The position numbers were made by a program, and so were the translations under genes. From positions 1 through 37,039 of the IMG/VR virus record IMGVR_UViG_3300050034_000195: a stretch of DNA of 37,039 nucleotides, one strand, 5' to 3'. Origin of the DNA: a virus. Positions 1 through 37,039 of the stretch are shown piece after piece; position 1 is the first letter of the stretch; each line of letters starts with the position of its first letter. A model generated the notes under the pieces. That model made no database searches and was not told the DNA's origin. It saw only the letters and a list, made by a program, of their open reading frames with translations.

Positions 1-2
1 AC

Positions 3-305
3 TTTGGCGCCTCGGTCTACGACGATCCGGCGGTGTATGCGAAGAGCTCGGCGATCAACTACATCAAGCAGGCGCACACGCCGACGCTGGTGGTGGTGGG
101 CGACCGGGACGGGGAGTGCCCGGCGCCGCAGTCGTTCGAGTTCTGGCACGCGCTGCGCGCCCAGGGCGTTCCCACGCAACTTGTGGTGTATCCGAACGAG
201 GGGCATGGATTTACCGACCCGGCGCACCGGCGCGACGTGCTGGAGCGGGCAGTGGAGTGGTTTGGGCGCTACATGCCTGCAAGCGGCCAGCCTGCTCCCC
301 TTTGA
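3..305 (+). CDS. S9-family prolyl oligopeptidase / acylaminoacyl peptidase, C-terminal fragment
   Basis: The reading frame is open from the window edge, so the start lies upstream and only about 100 C-terminal residues are visible. It has the end of an alpha/beta-hydrolase catalytic domain: a strand (TLVVVGDRDGECP) carrying the acid residue of the triad, then NEGHGF with the catalytic histidine, then a final amphipathic helix (VEWFGRYM). This arrangement is typical of S9 peptidases that cleave oligopeptides or N-acylated residues. The catalytic serine would be upstream, outside the window. It is most likely a host chromosomal gene flanking the prophage, transcribed towards it. Other hydrolases of the dienelactone hydrolase type share this end, so the subfamily is moderately sure. 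Confidence 0.8.
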   Translation, partial: FGASVYDDPAVYAKSSAINYIKQAHTPTLVVVGDRDGECPAPQSFEFWHALRAQGVPTQLVVYPNEGHGFTDPAHRRDVLERAVEWFGRYMPASGQPAPL

Positions 306-518
306 GGGGTTGGGGGAGTCTATGGAAGGGGCGGCGGAGAAACGGCCTGGGCAGGTGTAGTTGCCGCCGCTCCTTTGCAGTGATACCAATCGCTTTTTTG
401 CAGTAGCACTGCAAAAAAGCGGCTGTATACCATTTTTCATAGGCTCAGATCCGGTGCCGAAGTTGTACAGATAGTAACCCTCTATGCACCACCCAAGAAC
501 CCACCCCTTTAAGCCCCA
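306..518. other. Host-phage junction region, no gene
   Basis: No supported ORF. This stretch separates the rightward host peptidase from the convergent leftward late phage operon and must contain the left prophage end. It holds a perfect hairpin (391-421). A TGTATACC sequence at 424 resembles the 5'-TGTAT terminus of Mu, and an ATACCA-T-rich motif occurs twice (from 383 and from 427). The stop codon of the tail-tip gene sits in a further 8-bp inverted repeat, ATCACGAT/ATCGTGAT, at 518-525 and 532-539. Exact end assignment is inference. Confidence 0.5.
391..421. terminator. Bidirectional hairpin terminator between host gene and phage late operon
   Basis: Perfect 14-bp inverted repeat: CGCTTTTTTGCAGT (391-404), loop AGC, ACTGCAAAAAAGCG (408-421). 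The A6/T6 runs inside the stem give a U-tract in either direction, and T-rich sequence also follows on the + side (431-436). It lies between convergent genes, as expected for a shared terminator. It could belong to the host or to the phage end. Confidence 0.65.
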
Positions 519-2909
519 TCACGATACCTCAATCGTGATCGTAATCGGGTTCAGCGAAGTCATTGTGGAAGGCATCGTGAAGGGTGTTCCCAGGACGATT
601 GCACCGCTGACAGGTATAGAAGCTGCACCGACCTGAACTTCCCCACCGCGTTGGGTTCCAGTGAGATAGAGAACCCACGGGCCAGTTCCTCCATAGAGGC
701 TGGGATTGCCGTCGGTGTACGGGTTAGCCTGAGTGGTCTGGCCGGCGTCGTATTCAATCAGCGAGCCACCATAATCGACAATGAAATTTGGCCACTGTAC
801 GGTGCCCAACGGTTCGGATGGCGGATTATATCCCGCAGATGGCGTCGTCGCTGTGAAGCTGAACGGAACAATCGTCACGCCCGATGTTCCACCACCGCCT
901 GTCGTTCCGGCATACGGCAGTTGTCCCGGCACAGTCGCAAAGGAAGCATTGGCAACAGGTGACACATCAGTAAAGATCGCAGCACTCCGGTTGAAGGTGC
1001 GCAATATGAGCTGCAGGACGCCCGAGTTTTGGTCGGTTCCCGTATTCATCGCGCCCGAACGGCTCGTGGCCTGAATGAAGCCGCCGCCCGTAGTGTCTTC
1101 CACTTCTTCCTGGATGGGATTGAAAGTCCTCCCCGTAATTTCATAGTCGCCAGCAAACTCGAAGAAAACAGTGGAATCGAGGGTTACGACGTCCCCGACC
1201 ATCTGAGCCTTAAGCGCACGCCAAAGGGTCGGATTTATCTGGCCCACGCTCATGTCCTGGCTCTTATCTACCCATTCCGCCCACAAATTCAGGGTGATCT
1301 GCCACGGTGGGATGTAGGCAGAGCCGAGCAGGTTTAGGTTACCGAATGCCTGGAGCAAAAGGTTTGGATTCAGATAGTCGATGCCCAGGTCTCGATACAC
1401 CTCGTACTGCAGCAATCGCATCGCCTGGTCATAGGTCATGCTGGCAAAGTCGTAATTGACCTTGATCCTTTTCAGACGTGTGCCCGTCACGTTGGGGGGC
1501 AGCACCTGGCCCTCACATATTTGGTGCTGCTGGTGATTGATTTCAGGGTTACGCTGGCTGAACCGGGATTGGATATAGCCGATGCTGCCACCGGTGCTGG
1601 CTGTGCTGGCGGGAATGATTCCTGCATCAATAGTGCAGGTGAACTGTGTAGGTGAAGGCGTCGAAACTCCATACACGCTCGTCGTCGGGATCGTGGTGAC
1701 CATGACATTCAAATTAAACGCCGAATTCTGGACGCCTCCGATGCTTATAAGATCGCCGACTGCGCAGGGATTCGGATTCACCGTGTTCACAGTCAGGATT
1801 GTCCCTGTGGAGTCGACAGAGATCGTCGCGATGGTAGCCACACCCGGAAGTCCTGTTTCAAGAAACTGCCCCTGGTACCTATTCGCGTTCTGATTTACAA
1901 GCGTGTTGTCTATTTCAATGGATCCACCGGCGAGTGCTTCCGCCGTGATCAGGCAGCTTGAAGGTCTCGGCTGATCAATGAAGACATAAATCTGACCAGC
2001 ATACTCGTACCAGTAACCACGGCACGAAAGCAGCACTTGCTCCAGCATGGCTCCCAATGTCGATCCGGCCGCAAAGACATAGCTTCCTTGGAAGCGTGGC
2101 GTCCCAGCGGGATTCTGCGACGTGATATTGATAGCTTGGTCGCAGTAATTGGCTGCCGCCACAATCGAAGGCCAGTTAAACAACGCGCTTTCTTGCGCTG
2201 TCAAGGCATCCGGCCCAAGCACCGGATCGATGCCATATTCCGGCTTGATGGCCCTGCGCAGCCATAAGTCAACAAAGTGCCAGATGGGATTGGTAGTGAA
2301 ACCGTAGCCGGTCTGAGTCCCATAAGGTGGCGGCGTCGAGAATCCAGCGAAAGATGTCTCGCCGTCCGCGTAGAACATGCGGCATCTCATCCCGCGCATA
2401 TCCAGCAGCGGCGACAAGGTTCCACCATCGGTGATCGCCGGAGTCCAGGCTATCGAATAGTAAGATCGTCGCGAAAAGGCAAGTGGAGTGACAAGCGAGC
2501 CTAAATAGCTCCATAGGCCGTCAACCGCGTTGCCGGTTAAGGGAGCATCCGCGCCCGTGTGGAAGTTGAAAGCGCTGAGCGTAGGTGTATTTCCCAGGTT
2601 CTCGATTGCGCTGGAGCTGTTGCTCGGAACAAAGCCCAGCAAGGTATTTCCCATCAATGCCCCGCCGCCGCCCGGAGCAAACGCCATCTGCAAGATGTCG
2701 TTGATCCAAAGTGTGCTGGGCCCATCCAACTCACCCTCTCCGAGATCCCAAAACCCAATCTGCATGGCGGCCGGCTGAAATGCCCCGTCCATCGCCGTGG
2801 GCGCAGGAACGGAATAATCGATCAACTGCATGCCGGTGGCCCGGAAGAACCCGTAGGCAAGCGGCCAAGGCGTGCCGATATTCGCTGTGCAGATGTTTCC
2901 GCCGGGCAT
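519..2909 (-). CDS. Tail tip / host-specificity protein (central tail fibre type)
   Basis: A 796-residue protein, last gene of the leftward tail operon, starting at an ATG overlapping the previous stop (TAATG). Position after a tape measure, a distal-tail-like protein and a gpL-like protein is where siphophages encode their tip/receptor protein (lambda gpJ, GTA tail proteins). The N-terminal third resembles a baseplate-hub scaffold. Around residues 360-450 there is an inserted beta-rich segment. After residue 700 the sequence is Gly/Ser/Thr/Pro-rich and low complexity, consistent with an exposed fibre-like end. No hydrolase motif was seen. Function at the tail tip in adsorption or DNA delivery is inferred mainly from synteny. 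Confidence 0.7.
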   Translation of the reverse strand: MPGGNICTANIGTPWPLAYGFFRATGMQLIDYSVPAPTAMDGAFQPAAMQIGFWDLGEGELDGPSTLWINDILQMAFAPGGGGALMGNTLLGFVPSNSSSAIENLGNTPTLSAFNFHTGADAPLTGNAVDGLWSYLGSLVTPLAFSRRSYYSIAWTPAITDGGTLSPLLDMRGMRCRMFYADGETSFAGFSTPPPYGTQTGYGFTTNPIWHFVDLWLRRAIKPEYGIDPVLGPDALTAQESALFNWPSIVAAANYCDQAINITSQNPAGTPRFQGSYVFAAGSTLGAMLEQVLLSCRGYWYEYAGQIYVFIDQPRPSSCLITAEALAGGSIEIDNTLVNQNANRYQGQFLETGLPGVATIATISVDSTGTILTVNTVNPNPCAVGDLISIGGVQNSAFNLNVMVTTIPTTSVYGVSTPSPTQFTCTIDAGIIPASTASTGGSIGYIQSRFSQRNPEINHQQHQICEGQVLPPNVTGTRLKRIKVNYDFASMTYDQAMRLLQYEVYRDLGIDYLNPNLLLQAFGNLNLLGSAYIPPWQITLNLWAEWVDKSQDMSVGQINPTLWRALKAQMVGDVVTLDSTVFFEFAGDYEITGRTFNPIQEEVEDTTGGGFIQATSRSGAMNTGTDQNSGVLQLILRTFNRSAAIFTDVSPVANASFATVPGQLPYAGTTGGGGTSGVTIVPFSFTATTPSAGYNPPSEPLGTVQWPNFIVDYGGSLIEYDAGQTTQANPYTDGNPSLYGGTGPWVLYLTGTQRGGEVQVGAASIPVSGAIVLGTPFTMPSTMTSLNPITITIEVS

Positions 2910-3637
2910 TAGACCAGCCTCCGGTACTGCACTTGGTTGACGCTGATGTTAGCCACGGCGGCAGGTGGGAAGATCACTGTATTAAGCACCCCCCCAAAAC
3001 GGTTTGGGAAATGGCTGAGGCAGGTAGTGTAAGTGTTATCGCACGGCGTGGCATAGTTTGGGTCGCCGTTCGCCTGCGTCGCGCCGCACTGGGGGCTGCC
3101 GAAACGCCACTGGCAAGTCTCGGAATAGTCGTAGGGGTTTCCATCGTAATCGTTGGGGTTGAAAAGCTGGTTTGCCCCAAACGGGCATTGCATCTCAGTC
3201 CCGGCCGCCACCGTCAAGCGGCCGTGCTGCTCATACTCTGCGCACTGTGCCACCAGGTTCCACTCTCGAAAAGCAAAGAGCGCTCCTTCAAAAGTCCGCG
3301 CCGTCAGCAATCCAGCCAGGTCGCGCTGCAGGGTATTTCCACTCACGTTCTGAATCTCGATCGTGGCTGTGGTGGATTGCATCGCCCGAGACTCTTGGAA
3401 ACCGCTTGCGCTCAGCAGCCAAGGAAAGTAGTGCGTGTCGTAATTAGCCGGAGGGTTCGCCAGGCCAGCAAGCCAGGAAGGATGCGTGCCCGTGTAGACC
3501 GGAGTTATGTCGATCTCCACATTCGCCCAGTGGTAGCTCGTCCCATCCGTCGCCACCACATCGAGCAGGCAAACAGAAGCCGGTCCGCCGTGCGAGGACA
3601 TAATCTGAACCAATTCGGTTGGGTAGGAATAAGGCAT
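2909..3637 (-). CDS. Minor tail protein, DUF2163 / lambda gpL-like, four conserved cysteines
   Basis: A 242-residue tail protein. The C-terminal region carries a Cys pattern (CQWRFGSPQCG ... ATPCDNT ... CLSH) followed by NRFGG. This matches lambda gpL and DUF2163 proteins, where four cysteines ligate a 4Fe-4S cluster in the tail-tip complex. The N-terminal part is a beta-rich hub-like domain. It starts at an ATG immediately after the preceding stop (TAGATG) and overlaps the tail-tip gene by one base. It should sit between the distal tail protein and the tip. Cluster binding is known for the lambda family and inferred here. Confidence 0.78.
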   Translation of the reverse strand: MPYSYPTELVQIMSSHGGPASVCLLDVVATDGTSYHWANVEIDITPVYTGTHPSWLAGLANPPANYDTHYFPWLLSASGFQESRAMQSTTATIEIQNVSGNTLQRDLAGLLTARTFEGALFAFREWNLVAQCAEYEQHGRLTVAAGTEMQCPFGANQLFNPNDYDGNPYDYSETCQWRFGSPQCGATQANGDPNYATPCDNTYTTCLSHFPNRFGGVLNTVIFPPAAVANISVNQVQYRRLV

Positions 3638-4462
3638 CTATCTCATCACCTTCAAGGCATCCCACCACACCGTGTAACCAGTGCTGGCCGCGTCTTTCGC
3701 GTTCAGCGGCATCAGGCTCACAATATGAGATCCAAGAGGCAAGTTCTGAACCTGGAGCAGCATCGAAGACGGGCTGGCTACAGGCGAGTAGAAATCCACT
3801 GTACCTACAACCGTTGGAATCGAGCCATTCAGATTCATCGTTTGCAAAAGAACATTGGCTTGTCCACCGGACGGCCCGGTGGGCGCCCAAAACTGGAAGC
3901 CGTAGCCCACATAGCAATAAGCCGCCGAGTCGGTAGTTACCGTGCCGGCATCCGCAAAGTGATATCCACTCTTCGCGCTCGCATCCGCCGTCAACGTCCA
4001 GGCGCCCGAGACCGCCGCTACCATGCGATCTCCGAAGTCAGTGAGTAATAGCCTCCAGATTGCATCGTCCTGCCAGTCGCCGGGATAGACCAGCATGGAC
4101 GCCAGCGGCACCTCGTCGAAGAGTACCTGCTGAACGGCCCAGTGATTGTGCGAGGTGGGCACAGGCTCAACCGGCTGTGAGAAGCGCCCCACATAGTGCC
4201 GTCCGCCTCCTTCGTGATCGATCAGCGTGAAGAAACCATCGCGGTATTGCTCGTAGTACCACTTGAGCTTCCGCGCGTGGCTGGCCAGTTTATCGTTCCA
4301 GTTGAGGCTGAACTGGTGGCCCGTGTCGGTGATCTCCCGGAAGTAAGGCGCGCCCTGGTTTGCCTTCGCGTTCAGATGCGTCAATGGCCGCTTCTTCTGA
4401 AAGCCGTAATCGGGATTCAGCGGGTGCGTCGGCGTCGGGTTCAGTATGTCGAACTGGGACAT
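3638..4462 (-). CDS. Distal tail-like protein with C-terminal beta domain
   Basis: 274 residues, directly downstream of the tape measure gene and joined to it by a TAGATG stop-start. The N-terminal half (to about residue 130) has the look of a distal tail protein: short strands, then WYYEQYRDGFFTLIDHEGGGRHYVGRF, a segment common in phage minor tail proteins. The C-terminal half (about 145-274) is a beta-sandwich-like region (GAWTLTADASAKSGYHFADAG ... GYTVWWDALKV) of the kind found in carbohydrate-binding or adhesin modules on tail proteins. I do not recognise a precise family. The assignment rests on position and general features. Confidence 0.6.
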   Translation of the reverse strand: MSQFDILNPTPTHPLNPDYGFQKKRPLTHLNAKANQGAPYFREITDTGHQFSLNWNDKLASHARKLKWYYEQYRDGFFTLIDHEGGGRHYVGRFSQPVEPVPTSHNHWAVQQVLFDEVPLASMLVYPGDWQDDAIWRLLLTDFGDRMVAAVSGAWTLTADASAKSGYHFADAGTVTTDSAAYCYVGYGFQFWAPTGPSGGQANVLLQTMNLNGSIPTVVGTVDFYSPVASPSSMLLQVQNLPLGSHIVSLMPLNAKDAASTGYTVWWDALKVMR

Positions 4463-7400
4463 CTATCCTCTCCCCACGCCGCTGTATTGGCGCTGTGCCT
4501 GATTCAACGCGGCCATCAAGGCAAGACCACCGCCGCCTTTGGCCCAGGTAGCCACACTCTTCGAGTCGATCGCCTGGATGGTCAGATTCACCGCCGCACC
4601 GCTGCCGGAGCTTGCCGGCATGCGCGGCTGCACGCTGCTGGCATAACTCACGCTGTTACTCTGGATCGCGTTCAACAGCGGAGCATGAGCCTGCGCCATC
4701 GAGGGCTGCACAACGAATTCATTCCGCATCGCGTGGATAAAGCCTTCGGTGTCGCTGGTGGCCAGGTCGCCAAAATCGTCTACCATTCCGCCTGAGTGGT
4801 ATTGGCCAGCGGTCAGAGTCACCTGGCCGCGTCCGCCGATCTCCTGCTTCTGCAGCGAACTCAATGCCGCATTGATCTCCGGAGCGATGTTCGATCCGTA
4901 ATAGCTGCGCGCGCCGCTCCCCATACTGGCCGTGGAATTCTTTGAGGAGATCAGCACGCTGTTCAGTTCAGAGGCAAGAGAGTTATAGCCGCTTCGCCCA
5001 GCCTCATAATCCTGCATGTCTTTCAGCAGTGTTGGTTGAATTGTCCCCACGTCCAACGCCTCTGCCTGACCTCTACCCTGGTCGCCAAAGATGCCAGCCA
5101 ACAAGCCGGTAACGCCCCCAGCAACCGCGCCGATCGCGCCGCCCACCACGGTTCCCAGACCTGGGACGATACTGCCCAGGGCGGCGCCCGCTTCCATGCC
5201 CCCCATGGCGCCACCCACGGCGCCCGCTGTGGGATTCGAGTTGGTGTAAGCCGAATAGACGCTGGTCGCACCCATCAGAGCGCCGCCAGCCATACCCATC
5301 GCCGCACCGCCGTAATTTGGTCCGCCGGCGCTCTTGAACGATCCATCGGCCGCCAGCGTGCCCGGCAACTGATAACCCTCCGTTTCGAGCGGCGTACTGG
5401 GGTCTGAAAGAAAGTTTCCATCGGAGAGTAGCGTGCCGCCGAGGTCCGGGTTTTGCGTTTCCACATTCGAAGAACCGCCCAGGCCGGAAACTCCAGCACC
5501 GCCCGTAGTGCTTCCTCCGGTCGATCCCAACATGCCAAAGCCGCCGCTGCCCATGCCGGCCGTTCCACCGCCAACACTCATTGATCCGGCGGCCGACTGC
5601 AGCGTGGTGGCGGCACTTAGCAGCGCCTGGCTGCCGGTGAGCAACTGAGTGCTGCCGTTCTGGAATGAGAGCATCGCAGGACTGGCAGTTTGCGTCACTG
5701 CGCTCGCACCGTGACCTCCCATGCCGAGCGCAGACTCTATATCGGTCAGAGGGTTGGTGCTGGTGCTCATCTGCGGTCCCATACCGAAGAGATACTGCAG
5801 CATGCCGCCGGTGGGGCCGCTGCCCTTGAACACGCTGAGCATCTCGTTGGCCATCATCTGGAAGGCCGTGTCCATGGCGCGCTTCTCAAAGAACTGTGCC
5901 GGATTGCTGAACAGACTTTGCAGACCAGAGGCGAGCTTGTCGCGCGTCTCCTCGTCGGCCTGTTGCATCTGCGCATTCATCAGTTGATAGGCAGCGGTTC
6001 TCTTCTCGTTTCCTTCCTGTTCGACCATGACTGCGGCCTCAGAATTCTGTTTGACGTGCGCGAGCTGCCGGTCTTCATCCTCATTGATCGCCCGCACCTT
6101 ATCCTGCCACTCGTCCTGGATCTTCAGCGCCGTCTGTTGCCAGGGAGCCAGCGACAACCGCGCCGTCTGTTCTTCTTCCTTGGCAATTTGATCCATCGAT
6201 TTTTGGTGGAGCTGCTCCATCTCGCGCAGCATATTTCCATTGATGTCGAGAATTGTTGAGGATGCGCGGAGCTGGGCGTCTACGGCCAACTGAGAATCGG
6301 CGGGCAACTGGCCGGAGTACTTCTGCCAGTCCTCCTCTATCTTCTTCGTGGCCTTTTCGGCCTCGTCCGCGATGCGCGCGTATCCCGAAATTTGGGCATC
6401 GTCAGAGTGCATTCCGATCTGATCCAACTCTTCTCCGAACTGCTTTTGAGCGGCGAGAATATCGTTATCTGCCTTCAGATTGGCCGCTTTGCGCAGCTCG
6501 GCGGCCGCGTCCAGATCAAAACCTCCCTTTTGCTTCTGATCTATATCGGACAAGCTGTTTGCGCGATCTGCCTGTATTTTGGCCACGCCAGTGAGGCCAG
6601 CCTGTTGGGCGGTTCGCATCGCCTTATCAGCCTCTTCCCATTGCTGGTTCCAAAGCGCAATTTCCTTGTTGTTGTACTCCACGTCGATCGCGTCGATCGC
6701 GGCACGGGAGGTTCCATACTTGGTTTTGAACGAATCGAGTGCTTCCTCCCGTTGTGCCTCCAGGAGCGCAATTCCTTGCAACTCGGAGTTCCGCGCGGAA
6801 TTATGCAACTGCAGGATCTCTGACTGCTTCTCTTTTGCCTTGGCTGCTGCCTCTTGATCTTCTGACGTTCCAGGCTTCGCTTTGTCGGCGTCTGCGTAAA
6901 TGCTGTTCAGTGTTGCAACGATGGCATCCCGCTTATCTGTCAAGCCTTTGATCATGGACGAGCCAAGATCCACTCTCTGTTGATCCTTTAGCAGGTCCGA
7001 GCCCGACACCTGGAACAGGCCGCCCGAGTTGGATTGAATCATCAGGGCCGTTGCGAGGATTTCCTTTTGCTTGTCCTCGTACTTCTGCAGGCGCCCGATG
7101 ACCGTGTCGAGGTCCGATGGTGCGATCGAAGTGCCTGCGATCTGCTGGAATCCGGACTTGATCTCGTCCGGAGCCTTCTTCCACTTTTCATCGTTGAAGA
7201 TCCCAGACAGGTCCACCGCGTCGTTCATGACGTTGTTTGCCTTAAACTGATCGGCGGCCTTGGACCCTTGAGTGACCTGAATGTAATGTTCCTGGGCTGT
7301 GCGCTGCTGGTCAAGAGCTTGCGACGACATCTCCCCGAACAATTTCACTGCATCGCTAGCGGCAGCGATTTCGCCTGTCATCAGAACCCACTTGTCGTAA

Positions 7401-7744
7401 GCCTGCATGACCTTTTCACCCACGCCCGTGAGAATATCGACCGCGCCCATGGCAATCAGTCCCGGTCCGATCATGCCAATAGCCCCGGACAAGAGTTGGC
7501 TCTGGCCGATCACCGCCTGCATGGCACGCGGGATGCGCAAGCCCAGGTCGTCGTTCAACAGCCGGACATTTTCGCGCGCACTCAACGCGTGTTCACCCAC
7601 CTTGTCGAGTCCGGCGCCGGCAGCCGCGCCCGCGCCTTCCCCGGCCGGACCGATGGCGTTGAGCTGCGCGACAACCTGCTGAACCGCCTCGGCGGCGTTG
7701 CCGTCGGTGACGTTGATCGTGATCTGAACAACCTGGCCGGCCAT
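4463..7744 (-). CDS. Tail tape measure protein
   Basis: 1093 residues, the longest gene in the window and in the standard place between chaperones and distal tail genes. The N-terminal 600 residues are largely helical, with charged coiled-coil stretches rich in Glu, Lys, Gln and Ala. A Gly/Ser-rich low-complexity region follows (about 715-770). A Gly/Ala zipper stretch comes next (about 840-888, including GLGTVVGGAIGAVAGGVTG), typical of the membrane-inserting segment. It sets tail length and helps DNA pass the membrane. If the usual ~0.15 nm per residue holds, the tail would be about 160 nm (inference). It starts at ATG directly after a TAG stop. Confidence 0.9.
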   Translation of the reverse strand: MAGQVVQITINVTDGNAAEAVQQVVAQLNAIGPAGEGAGAAAGAGLDKVGEHALSARENVRLLNDDLGLRIPRAMQAVIGQSQLLSGAIGMIGPGLIAMGAVDILTGVGEKVMQAYDKWVLMTGEIAAASDAVKLFGEMSSQALDQQRTAQEHYIQVTQGSKAADQFKANNVMNDAVDLSGIFNDEKWKKAPDEIKSGFQQIAGTSIAPSDLDTVIGRLQKYEDKQKEILATALMIQSNSGGLFQVSGSDLLKDQQRVDLGSSMIKGLTDKRDAIVATLNSIYADADKAKPGTSEDQEAAAKAKEKQSEILQLHNSARNSELQGIALLEAQREEALDSFKTKYGTSRAAIDAIDVEYNNKEIALWNQQWEEADKAMRTAQQAGLTGVAKIQADRANSLSDIDQKQKGGFDLDAAAELRKAANLKADNDILAAQKQFGEELDQIGMHSDDAQISGYARIADEAEKATKKIEEDWQKYSGQLPADSQLAVDAQLRASSTILDINGNMLREMEQLHQKSMDQIAKEEEQTARLSLAPWQQTALKIQDEWQDKVRAINEDEDRQLAHVKQNSEAAVMVEQEGNEKRTAAYQLMNAQMQQADEETRDKLASGLQSLFSNPAQFFEKRAMDTAFQMMANEMLSVFKGSGPTGGMLQYLFGMGPQMSTSTNPLTDIESALGMGGHGASAVTQTASPAMLSFQNGSTQLLTGSQALLSAATTLQSAAGSMSVGGGTAGMGSGGFGMLGSTGGSTTGGAGVSGLGGSSNVETQNPDLGGTLLSDGNFLSDPSTPLETEGYQLPGTLAADGSFKSAGGPNYGGAAMGMAGGALMGATSVYSAYTNSNPTAGAVGGAMGGMEAGAALGSIVPGLGTVVGGAIGAVAGGVTGLLAGIFGDQGRGQAEALDVGTIQPTLLKDMQDYEAGRSGYNSLASELNSVLISSKNSTASMGSGARSYYGSNIAPEINAALSSLQKQEIGGRGQVTLTAGQYHSGGMVDDFGDLATSDTEGFIHAMRNEFVVQPSMAQAHAPLLNAIQSNSVSYASSVQPRMPASSGSGAAVNLTIQAIDSKSVATWAKGGGGLALMAALNQAQRQYSGVGRG

Positions 7745-8143
7745 CTACGCAGACCTCCGCGCAAACTCTGTGCCGCACTTGTGGCAGCTCGTGGCGAAGG
7801 GCGAGTCCTGGAGCGCGCCGCACACGCCGCAGGGTGGATGGTTCCGTTCAAACTCTGCGCGCGCTTCGGCCACTGCCATCAATCCATCGGCCTCCGCCAG
7901 GCTGAAATCGCCCGAGGCGAGCCCTGATTTCTTGCACTTCTCCAGCCACAGCAGGTACTCGGCCCGTTTGTAGTAGCCGGGCGAAAGCGTGAGCGGCGGC
8001 AGCGAGCCGAAGATGCGCTCGCGGCCGTCGTCGTCGCTGTCGTCGAGCGACCGCGCGACGCGGCCCTGGGCAAAGCCCTGCTCCAGCAATTCTGTGATCG
8101 CCTGCCGTAGCCCTTCCGCGTCGCGTGTCACGTCAATCGACAT
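7745..8143 (-). CDS. Small protein with C-terminal zinc ribbon, tail-assembly chaperone position
   Basis: 132 residues between the tail chaperone and tape measure genes. The N-terminal part is helical and acidic in the middle (LDDSDDDGRER). The C-terminus has two Cys pairs, CGVC and CHKC, 15 residues apart, a zinc-ribbon arrangement. In many siphophages the second tail-assembly chaperone lies here and is made by frameshift. In this phage it is a separate ORF starting at ATG right after the upstream stop (TAGATG). The zinc ribbon is directly visible; the chaperone role is inference from position. Confidence 0.55.
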   Translation of the reverse strand: MSIDVTRDAEGLRQAITELLEQGFAQGRVARSLDDSDDDGRERIFGSLPPLTLSPGYYKRAEYLLWLEKCKKSGLASGDFSLAEADGLMAVAEARAEFERNHPPCGVCGALQDSPFATSCHKCGTEFARRSA

Positions 8144-8845
8144 CTACTTATCGTCCTCGTTGATTTCGTCTTCGATTTCGACCGCAGCCGGGGCAAATAA
8201 CTGCGCGGCAGCAGCCACCTTGTGATAGGTGTCCATGGTGCGCGCAATCGTGTCCCGGCCTTCCAGGGCCACGCCGTTCTCCGCATAGCCTGCCACGCTC
8301 ACAATCAGTTCGTCATAGAGCGCGGCCAAGGTGCGCTGCGCCCCGTGGTAGATGGTGGTTCCCTTCCGCGATCCAGTCACGATCTGCGCTCGGGTGTCGT
8401 CGCGCCTGTAGCGCCGGAACTGTTCAGCCGTGGGCGAGTCGAACCAATGCACCAGGTTCTTATAGCGCCGCATCGCGCTACCGTCTCCGGCACTCCACAC
8501 AGCGTGAAGCCGTACAACCTCGCGGCCCGCTCCGTTCGCCTCGGGAATGTCTTCGGCGACCGCGTAAGCGGAGCTGAGCACATTGGCGATGGCCAGGCGG
8601 TGGGCCAGGCTCTTGCTCTCGCCCTCCACAATGACGGCGTCGGCCAGTTCCAAACCTGCTGATTCGGCGTCGACGCGCTGAATCACCTGCTTTCCATCGC
8701 GCTCGGCCGTCGAGACGATGCCGTCGAAATACTTGAACCACCGCGCCTCGGTGATGGGCTTCACGGTGAAGCTGTAGGTTCTCTCGCCCTGCCGGATCAC
8801 GATGATCCGAGGCTGTGCGAGATCGATAAAGTCTGTCGTGGACAT
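8144..8845 (-). CDS. Putative tail assembly chaperone
   Basis: 233 residues, mostly helical, encoded between the tail tube and tape measure genes, where siphophages place the chaperone that coats the tape measure protein (lambda gpG/GT position). The N-terminus (RIIVIRQGERTYSFTVKPIT) is a short beta hairpin and the C-terminus is acidic (EIEDEINEDDK). It has an ATG start with a good upstream AAGGA. It is the first gene after an internal terminator, so it is probably expressed below the tube protein. No family was recognised from sequence alone. Confidence 0.5.
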   Translation of the reverse strand: MSTTDFIDLAQPRIIVIRQGERTYSFTVKPITEARWFKYFDGIVSTAERDGKQVIQRVDAESAGLELADAVIVEGESKSLAHRLAIANVLSSAYAVAEDIPEANGAGREVVRLHAVWSAGDGSAMRRYKNLVHWFDSPTAEQFRRYRRDDTRAQIVTGSRKGTTIYHGAQRTLAALYDELIVSVAGYAENGVALEGRDTIARTMDTYHKVAAAAQLFAPAAVEIEDEINEDDK

Positions 8846-8973
8846 AGGGGTCCTTCCTTTGTGTTTGGGATTTTGTGATGTTCCCAGGGTGGAGAACCCT
8901 GTCCTGCCCGAGGCCCGCGTAGCCGTGCGTTGCCTCGAAACGGCCGCCGTAGGAAGCAGCCGGTACCGCCCGA

Positions 8974-9013
8974 TGGAAAAAGCCCGGAGCGCCTCGCTTG
9001 AATGGCGCTCCGG
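8974..9013 (-). terminator. Rho-independent terminator after the tail tube gene
   Basis: On the minus strand, CCGGAGCGCC (9013-9004), a 10-nt loop, then GGCGCTCCGG (8993-8984), followed by GCTTTTTCC. It is a perfect 10-bp GC-rich stem with a U-run, 13 bases after the tube protein stop. Because tail genes continue downstream in the same direction, it probably acts as a partial terminator lowering transcription of chaperone and tape measure. Confidence 0.85.
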
Positions 9014-9026
9014 AGGAGAAAACTCT

Positions 9027-10040
9027 TCAGGCGCCGATCAGGTAGGCCGTAGCCTGGTTGTTGGTGACTGCGGCGGTCAGCACGCCGCTGCCGCCCTGAT
9101 TGAAGATGGTGGTCTCGTCGCCTTCGATCTGCCAGACGACGTTATTGCCGCTCGCGCCGAGCTTGGTGGTCTTCAGGTTGCAGTAAGGGAAGTCCAGGTT
9201 CACGATCGAGGTACCGCTGGTGCCCGTGAAATTCACTTCCTGCAGCTCGTTGGTATTGAAGATGGGCCGAATATCCTCGGCGCTGCTGGCCGCGATGGTG
9301 GCGCTGAAACTCACCTTGCGCAAGCCCGTCATAGGGTAAGCTCCAAACAGCCCCAGACCTGGCGCAGTGTGATTCTTGACGCCGGTCGAAATCTTGACGG
9401 TGCCCGACATGAAGCGGCCGATCTTGGAGACGACTGCGCCGTGCGCGCCCACTGAGAAAACCACATCGGAACCCAGCATGTAAGCGTAAGAGGCGGGCAG
9501 CACCGGCAGCGCGCCAATCGCGCCGTCCACCCAGACGCCAGTGCCCAGAAAGTTCATTTCGAGTTGGATGGGGCCGCGCGCCGGGAAGGTAATGGTCAGA
9601 TCGGCAAGGCCCATGTCCACCAGGGTCCAGAAGACGGCGGCGGTGTCCTGCAGGTAGATGCTCGCGGCCGGAGCCTGCACCGTGGTCTCGTCGAAGCTGA
9701 TGGCATGGACGTACGGCCCGGGTCCGGTGAGGATGTCCTTGCCCATGGCAAAGGCCAAGGCCCAGCCTATCAGCCAATCGTCGGCGTCGGCTTTGAAGTT
9801 GAATGCCGAGTCCCAGCCCGTGATCAGACCTTGGGTGGCGAACTCGGTGCCCTTGCCGGCGAGCGCCTTGTCGCTGTAGCGCGTCTGCTTCAGCTCGCCC
9901 ACTGCCGATCCGTCGAACTTCTGGCGGCGCGTCATGCTGGCGGTCACGGTCGGTGTGTTGTAGACTGCCTGTTTGTTCGGGCTCAGCACCAGGTTTCGGG
10001 CTGTGATCTTCTGAAATTCAAAATTATACGGTCCAGCCAT
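9027..10040 (-). CDS. Major tail tube protein (non-contractile tail)
   Basis: 337 residues, beta-rich with few charged clusters, located between gp37-type head-tail genes and the tail chaperone. Segments such as ADLTITFPARGPIQLEMNFLGTG and the final beta strands resemble tube proteins of siphophages. No sheath gene of about 400-500 residues precedes it, unlike Mu, so the tail should be non-contractile. A strong terminator directly follows, as expected for a high-copy structural gene. ATG at 10040 overlaps the previous stop as TGATG; a GTG one codon earlier is also possible. Confidence 0.75.
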   Translation of the reverse strand: MAGPYNFEFQKITARNLVLSPNKQAVYNTPTVTASMTRRQKFDGSAVGELKQTRYSDKALAGKGTEFATQGLITGWDSAFNFKADADDWLIGWALAFAMGKDILTGPGPYVHAISFDETTVQAPAASIYLQDTAAVFWTLVDMGLADLTITFPARGPIQLEMNFLGTGVWVDGAIGALPVLPASYAYMLGSDVVFSVGAHGAVVSKIGRFMSGTVKISTGVKNHTAPGLGLFGAYPMTGLRKVSFSATIAASSAEDIRPIFNTNELQEVNFTGTSGTSIVNLDFPYCNLKTTKLGASGNNVVWQIEGDETTIFNQGGSGVLTAAVTNNQATAYLIGA

Positions 10041-10342
10041 CACTCACCATCCTTCACGCCGCGCTGGCGCGATCCGCCGCGCGGCTGTACATCTTCGCTC
10101 ACAGCGTTGGCCGTGGCCTCAACATCCTCGAGAACTTCTTCGAGAATCGCTTCACCTTCGAACCGCTCGTGGCGCAGCAGATGGTTCCATTCGTAGCTGC
10201 GTTCAATTTCCTGCGCCTCGCCGGCCTTGAAGTGGAAGTGCCGACGTCCGTTGGCCCAGCCCACAGTTCCCGCTTCGCCGGCCATGCGCCGGCCAGCCTC
10301 GCTGAGCTGAATTGTGATGAAATCGGGGCGTGCTTTGCTCAT
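10040..10342 (-). CDS. Hypothetical protein between gp37 and tail tube
   Basis: 100 residues, unrecognised. The N-terminal part contains FITIQLSEAGRRMAGEAGTVGW, with a likely strand and short helix; the C-terminal part is acidic then basic. It overlaps both neighbours by TGATG junctions, so it is translationally coupled to head-tail connector genes and is probably a virion or assembly protein. Nothing more can be said from sequence. Confidence 0.6.
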   Translation of the reverse strand: MSKARPDFITIQLSEAGRRMAGEAGTVGWANGRRHFHFKAGEAQEIERSYEWNHLLRHERFEGEAILEEVLEDVEATANAVSEDVQPRGGSRQRGVKDGE

Positions 10343-10842
10343 CAGTTGTCCTCACTTCCTGGCGTCGGTGTGCCGGCAGCCAGTGTGCCGGGGAACTGGG
10401 CAATGGCGCAGACCTCGACGGTGCAGATGTAGATCTGCCCCACGATGTCATCCGGCAGTTTGCCGATACCCTTGAGAGCCACCGGCTCAGTGACCGACCC
10501 ATCCGGCAGTGTCAAGCGCGCGCCGGCCACCAGCGGCAGCACCAAGGCCACGACGGCCAGTGTGGCCGTGCGCTGGGCTTCCTTGCTGGTCAGGTTCTCA
10601 GCCGCACACCAGATCTCGAAGATGTGGCTCACATCGTAGGTGAGCCATTGATTGTCACCCTGGTTTCTGTATTCGGTGCTGACGTAGCGCTGGCGCGCGC
10701 AGGGCATCTGGAGCACGAGCTGGTCGTCGTCGTTGATGTCGTTGTCGCCGATCGCACCGACATAGATACCTATCAGTCCAGCGGTGAACACGGCCAGCAA
10801 CGTCTGCTCCACGTCTCCCGGCAATACCATCGAGGCCGGCAT
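10342..10842 (-). CDS. Mu gp37-like tail terminator/connector protein (DUF1834-like)
   Basis: 166 residues. Position after gp36 and gpG homologues and before the tube gene is that of Mu gp37. The sequence pattern agrees: an N-terminal helix, then IGIYVGAIGDNDINDDDQ, then a region with multiple beta strands (QYRN...WLTYDVSHIFEIWCAAEN). Gp37-type proteins act at the head-tail interface. It starts at an ATG overlapping the upstream stop (TGATG). Family membership is from memory of pattern and synteny. Confidence 0.6.
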   Translation of the reverse strand: MPASMVLPGDVEQTLLAVFTAGLIGIYVGAIGDNDINDDDQLVLQMPCARQRYVSTEYRNQGDNQWLTYDVSHIFEIWCAAENLTSKEAQRTATLAVVALVLPLVAGARLTLPDGSVTEPVALKGIGKLPDDIVGQIYICTVEVCAIAQFPGTLAAGTPTPGSEDN

Positions 10843-11459
10843 CAGCGGATCTCCAATCCGGACTGTTTAGCAGCCTGGGCCACGTAGAGTTCGGTTTCTT
10901 GCTGGATCCGCGCGGGATCTTCCGGCCGGAAGACCAGGTAGGGCCTTGCCGGGATGTGGATGTGCCGGGAGAACCCCCGCACGTTGACCACGCCGATGCC
11001 GCTGGAAGTCTTGCGCCGCACCGTCTGCTTGCGGCCCAGCTTGTTGGTGATCTGCTGCTTCTGAAAGGTGTCACGGCTGCGCTGCCGCCGCGTGTAGCTG
11101 TAAGGCTTCACCTTCTGGCTGCCGTCGAACCCTTCCTGGTGAACCCAGGCATAGTTGAGGCCGGTGCCGATCACTACAGAGTTGCCCTGGGCAGCGAAGG
11201 TGATCGAGTTGAGCAGCCTCCCGGTATCGATCAACAGCTTGTGGCCGGAGGAGTACTTCCGCCAGCTCCGCGACGCATCGCTCAGCGGCGCCCAGGAGCC
11301 GGCCGGAGATCCGGATTCGCGGAATGTCAGCCGCACGCTCTTGAGCTGGCCAAGCCCGATGATGCGGAGCAGTTGCTCCTTCGCACCCAGCGAAAGAGCG
11401 AACTGGCGCAGCGAGACCGTCACGTTGGACGCATCGGATTTGATGACTACGGCGGCCAT
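10842..11459 (-). CDS. Phage virion morphogenesis protein (Mu gpG / tail completion family)
   Basis: 205 residues. Hallmarks are WAPLSDASRS, LLIDTGRLLNSITF and NYAWVHQEGFDG, the 'W-x-P-L-S ... L-x-D-T-G-x-L ... Y-A-x-x-H-Q-x-G' pattern of the gpG/virion morphogenesis family that joins tails to heads. A central basic insert (about 120-165) precedes IPARPYLVF, another conserved element near the C-terminus. ATG overlaps the upstream stop as TAATG. Function comes from the established family; partners would be portal-side connector proteins and the tail terminator. Confidence 0.85.
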   Translation of the reverse strand: MAAVVIKSDASNVTVSLRQFALSLGAKEQLLRIIGLGQLKSVRLTFRESGSPAGSWAPLSDASRSWRKYSSGHKLLIDTGRLLNSITFAAQGNSVVIGTGLNYAWVHQEGFDGSQKVKPYSYTRRQRSRDTFQKQQITNKLGRKQTVRRKTSSGIGVVNVRGFSRHIHIPARPYLVFRPEDPARIQQETELYVAQAAKQSGLEIR

Positions 11460-11893
11460 TAAACGAACCCTTCCAGGTCATGCTCGCCAAAGATCAAACG
11501 CTTGGTGCTCTTCTGCACGCTGGAGTCGGCCGTCTGCGGAGTGCTACCCACAGGCTGGTCGAGCGTGGCCTTGCCCGTGGAGACCTGGCCAAGAAAAGCG
11601 ATCGCATCCTCGTAGGCTTGGCGGATGATTTCGCCGTTCTTGGCGTTGCGGCGGCGACGGAAGAGTAGCCAGACCGCGATATCCAGCGTCTTGCCCTTAA
11701 CATCGTCGCCAGCCTGCAGGGGAGTCTGGTAGCGCTGCCGGCAGTAGCTGTCCACGATGCCCGACGCCTCTTCGAGCGCGGCGCTCACCATGGGGGCGTT
11801 CACCGTGTTCGTGGCGTCGTCGCAGGTGAGCCCCACCAGCTCCGCCTGGGTCAGGCGGAGCGGCACAAGGTCGGATTGGACAGCGTAGGCCAA
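11459..11893 (-). CDS. DUF1320 head-tail connector (Mu gp36-like)
   Basis: 144 residues. MAYAVQSDLVPLRLTQAELVGL, then VSAALEEASGIVDSYCRQRYQTPL and IAVWLLFRRRR are characteristic of DUF1320 (Mu gp36), a helical adaptor of the gp6/gp15 connector type that docks under the portal. It starts at TTG, preceded by GAAGGG at suitable spacing; no better in-frame ATG exists upstream. It is coupled to the gpG-like gene by a TAATG overlap. Confidence 0.88.
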   Translation of the reverse strand: MAYAVQSDLVPLRLTQAELVGLTCDDATNTVNAPMVSAALEEASGIVDSYCRQRYQTPLQAGDDVKGKTLDIAVWLLFRRRRNAKNGEIIRQAYEDAIAFLGQVSTGKATLDQPVGSTPQTADSSVQKSTKRLIFGEHDLEGFV

Positions 11894-11896
11894 CGG

Positions 11897-12127
11897 TTAC
11901 CCTTCGACGGCGGGTTCGACTTCAGTGGGTTTGGCGGTGGGGGTGGCGATCGGCTTGGCCGCGCCAAGCTCTTCCAGCCTGGTGGCGTCTTCGCCAGTCA
12001 AGGTGATCAGCGAGTTGCGCGGGTAGTATTTGCCATCATGGCGGATCGGATGGATGACGACGTGGGTCTTATTCCCTTTGGGGATCTCGACCTCGGCGGA
12101 TTCGGGTTGGTTCTTGGCTCGGGCCAT
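11897..12127 (-). CDS. Small hypothetical protein in head-tail region
   Basis: 76 residues. Starts MARAKNQPESAEVEIPKGNK, then HDGKYYPRNSLITLTGEDATRLEELGAAKP and a Pro/Thr-rich acidic end. The 'DGK-x-Y-P-x-x-S-L-I-x-L-x-x-x-x-A-x-R-L' pattern occurs in small phage proteins encoded next to DUF1320 genes, whose function is unknown to me. It lies just after the capsid terminator and three bases before the gp36 start. Confidence 0.7.
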   Translation of the reverse strand: MARAKNQPESAEVEIPKGNKTHVVIHPIRHDGKYYPRNSLITLTGEDATRLEELGAAKPIATPTAKPTEVEPAVEG

Positions 12128-12146
12128 CGGAGTTTGCCTTTCTTTG

Positions 12147-12180
12147 GAAAACGAGCGCGGACCGTTCAGATCCGCGCTCG
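12147..12180 (-). terminator. Terminator hairpin after the major capsid gene
   Basis: Minus-strand CGAGCGCGGA (12180-12171), 9-nt loop, TCCGCGCTCG (12161-12152), then TTTTCC. It is a perfect 10-bp stem with a short U-run, 30 bases after the capsid stop. It probably limits read-through from the capsid gene into connector and tail genes, matching the hairpin after the tube gene. Confidence 0.78.
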
Positions 12181-12210
12181 GCTCAATTAACGGTTACCGA
12201 TTGCGGCCGT

Positions 12211-13197
12211 TTAGCCGGCGACCGGAGCGGCGACGGCGCCCATGGTGGGAGCGGCAACGCAGCCGGAGAAGAGGTAGATGGTTTCCTGGGCGGTGATGCG
12301 TGTGTCCCAGTACCAGTCCACCGAGACCACATCGCCCTTGGCGTCCAGATCGGGAAGCGGGAATTCCAGCACGCCATAGCCGTCCACAGTCATGGGAGCC
12401 GCGGACCAGGAGAACGTCTTGAGGGCGCTCAGATCGTCCATGCTCGACGCCTGCTGCACCGAGACCAACAGCGCATTGACACCCCAGACGTAGGAGGCGT
12501 TGTTGCCCTTGTCCAGGGAGACGGCCGCCGCACGCACGCACTGCACGCCGAAAACCTGGGTGAGCTGCTCTATGGTGATGGCGCCACCGGCGGTGTACTT
12601 GAAGCGCTCGATGATGTCCGGATGGTTGCAGAGAGCGGTCACCACGGGATCGCTGAGGATCAGGTGCGTTGCCTCGACACCCGATTGCCGGACCAGAGCC
12701 TTGGCGGCCTCGACCACAGGAACGGGATGCGAAGCGCCGGTGTAGTTGTCCCACATCGAGGTGCCGGAGATGGTCTGATTGTTGGTGACGTTGGCCAGGG
12801 TGGTGACGAGCTGCGCAATGTAGTTCTCGCGGTCGAGCGAGATCTTGTCGATCAGCCGGCGGGTGGCCGCCTGCTTTTCACTGAAGCCCAGGCCAAGGGC
12901 GTACTGCTCCTGTTCGTAGGGTACGATGGCGCGCAGGGCGCGGCTCTTGCAGAAGTACGGATACTCGGAATAGTTCATCCGGTCCGTCTGCGGCGTGGTG
13001 CCGGGGGCGCGCAAGGTTTGGCGGTCGAGCCGCTGATTCGAGCGATCGAAGACGGTGTACTGGAAGCTCTGGCGGCCGACAGGCACGCGCGGAGCGATCA
13101 GATCCCCCACGAACGCATTATTGCGAAAACTCTTGGCGTAGTTGGAAAGAGCTACGTTGAGAGTTCCCGCCGGAAGACTTGGTGCGAAACTGCCCAT
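12211..13197 (-). CDS. Major capsid protein
   Basis: 328 residues in the exact place of the Mu/B3 major head protein, after protease and cement genes. Features match a HK97-fold capsid of the B3/D3112 type: N-terminal NYAKSFRNNAFVGDLIAPRVPVG, then a beta region, a central spine helix (SEKQAATRRLIDKISLDREN), and the A-domain segment with LTQVFGVQCVRAAAVSLDKG and WGVNALLVSV. It starts at ATG 13197; a hairpin terminator follows the stop. It assembles the icosahedral head on the gpI-derived scaffold. Confidence 0.88.
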   Translation of the reverse strand: MGSFAPSLPAGTLNVALSNYAKSFRNNAFVGDLIAPRVPVGRQSFQYTVFDRSNQRLDRQTLRAPGTTPQTDRMNYSEYPYFCKSRALRAIVPYEQEQYALGLGFSEKQAATRRLIDKISLDRENYIAQLVTTLANVTNNQTISGTSMWDNYTGASHPVPVVEAAKALVRQSGVEATHLILSDPVVTALCNHPDIIERFKYTAGGAITIEQLTQVFGVQCVRAAAVSLDKGNNASYVWGVNALLVSVQQASSMDDLSALKTFSWSAAPMTVDGYGVLEFPLPDLDAKGDVVSVDWYWDTRITAQETIYLFSGCVAAPTMGAVAAPVAG

Positions 13198-13241
13198 TTG
13201 TTTGACTCGCTTTCTTCCGCACTCGCGGAGGGAGAATCCAA

Positions 13242-13275
13242 CCGGGCCGCGGCCTTAGAGGCGTATGCGGCCCGG
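13242..13275 (-). other. GC-rich hairpin between cement and capsid genes
   Basis: Inverted repeat CCGGGCCGC (13242-13250) and GCGGCCCGG (13267-13275), a 9-bp perfect stem with 16-base loop in the 90-base gap between two late genes. There is no U-run on the minus strand, so an mRNA-processing or stabilising hairpin before the capsid message is more likely than a terminator. Role is inference. Confidence 0.5.
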
Positions 13276-13287
13276 ACTTCAATCGGT

Positions 13288-13983
13288 TTAGCTGAGAGCG
13301 GCCGTGCCGACCAGCGACCGCACGTTCCACACGGTGGCCATGGCCTCAAGCTCGACGCCATCGCCCTGTGCAGCAAACGTGACCACATGTTTGGCCCCGT
13401 TGATCCCGTTGGCTGCTGTGGTGATGGTGTGCGCGTGCGCCGTCTCGGCCGTGATAAAGACGCGTGTTCCATCCTGGTTGGCCGTGGGCTGCACCAGCGT
13501 CATGGCCAAGGCTGCAGCGGATCCGATGCCGGACGTTCCTGGAGTCACCGGGATTGCTCCAGCGACGGTGTAGTGCGTGACGGCGTCCTGGGTGGGGCCG
13601 GTATCCGGCGTGACGAACACGACGATATAATCGCCGGCGTTGCTGCCGCTGGAGACTGCGCGCGCCACGATGTTCTGGTTGGTCGCACCGGTTGCGGGAA
13701 CAAGCTGCCCGGCGGCGTTGGTGATCAGATTCTGTCCAGCCTGGACCGCCGCACCGATGATGGCAACTGCCTCGCCCTCGTAGATGGCCGAGAGGGAGTC
13801 GCCAGCGTAGACGGTGGACTCTTCAAGAATCGCAAAGGCGGCCGCGTTGGCGACGCTGGCGATTGCCAGGGTGGCATCGTTCGCGCCCTGTACGAGCGCC
13901 AAGCCTCGGGTCATCCCTGCGGCTGCGGCAACGTAGCTCCGGCGTTGCGGATTGCCGGTTACGCCAGTGGTTTCGACATTCAT
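13288..13983 (-). CDS. Capsid cement/decoration protein (DUF2190-like) with C-terminal beta extension
   Basis: 231 residues. The first ~125 residues match the DUF2190 cement fold: repeated 'A-V-A-G-x-x-L' turns such as GMTRGLALVQG, GEAVAIIGAAVQAGQNLITNAAGQLVPATG and SSGSNAGDYIVVFV. The remaining ~100 residues form a second beta domain with TAETAHAHTITTAANGINGA and FAAQGDGVELEAMATVWNV, resembling head-fibre/spike trimerisation domains. It therefore appears to be a cement protein fused to an exposed module on the capsid. It lies directly upstream of the capsid gene, as in other Mu-like phages. Confidence 0.75.
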   Translation of the reverse strand: MNVETTGVTGNPQRRSYVAAAAGMTRGLALVQGANDATLAIASVANAAAFAILEESTVYAGDSLSAIYEGEAVAIIGAAVQAGQNLITNAAGQLVPATGATNQNIVARAVSSGSNAGDYIVVFVTPDTGPTQDAVTHYTVAGAIPVTPGTSGIGSAAALAMTLVQPTANQDGTRVFITAETAHAHTITTAANGINGAKHVVTFAAQGDGVELEAMATVWNVRSLVGTAALS

Positions 13984-14103
13984 TGACTCACCCCTCCTCA
14001 GGGCCGTTGCTCAAAAAGCGCTGGGCGAGCATGGCAGCCCAGCATTTTCCACGACGCCATACCGTCGCCGCCTCACCGCGTCGCCGCAGCTAGCGTTGGA
14101 ATT

Positions 14104-14736
14104 CTAGACAGCGCCCGCGCTTGCGTTGCCCGGCTTGGTCAGCACGGGATTCTCCTGCGCCACCTGAGTCAGGGCCTCGCCGTAGCTGATGCTCTTTTCG
14201 CTGGCACGTTTGGAAGCCAGTGCGTGCAGCTGCACAGAGTTCGGGTTGGCCTTTTCGCCGTAGTCCACAGTGGTGGCATGATCGGCAGCCTGGGGCGTGA
14301 ACCTTGTGCCGGTGGGAACCACCGCGGGCAAGCCCTCCATGAAGTTCTCGAGCACCTGGAGCGGGCTCAGCGTCTTCTTTGCGTCGCCCTCGCCAAACTC
14401 GACAGTGTTGCTCAGGCCGGCCAGCTCCGCGAACAGCAACTCGGCGCCCATCTTGCTGAAGGCGGGGACCCACTTGCCCTTCTGCTTCAACCGGGCGATG
14501 GCTTCCTGTGCTTTCGTCTTCAGTTCCGCTTCGGCAAGCTTGCCGGAGCGTTCAGCGAACGACGCAGTCTGAGTGGCGAGCTGCGCCTTGAGGGGCTCGA
14601 CAGCCGCGGTGACGGCCGTATTCACAGCCGAAGTCACGAGCGCCGTCACATCGGCCTCGCTGAAGGTTTTGGGCGTTCCGACGCCAAGTAGTCCGGCAAA
14701 ATATTCCTTGACTTGATCGGCAATAGACTTTTCCAT
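14104..14736 (-). CDS. Possible internal scaffold gene (Mu Z-like), in frame inside gpI
   Basis: In Mu the scaffold protein Z is translated from an in-frame internal start within gene I. Here an internal ATG (14736) begins MEKSIADQVKEYFAGLLG, exactly at the protease-to-scaffold boundary, preceded by GAGGAG with a 3-base gap to the ATG. The product would be 210 residues of coiled-coil scaffold. The SD spacing is short, so this is a candidate only. Confidence 0.45.
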   Translation of the reverse strand: MEKSIADQVKEYFAGLLGVGTPKTFSEADVTALVTSAVNTAVTAAVEPLKAQLATQTASFAERSGKLAEAELKTKAQEAIARLKQKGKWVPAFSKMGAELLFAELAGLSNTVEFGEGDAKKTLSPLQVLENFMEGLPAVVPTGTRFTPQAADHATTVDYGEKANPNSVQLHALASKRASEKSISYGEALTQVAQENPVLTKPGNASAGAV

Positions 14737-15438
14737 CTGCTCCTCTTCCTCGCCGAAGTCCACCTCAATGAACTTGCGGCCGTTGTCGTCGAACTGCACG
14801 TCTTGCAACCCTTTGACCTCGGGCGGCATTGCGCCCAGGTAACCCACATGCCGAAGTCCGGAGATCTTGCCATCCGCTCCGGTATAGAACGATGCCGACC
14901 GTTTCTTGTAGCGGCCAGCCTGGCGCATCTCATTGAACTGCGGATCGACCTGGCGCTCTTTTGCGAGCAGCAGATCGCCACGCACCGCAAGACGATCGAC
15001 CCAGCCAAAAGCGGGGAGGTTGTCTTGCGGATGCCCCACTGTTACGGGCGCTTCGTGGAAGGATGGGTCGTAATTCTGAACCACGCGCTCCAGGTCGTCG
15101 CGCGTCACGAGGCCTTTGCCTTTCGCGCGATAGTCGCCGGCGCGGAAGATCTCGATCCAGGGCGCGGGACTTTCGGCATGGTCGGTGTGAAGATGGTTCT
15201 TTTGAAAACTGGTGATATCGAGGCCCGCGGACTTTGCCTCGGCTGCTATCTTTGCGGCCGTGGCCGCCTTGGCTTTCGCTGGCAGGTCGGTGTGGGCAAA
15301 CATCGAAAGAGCCGATTCGCAATGATCCTTGGTATCGACCGGCAGATGCCACGTCGAAATATCGCCAGGATCGCCCACATAGGCGAACTTATCCGCCGTA
15401 AGTGAAACACCATCCACCGTTTTGGTTATCGTCGCCAC
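14104..15438 (-). CDS. Mu gpI-like prohead protease/scaffold with extra N-terminal domain
   Basis: 444 residues from a GTG start. Residues ~1-80 form a separate small domain (DKFAYVGDPGDISTWHLP ... AALSMFAHT-like helix ... KIAAEAKSAGLDI) that I associate with DUF6582-type domains. From ~90 it is the Mu-I peptidase (U35-like): PWIEIFRAGDYRAKGKGLVTRDDLERVV, APVTVGHPQD (catalytic His candidate), GWVDRLAV, and SFYTGADGKISGLRHVGYLGA (catalytic Ser candidate). After ~235 an acidic EEEEQ stretch leads to a helical Ala/Glu/Lys-rich scaffold with a basic end. It is self-cleaving and matures the prohead. There are 71 bases to the gpF gene upstream. Confidence 0.88.
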   Translation of the reverse strand: MATITKTVDGVSLTADKFAYVGDPGDISTWHLPVDTKDHCESALSMFAHTDLPAKAKAATAAKIAAEAKSAGLDITSFQKNHLHTDHAESPAPWIEIFRAGDYRAKGKGLVTRDDLERVVQNYDPSFHEAPVTVGHPQDNLPAFGWVDRLAVRGDLLLAKERQVDPQFNEMRQAGRYKKRSASFYTGADGKISGLRHVGYLGAMPPEVKGLQDVQFDDNGRKFIEVDFGEEEEQMEKSIADQVKEYFAGLLGVGTPKTFSEADVTALVTSAVNTAVTAAVEPLKAQLATQTASFAERSGKLAEAELKTKAQEAIARLKQKGKWVPAFSKMGAELLFAELAGLSNTVEFGEGDAKKTLSPLQVLENFMEGLPAVVPTGTRFTPQAADHATTVDYGEKANPNSVQLHALASKRASEKSISYGEALTQVAQENPVLTKPGNASAGAV

Positions 15439-15509
15439 TGGAGCTATCTTCAGCTCAGGTAGCTTTAGCCATTGCGGCAGATGGCAAACTCGCGCTCTAT
15501 GGCGAGAAG

Positions 15510-16355
15510 CTATGCGGCGATGCGGAAGATTTTCCCAAATCCAGGCTGCGGAACTTTCAACTGTGCCAGCAATGGAAGCCGCAACAGACCGGGCTCGTTC
15601 GCATTCTTGTCCGCCTTCATCGCTTCGCTCTCAAGGATCGGAATCACCGAGCAGCGGCAGTTGAATCCATTCGGCGGGTAGATCTTCATCCACACTGGAT
15701 CCTCGGCCCTGGCTGTGAATTGATCGATCACCTCGTGTTCGGGCCGCACACGATCGTCGCCAACCGTCCAGTACTGCCAGAAAGGCAGTACGTCCGTCAC
15801 GGCCGGGTCCTTCATCTGCTCGTAGCGTCCCAGGCTGAAAGCCTTCTGCATAGCCGTCTGGAATGCGGTATCGAGTGTGAAGGCATTCAGCTGCGCAATG
15901 CCGGCGTCGTCGGTGAGCTTGTTCACCGCCGCCTCGAAGTCTGCTGCGGTGCCACCCTTTTTCGCCACACCGGCCAGCGCGTCGCGGATCTTCGCAATCA
16001 GCCGCACATCGGCGGCACCGGCCAGGGTGAACGCATCCTTCCGGTACTGCGCCGTGAGCCCGTCGAAGACATCCTTGTTCACCGGGACCAGGCTGCCAAT
16101 GTAATCGGAGATGTCGTCTGATGGAAGATCGGTCGAGAAGCCCGCGGAGAGATCGGTCGAGTCGTCGTCAAAATTGACACTCAGCCGCGAGCTGCTCACC
16201 ATCTGCAACAGGTTCCCGGTCTTCTTATGGACGTGCTTCAGAATCTGCGCGCGGCCCAGAATATTGCTGGCGGCCAGGTGGCGCGCCAGCAGATCGCCCA
16301 TGCGGTGCTGCACGGCAGCGTCGCGCATGATTCCGTGATGTAGGTGAAGAGCCAA
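15510..16355 (-). CDS. Mu gpF-like minor head protein
   Basis: 281 residues. The C-terminal motif YWTVGDDRVRPEHEVID ... DPVWMKIYPPNGFNCRCSV is diagnostic of the phage Mu F / SPP1 gp7 head morphogenesis family. The N-terminal half is helical, as usual. The family's members sit at the portal vertex and help start head assembly or DNA entry. The ORF reaches a TTG at 16355 directly after the portal stop, with only a weak SD; an ATG at 16328 (MRDAAVQHRMGDLL) is the alternative. Order portal-F-I is the Mu order. Confidence 0.9.
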   Translation of the reverse strand: MALHLHHGIMRDAAVQHRMGDLLARHLAASNILGRAQILKHVHKKTGNLLQMVSSSRLSVNFDDDSTDLSAGFSTDLPSDDISDYIGSLVPVNKDVFDGLTAQYRKDAFTLAGAADVRLIAKIRDALAGVAKKGGTAADFEAAVNKLTDDAGIAQLNAFTLDTAFQTAMQKAFSLGRYEQMKDPAVTDVLPFWQYWTVGDDRVRPEHEVIDQFTARAEDPVWMKIYPPNGFNCRCSVIPILESEAMKADKNANEPGLLRLPLLAQLKVPQPGFGKIFRIAA

Positions 16356-17792
16356 TTACTTCACCACCGCGGGCTTCGCCGCTTCCGCGACTTCTTCAAT
16401 GCGTTTCTTGTAGAGCTTGGTTGCGTCCTTCTGCAACCCGAGGAAGAGCCGGTCGTATTCGTCCAGGTCTTCGCGGATCGCATCCTCAGCCTCGGTGAAT
16501 GATGCGGCCGACGTGTCGCGCACGGTGACGGCCGGGGCGTTTGCGCCAGGCGTTGCGATCTGATCGTTGATTGATGCCTGGGGCACGTCATAGCGGTCAG
16601 TGAGATAACTCAGCGGCATGGGAACACCCATCGCCTGCAGGTCCGAATCGATGCCGATACGCGCGGCCAGGTCTTCGTCTTCTTCCAAGTCGAACGACCA
16701 GGTGGGCATCGGGGCGTCCGGACCAAAGTTCCAAAGCACCAACGGGCGCACGAGCTGACGATTGACGACGGACATCAGGCCGCGGCAAAGTTCGACCGTC
16801 TTCTTTTCAAGCGTGTCCGCATGGGTATCGCCCTGGGCCTTGGAACCGCCGCCGCCTTCGTTGCCGAAAGTGGTCAGCGTCTCGCCCAGGATGCGGCGCG
16901 CGATCGCGTACTGCATGAGTAGAAAAAGTTCCTTGTAGACAGCCGGATCCAGGGCGCGGGCGATCTTGAGCAGCTCCTGGTCGTACTGCATGTTCGCCGG
17001 CATGGCCAACGCGGCCTCGCTGATGATGGCTTGGGCAATCGCCGCGGCCTGCTCCCGTGCAGCCACGTCGGCGCCGTCCGCGTAACGCACCACGGCCGTA
17101 CCGGGTCCCTTCTCGCCGTACTGCAGCCAGAGGCGCAGCGTGTTCCGTTTGAACCAGCTCGGCCAGAAAACGCTCTTGAGCAGTGGACGCCCCATCCGGT
17201 TGCGCGAGCGGCCGCGATAGGTGGAGATCAGAAACTTCTGCTCCGGCATCGGCGTGCCCTCCATCATGAAGGGAGAGTCGAGCAGCTGGAGCTGGCCGAT
17301 CTGCGGCTGGAAGCGGTTGCCGAAGAGGAACAGCTCCTGAGGGCAATCGTTGATCTCAGTGAGCGCGGCCTGGCCCATGCTGGCGTCAAAGATCATCTCC
17401 TGGACACTGAAACCGTAGCCCGATGCGTCCAGCATGCAATCCAGTGTCCCGTGGAAATTGGGCAGCGCGTCAAGCTGCGCCTGGACGAATGCGGCCACAT
17501 CCTGCGCCTTGCTCGAGTCGTCAGCCGGGCGCACGCTTCGATCGCGCTCCAGGACGTTCAGCTTCAGCGTTTCCATGGCGTTGCCCACGTCCTCATCCTT
17601 GTCTTCTAACTCGCGGTAGTAGAGGATGGACATCGCCTCGTTGCGCACCATCGAGCCCCAGATCGTGGAGGGGCTGCGCTGGCCGCCAAAGGCTAGGGCG
17701 TTCTGATAGAGCGAGATCTGTGTGAGATAAAGCTTCTGTTCGCCAACAATCTCGCCCGCAGGCGGCATCGGCGGAATCTGTTCATCTGCCAT
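16356..17792 (-). CDS. Portal protein, DUF935 (Mu gp29-like)
   Basis: 478 residues from ATG 17792, which overlaps the terminase stop as TAATG. DUF935 pattern: SILYYRELEDKDEDVGNAM, LNVLERDRSVRPADD, DCMLDASGYGFSVQEMIFD, then KFLISTYRGRSRNRMGRPLLKSVFWPSWFKR and a C-terminal helical clip/crown region. Twelve copies would form the DNA channel at one capsid vertex and dock the gp28 terminase. An upstream extension to 17858 is open but lies within the terminase gene and has no SD. Confidence 0.93.
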   Translation of the reverse strand: MADEQIPPMPPAGEIVGEQKLYLTQISLYQNALAFGGQRSPSTIWGSMVRNEAMSILYYRELEDKDEDVGNAMETLKLNVLERDRSVRPADDSSKAQDVAAFVQAQLDALPNFHGTLDCMLDASGYGFSVQEMIFDASMGQAALTEINDCPQELFLFGNRFQPQIGQLQLLDSPFMMEGTPMPEQKFLISTYRGRSRNRMGRPLLKSVFWPSWFKRNTLRLWLQYGEKGPGTAVVRYADGADVAAREQAAAIAQAIISEAALAMPANMQYDQELLKIARALDPAVYKELFLLMQYAIARRILGETLTTFGNEGGGGSKAQGDTHADTLEKKTVELCRGLMSVVNRQLVRPLVLWNFGPDAPMPTWSFDLEEDEDLAARIGIDSDLQAMGVPMPLSYLTDRYDVPQASINDQIATPGANAPAVTVRDTSAASFTEAEDAIREDLDEYDRLFLGLQKDATKLYKKRIEEVAEAAKPAVVK

Positions 17793-19147
17793 TAGAGATA
17801 GCCTCCAGACTGGGAAAAGCTGCTTGGAATCGGGCTTGAGGTCATGCCCAAGGTACATACAGCGCCGTTATCTCCGGCCAGAAGCCCGAGCGCTTGAGCC
17901 CAAAACTCATCCGCATGGCCGGCCTCAGTGCGATCGGCATCAAATCGAAAGTTGTTGGCGGCTGTCGGGATCTTTCGGATCGCATGGATTGCGCCACGAA
18001 GGTTGGTATCGTCCGGGTTGCGAATCGTCCCATCTTCGTAATTCCGCTTTGCCCTCACCGCCAGGTCTTCTTTAGACGCCGCGGTGAAAGTGACAGGCTC
18101 AACGCGGTAGGTCCCATACTTCGTCACTAACTCTTCAGCCATTTGCATGCCGATTCCCGTGCAGTCCTGGCAGAGCCGCTTGATCGGCAGATTCTCCATA
18201 AACCATTCGATCTTGGTTCGTTGAATCCGGAACGGAGTCGCGCGCATGCGGACAATTGCGCGAGTCCAATAAACTCCAAGCACCTTTTCGAGGAGATAGA
18301 TGACCGTGAGATCCTTCTTGCGGCCGACATCCACACCTAGGAATAGTTCACCTGTGGGGATGTAATATTCCGGGAGATCTGCCGTAGCGTACGCAGATTC
18401 AGCAGCCCTGATCTGCGCCCAGGTGATCCAGCTCGAAGCGTCGCTGATGAACTTGCAGCAGTACTCCTGATCCCAGATGTCGTCATCCGGGCAACCCTCG
18501 CGCAGCTTCACCGGGTCGGCATTCAGTCCCTGGGCGACCGCGTCATAGATCGTCGTGCAGTGCTTCGAGTAGCCGTTTTCCTTTTCGCAAAGTTCGTAGA
18601 ACATGCCCGACTCGCCAAAGCATGTCGAGCCGATCTCAATCGAGTAGCCGCGAGTCACGGAAGGATAGATAGCCGCATAGATGCGTTTTGCATCTTTATG
18701 GAAGGCGAACTCGTCGGCCAGGACGTTTCCCGTGTAGCCGCGGGCCGTGTCGGGGTTGGCCGGCAGAAAGATCATCCTGGACTTGTTCGAAGGGAAATGG
18801 ATCACCGACTGGGTCAGTTCGACGGCCTGAACAAATTCGCCCGTGCCTTCCTTCTCGAAGACGCCGGTTCCTTCCCTTTCGAAAAACTCGAAGCCGCGCG
18901 CCGCCTGCTCGATCTGCGCGATCGCTTCCACATGCTCCCTGGCCTTGTGCGCCAGCTCGTTCGATTGGCGCTGTCCGGCCGAGAGTGCGATCCAGAGAGT
19001 TTTACGCCGCACCATATCGGCAACGGCCCGGAAGGTGGCGCAGAAGCTGAAGCCGATCTGCCGCCCCTTTTTCCAGATTTTGAGAGGAGACTTGTCGTTG
19101 ATCCAATCCTGCTGATATTTGAGGAAGACCTGGTTAGACTGCGCCAT
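17792..19147 (-). CDS. Terminase large subunit (Mu gp28-like)
   Basis: 451 residues. Mu-type ATPase: variant Walker A WKKGRQIGFS (25-34), adenine region, Walker B NVLADEFAFH (141-150, D145/E146), motif III IEIGSTCF (170-177), then the RNase H-like nuclease domain beginning FLGVDVGRKKDLTVIY (269-284, D273) and ending with HADEFWAQALGLLAG. It translocates DNA into the prohead and makes headful cuts. Odd: residues ~88-104 contain two near-identical octads (FEREGTGV, FEKEGTGE). It overlaps the small-subunit gene by 14 bases. Confidence 0.94.
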   Translation of the reverse strand: MAQSNQVFLKYQQDWINDKSPLKIWKKGRQIGFSFCATFRAVADMVRRKTLWIALSAGQRQSNELAHKAREHVEAIAQIEQAARGFEFFEREGTGVFEKEGTGEFVQAVELTQSVIHFPSNKSRMIFLPANPDTARGYTGNVLADEFAFHKDAKRIYAAIYPSVTRGYSIEIGSTCFGESGMFYELCEKENGYSKHCTTIYDAVAQGLNADPVKLREGCPDDDIWDQEYCCKFISDASSWITWAQIRAAESAYATADLPEYYIPTGELFLGVDVGRKKDLTVIYLLEKVLGVYWTRAIVRMRATPFRIQRTKIEWFMENLPIKRLCQDCTGIGMQMAEELVTKYGTYRVEPVTFTAASKEDLAVRAKRNYEDGTIRNPDDTNLRGAIHAIRKIPTAANNFRFDADRTEAGHADEFWAQALGLLAGDNGAVCTLGMTSSPIPSSFSQSGGYL

Positions 19148-19817
19148 AAATTTCCCTCACCTTTTCGAGCAGCTCCTCGCGGGTGAGTTGTACCGGCGGC
19201 TTGCCCTCGCGCCCTTCCATCTCGCCGATCAGGCTTCCAGCTTTTTGTTTGACCAGGTCGAGCTTCATCTGGACCGTCTTCTCTTCCACGGCGACTCTGC
19301 GCGCCTGCAGATCCACACGCTGCAGCCGGGACATGGTCAGTGAGAGCAGGTTAAGGCCTGCAAGGAACTTCCCCTGGTCGCCAGGGCCAACCTGCTGCAT
19401 CAAGGTAAAGACCTGGTCACGCATGGCGTTCATCACCGCGGCGTTCGATCCAGGCAGATCGTTGCCAGCGAAGGCCTGCGCCCATTCGCGCGCCTTGGCG
19501 CTCTCAGCCAGCACCTGAGCGCGCACCTGCGAGACGCGCAGATCGAACCACCGTTGCAATGAGGACTTCGCCAGGCACAATCCGGGGAACAGATCGAGAT
19601 ATTCTCTCTCCACCAGAACCCAGTCGATAAAGCCGCCACCATCCTTTTCCCAGTCCGCGGAGTACGGCCGGCCGGACTGCTCCGCGATCTCCACCCAGGT
19701 CCTCCCACGGTCATAGAGGCCCTTGATCGCATCCTGCGCACTCTGCGGCAGCCGGTCGATCTTGAGCGGCTGCCGCACTACGCGCTTCTCTCCGGTTTTG
19801 GGCTTCGGTCTGGTCAT
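19134..19817 (-). CDS. DUF3486 family protein, terminase small subunit (Mu gp27-like)
   Basis: 227 residues. The N-terminus has RVVRQPLKIDRLPQSAQDAI and RTWVEIAEQSGRPY, the DUF3486 pattern of a short DNA-binding helix-turn-helix. A long helical part follows (about 80-195) with SRLQRVDLQARRVAVEEKTV, and KPPVQLTREELLEKVREIYG closes it. It always precedes the gp28 terminase in Mu-like phages and probably recognises the packaging site. ATG 19817 lies two bases after the upstream stop. Confidence 0.9.
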   Translation of the reverse strand: MTRPKPKTGEKRVVRQPLKIDRLPQSAQDAIKGLYDRGRTWVEIAEQSGRPYSADWEKDGGGFIDWVLVEREYLDLFPGLCLAKSSLQRWFDLRVSQVRAQVLAESAKAREWAQAFAGNDLPGSNAAVMNAMRDQVFTLMQQVGPGDQGKFLAGLNLLSLTMSRLQRVDLQARRVAVEEKTVQMKLDLVKQKAGSLIGEMEGREGKPPVQLTREELLEKVREIYGAV

Positions 19818-19819
19818 GG

Positions 19820-20146
19820 CTAGTTGAATGCGACGTCATCGTTGCTCTTGTGGCGCGTGTAGAAGCGCAGTCCACCGGCGGTGAGCATGACCTCGCTCAG
19901 CCTGGTGACCCCGTCCATCTCGTCCGTCTGGGATCTGAAATCGATATAGTCGAGAACCTGGAGATCCTGGAGCAAGGTCACCACCTGTGTCCGGCCCACG
20001 GTCTGCCCGATCTTGAGCAACATGGCCCATAGTTCGCCATCCGTATAGCGCTGGGCCTGATCCTCGTGATTCTCGCGAATGAGCTTGAGAATGATTCCCC
20101 GCCGGCGCCGCGCCAAAATCTCCCTACGTTCCGCTTCCATCGTCAT
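19820..20146 (-). CDS. Winged-helix-like protein in Mu gp26 position
   Basis: 108 residues, basic N-terminus (EAERREILARRRRGIILKLI) followed by ELWAMLLKIGQTVGRTQVVTLLQDLQVLDYIDF, which reads as a winged helix, then a beta wing and C-terminal strand. In Mu-like phages a small winged-helix protein of this size lies just before DUF3486. ATG 20146 has GGGGAG six to seven bases upstream; a second ATG is two codons on. It may aid DNA recognition in packaging (inference). Confidence 0.65.
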   Translation of the reverse strand: MTMEAERREILARRRRGIILKLIRENHEDQAQRYTDGELWAMLLKIGQTVGRTQVVTLLQDLQVLDYIDFRSQTDEMDGVTRLSEVMLTAGGLRFYTRHKSNDDVAFN

Positions 20147-20663
20147 CTTTCTCTCCCCCCGACTTGTCGCATAAGCGCTTCTGGATCGTGTTCATCGACT
20201 TCATGAGCTTGCCCAGCACCTCATCCTGCCGGTCGAGCCGCTCATAGACACTCTGCGATTCCTGCGCGGCGAACATCGCCAGCCTTTGCGTCTCGCGCGA
20301 CTGCTCTCCACCTTGCTCGGCCAGCCGGGTCAAAGCCTCTGCCGTGCGCCCCTGCGCCTCAGCGGAACTCTGTACGCCACTTGCCACCATGCTGAAGCTT
20401 TCCTTGACGGTCTGATTCAGCCCCTCAAGGAACTTGCCCCCAATCACCATTCCCAACATCCCGAGCAGAAACGCGGGTCCCCACCCTTGCAGAAGGTCGA
20501 AGGCCCGAGCAGGTTCGCTCCGCAGCACTTCGTAAGCTCCCAGCACCACGGCGGCTCCGCTCGCACCGCCAACCATCACGCCGACGTGCTTGAGCCACCC
20601 GCTCCGAAAGCCTAAGGCTAGTTGCGCGCGCGGAATATCAGTGCTCAGTCCCAAGCTCGTCAC
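20124..20663 (-). CDS. Membrane protein with coiled coil, lysis/packaging border
   Basis: 179 residues. Two hydrophobic segments (about 28-47, GVMVGGASGAAVVLGAYEVL, and 60-76, WGPAFLLGMLGMVIGGK) are followed by a long Gln/Glu/Ala-rich helix (90-165) with heptad character and an acidic end. It starts at GTG overlapping the upstream stop (GTGA). Mu has small membrane/coiled-coil genes (gp25 region, DUF2730) at this point. It could be a spanin-, holin- or anti-holin-type lysis accessory; no specific family was recognised. Confidence 0.6.
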   Translation of the reverse strand: MTSLGLSTDIPRAQLALGFRSGWLKHVGVMVGGASGAAVVLGAYEVLRSEPARAFDLLQGWGPAFLLGMLGMVIGGKFLEGLNQTVKESFSMVASGVQSSAEAQGRTAEALTRLAEQGGEQSRETQRLAMFAAQESQSVYERLDRQDEVLGKLMKSMNTIQKRLCDKSGGEKDDDGSGT

Positions 20664-21094
20664 TTGGCCGTTACCCCACTCGCCGTGAACGGAGGCACGA
20701 CAACGCTAAGAATCTGCGCAACCTCGGCGGCCGTGCCTCCGGAAATATGCAGGCTGGCCCCGGCGCCCGACAATATAGAGGGCGCAGTAGCGTAGCCGAT
20801 GCTGGTCGCCGCCTGCTCAGCATCTTGGATCGCCTGCGCCGGTTTCCCGGCGCGCTCGTCGGCGCTAACCTGGGCCACGCCCTGGAGCGCGGTCAGCAGC
20901 TCCGCCTGGTGCCGGTTTGTCTTGGCCGCCATCCCGGAGATCGACAACCCAATTCCGAACACCGTCACGGCATCGACCGGCTCCAGTTTCCCGTACCAGA
21001 CGCCGGCCACCGCCGCAGCCATCACCAGGCCCCCGCCCAGGATGGTTTTCTTTCCGGCAAACCAACTCCGGATTTTACCCCACAAAGCACCCAT
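20660..21094 (-). CDS. Holin-like small membrane protein
   Basis: 144 residues. After a basic amphipathic start (MGALWGKIRSWFAGKKT) come two hydrophobic stretches, LGGGLVMAAAVAGVWYG (about 20-36) and AVTVFGIGLSISGMAAK (about 42-58). This is the compact 'GKKT-x-x-x-G ... G-x-G-L-x-x-x-G' arrangement seen in many phage holin-like proteins. The remaining ~85 residues are soluble and Ala-rich. The start at 21094 is favoured by the AAGGGGGG run just upstream. Position within the lysis block supports a holin role, which is inference. Confidence 0.55.
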   Translation of the reverse strand: MGALWGKIRSWFAGKKTILGGGLVMAAAVAGVWYGKLEPVDAVTVFGIGLSISGMAAKTNRHQAELLTALQGVAQVSADERAGKPAQAIQDAEQAATSIGYATAPSILSGAGASLHISGGTAAEVAQILSVVVPPFTASGVTAK

Positions 21095-21273
21095 AATCCC
21101 CCCTTGCCGACCTGACACGCGTTTTCGTCATTTCGCCGCCCCCCCTGAACGGGCACGACGCATACCTTTTTGCCGTCGCCACGCCGTTTCTTCGTTCCGG
21201 AGGTACCTTTCCCCCACCTTCGCATCAAAAACGCTTCCTGGGGCCCTCTGGCGCATTTTGGCTTTTTCGCCCC

Positions 21274-21861
21274 TCAGGGCGTCGCCAGCGCCTGGGCGAC
21301 CGTCAGATTGTCCGGCCGGAACCACATCTCCTTGAACTTTGCCTCGAAGGTTTCAACCGTCACCGCTCCGAGCGTAAAAGTCGCCGAATTGTCCTGGCTC
21401 CGCTCTCCCTGCTCGCTGAAGTTGGCCGAGCCGTCGCGCAGCAAGGTGAAATCCACGCAATAGCTCTTCAGGTGCATCAGAACCTTCGAGTGCTTCACGC
21501 GGATCTCGACGCCCTTCAATCCGATCAGCGCGTGCAACGGGATCCGTGCACAGGTGGCGTCGCCGCGGCACTCGGCCTGCAGCTCGCCCCGGTCCAGGTA
21601 GATTCGGATCGCCACGCCGTGGGCTGCCCGATCCACCAGCGCGTCCACAATCGCCTGGTCCGTCAGGCTGAAGGCCGCTAGGTCCACGGTCTTTTGCGCC
21701 ACGGCGATCTCCACCACGTCCGCCTGCTCCAAGTTCTGATCCGGCGAGTATTCGGTGCTCACCGCGTTCTGCGCGTAGACAAGCTGCTCGCAGCTTGCCA
21801 ATCCCATAGCCAGCCCAAAGACCAGCCCCAATCCCATCCGTCCCCGCATCCGCATCGTCAT
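21274..21861 (-). CDS. Secreted phospholipase D-like nuclease
   Basis: 195 residues from ATG 21861, overlapping the previous stop as ATGA. The N-terminus is a signal peptide (RMRGRMGLGLVFGLAMGLAS, possible lipobox-like ASC). The mature part is one PLD-type unit: EYSPDQNLEQADVVEIA, then AAFSLTDQAIVDALVDRA and GVAIRIYLDRGELQ, then HSKVLMHLK, and GSANFSEQGERSQDNS. The His-x-Lys and G-S-x-N elements of the HKD motif are present; the usual Asp spacing after the Lys is altered. The family includes periplasmic Nuc-type endonucleases. In a late phage operon it may degrade host or incoming DNA outside the membrane (inference). Confidence 0.75.
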   Translation of the reverse strand: MTMRMRGRMGLGLVFGLAMGLASCEQLVYAQNAVSTEYSPDQNLEQADVVEIAVAQKTVDLAAFSLTDQAIVDALVDRAAHGVAIRIYLDRGELQAECRGDATCARIPLHALIGLKGVEIRVKHSKVLMHLKSYCVDFTLLRDGSANFSEQGERSQDNSATFTLGAVTVETFEAKFKEMWFRPDNLTVAQALATP

Positions 21862-22112
21862 AGTGTCGTCACCAGGGCGCGAATCTTGTCCGCGACCAGC
21901 CCTTCTGAAACAAACCACGGCTTTTCCGTGCATTGAATGGAAAGCGTCTGGGCAGCCTCGTCATATATCCAACTCGCCGCAAAGCCGTTACCGCTGGCCG
22001 TGCCCATGTCGCCCGCGACGCTCACATCGGCTTGCGCCCTGATCCGCGCCCGGATCGCCTGGAAGCGCTCCCGCGTGATGTTCTTGAACGTGACTGGCTT
22101 GCAGGCTGCCAT
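21858..22112 (-). CDS. Small conserved hypothetical protein
   Basis: 84 residues (ATG 22112). Reads MAACKPVTFKNITRERFQAI, then AQADVSVAGDMGTASGNGF, AASWIYDEAAQTLSIQC and EKPWFVSEGLVADKIRALV. It looks like a small alpha/beta protein of a type I recall as widespread and uncharacterised in Acidobacteriota ('G-x-x-x-x-G-x-x-x-x-W-x-Y-D ... L-x-I-Q'). It is translationally coupled to the PLD-like nuclease (ATGA), suggesting joint function, possibly as a partner or inhibitor. This is unproven. Confidence 0.65.
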   Translation of the reverse strand: MAACKPVTFKNITRERFQAIRARIRAQADVSVAGDMGTASGNGFAASWIYDEAAQTLSIQCTEKPWFVSEGLVADKIRALVTTL

Positions 22113-22135
22113 GGTTCGCTCCCCGTTCTGCCAAC

Positions 22136-22162
22136 GGCATCCGGTTGGTTGGGCCGGATGCC
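22136..22162 (-). other. 9-bp hairpin upstream of the nuclease pair
   Basis: GGCATCCGG (22136-22144), 9-base loop, CCGGATGCC (22154-22162). A perfect stem in the 169-base gap after the lipoprotein gene, 24 bases before the next start. There is no U-run, so it may be a processing hairpin or weak attenuator rather than a true terminator. The rest of the gap shows no ORF. Confidence 0.45.
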
Positions 22163-22281
22163 GCTGGGTTGGTTGATGTCCCCAGGTACGCGCTGCGGAC
22201 CGTCTCCGCCACAGGTAACCAGCGCTGATCAGTAGTGCCGCTGGCAGCAATCTGGGGTACTGCTCTCTGTTTGGGTGTATG

Positions 22282-22905
22282 TCAAAATCCCGCGTGCGCC
22301 TCGTAGGCGTAGAAGCCGTCCACGGTGGTGCCGTAGCTCTCGGCCACCGGCCGCAATCGCTGCGCATCCATATAGGGGCGCACCTCGGCCAGCTTGATTG
22401 TGGAGGCGGAGGCCATCTGCGCCACCGCGGCTTTGCCTGAGACCGACTGCACCAGGCCCAGCATCGCCGTTACGATCGTTGCCACTCCGTTGATGGCCGC
22501 CAGCACATGCTGCTGACTCGCCGGGTTCGTAATCTTCGCAGCAGAAAGCAGCGATGCGATCACTTGCTGCTGGAAAGTCACAACGGCGGTTTGCAGTTGA
22601 GCCAGCACTCCGGCCGAGGGGTTGGCCTGATAAGCCTTGGCTTGGGCCACCAGCACATTTGAGGCGGCGTCAAAGCCTATCGTCGCTGCCACAAAGATCG
22701 GCGCTTCAGTCGGGGCCAACAGCGCGGCCGTCGAGTCCACCGTCGCCACCGCGCTCTGCAGTGCCGGCGTCCAATTCACAATGTTCTGCGCCACCTGGTT
22801 GCCGGTGCAGCCTACCATCGGAAGCGTGCCTGTTACCAGCAACATGGACAACGCCAAGACGCCCAACAGGCGCGTTGACATGTTTTTGAGAAAGTTCAGC
22901 TTCAT
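22282..22905 (-). CDS. Lipoprotein in lysis cassette
   Basis: 207 residues from ATG 22905, chosen because GGAAGG lies nine bases upstream; an ATG three codons earlier (22914) overlaps the endolysin stop but would abut the SD. Basic N-terminus, hydrophobic core (LLGVLALSMLLVTGTLPMV) and lipobox MVGC, so it is an exported lipoprotein. The mature protein is helical and Ala/Val/Gln-rich (LAQLQTAVVTFQQQVIASLL, NGVATIVTAMLGLVQSV). It directly follows the endolysin gene, so an outer-membrane-disruption role such as an unusual spanin partner is possible. No family was recognised. Confidence 0.65.
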   Translation of the reverse strand: MKLNFLKNMSTRLLGVLALSMLLVTGTLPMVGCTGNQVAQNIVNWTPALQSAVATVDSTAALLAPTEAPIFVAATIGFDAASNVLVAQAKAYQANPSAGVLAQLQTAVVTFQQQVIASLLSAAKITNPASQQHVLAAINGVATIVTAMLGLVQSVSGKAAVAQMASASTIKLAEVRPYMDAQRLRPVAESYGTTVDGFYAYEAHAGF

Positions 22906-22910
22906 AGTGC

Positions 22911-23414
22911 TCATCCTTCCGCCGGGGTCGCCGGGCTGTTTTCGGGGGTTACGTCGTATTGAGAGAGATCGAATTCGCGCACCAGAGCCAGCAGGGCTTC
23001 GGAATAGTGAGGATTGGTGGAATATCCGCACCGCTGGAGTGCGGTTGCGAACTGGGCCGCATCGCCGCGCACAGCCATGGCTGGTGCATAACGAGGCGCG
23101 CAGGATAACAACAACCCGTGAGCCTTGAAGCCATCAGCCACCGTAGCGTAGCGGGCGAACTTGGCCAGCTCCTCCACCGATTGGCCGTTGACCACCTCGT
23201 GCGTGGGCAGCTCGAGATAGCTGTCCGGCGCTACATGGACAGCCGTTTTGATGCCGAAGTAGTTGTTGGCCTGCTTGGCCAGGCCGGTCTGGCCCCAGCC
23301 GCTTTCGAGGATTGCCTGGGCGATGGTGATCGACGCCGGCACGCCTGTCGCGTGTTGCGAGGCAAGCGCCGCCGGAACTGCCAATTTAAGGAACGTCGAT
23401 TCATTTCCTGTCAC
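22911..23414 (-). CDS. Endolysin, glucosaminidase (GH73 / FlgJ-like)
   Basis: 167 residues from GTG 23414. GH73 fold: PASITIAQAILESGWGQTGLAK (catalytic Glu37 in ILESGWG), NNYFGIKTA, then FARYATVADGFKAHGLLL and YSTNPHYSEALLALV. These cleave the GlcNAc-MurNAc backbone of peptidoglycan. There is no signal peptide, so release would depend on a holin, and holin-like genes lie downstream in the same operon. The C-terminal ~15 residues are a Pro/Ala/Glu tail. It is probably the lysis enzyme. Confidence 0.9.
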   Translation of the reverse strand: MTGNESTFLKLAVPAALASQHATGVPASITIAQAILESGWGQTGLAKQANNYFGIKTAVHVAPDSYLELPTHEVVNGQSVEELAKFARYATVADGFKAHGLLLSCAPRYAPAMAVRGDAAQFATALQRCGYSTNPHYSEALLALVREFDLSQYDVTPENSPATPAEG

Positions 23415-23515
23415 GCGCGGCTCCCTGGCTCAGAGTTCGGGAGGCCGGGCGTTGGAACGGGGCGGCTCTCGCTGATCCGCCCACGGCAACGCCCGAGACA
23501 CTCTCGCTCTGGCAC
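23411..23515 (-). CDS. Possible short leader peptide before the endolysin
   Basis: A 34-codon ORF from GTG 23515 (or ATG 23524) ending in a TGA that overlaps the endolysin GTG (GTGA). A perfect AGGAGG (minus strand, 23530-23525) lies nine bases before the GTG. The peptide is Arg/Pro-rich with two Cys (PERECLGRCRGRISESRP). The SD and the overlap argue for translation coupled to the endolysin; the composition argues against a folded protein. Confidence 0.3.
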   Translation of the reverse strand: MPERECLGRCRGRISESRPVPTPGLPNSEPGSRA

Positions 23516-23550
23516 TCCGCACATCCTCCTTTTCGGATCAATGTGCGGTT

Positions 23551-23567
23551 CAGGCCTTAATGGCCTG
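23551..23567. promoter_or_regulatory. Inverted repeat upstream of late/lysis operon
   Basis: CAGGCC-TTAAT-GGCCTG, 6-bp arms with 5-base AT spacer, in the ~250-base gap (23415-23661) that starts the lysis and head genes. Mu Mor and C activate promoters by binding such short dyads, so this is a candidate activator site. No convincing -35/-10 pair was found nearby, which fits an activator-dependent promoter but does not prove it. Apart from the possible leader ORF, the gap holds nothing else recognisable. Confidence 0.3.
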
Positions 23568-23661
23568 GGTTGAGAGTAGGGGCGCTGAGGCCGCAGGGGT
23601 GCGCTAGGTGGCAAAGCCGCGCTCTATGGCTAATTTAGTGAGGATGGATGGGGAGAAAAAT

Positions 23662-24114
23662 CTATTCGAAGTCTGAAATACGCGGGTGTACTTGCTTGAA
23701 CGAAAGCGAGCAGACATCCATGGCCTTTTGTTCTAATTCGCCGGCCTTGGTCCAACAGCCGCTCGCTTCCATCCTTTCGTGAGTAGCTCCGGCTTGATGC
23801 AGCGCGCGACAGCCTTCCTCGGAATCAAGGGCTTCCCTCGCATAGGCAGCCGCTTTCAGTTCCTTATCATTATCGGCTAATTGGACAGTGCGGGATGCGG
23901 ATCTCTGCGCCTCAACCCTATCGAGCTGCCACGCAAGCTCTGGGGCACTGACAGCCATCTCCCCAGTTGCGTGGATGGAGCCGATCAGTGCAGCGCGGAA
24001 CTCCTTGCCGCATGTTGAAATCGAGGAGGACTTGGCCATCTTGGCCGTCGGGCGATCTTGAGCTATCGCGCAACTCACCCCTATCATTAACAGCGCCGCA
24101 ATGAACTTTCTCAT
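23662..24114 (-). CDS. Secreted hypothetical protein
   Basis: 150 residues with a clear signal peptide (MRKFIAALLMIGVSCAIAQ, cleavage likely after AIA). The mature part is charged and helical, with four Cys (STCGKEF, EEGCRALH, ASGCWTK, DVCSLSF) that could form two disulphides in the periplasm. It is transcribed away from the repressor side, between the ORF6C-like gene and the late gap. It may be a lysogenic-conversion ('moron') gene expressed in the prophage state. No family was recognised. Confidence 0.6.
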   Translation of the reverse strand: MRKFIAALLMIGVSCAIAQDRPTAKMAKSSSISTCGKEFRAALIGSIHATGEMAVSAPELAWQLDRVEAQRSASRTVQLADNDKELKAAAYAREALDSEEGCRALHQAGATHERMEASGCWTKAGELEQKAMDVCSLSFKQVHPRISDFE

Positions 24115-24145
24115 TTTGTTTCCACTTTCTGACGGCAGCCTTCGG

Positions 24146-24796
24146 CTATTTTTTGCTCATGACCGCCCGATAAAGAGTCTCTATCTCGGAGTCCGGCATG
24201 TCAATCATCGAATCGCGTCCGAACTTTTCCTTCATATATTTGATACGCCATTCCTCAAATCCCCGTTCTTTGCACCGAGCATGAATGGCCGCAATCCGCT
24301 TTCGGCGCCAGTCCGGATTCTTTGTGTGGGCTGAGGGCTGTGAACGATAGATAGCCCCGTTTCTTCTCAGATAAGCAACCGCTGAGTCGTAATCCTTCTG
24401 AAGAATTTCGGCGTAGGAATTGACCTTCATGTGCCGATCAAACTGGCTATACACAGACTGAAGTGTCCTTGGCGTCCGCTTGACGACCGAATCCTTGACA
24501 ACCTCATTCACGAGTCTGCCTATCTCGGCTTTCTGTTGGGCATCGAGCACTCCATCGCCTGTCTTCACTATTACAGGGGGTGGCACAACCTTCTCTACTC
24601 GTGTGCTCTGGTCGATGAAATCTCGGCCCGCTACCTTATGCGCCCCGGCACCACTGACGGAAATCGAGATTTCCGGATTCGGCTTTCGGCGTCTGGCCCG
24701 CTTGGGCTTTTGATTGTCATCTTCGGGCGCAATTCCAGCAGCGTTGAGCATTTCCTTCACCTTTCTTACTAAATGCGGTTTCTCTTCGTTGGACAC
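24146..24796 (-). CDS. ORF6C-like phage regulatory protein
   Basis: 216 residues if started at GTG 24796, which has AAGGAGA eight bases upstream; an ATG at 24814 lacks an SD. Basic linker KRARRRKP, then SGAGAHKVAGRDFIDQ (a beta motif common to this phage family), then LDAQQKAEIGRLVNEVVKD and VYSQFDRHMKVNSYAEILQK with DSAVAYLRRNG, matching the ORF6C-type region. The C-terminal DWRRKRIAAIHARCKERGF...GRDSMIDMPDSEIETLYRAV is a second conserved helical block. Such proteins lie beside repressors in temperate phages and probably modulate regulation. It is co-directional with the repressor 41 bases upstream. Confidence 0.65.
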   Translation of the reverse strand: MSNEEKPHLVRKVKEMLNAAGIAPEDDNQKPKRARRRKPNPEISISVSGAGAHKVAGRDFIDQSTRVEKVVPPPVIVKTGDGVLDAQQKAEIGRLVNEVVKDSVVKRTPRTLQSVYSQFDRHMKVNSYAEILQKDYDSAVAYLRRNGAIYRSQPSAHTKNPDWRRKRIAAIHARCKERGFEEWRIKYMKEKFGRDSMIDMPDSEIETLYRAVMSKK

Positions 24797-24836
24797 TTTC
24801 TGCTCTCCTTGCATTCACAGTTTGGCGTGATGGCAT

Positions 24837-25286
24837 TCAGGCGATCTTCGCGAGACGAGCCGCCATTGAGTTGTCTTTCTGCCCGGTTTCAAGGCAGTAG
24901 TCGTAGAGAATCCCTACCATCTCGGCGTACTTCACGCTCGAACGCGATTGCTTCCGCCGCTTCAATTCCTCATCCAAGGTCTCTATTACGTGGGTCAATA
25001 TGCCCTGATCGATCTTCGTGGTCTCTGTAGTCCGCGATACCAAATCGGCTAGAAGCATGGGGCCGCTCCCTGTGAGCAACCAGTTCACGTTGAGGCCCCT
25101 GCCTGCAAGCGCCTTGAGTACCTTGCTATTTGGTGCACTCTTTCCTGACTCGTTGTCTTGAATCCCGCGCAACGTGCCGCCAACGGCCTCAGCGAGTCCC
25201 TTCTGTGAAAATCTTTCATTTTCTCTAAAGGTGCGCAGTCTCACCCCTATCTCGACAGCAAGAGACGTATTTTCAGTTATTTCCAT
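24837..25286 (-). CDS. XRE-family phage repressor
   Basis: 149 residues from ATG 25286, chosen because GGGAG lies eight bases upstream; the ORF is open to 25316. The HTH_3 domain spans about 10-65 (VRLRTFRENERFSQKGLAEAV ... GIQDNESGKSAPNSKVL). It is followed by LNVNWLLTGSGPML, the signature of CI/Rok-type phage repressors. The C-terminal part is a short helical oligomerisation region with no S24 peptidase motif, so RecA-triggered self-cleavage is not expected. It faces the early operon across the three operator-like sites and should keep the prophage silent. Confidence 0.85.
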   Translation of the reverse strand: MEITENTSLAVEIGVRLRTFRENERFSQKGLAEAVGGTLRGIQDNESGKSAPNSKVLKALAGRGLNVNWLLTGSGPMLLADLVSRTTETTKIDQGILTHVIETLDEELKRRKQSRSSVKYAEMVGILYDYCLETGQKDNSMAARLAKIA

Positions 25287-25329
25287 TGGAAACGCTCCCG
25301 GCATGGCTCTGGTCATGGGCGCAGGTCTA

Positions 25330-25384
25330 ACGCAAAAATGTTCATCTTGTACGTAAAAATGTGTTGAAGTGAACAGTTTTGCGT
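25330..25384. promoter_or_regulatory. Three operator-like 15-bp sites between repressor and early operon
   Basis: Site 1 ACGCAAAAATGTTCA (25330-25344); site 2 ACGTAAAAATGTGTT (25351-25365), same orientation, start offset 21 bases; site 3 TGAACAGTTTTGCGT (25370-25384), inverted, matching site 1 at 14 of 15 positions. Three similar sites in a divergent control region resemble OL/OR of temperate phages. Site 3 lies inside the rightward promoter spacer. They are candidate targets of the XRE repressor or of the HTH-module proteins. Confidence 0.7.
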
Positions 25385-25392
25385 GCTATCGT
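25364..25392 (+). promoter_or_regulatory. Candidate early rightward promoter
   Basis: TTGAAG (25364-25369), 17-base spacer, TATCGT (25387-25392): a sigma70-like pair with optimal spacing. The spacer contains operator site 3, so repressor bound there would block it. Transcription would start near 25399, just upstream of GGAGG (25403-25407) and the TTG start at 25414. A leftward promoter for the repressor must also lie in 25290-25380, but I could not choose one convincingly. Confidence 0.6.
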
Positions 25393-25413
25393 TCTCTGCG
25401 TTGGAGGTTCCAC

Positions 25414-25623
25414 TTGAAACCCCGTTCTCAATCTACCGCGCCGGAGCTGGAACAAGCTGCTTTGTTTTGGGGTATTTATAGTCGCCTTGCCAGAAAACTT
25501 GGCGTGAGTCCCCAAGCCGTTCGCCAAGTTTCCAGAGGAATCAGCTCTTCAAAACGCATATCGGCCGCTATCCGCCAAGAAGTTCGCCGGATCAACCGTA
25601 GCCGAGAGGAACGCGCCGCGTGA
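25414..25623 (+). CDS. Single-module HTH protein, Ner/Cro position
   Basis: 69 residues from TTG 25414, with GGAGG six bases upstream. The longer GTG start (25369) would precede the likely transcription start. One HTH module: ALFWGIYSRLARKLGVSP, QAVRQVSRGISSSKRI, then SAAIRQEVRRINRSR. It is the first gene of the early operon, the place of Mu Ner or lambda Cro, so it probably represses early and/or repressor transcription. The same module recurs three times in the next gene, which overlaps it by GTGA. Confidence 0.7.
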   Translation: MKPRSQSTAPELEQAALFWGIYSRLARKLGVSPQAVRQVSRGISSSKRISAAIRQEVRRINRSREERAA

Positions 25624-26357
25624 GCAAAAATCCTTCCCGCATGGAGCAGCTGGGCAGCCTGCTGACCGCCATGATCGCTGTAGTTATTAGCGGACAATCC
25701 GATCTGCTCATCAAAAACAGTCGATTTATTCTGCCCAACGCAAATCCTCGCGACTTTAAACCGGGCGGCAAATATTTCGGAATCTGCAAAAGCGTTGCCC
25801 GGAAAACAGGAGTGACTAGGGGCCACGTCAATGATGTCGCGTGGGGGCGATCCGGCTCCCCCCGTGTGCGATCCGCATTTCTTAATGAGATTGAGCTAAT
25901 CGATGCTTTGACGCCCACGAAACCTTTGTCCCCCGCCGAGCGGGAACAAATAACCAGTGGTGAAAAATATAAAGGCATCTATCCTCGCCTCGCTGCAACC
26001 TTAGGCGTTTCCAAATCAACGGTGCGCCGCGTGATCTTAGGGCTGAGGACCGACCAGAGGATAGAACGGCAAATCCTTGCTGCCGTCCGGAAAGAAATGG
26101 CTCGGATCGAGGCTGTCCTTGAAGAGACAGAAATTCCTCGCTTGACCCTCAACGAGAGAGCTTTGTTCAGCAAAAGGGGTAGGTACTGGGGAATCTACCA
26201 GGAGATAGCCAAACACCTGAATTGCTGCGGGGATAATGTCCGGCATCATGCGTTGAGCCCTACATCCACGCGCTCTAACGAAATATTGCGGCTTGTTCGA
26301 GCCGAGATGGCCCGCGTAGATGCCGAGCTTGCGGCAAAGAACGGAGGCAAAGCATGA
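25620..26357 (+). CDS. Triple-module HTH regulator
   Basis: 245 residues from GTG 25620. After an N-terminal helical part (1-45) it carries three copies of the module seen in the preceding gene: 48-94 (GGKYFGICKSVARKTGVTRG...), 114-163 (GEKYKGIYPRLAATLGVSKS...RKEMARI) and 186-233 (RGRYWGIYQEIAKHLNCCGD...RAEMARV). The consensus is 'Y-x-G-I-Y-x-x-x-A-x-x-x-G-V-(S/T)', a recognition helix, then 'R-I-x-x-x-I-x-x-E-M-x-R-I'. The third turn is degenerate (NCCGD). It is likely a DNA-binding protein able to contact several sites, possibly the operators or the transposon ends. It overlaps the transposase gene by ATGA. Confidence 0.65.
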   Translation: MSKNPSRMEQLGSLLTAMIAVVISGQSDLLIKNSRFILPNANPRDFKPGGKYFGICKSVARKTGVTRGHVNDVAWGRSGSPRVRSAFLNEIELIDALTPTKPLSPAEREQITSGEKYKGIYPRLAATLGVSKSTVRRVILGLRTDQRIERQILAAVRKEMARIEAVLEETEIPRLTLNERALFSKRGRYWGIYQEIAKHLNCCGDNVRHHALSPTSTRSNEILRLVRAEMARVDAELAAKNGGKA

Positions 26358-28495
26358 GTGCCGCCCAACTGCAACTCACCGCCTTGACGCCCTCCGGATC
26401 GGGGTGGGTCACCGCCGACCAAGCCATGCAAATCACGGGCTGGTCTCGTACATGGTTCTTCGCGCAAGTGCAGACCGGCCGAGTGATCTCCCGAGAAGGC
26501 GACCAGCGCGCAGCTAATGGCCGGCCGACGCGCCTCTATCTGGCAGCATCTCTGCCGACGCGACATGCACTGGAACTCGTCCGCCCCTCGATCCAGGTCC
26601 CCTTACCGCTTTTCGACGAGGCTCCCAAGATTCCCGAACTGCGCGTCGCGCTACCCGATCCGGCTGCCCAGAAGCTTGCCGAGCAGCGGCTTGCGATCAT
26701 CCGACCGATCCTCGAATACGATGCCGACCCCGAGAAGTGGTCCGCGTGCCAGCTGGCAGACGAATCTTTGGTCAGCTCGAAGACCCAGCTTGTCCGGTAC
26801 ATCGCCGAAATCAGCCAGCCCAGAGTCAGCGAGCGCACCATCTGGGGATGGTACCGCGCCGTCACAAACGGCGGCCCCAAAGCCCTGGCCAAAAAACTGC
26901 GCGCCGACAAGGGACAGAGCCGCTGGTTCAGCCTGCATCCCAAAGCACGCATCCTTGCCGCTTATCTTTACCTCGGCGACATTGACCGCAAGGATCTGCT
27001 GCCGAACGAGAAGCCGCATCGGCCCCAGAGCGTTGCTTTCGTCTGCGAGCAGATCCGCGAGCGCGCTGATAGCCTCGGCATTGCCGCAGGCGATTTGCCC
27101 AGCCGCGAGACGGTGCGCTCTTTCCTTTCGCAGGCGATTTCGCCCGCGATGAAGGTTTTGGCGCGCGAAGGAAAGCGTGAATATCACGAGCGCATGTCTC
27201 CTTTCCTGCGGCGCCGCTACGACGACATTTATGCCAACCAGGTCTGGGTGGGCGATCAGATGTGGCACGACGCCGAAGTCGCGAATGACATCTTTGACGA
27301 TGTGCCGCTCGGTACGCCGCTTCGTCTGCGCTTGGATGCGTTCGAGGACTTCCGCAGCCGCAAGATCGTTGGTGCGACCTGGACTCACTTCGGCAGCTCA
27401 CGCTCGATTGCAGCGACCTTGCGCCGCGCCATTCTCCAGTACGGCCCTCCGGAGATGATCTACGTCGATAACGGCAAGGACTACAAAAAGATTGCCAAGG
27501 GAGCACAGAAAGGCTTCCCGGCCGAGGATCGTCGGGTGCAGGATCTCCGGCCCGAAGACGTTGCCCCCATCGAGCAGACAGGATTTCTGGCGCGGATCGG
27601 CGCCGGCGTCGTGCATTGCATTCCCCGCCACCCACAGTCGAAGGGCGTAGAGCGCTGCTTCGGCACCGTGCATCACTTTGACGCGTTCTTCTCGACCTAC
27701 ACTTCCGGATCCACGGCCACGCGGCCCGAGTCCACGGGAGACGCCATGATGGAGCACCGGCGCCTATTCAAGAAAGGCCGCGTCGCCGAGTCGAAGCACC
27801 CACTGGCGAGCACCTTCATTCTTGCCTGCCTGTCTTGGATCGACAAGTACAACGCCACGCCGCATTCAGGCGAAGGCATGGATGGCCGTAGCCCCAACGA
27901 AGTCTTCGCGGCAGAATTTAACCCCAACCAGAAGCCCACGCCGCCGCCTGAGACGCTGGCGCTTCTGATGGTTGAATACGAACGCCGTCAGGTGCGCGAA
28001 TGTGCCGTGACGCTTAACAAGCGCCGCTATACAGCGCAGTCTGAGGATCGTCTGGCCTGGGCAGCGATGCATGAGGCCAATGAGCGCGAGATCCTCGTCG
28101 TCTACGATCCCGCCGATCCGGAATACGCTGCCGCGCTCGATCTGGACGGTCGGTTCATCGCCTGGCTGGAGGCTGAAGTACTTGTCCGCTTTGCGCCGAA
28201 CGATCCTGCCACACAATCTCAGATCGGTAAATCGATGGAGATCCGCCGTGGCCTGGAAAAAGCCACGAAGACCACGCTGCGCTCAATCGCACGCGCTGCG
28301 CGCTCGGGCGGCGCGCAGTCGGCCGAGGAGATGGCCTACAGCAACATCCAGATTCCGGTTACGACCGCTCCTATCATTTCCCAGCGCGGGCAAGGAAGGC
28401 CCAACAACAACGAACCCACCAACGAACTGATACCGGGCCAGGGCGCGGATCGACTGGCAGAACGACTTCGGAGGAATAGTGTCAACTCTCGCTAA
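26354..28495 (+). CDS. A: Mu-type DDE transposase
   Basis: 713 residues. The N-terminal Mu-type winged helix (about 15-75: GWVTADQAMQITGWSRTWFF ... GRPTRLYLAASLP) binds enhancer/end DNA; a second helical DNA-binding part spans about 105-270. The RNase H-like core has D301 (WVGDQMWHD), D372 (IYVDNGKDY) and E433 (HPQSKGVERCFG), a D-D-60-E spacing close to MuA. A Mu-transposase C-terminal beta-barrel follows (about 515-600: LNKRRYTA, VVYDPADPE). The tail is basic, Asn/Gln-rich, for MuB contact. It integrates the phage and replicates it by transposition. GGAGGC precedes the ATG. Confidence 0.96.
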   Translation: MSAAQLQLTALTPSGSGWVTADQAMQITGWSRTWFFAQVQTGRVISREGDQRAANGRPTRLYLAASLPTRHALELVRPSIQVPLPLFDEAPKIPELRVALPDPAAQKLAEQRLAIIRPILEYDADPEKWSACQLADESLVSSKTQLVRYIAEISQPRVSERTIWGWYRAVTNGGPKALAKKLRADKGQSRWFSLHPKARILAAYLYLGDIDRKDLLPNEKPHRPQSVAFVCEQIRERADSLGIAAGDLPSRETVRSFLSQAISPAMKVLAREGKREYHERMSPFLRRRYDDIYANQVWVGDQMWHDAEVANDIFDDVPLGTPLRLRLDAFEDFRSRKIVGATWTHFGSSRSIAATLRRAILQYGPPEMIYVDNGKDYKKIAKGAQKGFPAEDRRVQDLRPEDVAPIEQTGFLARIGAGVVHCIPRHPQSKGVERCFGTVHHFDAFFSTYTSGSTATRPESTGDAMMEHRRLFKKGRVAESKHPLASTFILACLSWIDKYNATPHSGEGMDGRSPNEVFAAEFNPNQKPTPPPETLALLMVEYERRQVRECAVTLNKRRYTAQSEDRLAWAAMHEANEREILVVYDPADPEYAAALDLDGRFIAWLEAEVLVRFAPNDPATQSQIGKSMEIRRGLEKATKTTLRSIARAARSGGAQSAEEMAYSNIQIPVTTAPIISQRGQGRPNNNEPTNELIPGQGADRLAERLRRNSVNSR

Positions 28496-29504
28496 CAAAA
28501 AAGCTCATCTCCAATCGATGGGATTGCCCAGCGATGCGGAGACCATTCGCCGGACGCGGACCTTCGCGCTCCGCGCCGGCCTTACCCTTGCGGAAATGGC
28601 CGACCTGGCCGCGTTGAACCCCAACTCGCTGCGCGTCTTTTTATCGGGATGTTACGACCGGCATCACGCGGCGGACTCGAACACCCTGGTGATCCGCGCT
28701 GCGCTCAAGCAGGTGATGGATCGCTACGAGATTGAGAACCTGCCGCCAACGACTGGGCCGCACTATGACACGGCCGAATACAGCGCCGTCCGCCACTCGA
28801 TGTGGGCCGCGCTGAAGCAGGGCACCGCGTTCCTGGTCGATGGACCTCCGGGAACGCAGAAGACCTACACCTTCCGCCGCGTGGCCGAGGAGATCAACCA
28901 ATCAAAGGAAGGCCGCGCGGTCTACGTCTACTCGCGCGTCGATCACTCGCCACAGGGGTTTCTGGTGGAAGCCTGCACCGAGGCCGGCATTCCCTGCCGC
29001 GGCAATATCGATCAGTTGCTGCGCAAGTTGAGGTATTTTCTGGCCGGCAAGCGGACGCTGCTGATTGTGGATGAGGCTCAGCACCTGGGCCTCAACGGCC
29101 TGGAGGTTCTGCGCCAGCTCCTCGACACGCCGCCTTACTTCGGCGTGGTGCTGGGCGGTAGTCACGATCTCTCCATGCGGCTGCGGGATTGGCGCATGGA
29201 GCAGTGGCGCAGCCGCTTGCGCCGCACCCATCTGCTCAAAGGGCTCAGCGCTGAAGAGGCCGGCCGGATCCTGACCGCCGAAGTGGGCCAGATGCGCCGG
29301 GACGACATGGCTGCCAGCATCCAGGACGCCACGGTCGAGGCCGTGCGCAACCGCAAGACCTTCCGGTACATCAGCGCCCGCAACCTGTTCTTCTCCATCG
29401 AAGACGCCCGCAACGTTATCTCCGCGGCCGCCTGCGCTCCCGTGGCGCCAGCCACCGAGACGACTCCAATCGCCGAGTGGCAAAGAGAAGAGGCAATTGC
29501 ATGA
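28479..29504 (+). CDS. B: MuB-type transposition ATPase
   Basis: 341 residues from GTG 28479, overlapping the transposase end by 17 bases, with GGAGG just upstream. The N-terminal HTH (about 33-58, LTLAEMADLAALNPNSLRVFLSG) is like MuB. The AAA+ domain has Walker A GPPGTQKT (122-129), Walker B LLIVDEAQ (194-201) and a sensor segment VVLGGSHD (223-230). It forms ATP-dependent filaments on target DNA, stimulates the transposase and gives target immunity. The C-terminus is rich in Ala/Pro/Thr. Orthology is by motif and operon position. Confidence 0.94.
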   Translation: MSTLANKKAHLQSMGLPSDAETIRRTRTFALRAGLTLAEMADLAALNPNSLRVFLSGCYDRHHAADSNTLVIRAALKQVMDRYEIENLPPTTGPHYDTAEYSAVRHSMWAALKQGTAFLVDGPPGTQKTYTFRRVAEEINQSKEGRAVYVYSRVDHSPQGFLVEACTEAGIPCRGNIDQLLRKLRYFLAGKRTLLIVDEAQHLGLNGLEVLRQLLDTPPYFGVVLGGSHDLSMRLRDWRMEQWRSRLRRTHLLKGLSAEEAGRILTAEVGQMRRDDMAASIQDATVEAVRNRKTFRYISARNLFFSIEDARNVISAAACAPVAPATETTPIAEWQREEAIA

Positions 29505-29794
29505 CGCACGCCTTTGACAGCACCGGCAAGGTTGTCGCGATCCAGATGGAGGAAGGCGTCGAGACCTTCGTCCGCAAGCACTCGATAGCGCAGCTCAAGA
29601 CTGCCCTGGCTACCTTCGTTCCTACCGAGCAGCAGCTGCGCCGCGCCGCGGCCTGGCTCATCCACGCTTGCGACATCGCCGACACGATTCTGAAAGTAGC
29701 CGTGATTGCAACCGTTGTTTTCCTGGCCATTGAGATCGCCTGGGCCTTTCTGCCCGGCGGCGCGGTCGAGCGGGTTCTGGGAGGTGCGCGGTGA
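29501..29794 (+). CDS. Small membrane protein
   Basis: 97 residues from ATG 29501 (ATGA overlap with the MuB-type gene). The first 50 residues are soluble (VRKHSIAQLKTALATFVPTEQQLRRAAAW). They are followed by one transmembrane segment, about 63-82 (TILKVAVIATVVFLAIEIAW), and a short tail. Early-region membrane proteins in phages may serve exclusion or anti-lysis roles. No family was recognised, and downstream coupling (GTGA) gives no further clue. Confidence 0.6.
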   Translation: MTHAFDSTGKVVAIQMEEGVETFVRKHSIAQLKTALATFVPTEQQLRRAAAWLIHACDIADTILKVAVIATVVFLAIEIAWAFLPGGAVERVLGGAR

Positions 29795-30072
29795 CCTCTC
29801 CACTCTCAAACCGCCTCGTCTGGATCGACGAAGCCGGCGAACCGACGTGCATCACTATCCACGGCGGCATCGCCAAGATCCCGGCCGAGTTCGGCGAGAC
29901 GCTCACCGCAATGTGCGATGACCTGGCGCTGGCGGAGGAATGCGTCGCGCTCTTCGGCGGCGTTCCAATACCTGTTGCCAAAGCCATCCTCCGCCACATG
30001 GATCTGGCGCGCGCCGTCCTCGGATTGATCGTCAACAACGCCGCAACCACGGCAGAAGGGAAGGTGCACTGA
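29791..30072 (+). CDS. Hypothetical early protein
   Basis: 93 residues from GTG 29791, overlapping the previous stop. Reads as a small mixed alpha/beta protein: LVWIDEAGEPTCITIHGGIAKIP (beta hairpins), then helices CDDLALAEECVALFGGVPIP and AKAILRHMDLARAVLGLIV. No recognisable motif or family. It lies in the block of small coupled early genes after transposase and ATPase. Confidence 0.55.
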   Translation: MTSPLSNRLVWIDEAGEPTCITIHGGIAKIPAEFGETLTAMCDDLALAEECVALFGGVPIPVAKAILRHMDLARAVLGLIVNNAATTAEGKVH

Positions 30073-30323
30073 TGATTGGCGAGGCCACAAAGTGTGACAT
30101 CTGCAAGCGCGATAAGCAGGAGACCAACCACTGGCTGGTAGCCATCACCTGTCCCGGCTACGAAGGAATTCTCTTCGTCCCCGTAGAAGCGACCGAGTTC
30201 CGTCTTGAGGGATACACCTATCAAGACATCTGCGGCCAGGGCTGCATGTCCAAACGCCTATCGCGCTGGCTGGACGATCTCAACGCACCCGCTCCAACAA
30301 CCCCAAAAAGTGAGGCAGCATGA
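30072..30323 (+). CDS. Small zinc-finger-like early protein
   Basis: 83 residues from ATG 30072 (TGATG overlap). It carries CDICKRD near the N-terminus (a C-x-x-C pair) and DICGQGCMSKRLSRWLDDL near residue 55-70 (a second C-x-x-x-C pair), with beta strands between. This is a treble-clef-like arrangement that should bind one zinc ion. Function is unknown, perhaps nucleic-acid or protein binding. Confidence 0.6.
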   Translation: MIGEATKCDICKRDKQETNHWLVAITCPGYEGILFVPVEATEFRLEGYTYQDICGQGCMSKRLSRWLDDLNAPAPTTPKSEAA

Positions 30324-30910
30324 CCACCGACAAGAAACCCAAGCCCACACCCACCCAGATCGACAACCTTTGCGAAAAGTTCGACGCGGCCAAGATGGAG
30401 GCCGATCTCGCCGGCCAGCAGCTTTCCACCGCCAAAGGCAAGCTGCTCGAAGTCGTGCAGAATTTTGGCTACACGCCCAGCCACGCCGAGAAGACCACCC
30501 GGCTCGAAGGCACGCTCTACATCGCCGACGCCACGGTGGCTACCACCGTCGCCGTGAATGAGGCTCCGGTGGGCGAGCTGCAGAGCGAGCTTTCACGGCT
30601 GAAGAAGCCGAAGGTATTCGGGCTGCTCTTCGAGCGGAAGGTGAAGCACACGCTCAAGAAAGACGCCGCCAGCACGCTGAAGGTGGAAATCGGCGGCTTT
30701 GACCTGGACACCCAGAAGCGGTTGCTCGGGCTCTTCGCCACATGTTTCTCGGCGGAGTCCAAGGCCCCGGCGCTCAGCGTCGAGCTGGCCACCGCCCTGC
30801 GCCAGAAAGAAGCTGATGCCCTGGTGAAGGCGGAAGCGAAGGCAGCCAAGGCCACAGCCAAAGCCGCGCGCGAAGCCGCCAAGGCCGCGAAGAAAGGCGG
30901 CCGGAAGTGA
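30320..30910 (+). CDS. Early protein with Ala/Lys-rich tail, Gam position
   Basis: 196 residues. The N-terminal helix (QIDNLCEKFDAAKMEADLAG) leads to GKLLEVVQNFGYTPSHAEKTTRLEGTLYIADAT, a beta segment, and a helical core (SELSRLKKPKVFGLLFERKVKHTL). The last ~35 residues are a highly basic Ala/Lys repeat (KAEAKAAKATAKAAREAAKAAKK) of the histone-H1-like kind, suited to non-specific DNA binding. In Mu the DNA-end-binding protein Gam is encoded shortly after B, and this gene sits in a similar place, but no Gam signature is evident. Confidence 0.55.
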   Translation: MTTDKKPKPTPTQIDNLCEKFDAAKMEADLAGQQLSTAKGKLLEVVQNFGYTPSHAEKTTRLEGTLYIADATVATTVAVNEAPVGELQSELSRLKKPKVFGLLFERKVKHTLKKDAASTLKVEIGGFDLDTQKRLLGLFATCFSAESKAPALSVELATALRQKEADALVKAEAKAAKATAKAAREAAKAAKKGGRK

Positions 30911-31245
30911 TCCAAGGCCAGCACAAGTCCTGTTTCGCAGTCGGTTGCGATGCCATCGTCCCACGGCTCCATCTTATGTGCCCCCTGCATTGGAGCCAGG
31001 TCCCGCTCAATCTGCAACTCCAGATTGATCGCACGCTTGCTGCCTGGCAAGCCGGCGGCACCCCGCGCCCCTACATCATCGCCATCCGACAGGCGCGTGT
31101 GGCTGTTGAAACCGGCCAGAAGCGCTCGGAAGCCGTTGCCAACGGTCCCGACTTTGACACCTGGTGGGCGCGGCAGAGCCGTGAGACCAGAGCACGGATT
31201 TACGCGGCAAATCGTTCCATCCGCGTGGAAGGGATTGTGCGATGA
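30907..31245 (+). CDS. Phage Cys-rich protein of the 'LMCPxHW' type
   Basis: 112 residues from GTG 30907 (GTGA overlap). CFAVGCDAIVPRLHLMCPLHWSQVP shows the Cys/His pattern C-x4-C ... C-x2-H of a short phage protein family in which 'L-M-C-P-x-H-W-x-x-V-P' is followed by an amphipathic helix (here LQLQIDRTLAAW). It probably binds zinc. Its members accompany transposable and other temperate phage early genes; the function is not known to me. The C-terminal half is basic. Confidence 0.65.
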   Translation: MIQGQHKSCFAVGCDAIVPRLHLMCPLHWSQVPLNLQLQIDRTLAAWQAGGTPRPYIIAIRQARVAVETGQKRSEAVANGPDFDTWWARQSRETRARIYAANRSIRVEGIVR

Positions 31246-31805
31246 CTCAGGCCGCTTCGCGTAGAACGCGCTGCACGCAATGCCTGTGCTGCGATGCCGT
31301 GATCGTCTTCGAAGGCGAAGCGCTCTGTGCGGCCTGCGACGAAGGTACTCACCCACTGTTGCCTGAATCCCAGGCCAAGGCATCGGAGCCCAAAACCGAG
31401 TCACGGAAGGTGTCTATGAAAAGACTTACCCCGGATGAAATCGCGGCGATTCAAGCTGCGCCCGCCTCTGAATCAACTTCAGCCCTGGCCAGGCGGCTCG
31501 GCTTGAACTTACCCGCTGTGAGTTATCAGCGCCTCGTCTTTCAACGGAAGCAGGGAAAAGCCGTTCACGCGCAGCATGCGGCGCAGCCACGGGCGGAGAT
31601 CCCAGCTTCGCAGCCGACTGAGCCGGAAGGTGCCGATTGGATTCCCGAGCCTGAGCCTGTGCCTCCCCCTGCGCCGCAGACCGCGCGCGTGGTTTTCAGC
31701 CTCCGCCAGGAGCAGCTCGATGCCTGGTGGGGCTCCCTGACCATCGAGGGCAAAGCCTCGCTCTTTGCGGCCAATCTCTCGGCAGAGATCGGAGGCAGGT
31801 TCTAA
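31242..31805 (+). CDS. Zinc-ribbon and HTH-like early protein
   Basis: 187 residues (ATGA overlap). The N-terminus holds CTQCLCCDAV and LCAACDEG, a likely zinc knuckle. A segment near 60-95 (LTPDEIAAIQAAPASESTSALARRLGLNLPAVSYQRLVF) reads as a helix-turn-helix. A Pro/Glu-rich linker then leads to a conserved-looking C-terminal part, LRQEQLDAWWGSLTIEGKAS. The combination suggests DNA binding. An internal ATG (MKRLTPDEI) could also serve as a start for an HTH-only form. Confidence 0.55.
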   Translation: MTQAASRRTRCTQCLCCDAVIVFEGEALCAACDEGTHPLLPESQAKASEPKTESRKVSMKRLTPDEIAAIQAAPASESTSALARRLGLNLPAVSYQRLVFQRKQGKAVHAQHAAQPRAEIPASQPTEPEGADWIPEPEPVPPPAPQTARVVFSLRQEQLDAWWGSLTIEGKASLFAANLSAEIGGRF

Positions 31806-32032
31806 TGAGCCAAAACTCTGCCCTCATATCCGCGCGCAACAGCGTATTACGCAAGCTCTTTGTTTTGGCGGATGCCTGGCGCGATAGCGGCGGCGACTGG
31901 GAAAACCCGCAGGCCGTTCTCGCCCTGGCTGACTCGCTCGACGCGCGGATCCGCGCGCTCGTCACCGGCGTCGACCTGCTGCGCCACGAGGCGCTGCGCG
32001 CAATCGAAGCGCGGAAAGGAGCGGCGGCATGA
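31805..32032 (+). CDS. Small helical early protein
   Basis: 75 residues, ATG 31805 overlapping the previous TAA. All-helical pattern (LISARNSVLRKLFVLADAW, QAVLALADSLDARIRALV, LLRHEALRAIEARKG). No motif or family recognised. It is coupled to the next gene by an ATGA overlap. Confidence 0.5.
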   Translation: MSQNSALISARNSVLRKLFVLADAWRDSGGDWENPQAVLALADSLDARIRALVTGVDLLRHEALRAIEARKGAAA

Positions 32033-32259
32033 AGAAAGTACTGAAGTCCAACGACACCTGGGCATTCTGGCAGCGTTCGCAGGCCGCGCTCAGTGACCTC
32101 AGTGATCTCATGCAGCAGCTTGCCACGGCCGTCGCGCAAGACGACCCAACACTGCAGCTACCGCCGCATGTTGTGCGGGAGGCAAAGCGCGCCGTGGCTA
32201 GGTTCCAGGAAAACTTCACACTCCTCGTCCGCGAACAAAAACGGAAGGCGGCACGCTGA
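32029..32259 (+). CDS. Small helical early protein
   Basis: 76 residues, coupled both sides (ATGA and TGATG). Helical, with a basic C-terminus (VVREAKRAVARFQENFTLLV then REQKRKAAR). Not recognised; the basic tail could contact nucleic acid. Confidence 0.5.
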   Translation: MKKVLKSNDTWAFWQRSQAALSDLSDLMQQLATAVAQDDPTLQLPPHVVREAKRAVARFQENFTLLVREQKRKAAR

Positions 32260-32561
32260 TGCTGCTTAAAGGCTACGAGGGACCGAAGGAACAATGGCAC
32301 GCCGAGTTGGAGCGCGTGAACAAGCACGCACTGCTTTCGGCCATTGAGTTTCTCGTGCTCCATCTGGATGTAATAACCGGCGGGATGGATCGCGACTTGC
32401 TCCGCGCGTTGGTTCGACGTTCGAAGCAATACGGAAAGTGGGATGCGGTGGACAAACGGAATGCACGGTTTCTGGAAAATCCGGACAAGTTTATCCATGA
32501 GCGCGTACAGCGTTCGCGAGCAGCCAAGAAGGCCGCGCGGCGCAGAAAGAAGGCACGCTGA
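32259..32561 (+). CDS. Small basic early protein
   Basis: 100 residues, TGATG start. Helical, with the last 30 residues very basic (ERVQRSRAAKKAARRRKKAR), suggesting DNA or RNA binding. The middle reads SAIEFLVLHLDVITGGMDR. No family recognised. Downstream start overlaps as TGATG. Confidence 0.5.
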   Translation: MLLKGYEGPKEQWHAELERVNKHALLSAIEFLVLHLDVITGGMDRDLLRALVRRSKQYGKWDAVDKRNARFLENPDKFIHERVQRSRAAKKAARRRKKAR

Positions 32562-32815
32562 TGCCCTGTGAAACGATCCGCGACGCCAATGGCAACGTAA
32601 CCTTTATTCTCTGCGGCCGTCGTCGCCACCAGCCCTGCAAATTCTGCCACGAGCGCGCCGTCGAAAAGCTCTGTGACTATCCGGTCGCCAAAGGTAAGAC
32701 CTGTGACGCCGGCATGTGTGCGGCTTGCGCAACCAACATCGCACCCGAATTGGACTACTGCCCAACCCACAAGCACCAGGCACCCCCACCGCAACGCAAC
32801 CTCTTCGGGGAGTAA
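32561..32815 (+). CDS. Phage zinc-finger protein, Cys-rich
   Basis: 84 residues with nine Cys: CGRRRHQPCKFCHER, LCDYPV, TCDAGMCAACATN and DYCPTHKH. This matches a small phage family with 'C-x-x-C ... L-C-D-x-P ... T-C-D-x-x-x-C ... C-P-x-H', which I know from Burkholderia and Mu-like phages and which should bind two zinc ions. Role unknown; it may be a regulatory or host-takeover factor. It has a TGATG overlap with the upstream gene. Confidence 0.7.
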   Translation: MPCETIRDANGNVTFILCGRRRHQPCKFCHERAVEKLCDYPVAKGKTCDAGMCAACATNIAPELDYCPTHKHQAPPPQRNLFGE

Positions 32816-32817
32816 AC

Positions 32818-33288
32818 ATGCAAACCCTCTTTGAACTGCGCACAGACGACGACCTTCGCCGCGACGCTGTAGCCGCCAACGAGCGGCAGATCCACGAGGT
32901 TCTGCTCGGCCATGGCCCCTGGGAACTCAATGAGCGCCAGCGCAAGATTTTGGAATGCCTACGCGGGCGCCAGGGCCGACTGCTGGCTATGCCCATCAGC
33001 GACCTGGTAGCCAAACTCGGAGCGGATCCGCGCACCATCAAGGCGGATGTGCGCGAGCTGGTGGTCACTTTCGGTCTGACTATCGTAGCCAGCCGCGACG
33101 GTGAGACCGGCGGTTACTATTTCGCCGTGAGTGCGGAAGAACGCATCGCTGGGAGCGCCGACTACGTGAAAGAGGCTGTGAAGCTCCTCCGCCGCGCGGC
33201 CATCATCTGCAACGAAACCGACATGCAAATCTTGCTCGGCCAGGTCGCCCTCAACCTGAAACTTAACGAAGAAAGGATCTCCAGATGA
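32818..33288 (+). CDS. Winged-helix DNA-binding early protein
   Basis: 156 residues from ATG 32818, two bases after the previous stop, with GGGG upstream. A winged HTH spans about 40-100: LNERQRKILECLRGRQGRLL, PISDLVAKLGADPRTIKADV, RELVVTFGLTIVASRDG (wing) and YYFAVSAEERI. The pattern is like DeoR/HTH_11-type domains. The C-terminal helices (YVKEAVKLLRRAAIICNETD, LGQVALNL) may dimerise. It is a plausible transcription regulator within the early operon. Confidence 0.65.
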   Translation: MQTLFELRTDDDLRRDAVAANERQIHEVLLGHGPWELNERQRKILECLRGRQGRLLAMPISDLVAKLGADPRTIKADVRELVVTFGLTIVASRDGETGGYYFAVSAEERIAGSADYVKEAVKLLRRAAIICNETDMQILLGQVALNLKLNEERISR

Positions 33289-33404
33289 ACCAGGTGAATT
33301 CGAGAGAATCGGATCCGGCCACGATGCTCGGCGGCGTATTGCTTTCCGCCGCACTCCTGCTCGGCATCTTTATTGGCTTGCTCATTGCGCAATTCGTAAA
33401 GTAA
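33285..33404 (+). CDS. 39-residue single-span membrane peptide
   Basis: Short ORF with ATG 33285 overlapping the previous stop (ATGA) and an AGGA nine to ten bases upstream. N-terminal 13 residues are polar (NQVNSRESDPAT), then one strong hydrophobic segment, LGGVLLSAALLLGIFIGLLI, ending AQFVK. It is the size of phage toxin-like or exclusion membrane peptides. It fills an otherwise empty gap between two coupled genes, which supports it being real. Confidence 0.65.
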   Translation: MNQVNSRESDPATMLGGVLLSAALLLGIFIGLLIAQFVK

Positions 33405-33406
33405 CC

Positions 33407-33607
33407 ATGGCCAACTCACGCAAACTCGAAAACGATCTGAACCGCATCCGCCGCGAGGAAAATGCGCTGCTGGTGCTCGTTATCAAGCCTGACCGGAGCT
33501 ACATCTCCACGATGCCCGAGTTGCGACCCGACGAGGTCATCGAAACCCTCCGCAACGAGATCCCGGCGCTGGCGGAACACCTGAGCAAGAGGAGCGCCAC
33601 ACGATGA
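33407..33607 (+). CDS. Small early protein
   Basis: 66 residues, ATG two bases after the previous stop. N-terminal charged helix (LENDLNRIRREENALLVLV), a strand, then PELRPDEVIETLRNEIPALA. Not recognised. The next gene overlaps by ATGA. Confidence 0.5.
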   Translation: MANSRKLENDLNRIRREENALLVLVIKPDRSYISTMPELRPDEVIETLRNEIPALAEHLSKRSATR

Positions 33608-34095
33608 CTAAACGACTCAAAACGGATCCACGCCACTCTGTTGTGAAGGGGATGCTCGATGCCTATTGGCGGCGCGAGAACCCCTCAATCCCATCGCTGC
33701 CTTGGGGGCCTGCCGACGCCGGCGCGCTGGGCCAGTTTCTGACAGCCAATCCCTCCTTGTCGCCTGACGTGGTGGCCACCTGTTTGGAGTTTCGACTGCT
33801 AAGCCTGGATCACGCGCCAGGCGAGCGCGTCTACCGCTGGATTGGCGACGTGCTGCGCTATGCTGGCGGCCCTCTCAACCAGTTCAAGCAGCCAACATAT
33901 ACCGGCCCCGCTCCCGAGGCCGCCGTGGGCACCTGGCGTCCCGGCGATAAGAGAAGAGAGGCGGAGCCGGAGGAATCCATCCGTGAATTCATGGGAGAAG
34001 TGTGGTTCGAACGCGCCCGCAAACAGGCCGGCGCCGATCCATCCAAACTGTCTGAGATCCAGCGCAGGTGCCTGCGCGACGAGGGGTTGCTATGA
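33604..34095 (+). CDS. Hypothetical early protein
   Basis: 163 residues. Features: VVKGMLDAYWRRENPSIPSLPW, GALGQFLTANPSLSPDVVATCLEFRLLS and GERVYRWIGDVLRYAGGPLNQF, then a linker and a helical end (FMGEVWFERARKQAG). The first half resembles helical domains near replication-initiator accessory proteins in phages, but I cannot name a family. Coupled by ATGA on both sides. Confidence 0.55.
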   Translation: MTKRLKTDPRHSVVKGMLDAYWRRENPSIPSLPWGPADAGALGQFLTANPSLSPDVVATCLEFRLLSLDHAPGERVYRWIGDVLRYAGGPLNQFKQPTYTGPAPEAAVGTWRPGDKRREAEPEESIREFMGEVWFERARKQAGADPSKLSEIQRRCLRDEGLL

Positions 34096-34334
34096 AGGAA
34101 ATAACGAAGCTTGCACACTCAATTACATTGGCAGAGGCGGTCACTGTGCTCGATTGCCACACGGTGACCGTCCAGAAAGATGGCGAAGATTGGTTTGATA
34201 CCGACACGACCATCTGCGACGAAAAGCTCTCTACTTTTCTGGCCGAAGAACTGCGTTACCTGGAGCTGCGCGGCGCGCTGGTTCGCCATCCCGTGGATCC
34301 TCGCCTAGTGCGCATCGTCGAGGTGTGCGCATGA
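34092..34334 (+). CDS. Small early protein
   Basis: 80 residues, ATG 34092. Reads as beta hairpins followed by a helix (AEAVTVLDCHTVTVQKDGED, LSTFLAEELRYLELRGALV). No family recognised. ATGA overlap with the ASCH gene suggests co-translation. Confidence 0.5.
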   Translation: MKEITKLAHSITLAEAVTVLDCHTVTVQKDGEDWFDTDTTICDEKLSTFLAEELRYLELRGALVRHPVDPRLVRIVEVCA

Positions 34335-34882
34335 AAGCTCTCAGCGTGCGTGCGCCGTGGTGGTGGTTCATCCTCCACGCTGGCAAGGATATCGAGAATA
34401 GAGATTGGTTCACGCGGTTTCGCGGGACGATCTACATCCATGCGAGCAAGACATCGGTTTGGCGTGACACCATTGACGACATTGACGCGGCTCTTAGTTG
34501 CTGCGGAAGACATCGTAAGGAGGTTGCCCTGGCGCTCTCCTTTGAGCAACTGGAAAAGGGGCGAGGTTGCCTTGTCGGCACAGTAGAGGTTGTGGATTGT
34601 GTCACGCGCAGCGACTCGCCCTGGTTCTTCGGCAAGTACGGCTTTGTGCTGGCCAACCCGGTAGCTTTTGACCGGCCGATTCCATGCAAGGGCGCGCTCG
34701 GATTCTTTGACGTGCCTGATTGCATCGAGAAACTACCAATGGGGGAGAAAGCGGGAGATGGAATACAGAAGGCAGTGTCAGCGGATGGGGTGCACGAACC
34801 TGATCGATCCAAAGCGCAGGCTGCAGAAGTTTTGCTCGGACGCGTGCCGGCAGAAAGATGGCCGGGAGATGCGGAAGCTTAG
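34331..34882 (+). CDS. ASCH-domain protein
   Basis: 183 residues as open frame. The ASCH (PUA-like) fold is clear: MKALSVRAPWWWFILHAGKDIENRDW, then FRGTIYIHASKT, LVGTVEVVDC and SPWFFGKYGFVLANP with GALGFFDVP. ASCH proteins bind nucleic acid, some acting as RNA-processing or N4-acetylcytidine amidohydrolase enzymes. The domain ends near residue 140. The last ~43 residues are unlike any ASCH tail and coincide with an overlapping zinc-finger gene in another frame, so the original stop may have been lost. Confidence 0.8.
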   Translation: MKALSVRAPWWWFILHAGKDIENRDWFTRFRGTIYIHASKTSVWRDTIDDIDAALSCCGRHRKEVALALSFEQLEKGRGCLVGTVEVVDCVTRSDSPWFFGKYGFVLANPVAFDRPIPCKGALGFFDVPDCIEKLPMGEKAGDGIQKAVSADGVHEPDRSKAQAAEVLLGRVPAERWPGDAEA

Positions 34883-34934
34883 GGCGCCTATTCTCTGCGA
34901 CCACTGCAAGCAAGCTCTGACCCGAAAGGACTGA
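34758..34934 (+). CDS. Small zinc-finger protein overlapping the ASCH gene
   Basis: 58 residues from ATG 34758, with GGGAG two bases and GGGGGAG farther upstream. The sequence is strongly family-like: CQRMGCTNLI, DPKRRLQKFCSDACRQK and LCDHCKQAL, i.e. C-x4-C, then C-x3-C and C-x2-C. 'R-R-x-x-K-F-C-S-D-x-C-R-x-K' is a widespread zinc-binding signature. It overlaps the 3' 125 bases of the ASCH frame and precedes gemA by three bases. Confidence 0.7.
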   Translation: MEYRRQCQRMGCTNLIDPKRRLQKFCSDACRQKDGREMRKLRAPILCDHCKQALTRKD

Positions 34935-34937
34935 ACC

Positions 34938-35447
34938 ATGCAGATCACGAAACCGCAACTCGCCAGGCTCCAGATCCTCTATGGCCAGCTCGCCCGCCAC
35001 GAGATCGGCGTGGGCGTCTCTCGCAACGCACGGATCGCTTGGGCGTCGGAGCGGCTGCACAGGCCGGTCTCAAGCTTTAGCGACTTGACGGTCGAGGATG
35101 CGGGATGGCTGATCGACCAGCTCCAGCAGCAACTCGGCGTCAAAGCCCCCCTCAAGAGCCGCCCGGACCGTGACCAGGCGCGTCGCGCCGGCCTGGACGG
35201 CCGCAAGGATGGCGCAGAGTTCGCCAACGCTCCGCAGCTGGCCACCTCGGCCGATATTGCGCGCATCCAGAGTCTGCTCGGCCAACTGGGATGGAGCACG
35301 GAGACCTATCACAACTTTCTGGCCTCCGCCCGGTCTCCGCTCCAGCACACCGGCCGGACCATCCGCACCACCACCGACGCCAACAAGGTTTGGTGGGCTC
35401 TCAAGCGCATTGCCCAACAGAAGGGGATCTGGAGGAAGTCAGCGTGA
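34938..35447 (+). CDS. gemA: GemA-like protein (Mu gp16, DUF1018)
   Basis: 169 residues. The pattern fits DUF1018: LARLQILYGQLARHEIGVG, ARIAWASERLHRPVSSFSDLTVEDAGWLIDQL, then a second repeat-like half (DIARIQSLLGQLGWSTETYHNFLASAR ... NKVWWALKRIAQQKG). In Mu, GemA (gp16) modulates host gene expression and DNA supercoiling and is encoded just before mor. ATG 34938 lies three bases after the zinc-finger gene. Confidence 0.78.
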   Translation: MQITKPQLARLQILYGQLARHEIGVGVSRNARIAWASERLHRPVSSFSDLTVEDAGWLIDQLQQQLGVKAPLKSRPDRDQARRAGLDGRKDGAEFANAPQLATSADIARIQSLLGQLGWSTETYHNFLASARSPLQHTGRTIRTTTDANKVWWALKRIAQQKGIWRKSA

Positions 35448-35977
35448 TGCATTTCAACGCAGATCAGTTGATTCTCCCCTTCGCCGAGAAGGAGTATGTA
35501 AACGTGGGGCGCACTGCGCGGATCCTCGGCGTTGGCATCACCACCGTCTATCGGCTCGCCAGGCTGCAGGACAAGACCGGCCACACTTTGCTTACGCTGG
35601 TCGAGTATCGTCCCCAGGCGCGCAAGCGCATCCTCTACTCGTCGATCGTGCGCTTCTGCGATAGCTTGCGCGCGCGCTTTGGCATCGAAGACCGCAGGCC
35701 CAAGCTCGATCACCCGATGTTCCGGCATCGTGACGAGGATCTGCTCCCATTCCCGCTGAGCGACACGATCGGCAGCATTGAAGCGCTGAGCGCGTTGGGA
35801 TACGAAGACATTCGCCCACTTGTCTGCCTCATTGAAGAGGGGCGCTTTGACGCCTACCAGTTCCTCCGTGAATCCCCCTGGAGGATCTCGCGCAGTTCCT
35901 TCAAGACGTTCCTGGCCGCCACACGCGACCGCGAAGTCGCCACAAAGCGCAATTTCACCACCACGAGCCATCCATAA
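35447..35977 (+). CDS. HTH DNA-binding protein in Mor position
   Basis: 176 residues from ATG 35447 (a GTG one codon earlier is possible), overlapping the gemA stop by one base. It appears to have two MerR/excisionase-like helix-turn-helix halves: EYVNVGRTARILGVGITTVYRLAR (about 15-38) and LVCLIEEGRFDAYQFLRESPWRISRSSFKTFL (about 123-155). In Mu the activator Mor follows gp16, so this is a candidate middle/late activator, although it is not a Mor homologue by sequence. It would then act on the leftward late operon. Confidence 0.6.
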   Translation: MHFNADQLILPFAEKEYVNVGRTARILGVGITTVYRLARLQDKTGHTLLTLVEYRPQARKRILYSSIVRFCDSLRARFGIEDRRPKLDHPMFRHRDEDLLPFPLSDTIGSIEALSALGYEDIRPLVCLIEEGRFDAYQFLRESPWRISRSSFKTFLAATRDREVATKRNFTTTSHP

Positions 35978-36002
35978 GCCTCGCGCGCGTGAAGATTTCT
36001 TC

Positions 36003-36395
36003 ATGGCACTTATCTCTATCGCCTCGATTTCTATACCTAATTGGGATCTGACCTCTGACGTCGAGCTACGCGTCTATCCGCTTCAGAGCTTCATCGCCGC
36101 AGACGGCTCGATGATCGCTGCCGGCATCCCCAGCGAAGATTCCTCACAAAACGACAACTTCTTCCAGAGGGTGCCCTGCACGCTGACAGGAACCACGCTG
36201 GCGATTGCCGCGTGCGCCCTCGAATCCACCACAGACTCGCAGGACAATCCCAGCGCGCAGTACGGAGCCTACTTCTTCACTTCGGAAGGGCAGCGCCTTG
36301 GAACCTTTGCCGAGTTCGCGACCTTCTCGCTGCCACCGGCACCGACCAGCACCACCTGGAACGCCATCGCCATCGCACAAAAGGGAGCACTATGA
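36003..36395 (+). CDS. Tail-fibre-associated protein
   Basis: 130 residues, ATG 36003, 25 bases after the previous stop with only a weak SD. All-beta: ISIASISIPNWDLTSDVELRVYPL, then FFQRVPCTLTGTTLAIAACALESTTDSQ and QYGAYFFTSEGQRLGTFAEFATFSLP, ending TTWNAIAIAQ. This pattern is familiar from fibre-associated proteins in prophages, with an Ig-like fold likely. It is coupled by ATGA to the next fibre gene. Confidence 0.55.
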   Translation: MALISIASISIPNWDLTSDVELRVYPLQSFIAADGSMIAAGIPSEDSSQNDNFFQRVPCTLTGTTLAIAACALESTTDSQDNPSAQYGAYFFTSEGQRLGTFAEFATFSLPPAPTSTTWNAIAIAQKGAL

Positions 36396-37039
36396 AGCGC
36401 CTGTTGATTGCAGTACTGCTGTTTTGCAGCGCATCTATCTATGCGCAGAACACTGTTGTCACGGCCACCAATTTTGTGGATGGTGGCGCCAACAAGATAC
36501 AGTCCGGCAGAATCACCATGCTGCCGACCGATATCAATGGCAACCCAATCAACGCCTCGCTGGGCACATCTGCCGGGCTCATGCTGCCGCGCGCGGCCGT
36601 TTGCCTCATCGCGAACGGCGCGATCACCACGACGCCCACAGGCGGCGTCTGCACGGTGCTGGACACTTCGCTTACTAACTCCTCCCACTTCTGCTATAGG
36701 ACGACAGTGATCGACACGGTCACGCAATGGACAGCGCCCGTCATGGCGTGCGTGCAGCCGACAGGATCGACCTGGACCTTTGATACCTATGTTCCGCCAG
36801 CAGCTCCTACGGCCCAGGTAGTTGTAGGCCCGACAGGTGCGGCAGGACCTGCATGCTCCACCGGCACCGGCACATGCAACATGACCGTGCCAATCGTACT
36901 TCCGGCGAATCCAACGACCGCCTTGCAAGCTGCCACAAAGCAATATGTGGACTCCGCAACAGCGCCTCTGCTCCCCGCAAATGGCGTGACAACTACGCCT
37001 GGAGGCGGTCTTCAAGCAAGCACCGTCGTGGCTGGCGCT
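36392..37039 (+). CDS. Tail fibre protein with signal peptide, 5' part
   Basis: 216 codons visible; the frame is open at the window end, so the C-terminus is missing. It starts at ATG 36392 overlapping the previous stop (ATGA). The N-terminus is a signal peptide (MKRLLIAVLLFCSASIYAQ). A beta-rich head follows (GGANKIQSGRITMLPTDING), then a short collagen-like element (VVGPTGAAGPA) and LPANPTTALQAATKQYVDSA, the recurring fibre motif 'A-x-x-K-x-Y-V-D'. It is unusual for a phage fibre to carry a Sec signal; a secreted adhesin built from fibre modules is the alternative. Confidence 0.65.
   Translation, partial: MKRLLIAVLLFCSASIYAQNTVVTATNFVDGGANKIQSGRITMLPTDINGNPINASLGTSAGLMLPRAAVCLIANGAITTTPTGGVCTVLDTSLTNSSHFCYRTTVIDTVTQWTAPVMACVQPTGSTWTFDTYVPPAAPTAQVVVGPTGAAGPACSTGTGTCNMTVPIVLPANPTTALQAATKQYVDSATAPLLPANGVTTTPGGGLQASTVVAGA

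Follow-up and report, generated by a model that had tools for sequence, protein, structure and literature searches.

In phage Mu and Mu-like phages, the first early gene encodes Ner, a small helix-turn-helix (HTH) protein, and is transcribed divergently from the repressor gene. Two other described groups are close to the locus reported here: Cro and the lambda-repressor-like proteins of the HTH_3 family, and phrog_2345, annotated as a "transcriptional regulator". The window that we analysed is the whole stretch of 37,039 nucleotides of an IMG/VR record. It is a transposing phage of soil acidobacteria: judged by its sequence, a Mu-like prophage, with relatives that indicate Acidobacteriaceae as the host group. 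It encodes MuA and MuB homologues and a Mu-type portal (phrog_310, phrog_296, Portal_Mu, Terminase_6), with a weak match to Mu-like_Pro. The window contains a single prophage end, and 3-302 is the terminal part of a host gene for an S9 peptidase. In the segments 1-519 and 22282-25316, the peptidase end is followed by minus-strand morphogenesis genes that reach to the repressor; the early region is thus mid-record, unlike in Mu, whose repressor gene lies close to the left end. A protein with matches to ORF6C and phrog_17822 (24146-24814, minus strand) adjoins the repressor and resembles phage anti-repressors; among the first 17 loci, close homologues were present just in L012 and L015. The early region contains the following genes:

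24837-25316, minus strand: divergent HTH repressor, 159 aa, starting at 25316 or 25286 (phrog_8, E = 8e-10)
25414-25623, plus strand: p69, 69 aa, heads the early operon from a TTG start and has a single HTH module (approximately residues 12-60)
25620-26357, plus strand: p245, 245 aa, GTG start, three HTH modules, directly upstream of MuA
26354-28495, plus strand: MuA-like transposase, 713 aa (phrog_310, E = 4e-75; Mu-transpos_C)
28479-29504, plus strand: MuB-like AAA ATPase, 341 aa (phrog_296, E = 2e-26; AAA_22)

The repeated unit of p69 and p245

The genes for p69 and p245 overlap by four bases (GTGA), as do those for p245 and MuA (ATGA at 26354). The initial annotation had proposed that one module occurs once in the 69-residue product and three times in the 245-residue product, and this was borne out by a profile that contained no window sequence. 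Against a module HMM built from the other loci alone, p69 scored 73.5 bits and the three segments of p245 scored 51.2, 49.1 and 36.6 bits (residues 49-95, 114-164 and 187-234), as compared with 8.0 and 7.5 bits for the best of 1000 shuffles of p69 and of p245, respectively. These limits agree with those first proposed (48-94, 114-163 and 186-233). The modules of p245 are:

25764-25904, plus strand: module A, residues 49-95, recognition helix TRGHVNDV
25959-26111, plus strand: module B, residues 114-164, recognition helix SKSTVRRV
26178-26321, plus strand: module C, residues 187-234, recognition helix CGDNVRHH

Pairwise comparison of these modules and that of p69 (S) with BLOSUM62 gave scores of 94 (S-B), 69 (B-C), 67 (S-A), 57 (S-C), 45 (A-B) and 37 (A-C). 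All pairs but A-C exceeded 2000 out of 2000 shuffles, and the A-C score was matched by five of 2000, so that the modules beat shuffled sequence both in the profile and in the pairwise comparison, a check that the annotation itself had suggested. The letter motif quoted there describes the family loosely, since module A reads GIC and GVT, and module C reads LNC where GVS was quoted.

The HTH nature assumed for the modules agrees with AlphaFold2 models made with alignments of relatives, in which each module is predicted as a helix, an HTH and a long helix, with pLDDT mostly 80-95. The predicted helices span residues 10-29, 33-40 and 47-68 in p69, and 55-63/67-74/81-96, 120-128/132-139/146-169 and 192-200/204-212/217-242 in the modules of p245. 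With a mean pLDDT of 84 and a pTM of 0.51-0.61 (0.51 for the whole p245 model), the single units are believable, but their mutual arrangement is not. Foldseek returned no match at E <= 0.001, and none of significance for the whole p245 model; the top matches of p69, with E above 1, were the HTH domains of LacI/CcpA, 434 Cro and the 434/lambda repressors, the leading structures superposing at 2.4-3.5 Å over 32-45 residues, which is not significant. Against HTH_3, for which the Pfam cut-off is 23, p69 scored 14.1 and p245 16.2, and a host relative (L108) scored 24.1, above the cut-off.

Single modules mostly retain the pattern (S/T)PxHVRxV in the recognition helix. Relative to single modules, arrays show 1.08 bits more diversity in the recognition-helix columns and 0.43 bits more in the other columns. 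Such divergence fits units that have different targets, or a partial loss of binding, and to judge by their sequences some modules, C especially, could have lost the ability to bind DNA.

Copy number and exchange upstream of the transposase gene

Relatives were collected via MuA from IMG/VR and from Acidobacteriaceae genome bins; the alignment of array proteins is too variable to serve as a collection query. The resulting set has 66 loci whose MuA-like transposase was scored with confidence, including the window and a few near-identical loci, and one member (L026) is from a genome bin labelled as a beta-proteobacterium. The module is encoded by the first early gene in 61 of the 66 loci, and 56 distinct homologues of this gene could be aligned. 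The usual order is repressor (minus strand), the first early gene (M1), an optional second gene, phrog_2345, an optional module gene and MuA. At L009 (5067-5522), the second early gene has an HTH_3 domain (PF01381, above the cut-off) instead of the module. In 12 loci, a second gene with a module array precedes MuA:

Three modules, five loci: the window, L012, L024, L025 and L060
Two modules, seven loci: L004, L007, L015, L022, L036, L051 and L062

The array gene overlaps or abuts MuA everywhere save in L007, where one gene of 126 aa lies between. The slot before MuA is occupied by phrog_2345 in most relatives and by a gene of one, two or three units in others. Sequence comparison therefore confirms that the design is real and recurs, with one, two or three copies of the module in the pre-MuA place of related phages. 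On the MuA tree the presence of arrays requires at least nine changes, indicating that they were often gained or lost. The sister contrasts of the window (array) with L003 (phrog_2345) and of L004 (array) with L021 (phrog_2345) are instructive. Absence of phrog_2345 was found in eight of the 12 loci with an array versus five of the 49 without one, and four array phages carry both genes. This association gave p = 1.5e-4 in a Fisher test that ignores kinship (counts 5, 44 and 8, 4), and a kinship-aware sign test with nine independent pairs, 5.7 for and 0.7 against, was not significant (median p = 0.125).

The MuA homologues of several loci (L011, L013, L014, L022-L025, L029, L034-L036, L046, L047, L051, L053 and L059) begin about 90-100 residues in, seemingly lacking the N-terminal domain by which MuA of Mu binds the enhancer. 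A link between the presence of arrays and the loss of this region was considered, and by inspection there was no clear pattern.

The nearest sister of the window is L003, whose MuA is 82% identical. The DNA of both can be aligned up to position 24016 and again from 26391, with flanks of 68-84% identity, and 24017-26390 gave no alignment. As only the flanks align, what has been swapped is the regulatory block as a whole, starting with the repressor region and ending where the transposase begins. When the DNA of L004 and L012 was compared with the window, the p245 gene was common only at its beginning and end, which encode the N-terminal helix and the final part of the third module, respectively, in p245.

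In the module tree, whose internal support is weak because it has 48 columns only, modules of single genes and of arrays are mostly apart (five changes, versus 25 in shuffles). The nearest relative of p69 is the first gene of L025, with 76% identity, and not p245. The proposal that p69 and p245 arose as a pair by duplication was thus not supported as far as a recent event is concerned; given the separation on the tree and the proximity of p69 to L025, any such duplication would be old.

Candidate promoter, operator-like repeats and proposed roles

The region between the repressor and p69 genes contains a candidate promoter and three repeats:

25330-25344, plus strand: operator-like repeat 1, ACGCAAAAATGTTCA
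25351-25365, plus strand: operator-like repeat 2, ACGTAAAAATGTGTT
25364-25392, plus strand: candidate early promoter TTGAAG-N17-TATCGT, proposed from sequence, with TTGACA-like and TATxxT-like boxes at the equal place in relatives
25370-25384, minus strand: operator-like repeat 3, inverted, ACGCAAAACTGTTCA, occupying most of the promoter spacer

A sigma70-like promoter precedes the first gene in nearly all relatives; for a few loci (L004, L007 and L036) the position assigned to it is probably wrong. An alternative start of p69, GTG at 25369, is ahead of the promoter end, while TTG at 25414 follows a ribosome-binding GGAGG (25403-25407); TTG is therefore favoured, and this arrangement recurs in several relatives. 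As was first proposed, p69 is in the position of Ner or Cro, since it is the leading early gene, diverges from the repressor gene and follows the promoter-like sequence; p245 is not in this position.

The three operator-like sites predicted by the initial annotation do exist, as three copies of ACGYAAAAnTGTtCA inside 55 bp. Under the same counting rule (a 10-mer with one mismatch allowed, which can miss degenerate sites), one or two repeats were detected in the other three-module phages and three in L050, which has one module. Among 52 phages, operator similarity tracks repressor similarity (partial Mantel correlation 0.126, p = 0.001) and does not track the likeness of first module proteins (0.05, p = 0.10), with the reservation that these correlations are weak and compare entire ORFs. 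L025 and the window have no detectable operator sequence in common, despite the 76% identity of their first-gene modules.

According to these data, we consider it somewhat more probable than not (about 0.55) that p69 and p245 are both DNA-binding proteins of the early operon, p69 being Cro/Ner-like and p245 an optional multivalent second regulator. For p69, the most likely identity is a Cro/Ner-like early regulator with no detectable homology to Ner. As the near-constant first early gene, p69 probably damps early and repressor transcription in the manner of Cro or Ner, not necessarily via the repressor's own operator sites; a plain Cro/Ner role is weakened by the fact that operators do not track the first module proteins. 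With three units joined by linkers, p245 would bind one composite stretch of DNA by several contacts, or bridge separate sites, and the divergence of its recognition helices makes composite or separate sites the most likely targets. It may thereby tune the early operon, from a slot that is exchangeable between phrog_2345 and genes of one, two or three units.

A broader proposal, which we hold only tentatively, is that these arrays are a modular class of regulators, in which tandem HTH units with their own diverged recognition helices are gained or lost per chain, read a composite site, and are swapped as cassettes with an unrelated pre-transposase regulator. If so, how many units there are, and of which kinds, would determine specificity.

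It is also conceivable, though rather unlikely, that p245 is an architectural accessory of transposition which gathers the operator/enhancer and the prophage ends for MuA. In Mu, this task is done by IHF/HU and by the MuA N-terminal domain. For Mu to transpose, both ends and the operator/enhancer must join in a complex of three sites (PMC3820752), the p245 gene is directly upstream of MuA and overlaps it, and multiple DNA-binding units would suit bridging. However, the MuA of the window retains its N-terminal region, arrays occur both with and without this region, and most sister phages have no array.

The match in number between modules and operators, on which the initial annotation relied, would make p245 a single-chain Ner/Cro that holds all three operator copies with one module each. 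Three related sites within 55 bp and three modules do agree in the window, but we regard this reading as improbable, because repeat numbers differ in the other three-module phages and in L050, because the sites are alike while the three recognition helices differ, and because the operators track the repressor.

A hydrophobic N-terminal helix (25638-25688, plus strand), predicted as a separate helix at residues 7-23 of p245, was also found in the array proteins of L004, L012, L022, L024, L025, L036, L051 and L060, in sequence types such as LLTAMIAVVISG and LALDFACAAMTVLMSG. In these nine of the 12 array proteins, mean hydropathy is 1.4-1.9 across 17 residues. That this helix anchors p245 in the membrane, with the modules sequestering DNA or excluding other phages, in line with the superinfection exclusion shown by the gene that follows ner in Pseudomonas phage Fc02 (PMC9936078), is very improbable, since the stretch is short, includes D, S or Q in many members and is missing in L007, L015 and L062. 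Nevertheless, a purely soluble DNA-binding role of the array proteins does not account for the hydrophobic helix kept in most of them.

Comparison with host proteins and described regulators

With p69 and its relatives, which appear to be early regulators, the transposable phages of Acidobacteria gain a family that has had no name so far; few phages of Acidobacteria have been studied. Genes with one, two and three units at an equal position in related phages provide a natural series in which the effect of unit repetition on specificity can be followed, and, between close relatives, everything from the repressor to the beginning of the transposase is exchanged in one piece.

The modules of both proteins seem to belong to a single family of small trihelical HTH units, of which single copies are also present in Acidobacteriaceae genomes. 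Of 200 host-family genomes sampled, at least 38 had module matches, nearly all of them single modules, counted irrespective of nearby phage genes; these counts are lower bounds because a limited number of candidates was scored per genome. Arrays were restricted to two prophages of one genome in this sample, and no further arrays were found in a class-wide sample of 399 genomes. The host single modules are proteins of 63-70 aa, or of about 230 aa with an RsbRD_N-like C-terminal part, and score 54-76 bits against the module profile. L113, L114, L117, L119, L121 and L123 are host proteins of the latter type, with an N-terminal module; the resemblance to RsbRD_N is a weak Pfam match in both proteins tested (L117 and L121). 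The profile places these host proteins in one family with p69 and p245, but they have one module only, are on host contigs and carry the recognition helix DRSYVSRV or DPSYVSRV, as opposed to PQHVRxV.

The annotation's view that such a design is undescribed was upheld, as no such array was found in Pfam, NCBIfam, PHROGs, PDB sequences, phage records or the open-access papers searched. A sequence search of the PDB gave no match, tblastn against phages and plasmids gave no credible homologue of p245, and a direct pattern scan of IMG/VR gave no close homologue; tblastn also found no relatives of phrog_2345 in GenBank phages.

Of the suggestion that the pair replaces Ner/Cro, one part stands, as p69 may do so; p245 sits in the slot of phrog_2345, and four phages have both. 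Like p245, phrog_2345 is placed after the first early gene and ahead of MuA, as seen in most relatives, but it has no module and no detected sequence similarity to p245. With Cro and HTH_3 proteins, the modules have in common the predicted trihelical HTH; p69 scores under the cut-offs of HTH_3 and P22_Cro, and the arrays differ in having two or three units per chain. With Ner, p69 shares its small size, its HTH and its place as first early gene divergent from the repressor, whereas neither p69 nor p245 matches any Ner family (no Ner model among matches up to E = 1 in Pfam, NCBIfam and PHROGs), and here the module recurs in tandem in a second gene.

Follow-up and report, generated by a model that had tools for sequence, protein, structure and literature searches.

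Tailed-phage virions are taken to assemble in the cytoplasm. Llp of phage T5 and Cor of phage N15 are small exported lipoproteins of superinfection exclusion which block the phage's own receptor; the family described here, represented by a gene that we call gene 2, differs from them by the large size of its proteins and by a fibre-like attachment domain. Lambda Lom is reported to be an outer membrane protein with a signal peptide, whose gene lies between those of the tail spike and the tail fibre and is expressed during lysogeny (PMC12309495). On this account Lom is similar to the gene 2 family in being phage-encoded and having a signal peptide, but it is an outer membrane beta-barrel, whereas the gene 2 family combines a fibre-like attachment domain with a long distal part and, unlike Lom, has homologues without signal peptides in tail operons. 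In the Mu-like phage KS10, the fibre-type genes gp47 and gp48 are located at the right end of the genome, which is reported to be the tail module (PMC2628397), while in our phage the fibre comes after the early operon, with the late genes running on the opposite strand. The closest structural counterparts come from cyanophage A-1(L), where the short fibre is reported to have a beta-ring domain (residues 2–110) on the baseplate and gp82N (residues 1–125) to be on the neck (PMC10966104); judging from its length, chain b of 8KEC is presumably this short fibre. The A-1(L) tail fibre (8KEC) and neck fibre gp82N (8KEG) have an N-terminal attachment domain with a fold like those predicted for gene 1 and gene 2 of our phage. 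The solved A-1(L) chains start with this domain at residue 1, whereas in gene 2 the domain follows a signal peptide and has paired cysteines. A literature search, with most subscription papers outside its reach, turned up no earlier case of a tailed phage that exports a fibre through Sec.

The stretch of DNA analysed (the window) comprises all 37,039 bases of a linear virus record. Its carrier is a Mu-like transposable phage, with MuA- and MuB-like genes and with relatives that have different host flanks; in two relatives the phage end adjoins a different host-type gene, ribD in one and a GHMP kinase gene in the other. The late genes (terminase, portal, head protease, major head protein and neck protein) occupy the minus strand at 0.5–19 kb, which is why the earlier note was right to place the tail cluster more than 10 kb from the genes of interest; the tape measure gene of the window was assigned by eye. 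The same note had described two coupled genes closing the early operon, the second with a Sec signal peptide, and both points are borne out by the sequence and by a rule-based signal peptide call: the two genes overlap by ATGA, and gene 2 starts at 36392. The pair was also said to run with the early operon. Adjacency supports this, since the HTH gene ends at 35977, 25 bases upstream of gene 1, and the transcriptional side of the statement is drawn from this adjacency. In agreement with the note, a simple scan of 35000–37039 showed nothing promoter-like and a single terminator-like site, which is on the opposite strand. Neither gene gave a match of useful score in Pfam or PHROGs.

Table 1. Features of the window (37,039 bases) bearing on the fibre-like genes
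Feature	Position	Strand	Basis or remark
J-like tail tip gene, other end of record	519–2909	-	phrog_5616 3e-10, phrog_31 1.6e-09
MuA-like transposase gene, near early-operon start	26354–28495	+	phrog_310 3.8e-75; PF09299
MuB-like gene	28479–29504	+	phrog_296
GemA-like gene, early operon of Mu-like phage	34938–35447	+	weak, sub-threshold match to Pfam GemA (E 0.0058)
HTH-segment gene, last early gene before the pair	35447–35977	+	PF12728 HTH_17, 4.8e-06 (scanned as 35450–35977)
Gene 1, 130 aa, no signal peptide	36003–36395	+	predicted stand-alone domain with fibre attachment domain fold
Shine–Dalgarno sequence of gene 2, GGGAG, positioned for the signal peptide start	36383–36387	+	sequence
Gene 2, signal-peptide-bearing fibre-like protein, open at window end	36392–37039	+	216 aa in window
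Predicted Sec signal peptide of gene 2, 18 aa, predicted cleavage A^Q	36392–36445	+	rule-based call; signal peptides recur in diverged relatives
Predicted N-terminal domain of gene 2, two cysteine pairs	36449–36787	+	AF2, VIA, cysteine co-occurrence
Short collagen-like stretch and ATKQYVDS fibre motif	36827–36955	+	sequence

The N-terminus of gene 2, MKRLLIAVLLFCSASIYA^QNT, has the positive, hydrophobic and AxA-type parts of a signal peptide and passes our caller, a home-made rule (not SignalP) that also passes 95 of 590 ORFs of at least 200 aa picked from the loci; no lipobox was seen by eye at the cleavage site. In the local collection, 143 raw ORF matches reduce to 64 distinct rows, and signal peptides repeatedly precede the domain in diverged members: 42 rows have one by the rule (including L249, a fragment of 127 aa), 11 are partial and 11 remain without a call, three of which have an evident signal peptide by eye, missed by the rule. 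The members without a signal peptide begin at the domain itself (e.g., MGYTTVS, MAAGYTSVS). The signal peptide looks functional. An internal start behind it, which the earlier note had considered, is unlikely: some start codon lies near the cleavage site in 29 of the 44 signal-bearing genes, but one with at least four Shine–Dalgarno bases in only 1 of 44, against 25 of 44 at the signal peptide start. That signal peptides are general in phage fibres is ruled out by the fibres of other IMG/VR records sharing the ATKQYVDS motif, where none of 78 5'-complete genes has one (the best 80 of 139 loci, two with open 5' ends being left out).

The cysteines follow the signal peptide. Their number is even in 37 of 39 complete signal-bearing proteins (35 of 37 by the rule only) and, once the set is thinned at 60% domain identity, in 28 of 30, compared with 196 of 338 control ORFs having at least two cysteines and no signal peptide (Fisher 8e-7) and with 32 of 46 other signal-bearing ORFs (Fisher 0.0025); these parity counts cover complete ORFs with a mature part of at least 180 aa and a full domain, without the duplicate L211. 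Members without a signal peptide have even counts in five of seven complete proteins, a small sample, and contain 0.94 cysteines per 100 residues versus 1.74 in the signal-bearing ones. Fibres of other viruses without signal peptides also lean to even numbers (47 of 70, 18 of these with no cysteine at all; 29 of 42 among those with at least two). Four pairs of alignment columns, picked on the very alignment that they describe, hold 52 paired and two unpaired cells in 31 signal-bearing domains, both unpaired ones in L206, while shuffling gave a mean of 54 unpaired cells and a minimum of 38; the same columns in six domains of signal-less members hold no paired and four unpaired cells. Co-occurrence assigns the pairs Cys71/87 and Cys101/120 to gene 2. 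Genomes that carry members have the means to oxidise cysteines: VKOR is present in 17 of 18 and a Thioredoxin_4 protein in 18 of 18 of them (3 of 14 and 9 of 14 control genomes, respectively). Export and disulfide formation of the signal-bearing members are, on these features, very strongly indicated.

The fibre nature of gene 2 was approached through its fold. An AF2 model of its domain, built with 36 sequences, has a pLDDT of mostly 92–97 over residues 20–130, with two stretches near 80, and its best VIA match is the A-1(L) tail fibre 8kec_b (residues 1–100, Z 8.8, rmsd 2.5 over 91 residues). Further phage matches are the A-1(L) neck fibre 8keg_a (6.9), the Bxb1 tail tip 9d93_Ka (6.1) and the XM1 neck 7kjk_A3 (5.7); two non-phage chains, an A. 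fulgidus lipase and SleC, reach 7.0. Gene 1, modelled from seven sequences at pLDDT 77, gave Z 9.3 to residues 1–107 of 8kec_b, 8.4 to the Ur-lambda tail tip chain 9e7m_Ta and 7.3 to 7kjk_A3. Foldseek found no match at or below 1e-3 in PDB and BFVD for the gene 2 domain (best BFVD 1.1e-3), and likewise none for gene 1. No virion-attachment domain matches the gene 2 domain at the sequence level; the likeness is that of a predicted fold, and by this modelling gene 2 has a predicted N-terminal virion-attachment domain. The two domains did not match each other by profile comparison either; the models liken them only by predicted fold. Among the loci examined, gene 1 is intact in seven phages, each with a MuA-like gene.

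The C-terminal domains, in turn, are common in patches across the family, irrespective of the signal peptide. Signal-less L163 and signal-bearing L204 have 32% identity over 240 aa (9e-21), L268 from an early end and L204 from behind J 61% over 584 aa, L200 and L208 38% over 475 aa, and L082 and L199 29% over 259 aa; partial rows, L249 and L211 are omitted here and in the tree below. The distal part thus appears from sequence to be variable and exchangeable, as in tail fibres and tailspikes. Pfam matched an SGNH/GDSL esterase in signal-bearing L204 and, with scores under its cut-off, in signal-bearing L268 and L198, and it matched CBM_5_12 in some members; five of the ten C-termini scanned gave no Pfam family, and L087 has a pectate-lyase-like sequence by eye, without a Pfam match. 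Descent of the signal-bearing members from tail fibres, and an architecture of that kind, are very probable.

The domain model matches 35 of 398 genomes sampled from one family of Acidobacteria, and a wider model matches 40 of 397 sampled from the order and 6 of 396 sampled from the phylum. These samples overlap: all six phylum genomes recur among those of the order, so that the domain seems restricted to one order, presumably Terriglobales. In 50,697 phage records, tblastn with both the signal-bearing and the signal-less forms gave no match at E 0.01. Forty-four signal-bearing rows were placed relative to marker genes (sequences chosen by eye from the loci; L248, L249, L264 and L275 are omitted): seven adjoin the tape measure gene, 16 follow J, three adjoin head genes, 13 are at a Mu-like early end and five have no marker nearby. 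All markers that occur within 9 kb of a signal-bearing row share its strand. Thus 26 of the 44 are situated among late tail or head genes, whereas the gene of the window ends an early operon. PHROGs backs the markers for J and the distal tail in L198, L202, L204 and L208, with a distal tail protein as neighbour in L202 and the phrog_2048 tail protein together with J in L198 and L202; the tape measure is backed weakly (1.9e-4 in L198; phrog_30701 in common in L202).

Members without signal peptides occupy the same places. The order tape measure, member, distal tail protein occurs with the signal peptide in L196, L198, L206, L263 and L276 and without it in L201, L202 and L203; signal-less members also lie behind J (L208, the near copies L211/L212, and L262) and, in L200, at the early end of a Mu-like prophage. 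In a tree of 50 rows, seven of them signal-less (matches with E above 1e-8 omitted; L262 forms a long branch), the signal peptide state changes three times, and at least two changes are forced by well-supported branches. The place behind the early operon, which the earlier note had thought peculiar, is real, but it is not specific to the exported form: since the signal-less L200 has the same position, the early-operon puzzle is not tied to export, and this position is ruled out as the cause of the signal peptide.

Signal peptide, domain, even and paired cysteines, and loci and C-termini common with signal-less members are read directly from the sequences; from them we infer that the cell exports the protein, that it contains disulfides, that it attaches to the virion and at what stage, that gene 1 acts as an adaptor and that the protein has a receptor role. 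We suppose, with a probability of about 0.6, that gene 2 encodes a tail fibre or tailspike as a secreted precursor, which leaves the cytoplasm through Sec, is oxidised in the periplasm and becomes part of the virion at lysis. The host Sec system would export the protein and signal peptidase would cut it before Gln19, so that the mature form would begin with the virion-attachment domain, followed by the variable distal part. Folding and disulfide formation would take place in the periplasm. When lysis proteins open the inner membrane, the fibres would meet the virions and dock to their tails; this docking after export we consider rather probable. The distal part would then bind or cleave envelope sugars of the next host, and the gene 1 protein, which lacks a signal peptide, may be a cytoplasmic adaptor already present on the virion. 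In a wider form, we slightly favour the view that tailed phages of Acidobacteria have Sec-exported, oxidised fibres added at lysis, and that cytoplasmic and exported states have switched at least twice, with signal peptide and disulfides changing together.

A signal peptide would also be expected of a decoy, an adhesin or a conversion protein. Of the options offered in the earlier note, assembly into the virion after export fits better, because the mature protein starts with an attachment-like domain and because signal-less homologues are found at the same tail-operon places and have C-terminal domains in common with it; a secreted adhesin or decoy fits less well. The main rival, possible though rather unlikely, is a former fibre turned into a receptor blocker or lysogenic-conversion protein, which masks or modifies the host surface polysaccharide, excludes phages and stays off virions. 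The prophage right end is a usual site for accessory genes; in two Mu-like prophages no further phage gene stands between the fibre-like gene and a host-type gene, and the fibre-like gene precedes conserved right-end words. Such a blocker agrees also with the signal peptide, the early-operon position, the esterase matches and the arrays of three or four signal-peptide genes (L149, L196, L205, L209), which exceed the need of one fibre and count against the fibre reading. Lom, as it is reported, provides a precedent (PMC12309495). Retention of the attachment domain in the signal-bearing members is not expected of a blocker, nor is the position of 26 of 44 rows among late tail or head genes, and the signal-less members at the same loci, with the same C-terminal domains, would be ordinary fibres.

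It is very improbable that the hydrophobic N-terminus is a buried or membrane-touching anchor and that the virion protein to which it belongs is never exported but folds inside the cytoplasm. Other tailed-phage fibres are made in the cytoplasm, and the signal-less state at the same loci agrees with such an anchor, but the even, paired cysteines track the signal peptide, and the hydrophobic stretch is dispensable, since the signal-less members begin at the domain itself. The SGNH/GDSL and CBM_5_12 matches, and the pectate-lyase-like sequence of L087, may point to a free secreted depolymerase that clears matrix or capsule around lysing cells and stays off virions; we hold this for very improbable, as half of the C-termini scanned have no Pfam family and the attachment domain would serve no purpose in such an enzyme.

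A fibre family in which the export signal and cysteine pairs vary together at one kind of locus represents a natural experiment on the rule of cytoplasmic assembly. If fibres join virions after export, the Caudoviricetes would possess a separate, envelope-located step of virion assembly, phages that lyse one and the same cell could share host range proteins, and fibres could fold with the help of the oxidative machinery of the host. If the proteins stay outside, fibres would have given rise to a large family of exported receptor blockers.

The part of gene 2 beyond the window end, which the earlier note had wished to see, is available in a related phage, L082, where the complete gene (L082:10357–13677) encodes 1106 aa and has 98.1% nucleotide identity to the window over the first 648 bases. 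DNA identity climbs towards the fibre (GemA 79%, HTH 87%, gene 1 90%, gene 2 start 98%) and is 83–91% in the late genes, while the transposase (L082:663–2696) has 42% protein identity to that of the window. The two phages are thus a mosaic, close in late genes and fibre and distant in transposase. Behind the L082 fibre gene lies a 336-aa gene (L082:13794–14804, plus strand) matching phrog_3243 at 3.5e-51.

Transposase relatives number 17 in viral contigs and 40 loci in genome contigs, the closest six of the latter being in Acidobacteriaceae MAGs. Where the sequence continues, several have a signal-bearing fibre-like gene at the same position, and a homologue of the GemA-like gene sits upstream of early-end members on the same strand. 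The early-end fibre-like gene is not universal among these Mu-like relatives: L109 and L112 have no such gene behind GemA, and of five genomes holding transposase relatives the domain was matched in one and not in four. In two Mu-like prophages, a host-type gene (RibD, GHMP kinase) follows within about 0.55 kb of the array of signal-peptide genes. Behind the last phage gene, right-end segments of three loci (L191:4086–4640, L183:8181–8660 and that of the signal-less member, L200:6042–6700, reverse) contain the short conserved words TGTGGAAAAGC and TCCCACCAGTG, and two of them contain GTCAATCCCGC; these words are possibly the transposase-bound end of the prophages. Comparison of the left end of G067 with the right ends gave only short, chance-like words. 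Since a host-type gene follows and the right-end words are conserved, the fibre-like genes are probably the last before the prophage end.

Some observations concern neighbouring genes. At the Mu-like early end of L149 (9902–16415), four signal-bearing genes stand in tandem, two of which have the fibre domain, and L193:864–4401, a second place in a Mu-like record (G015), has three tandem signal-bearing genes on the strand of, and ahead of, putative late genes. Similar-looking genes of 277–279 aa without a Pfam match lie directly behind the signal-less members of the Mu-like prophage L200 (6679–7512, minus strand) and of another prophage, L208 (11800–12639, plus strand). In another prophage-like region of genome G018, which also holds a Mu-like relative, a signal-bearing member (L184:11169–12095, minus strand) is located between head–tail-connector-like and tail-tube-like genes. 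In the window itself, two small late-strand ORFs with signal-peptide-like starts (21274–21933 and 23662–24114, both minus strand) are possible lysis genes, and the former reads LASC, resembling a lipobox.
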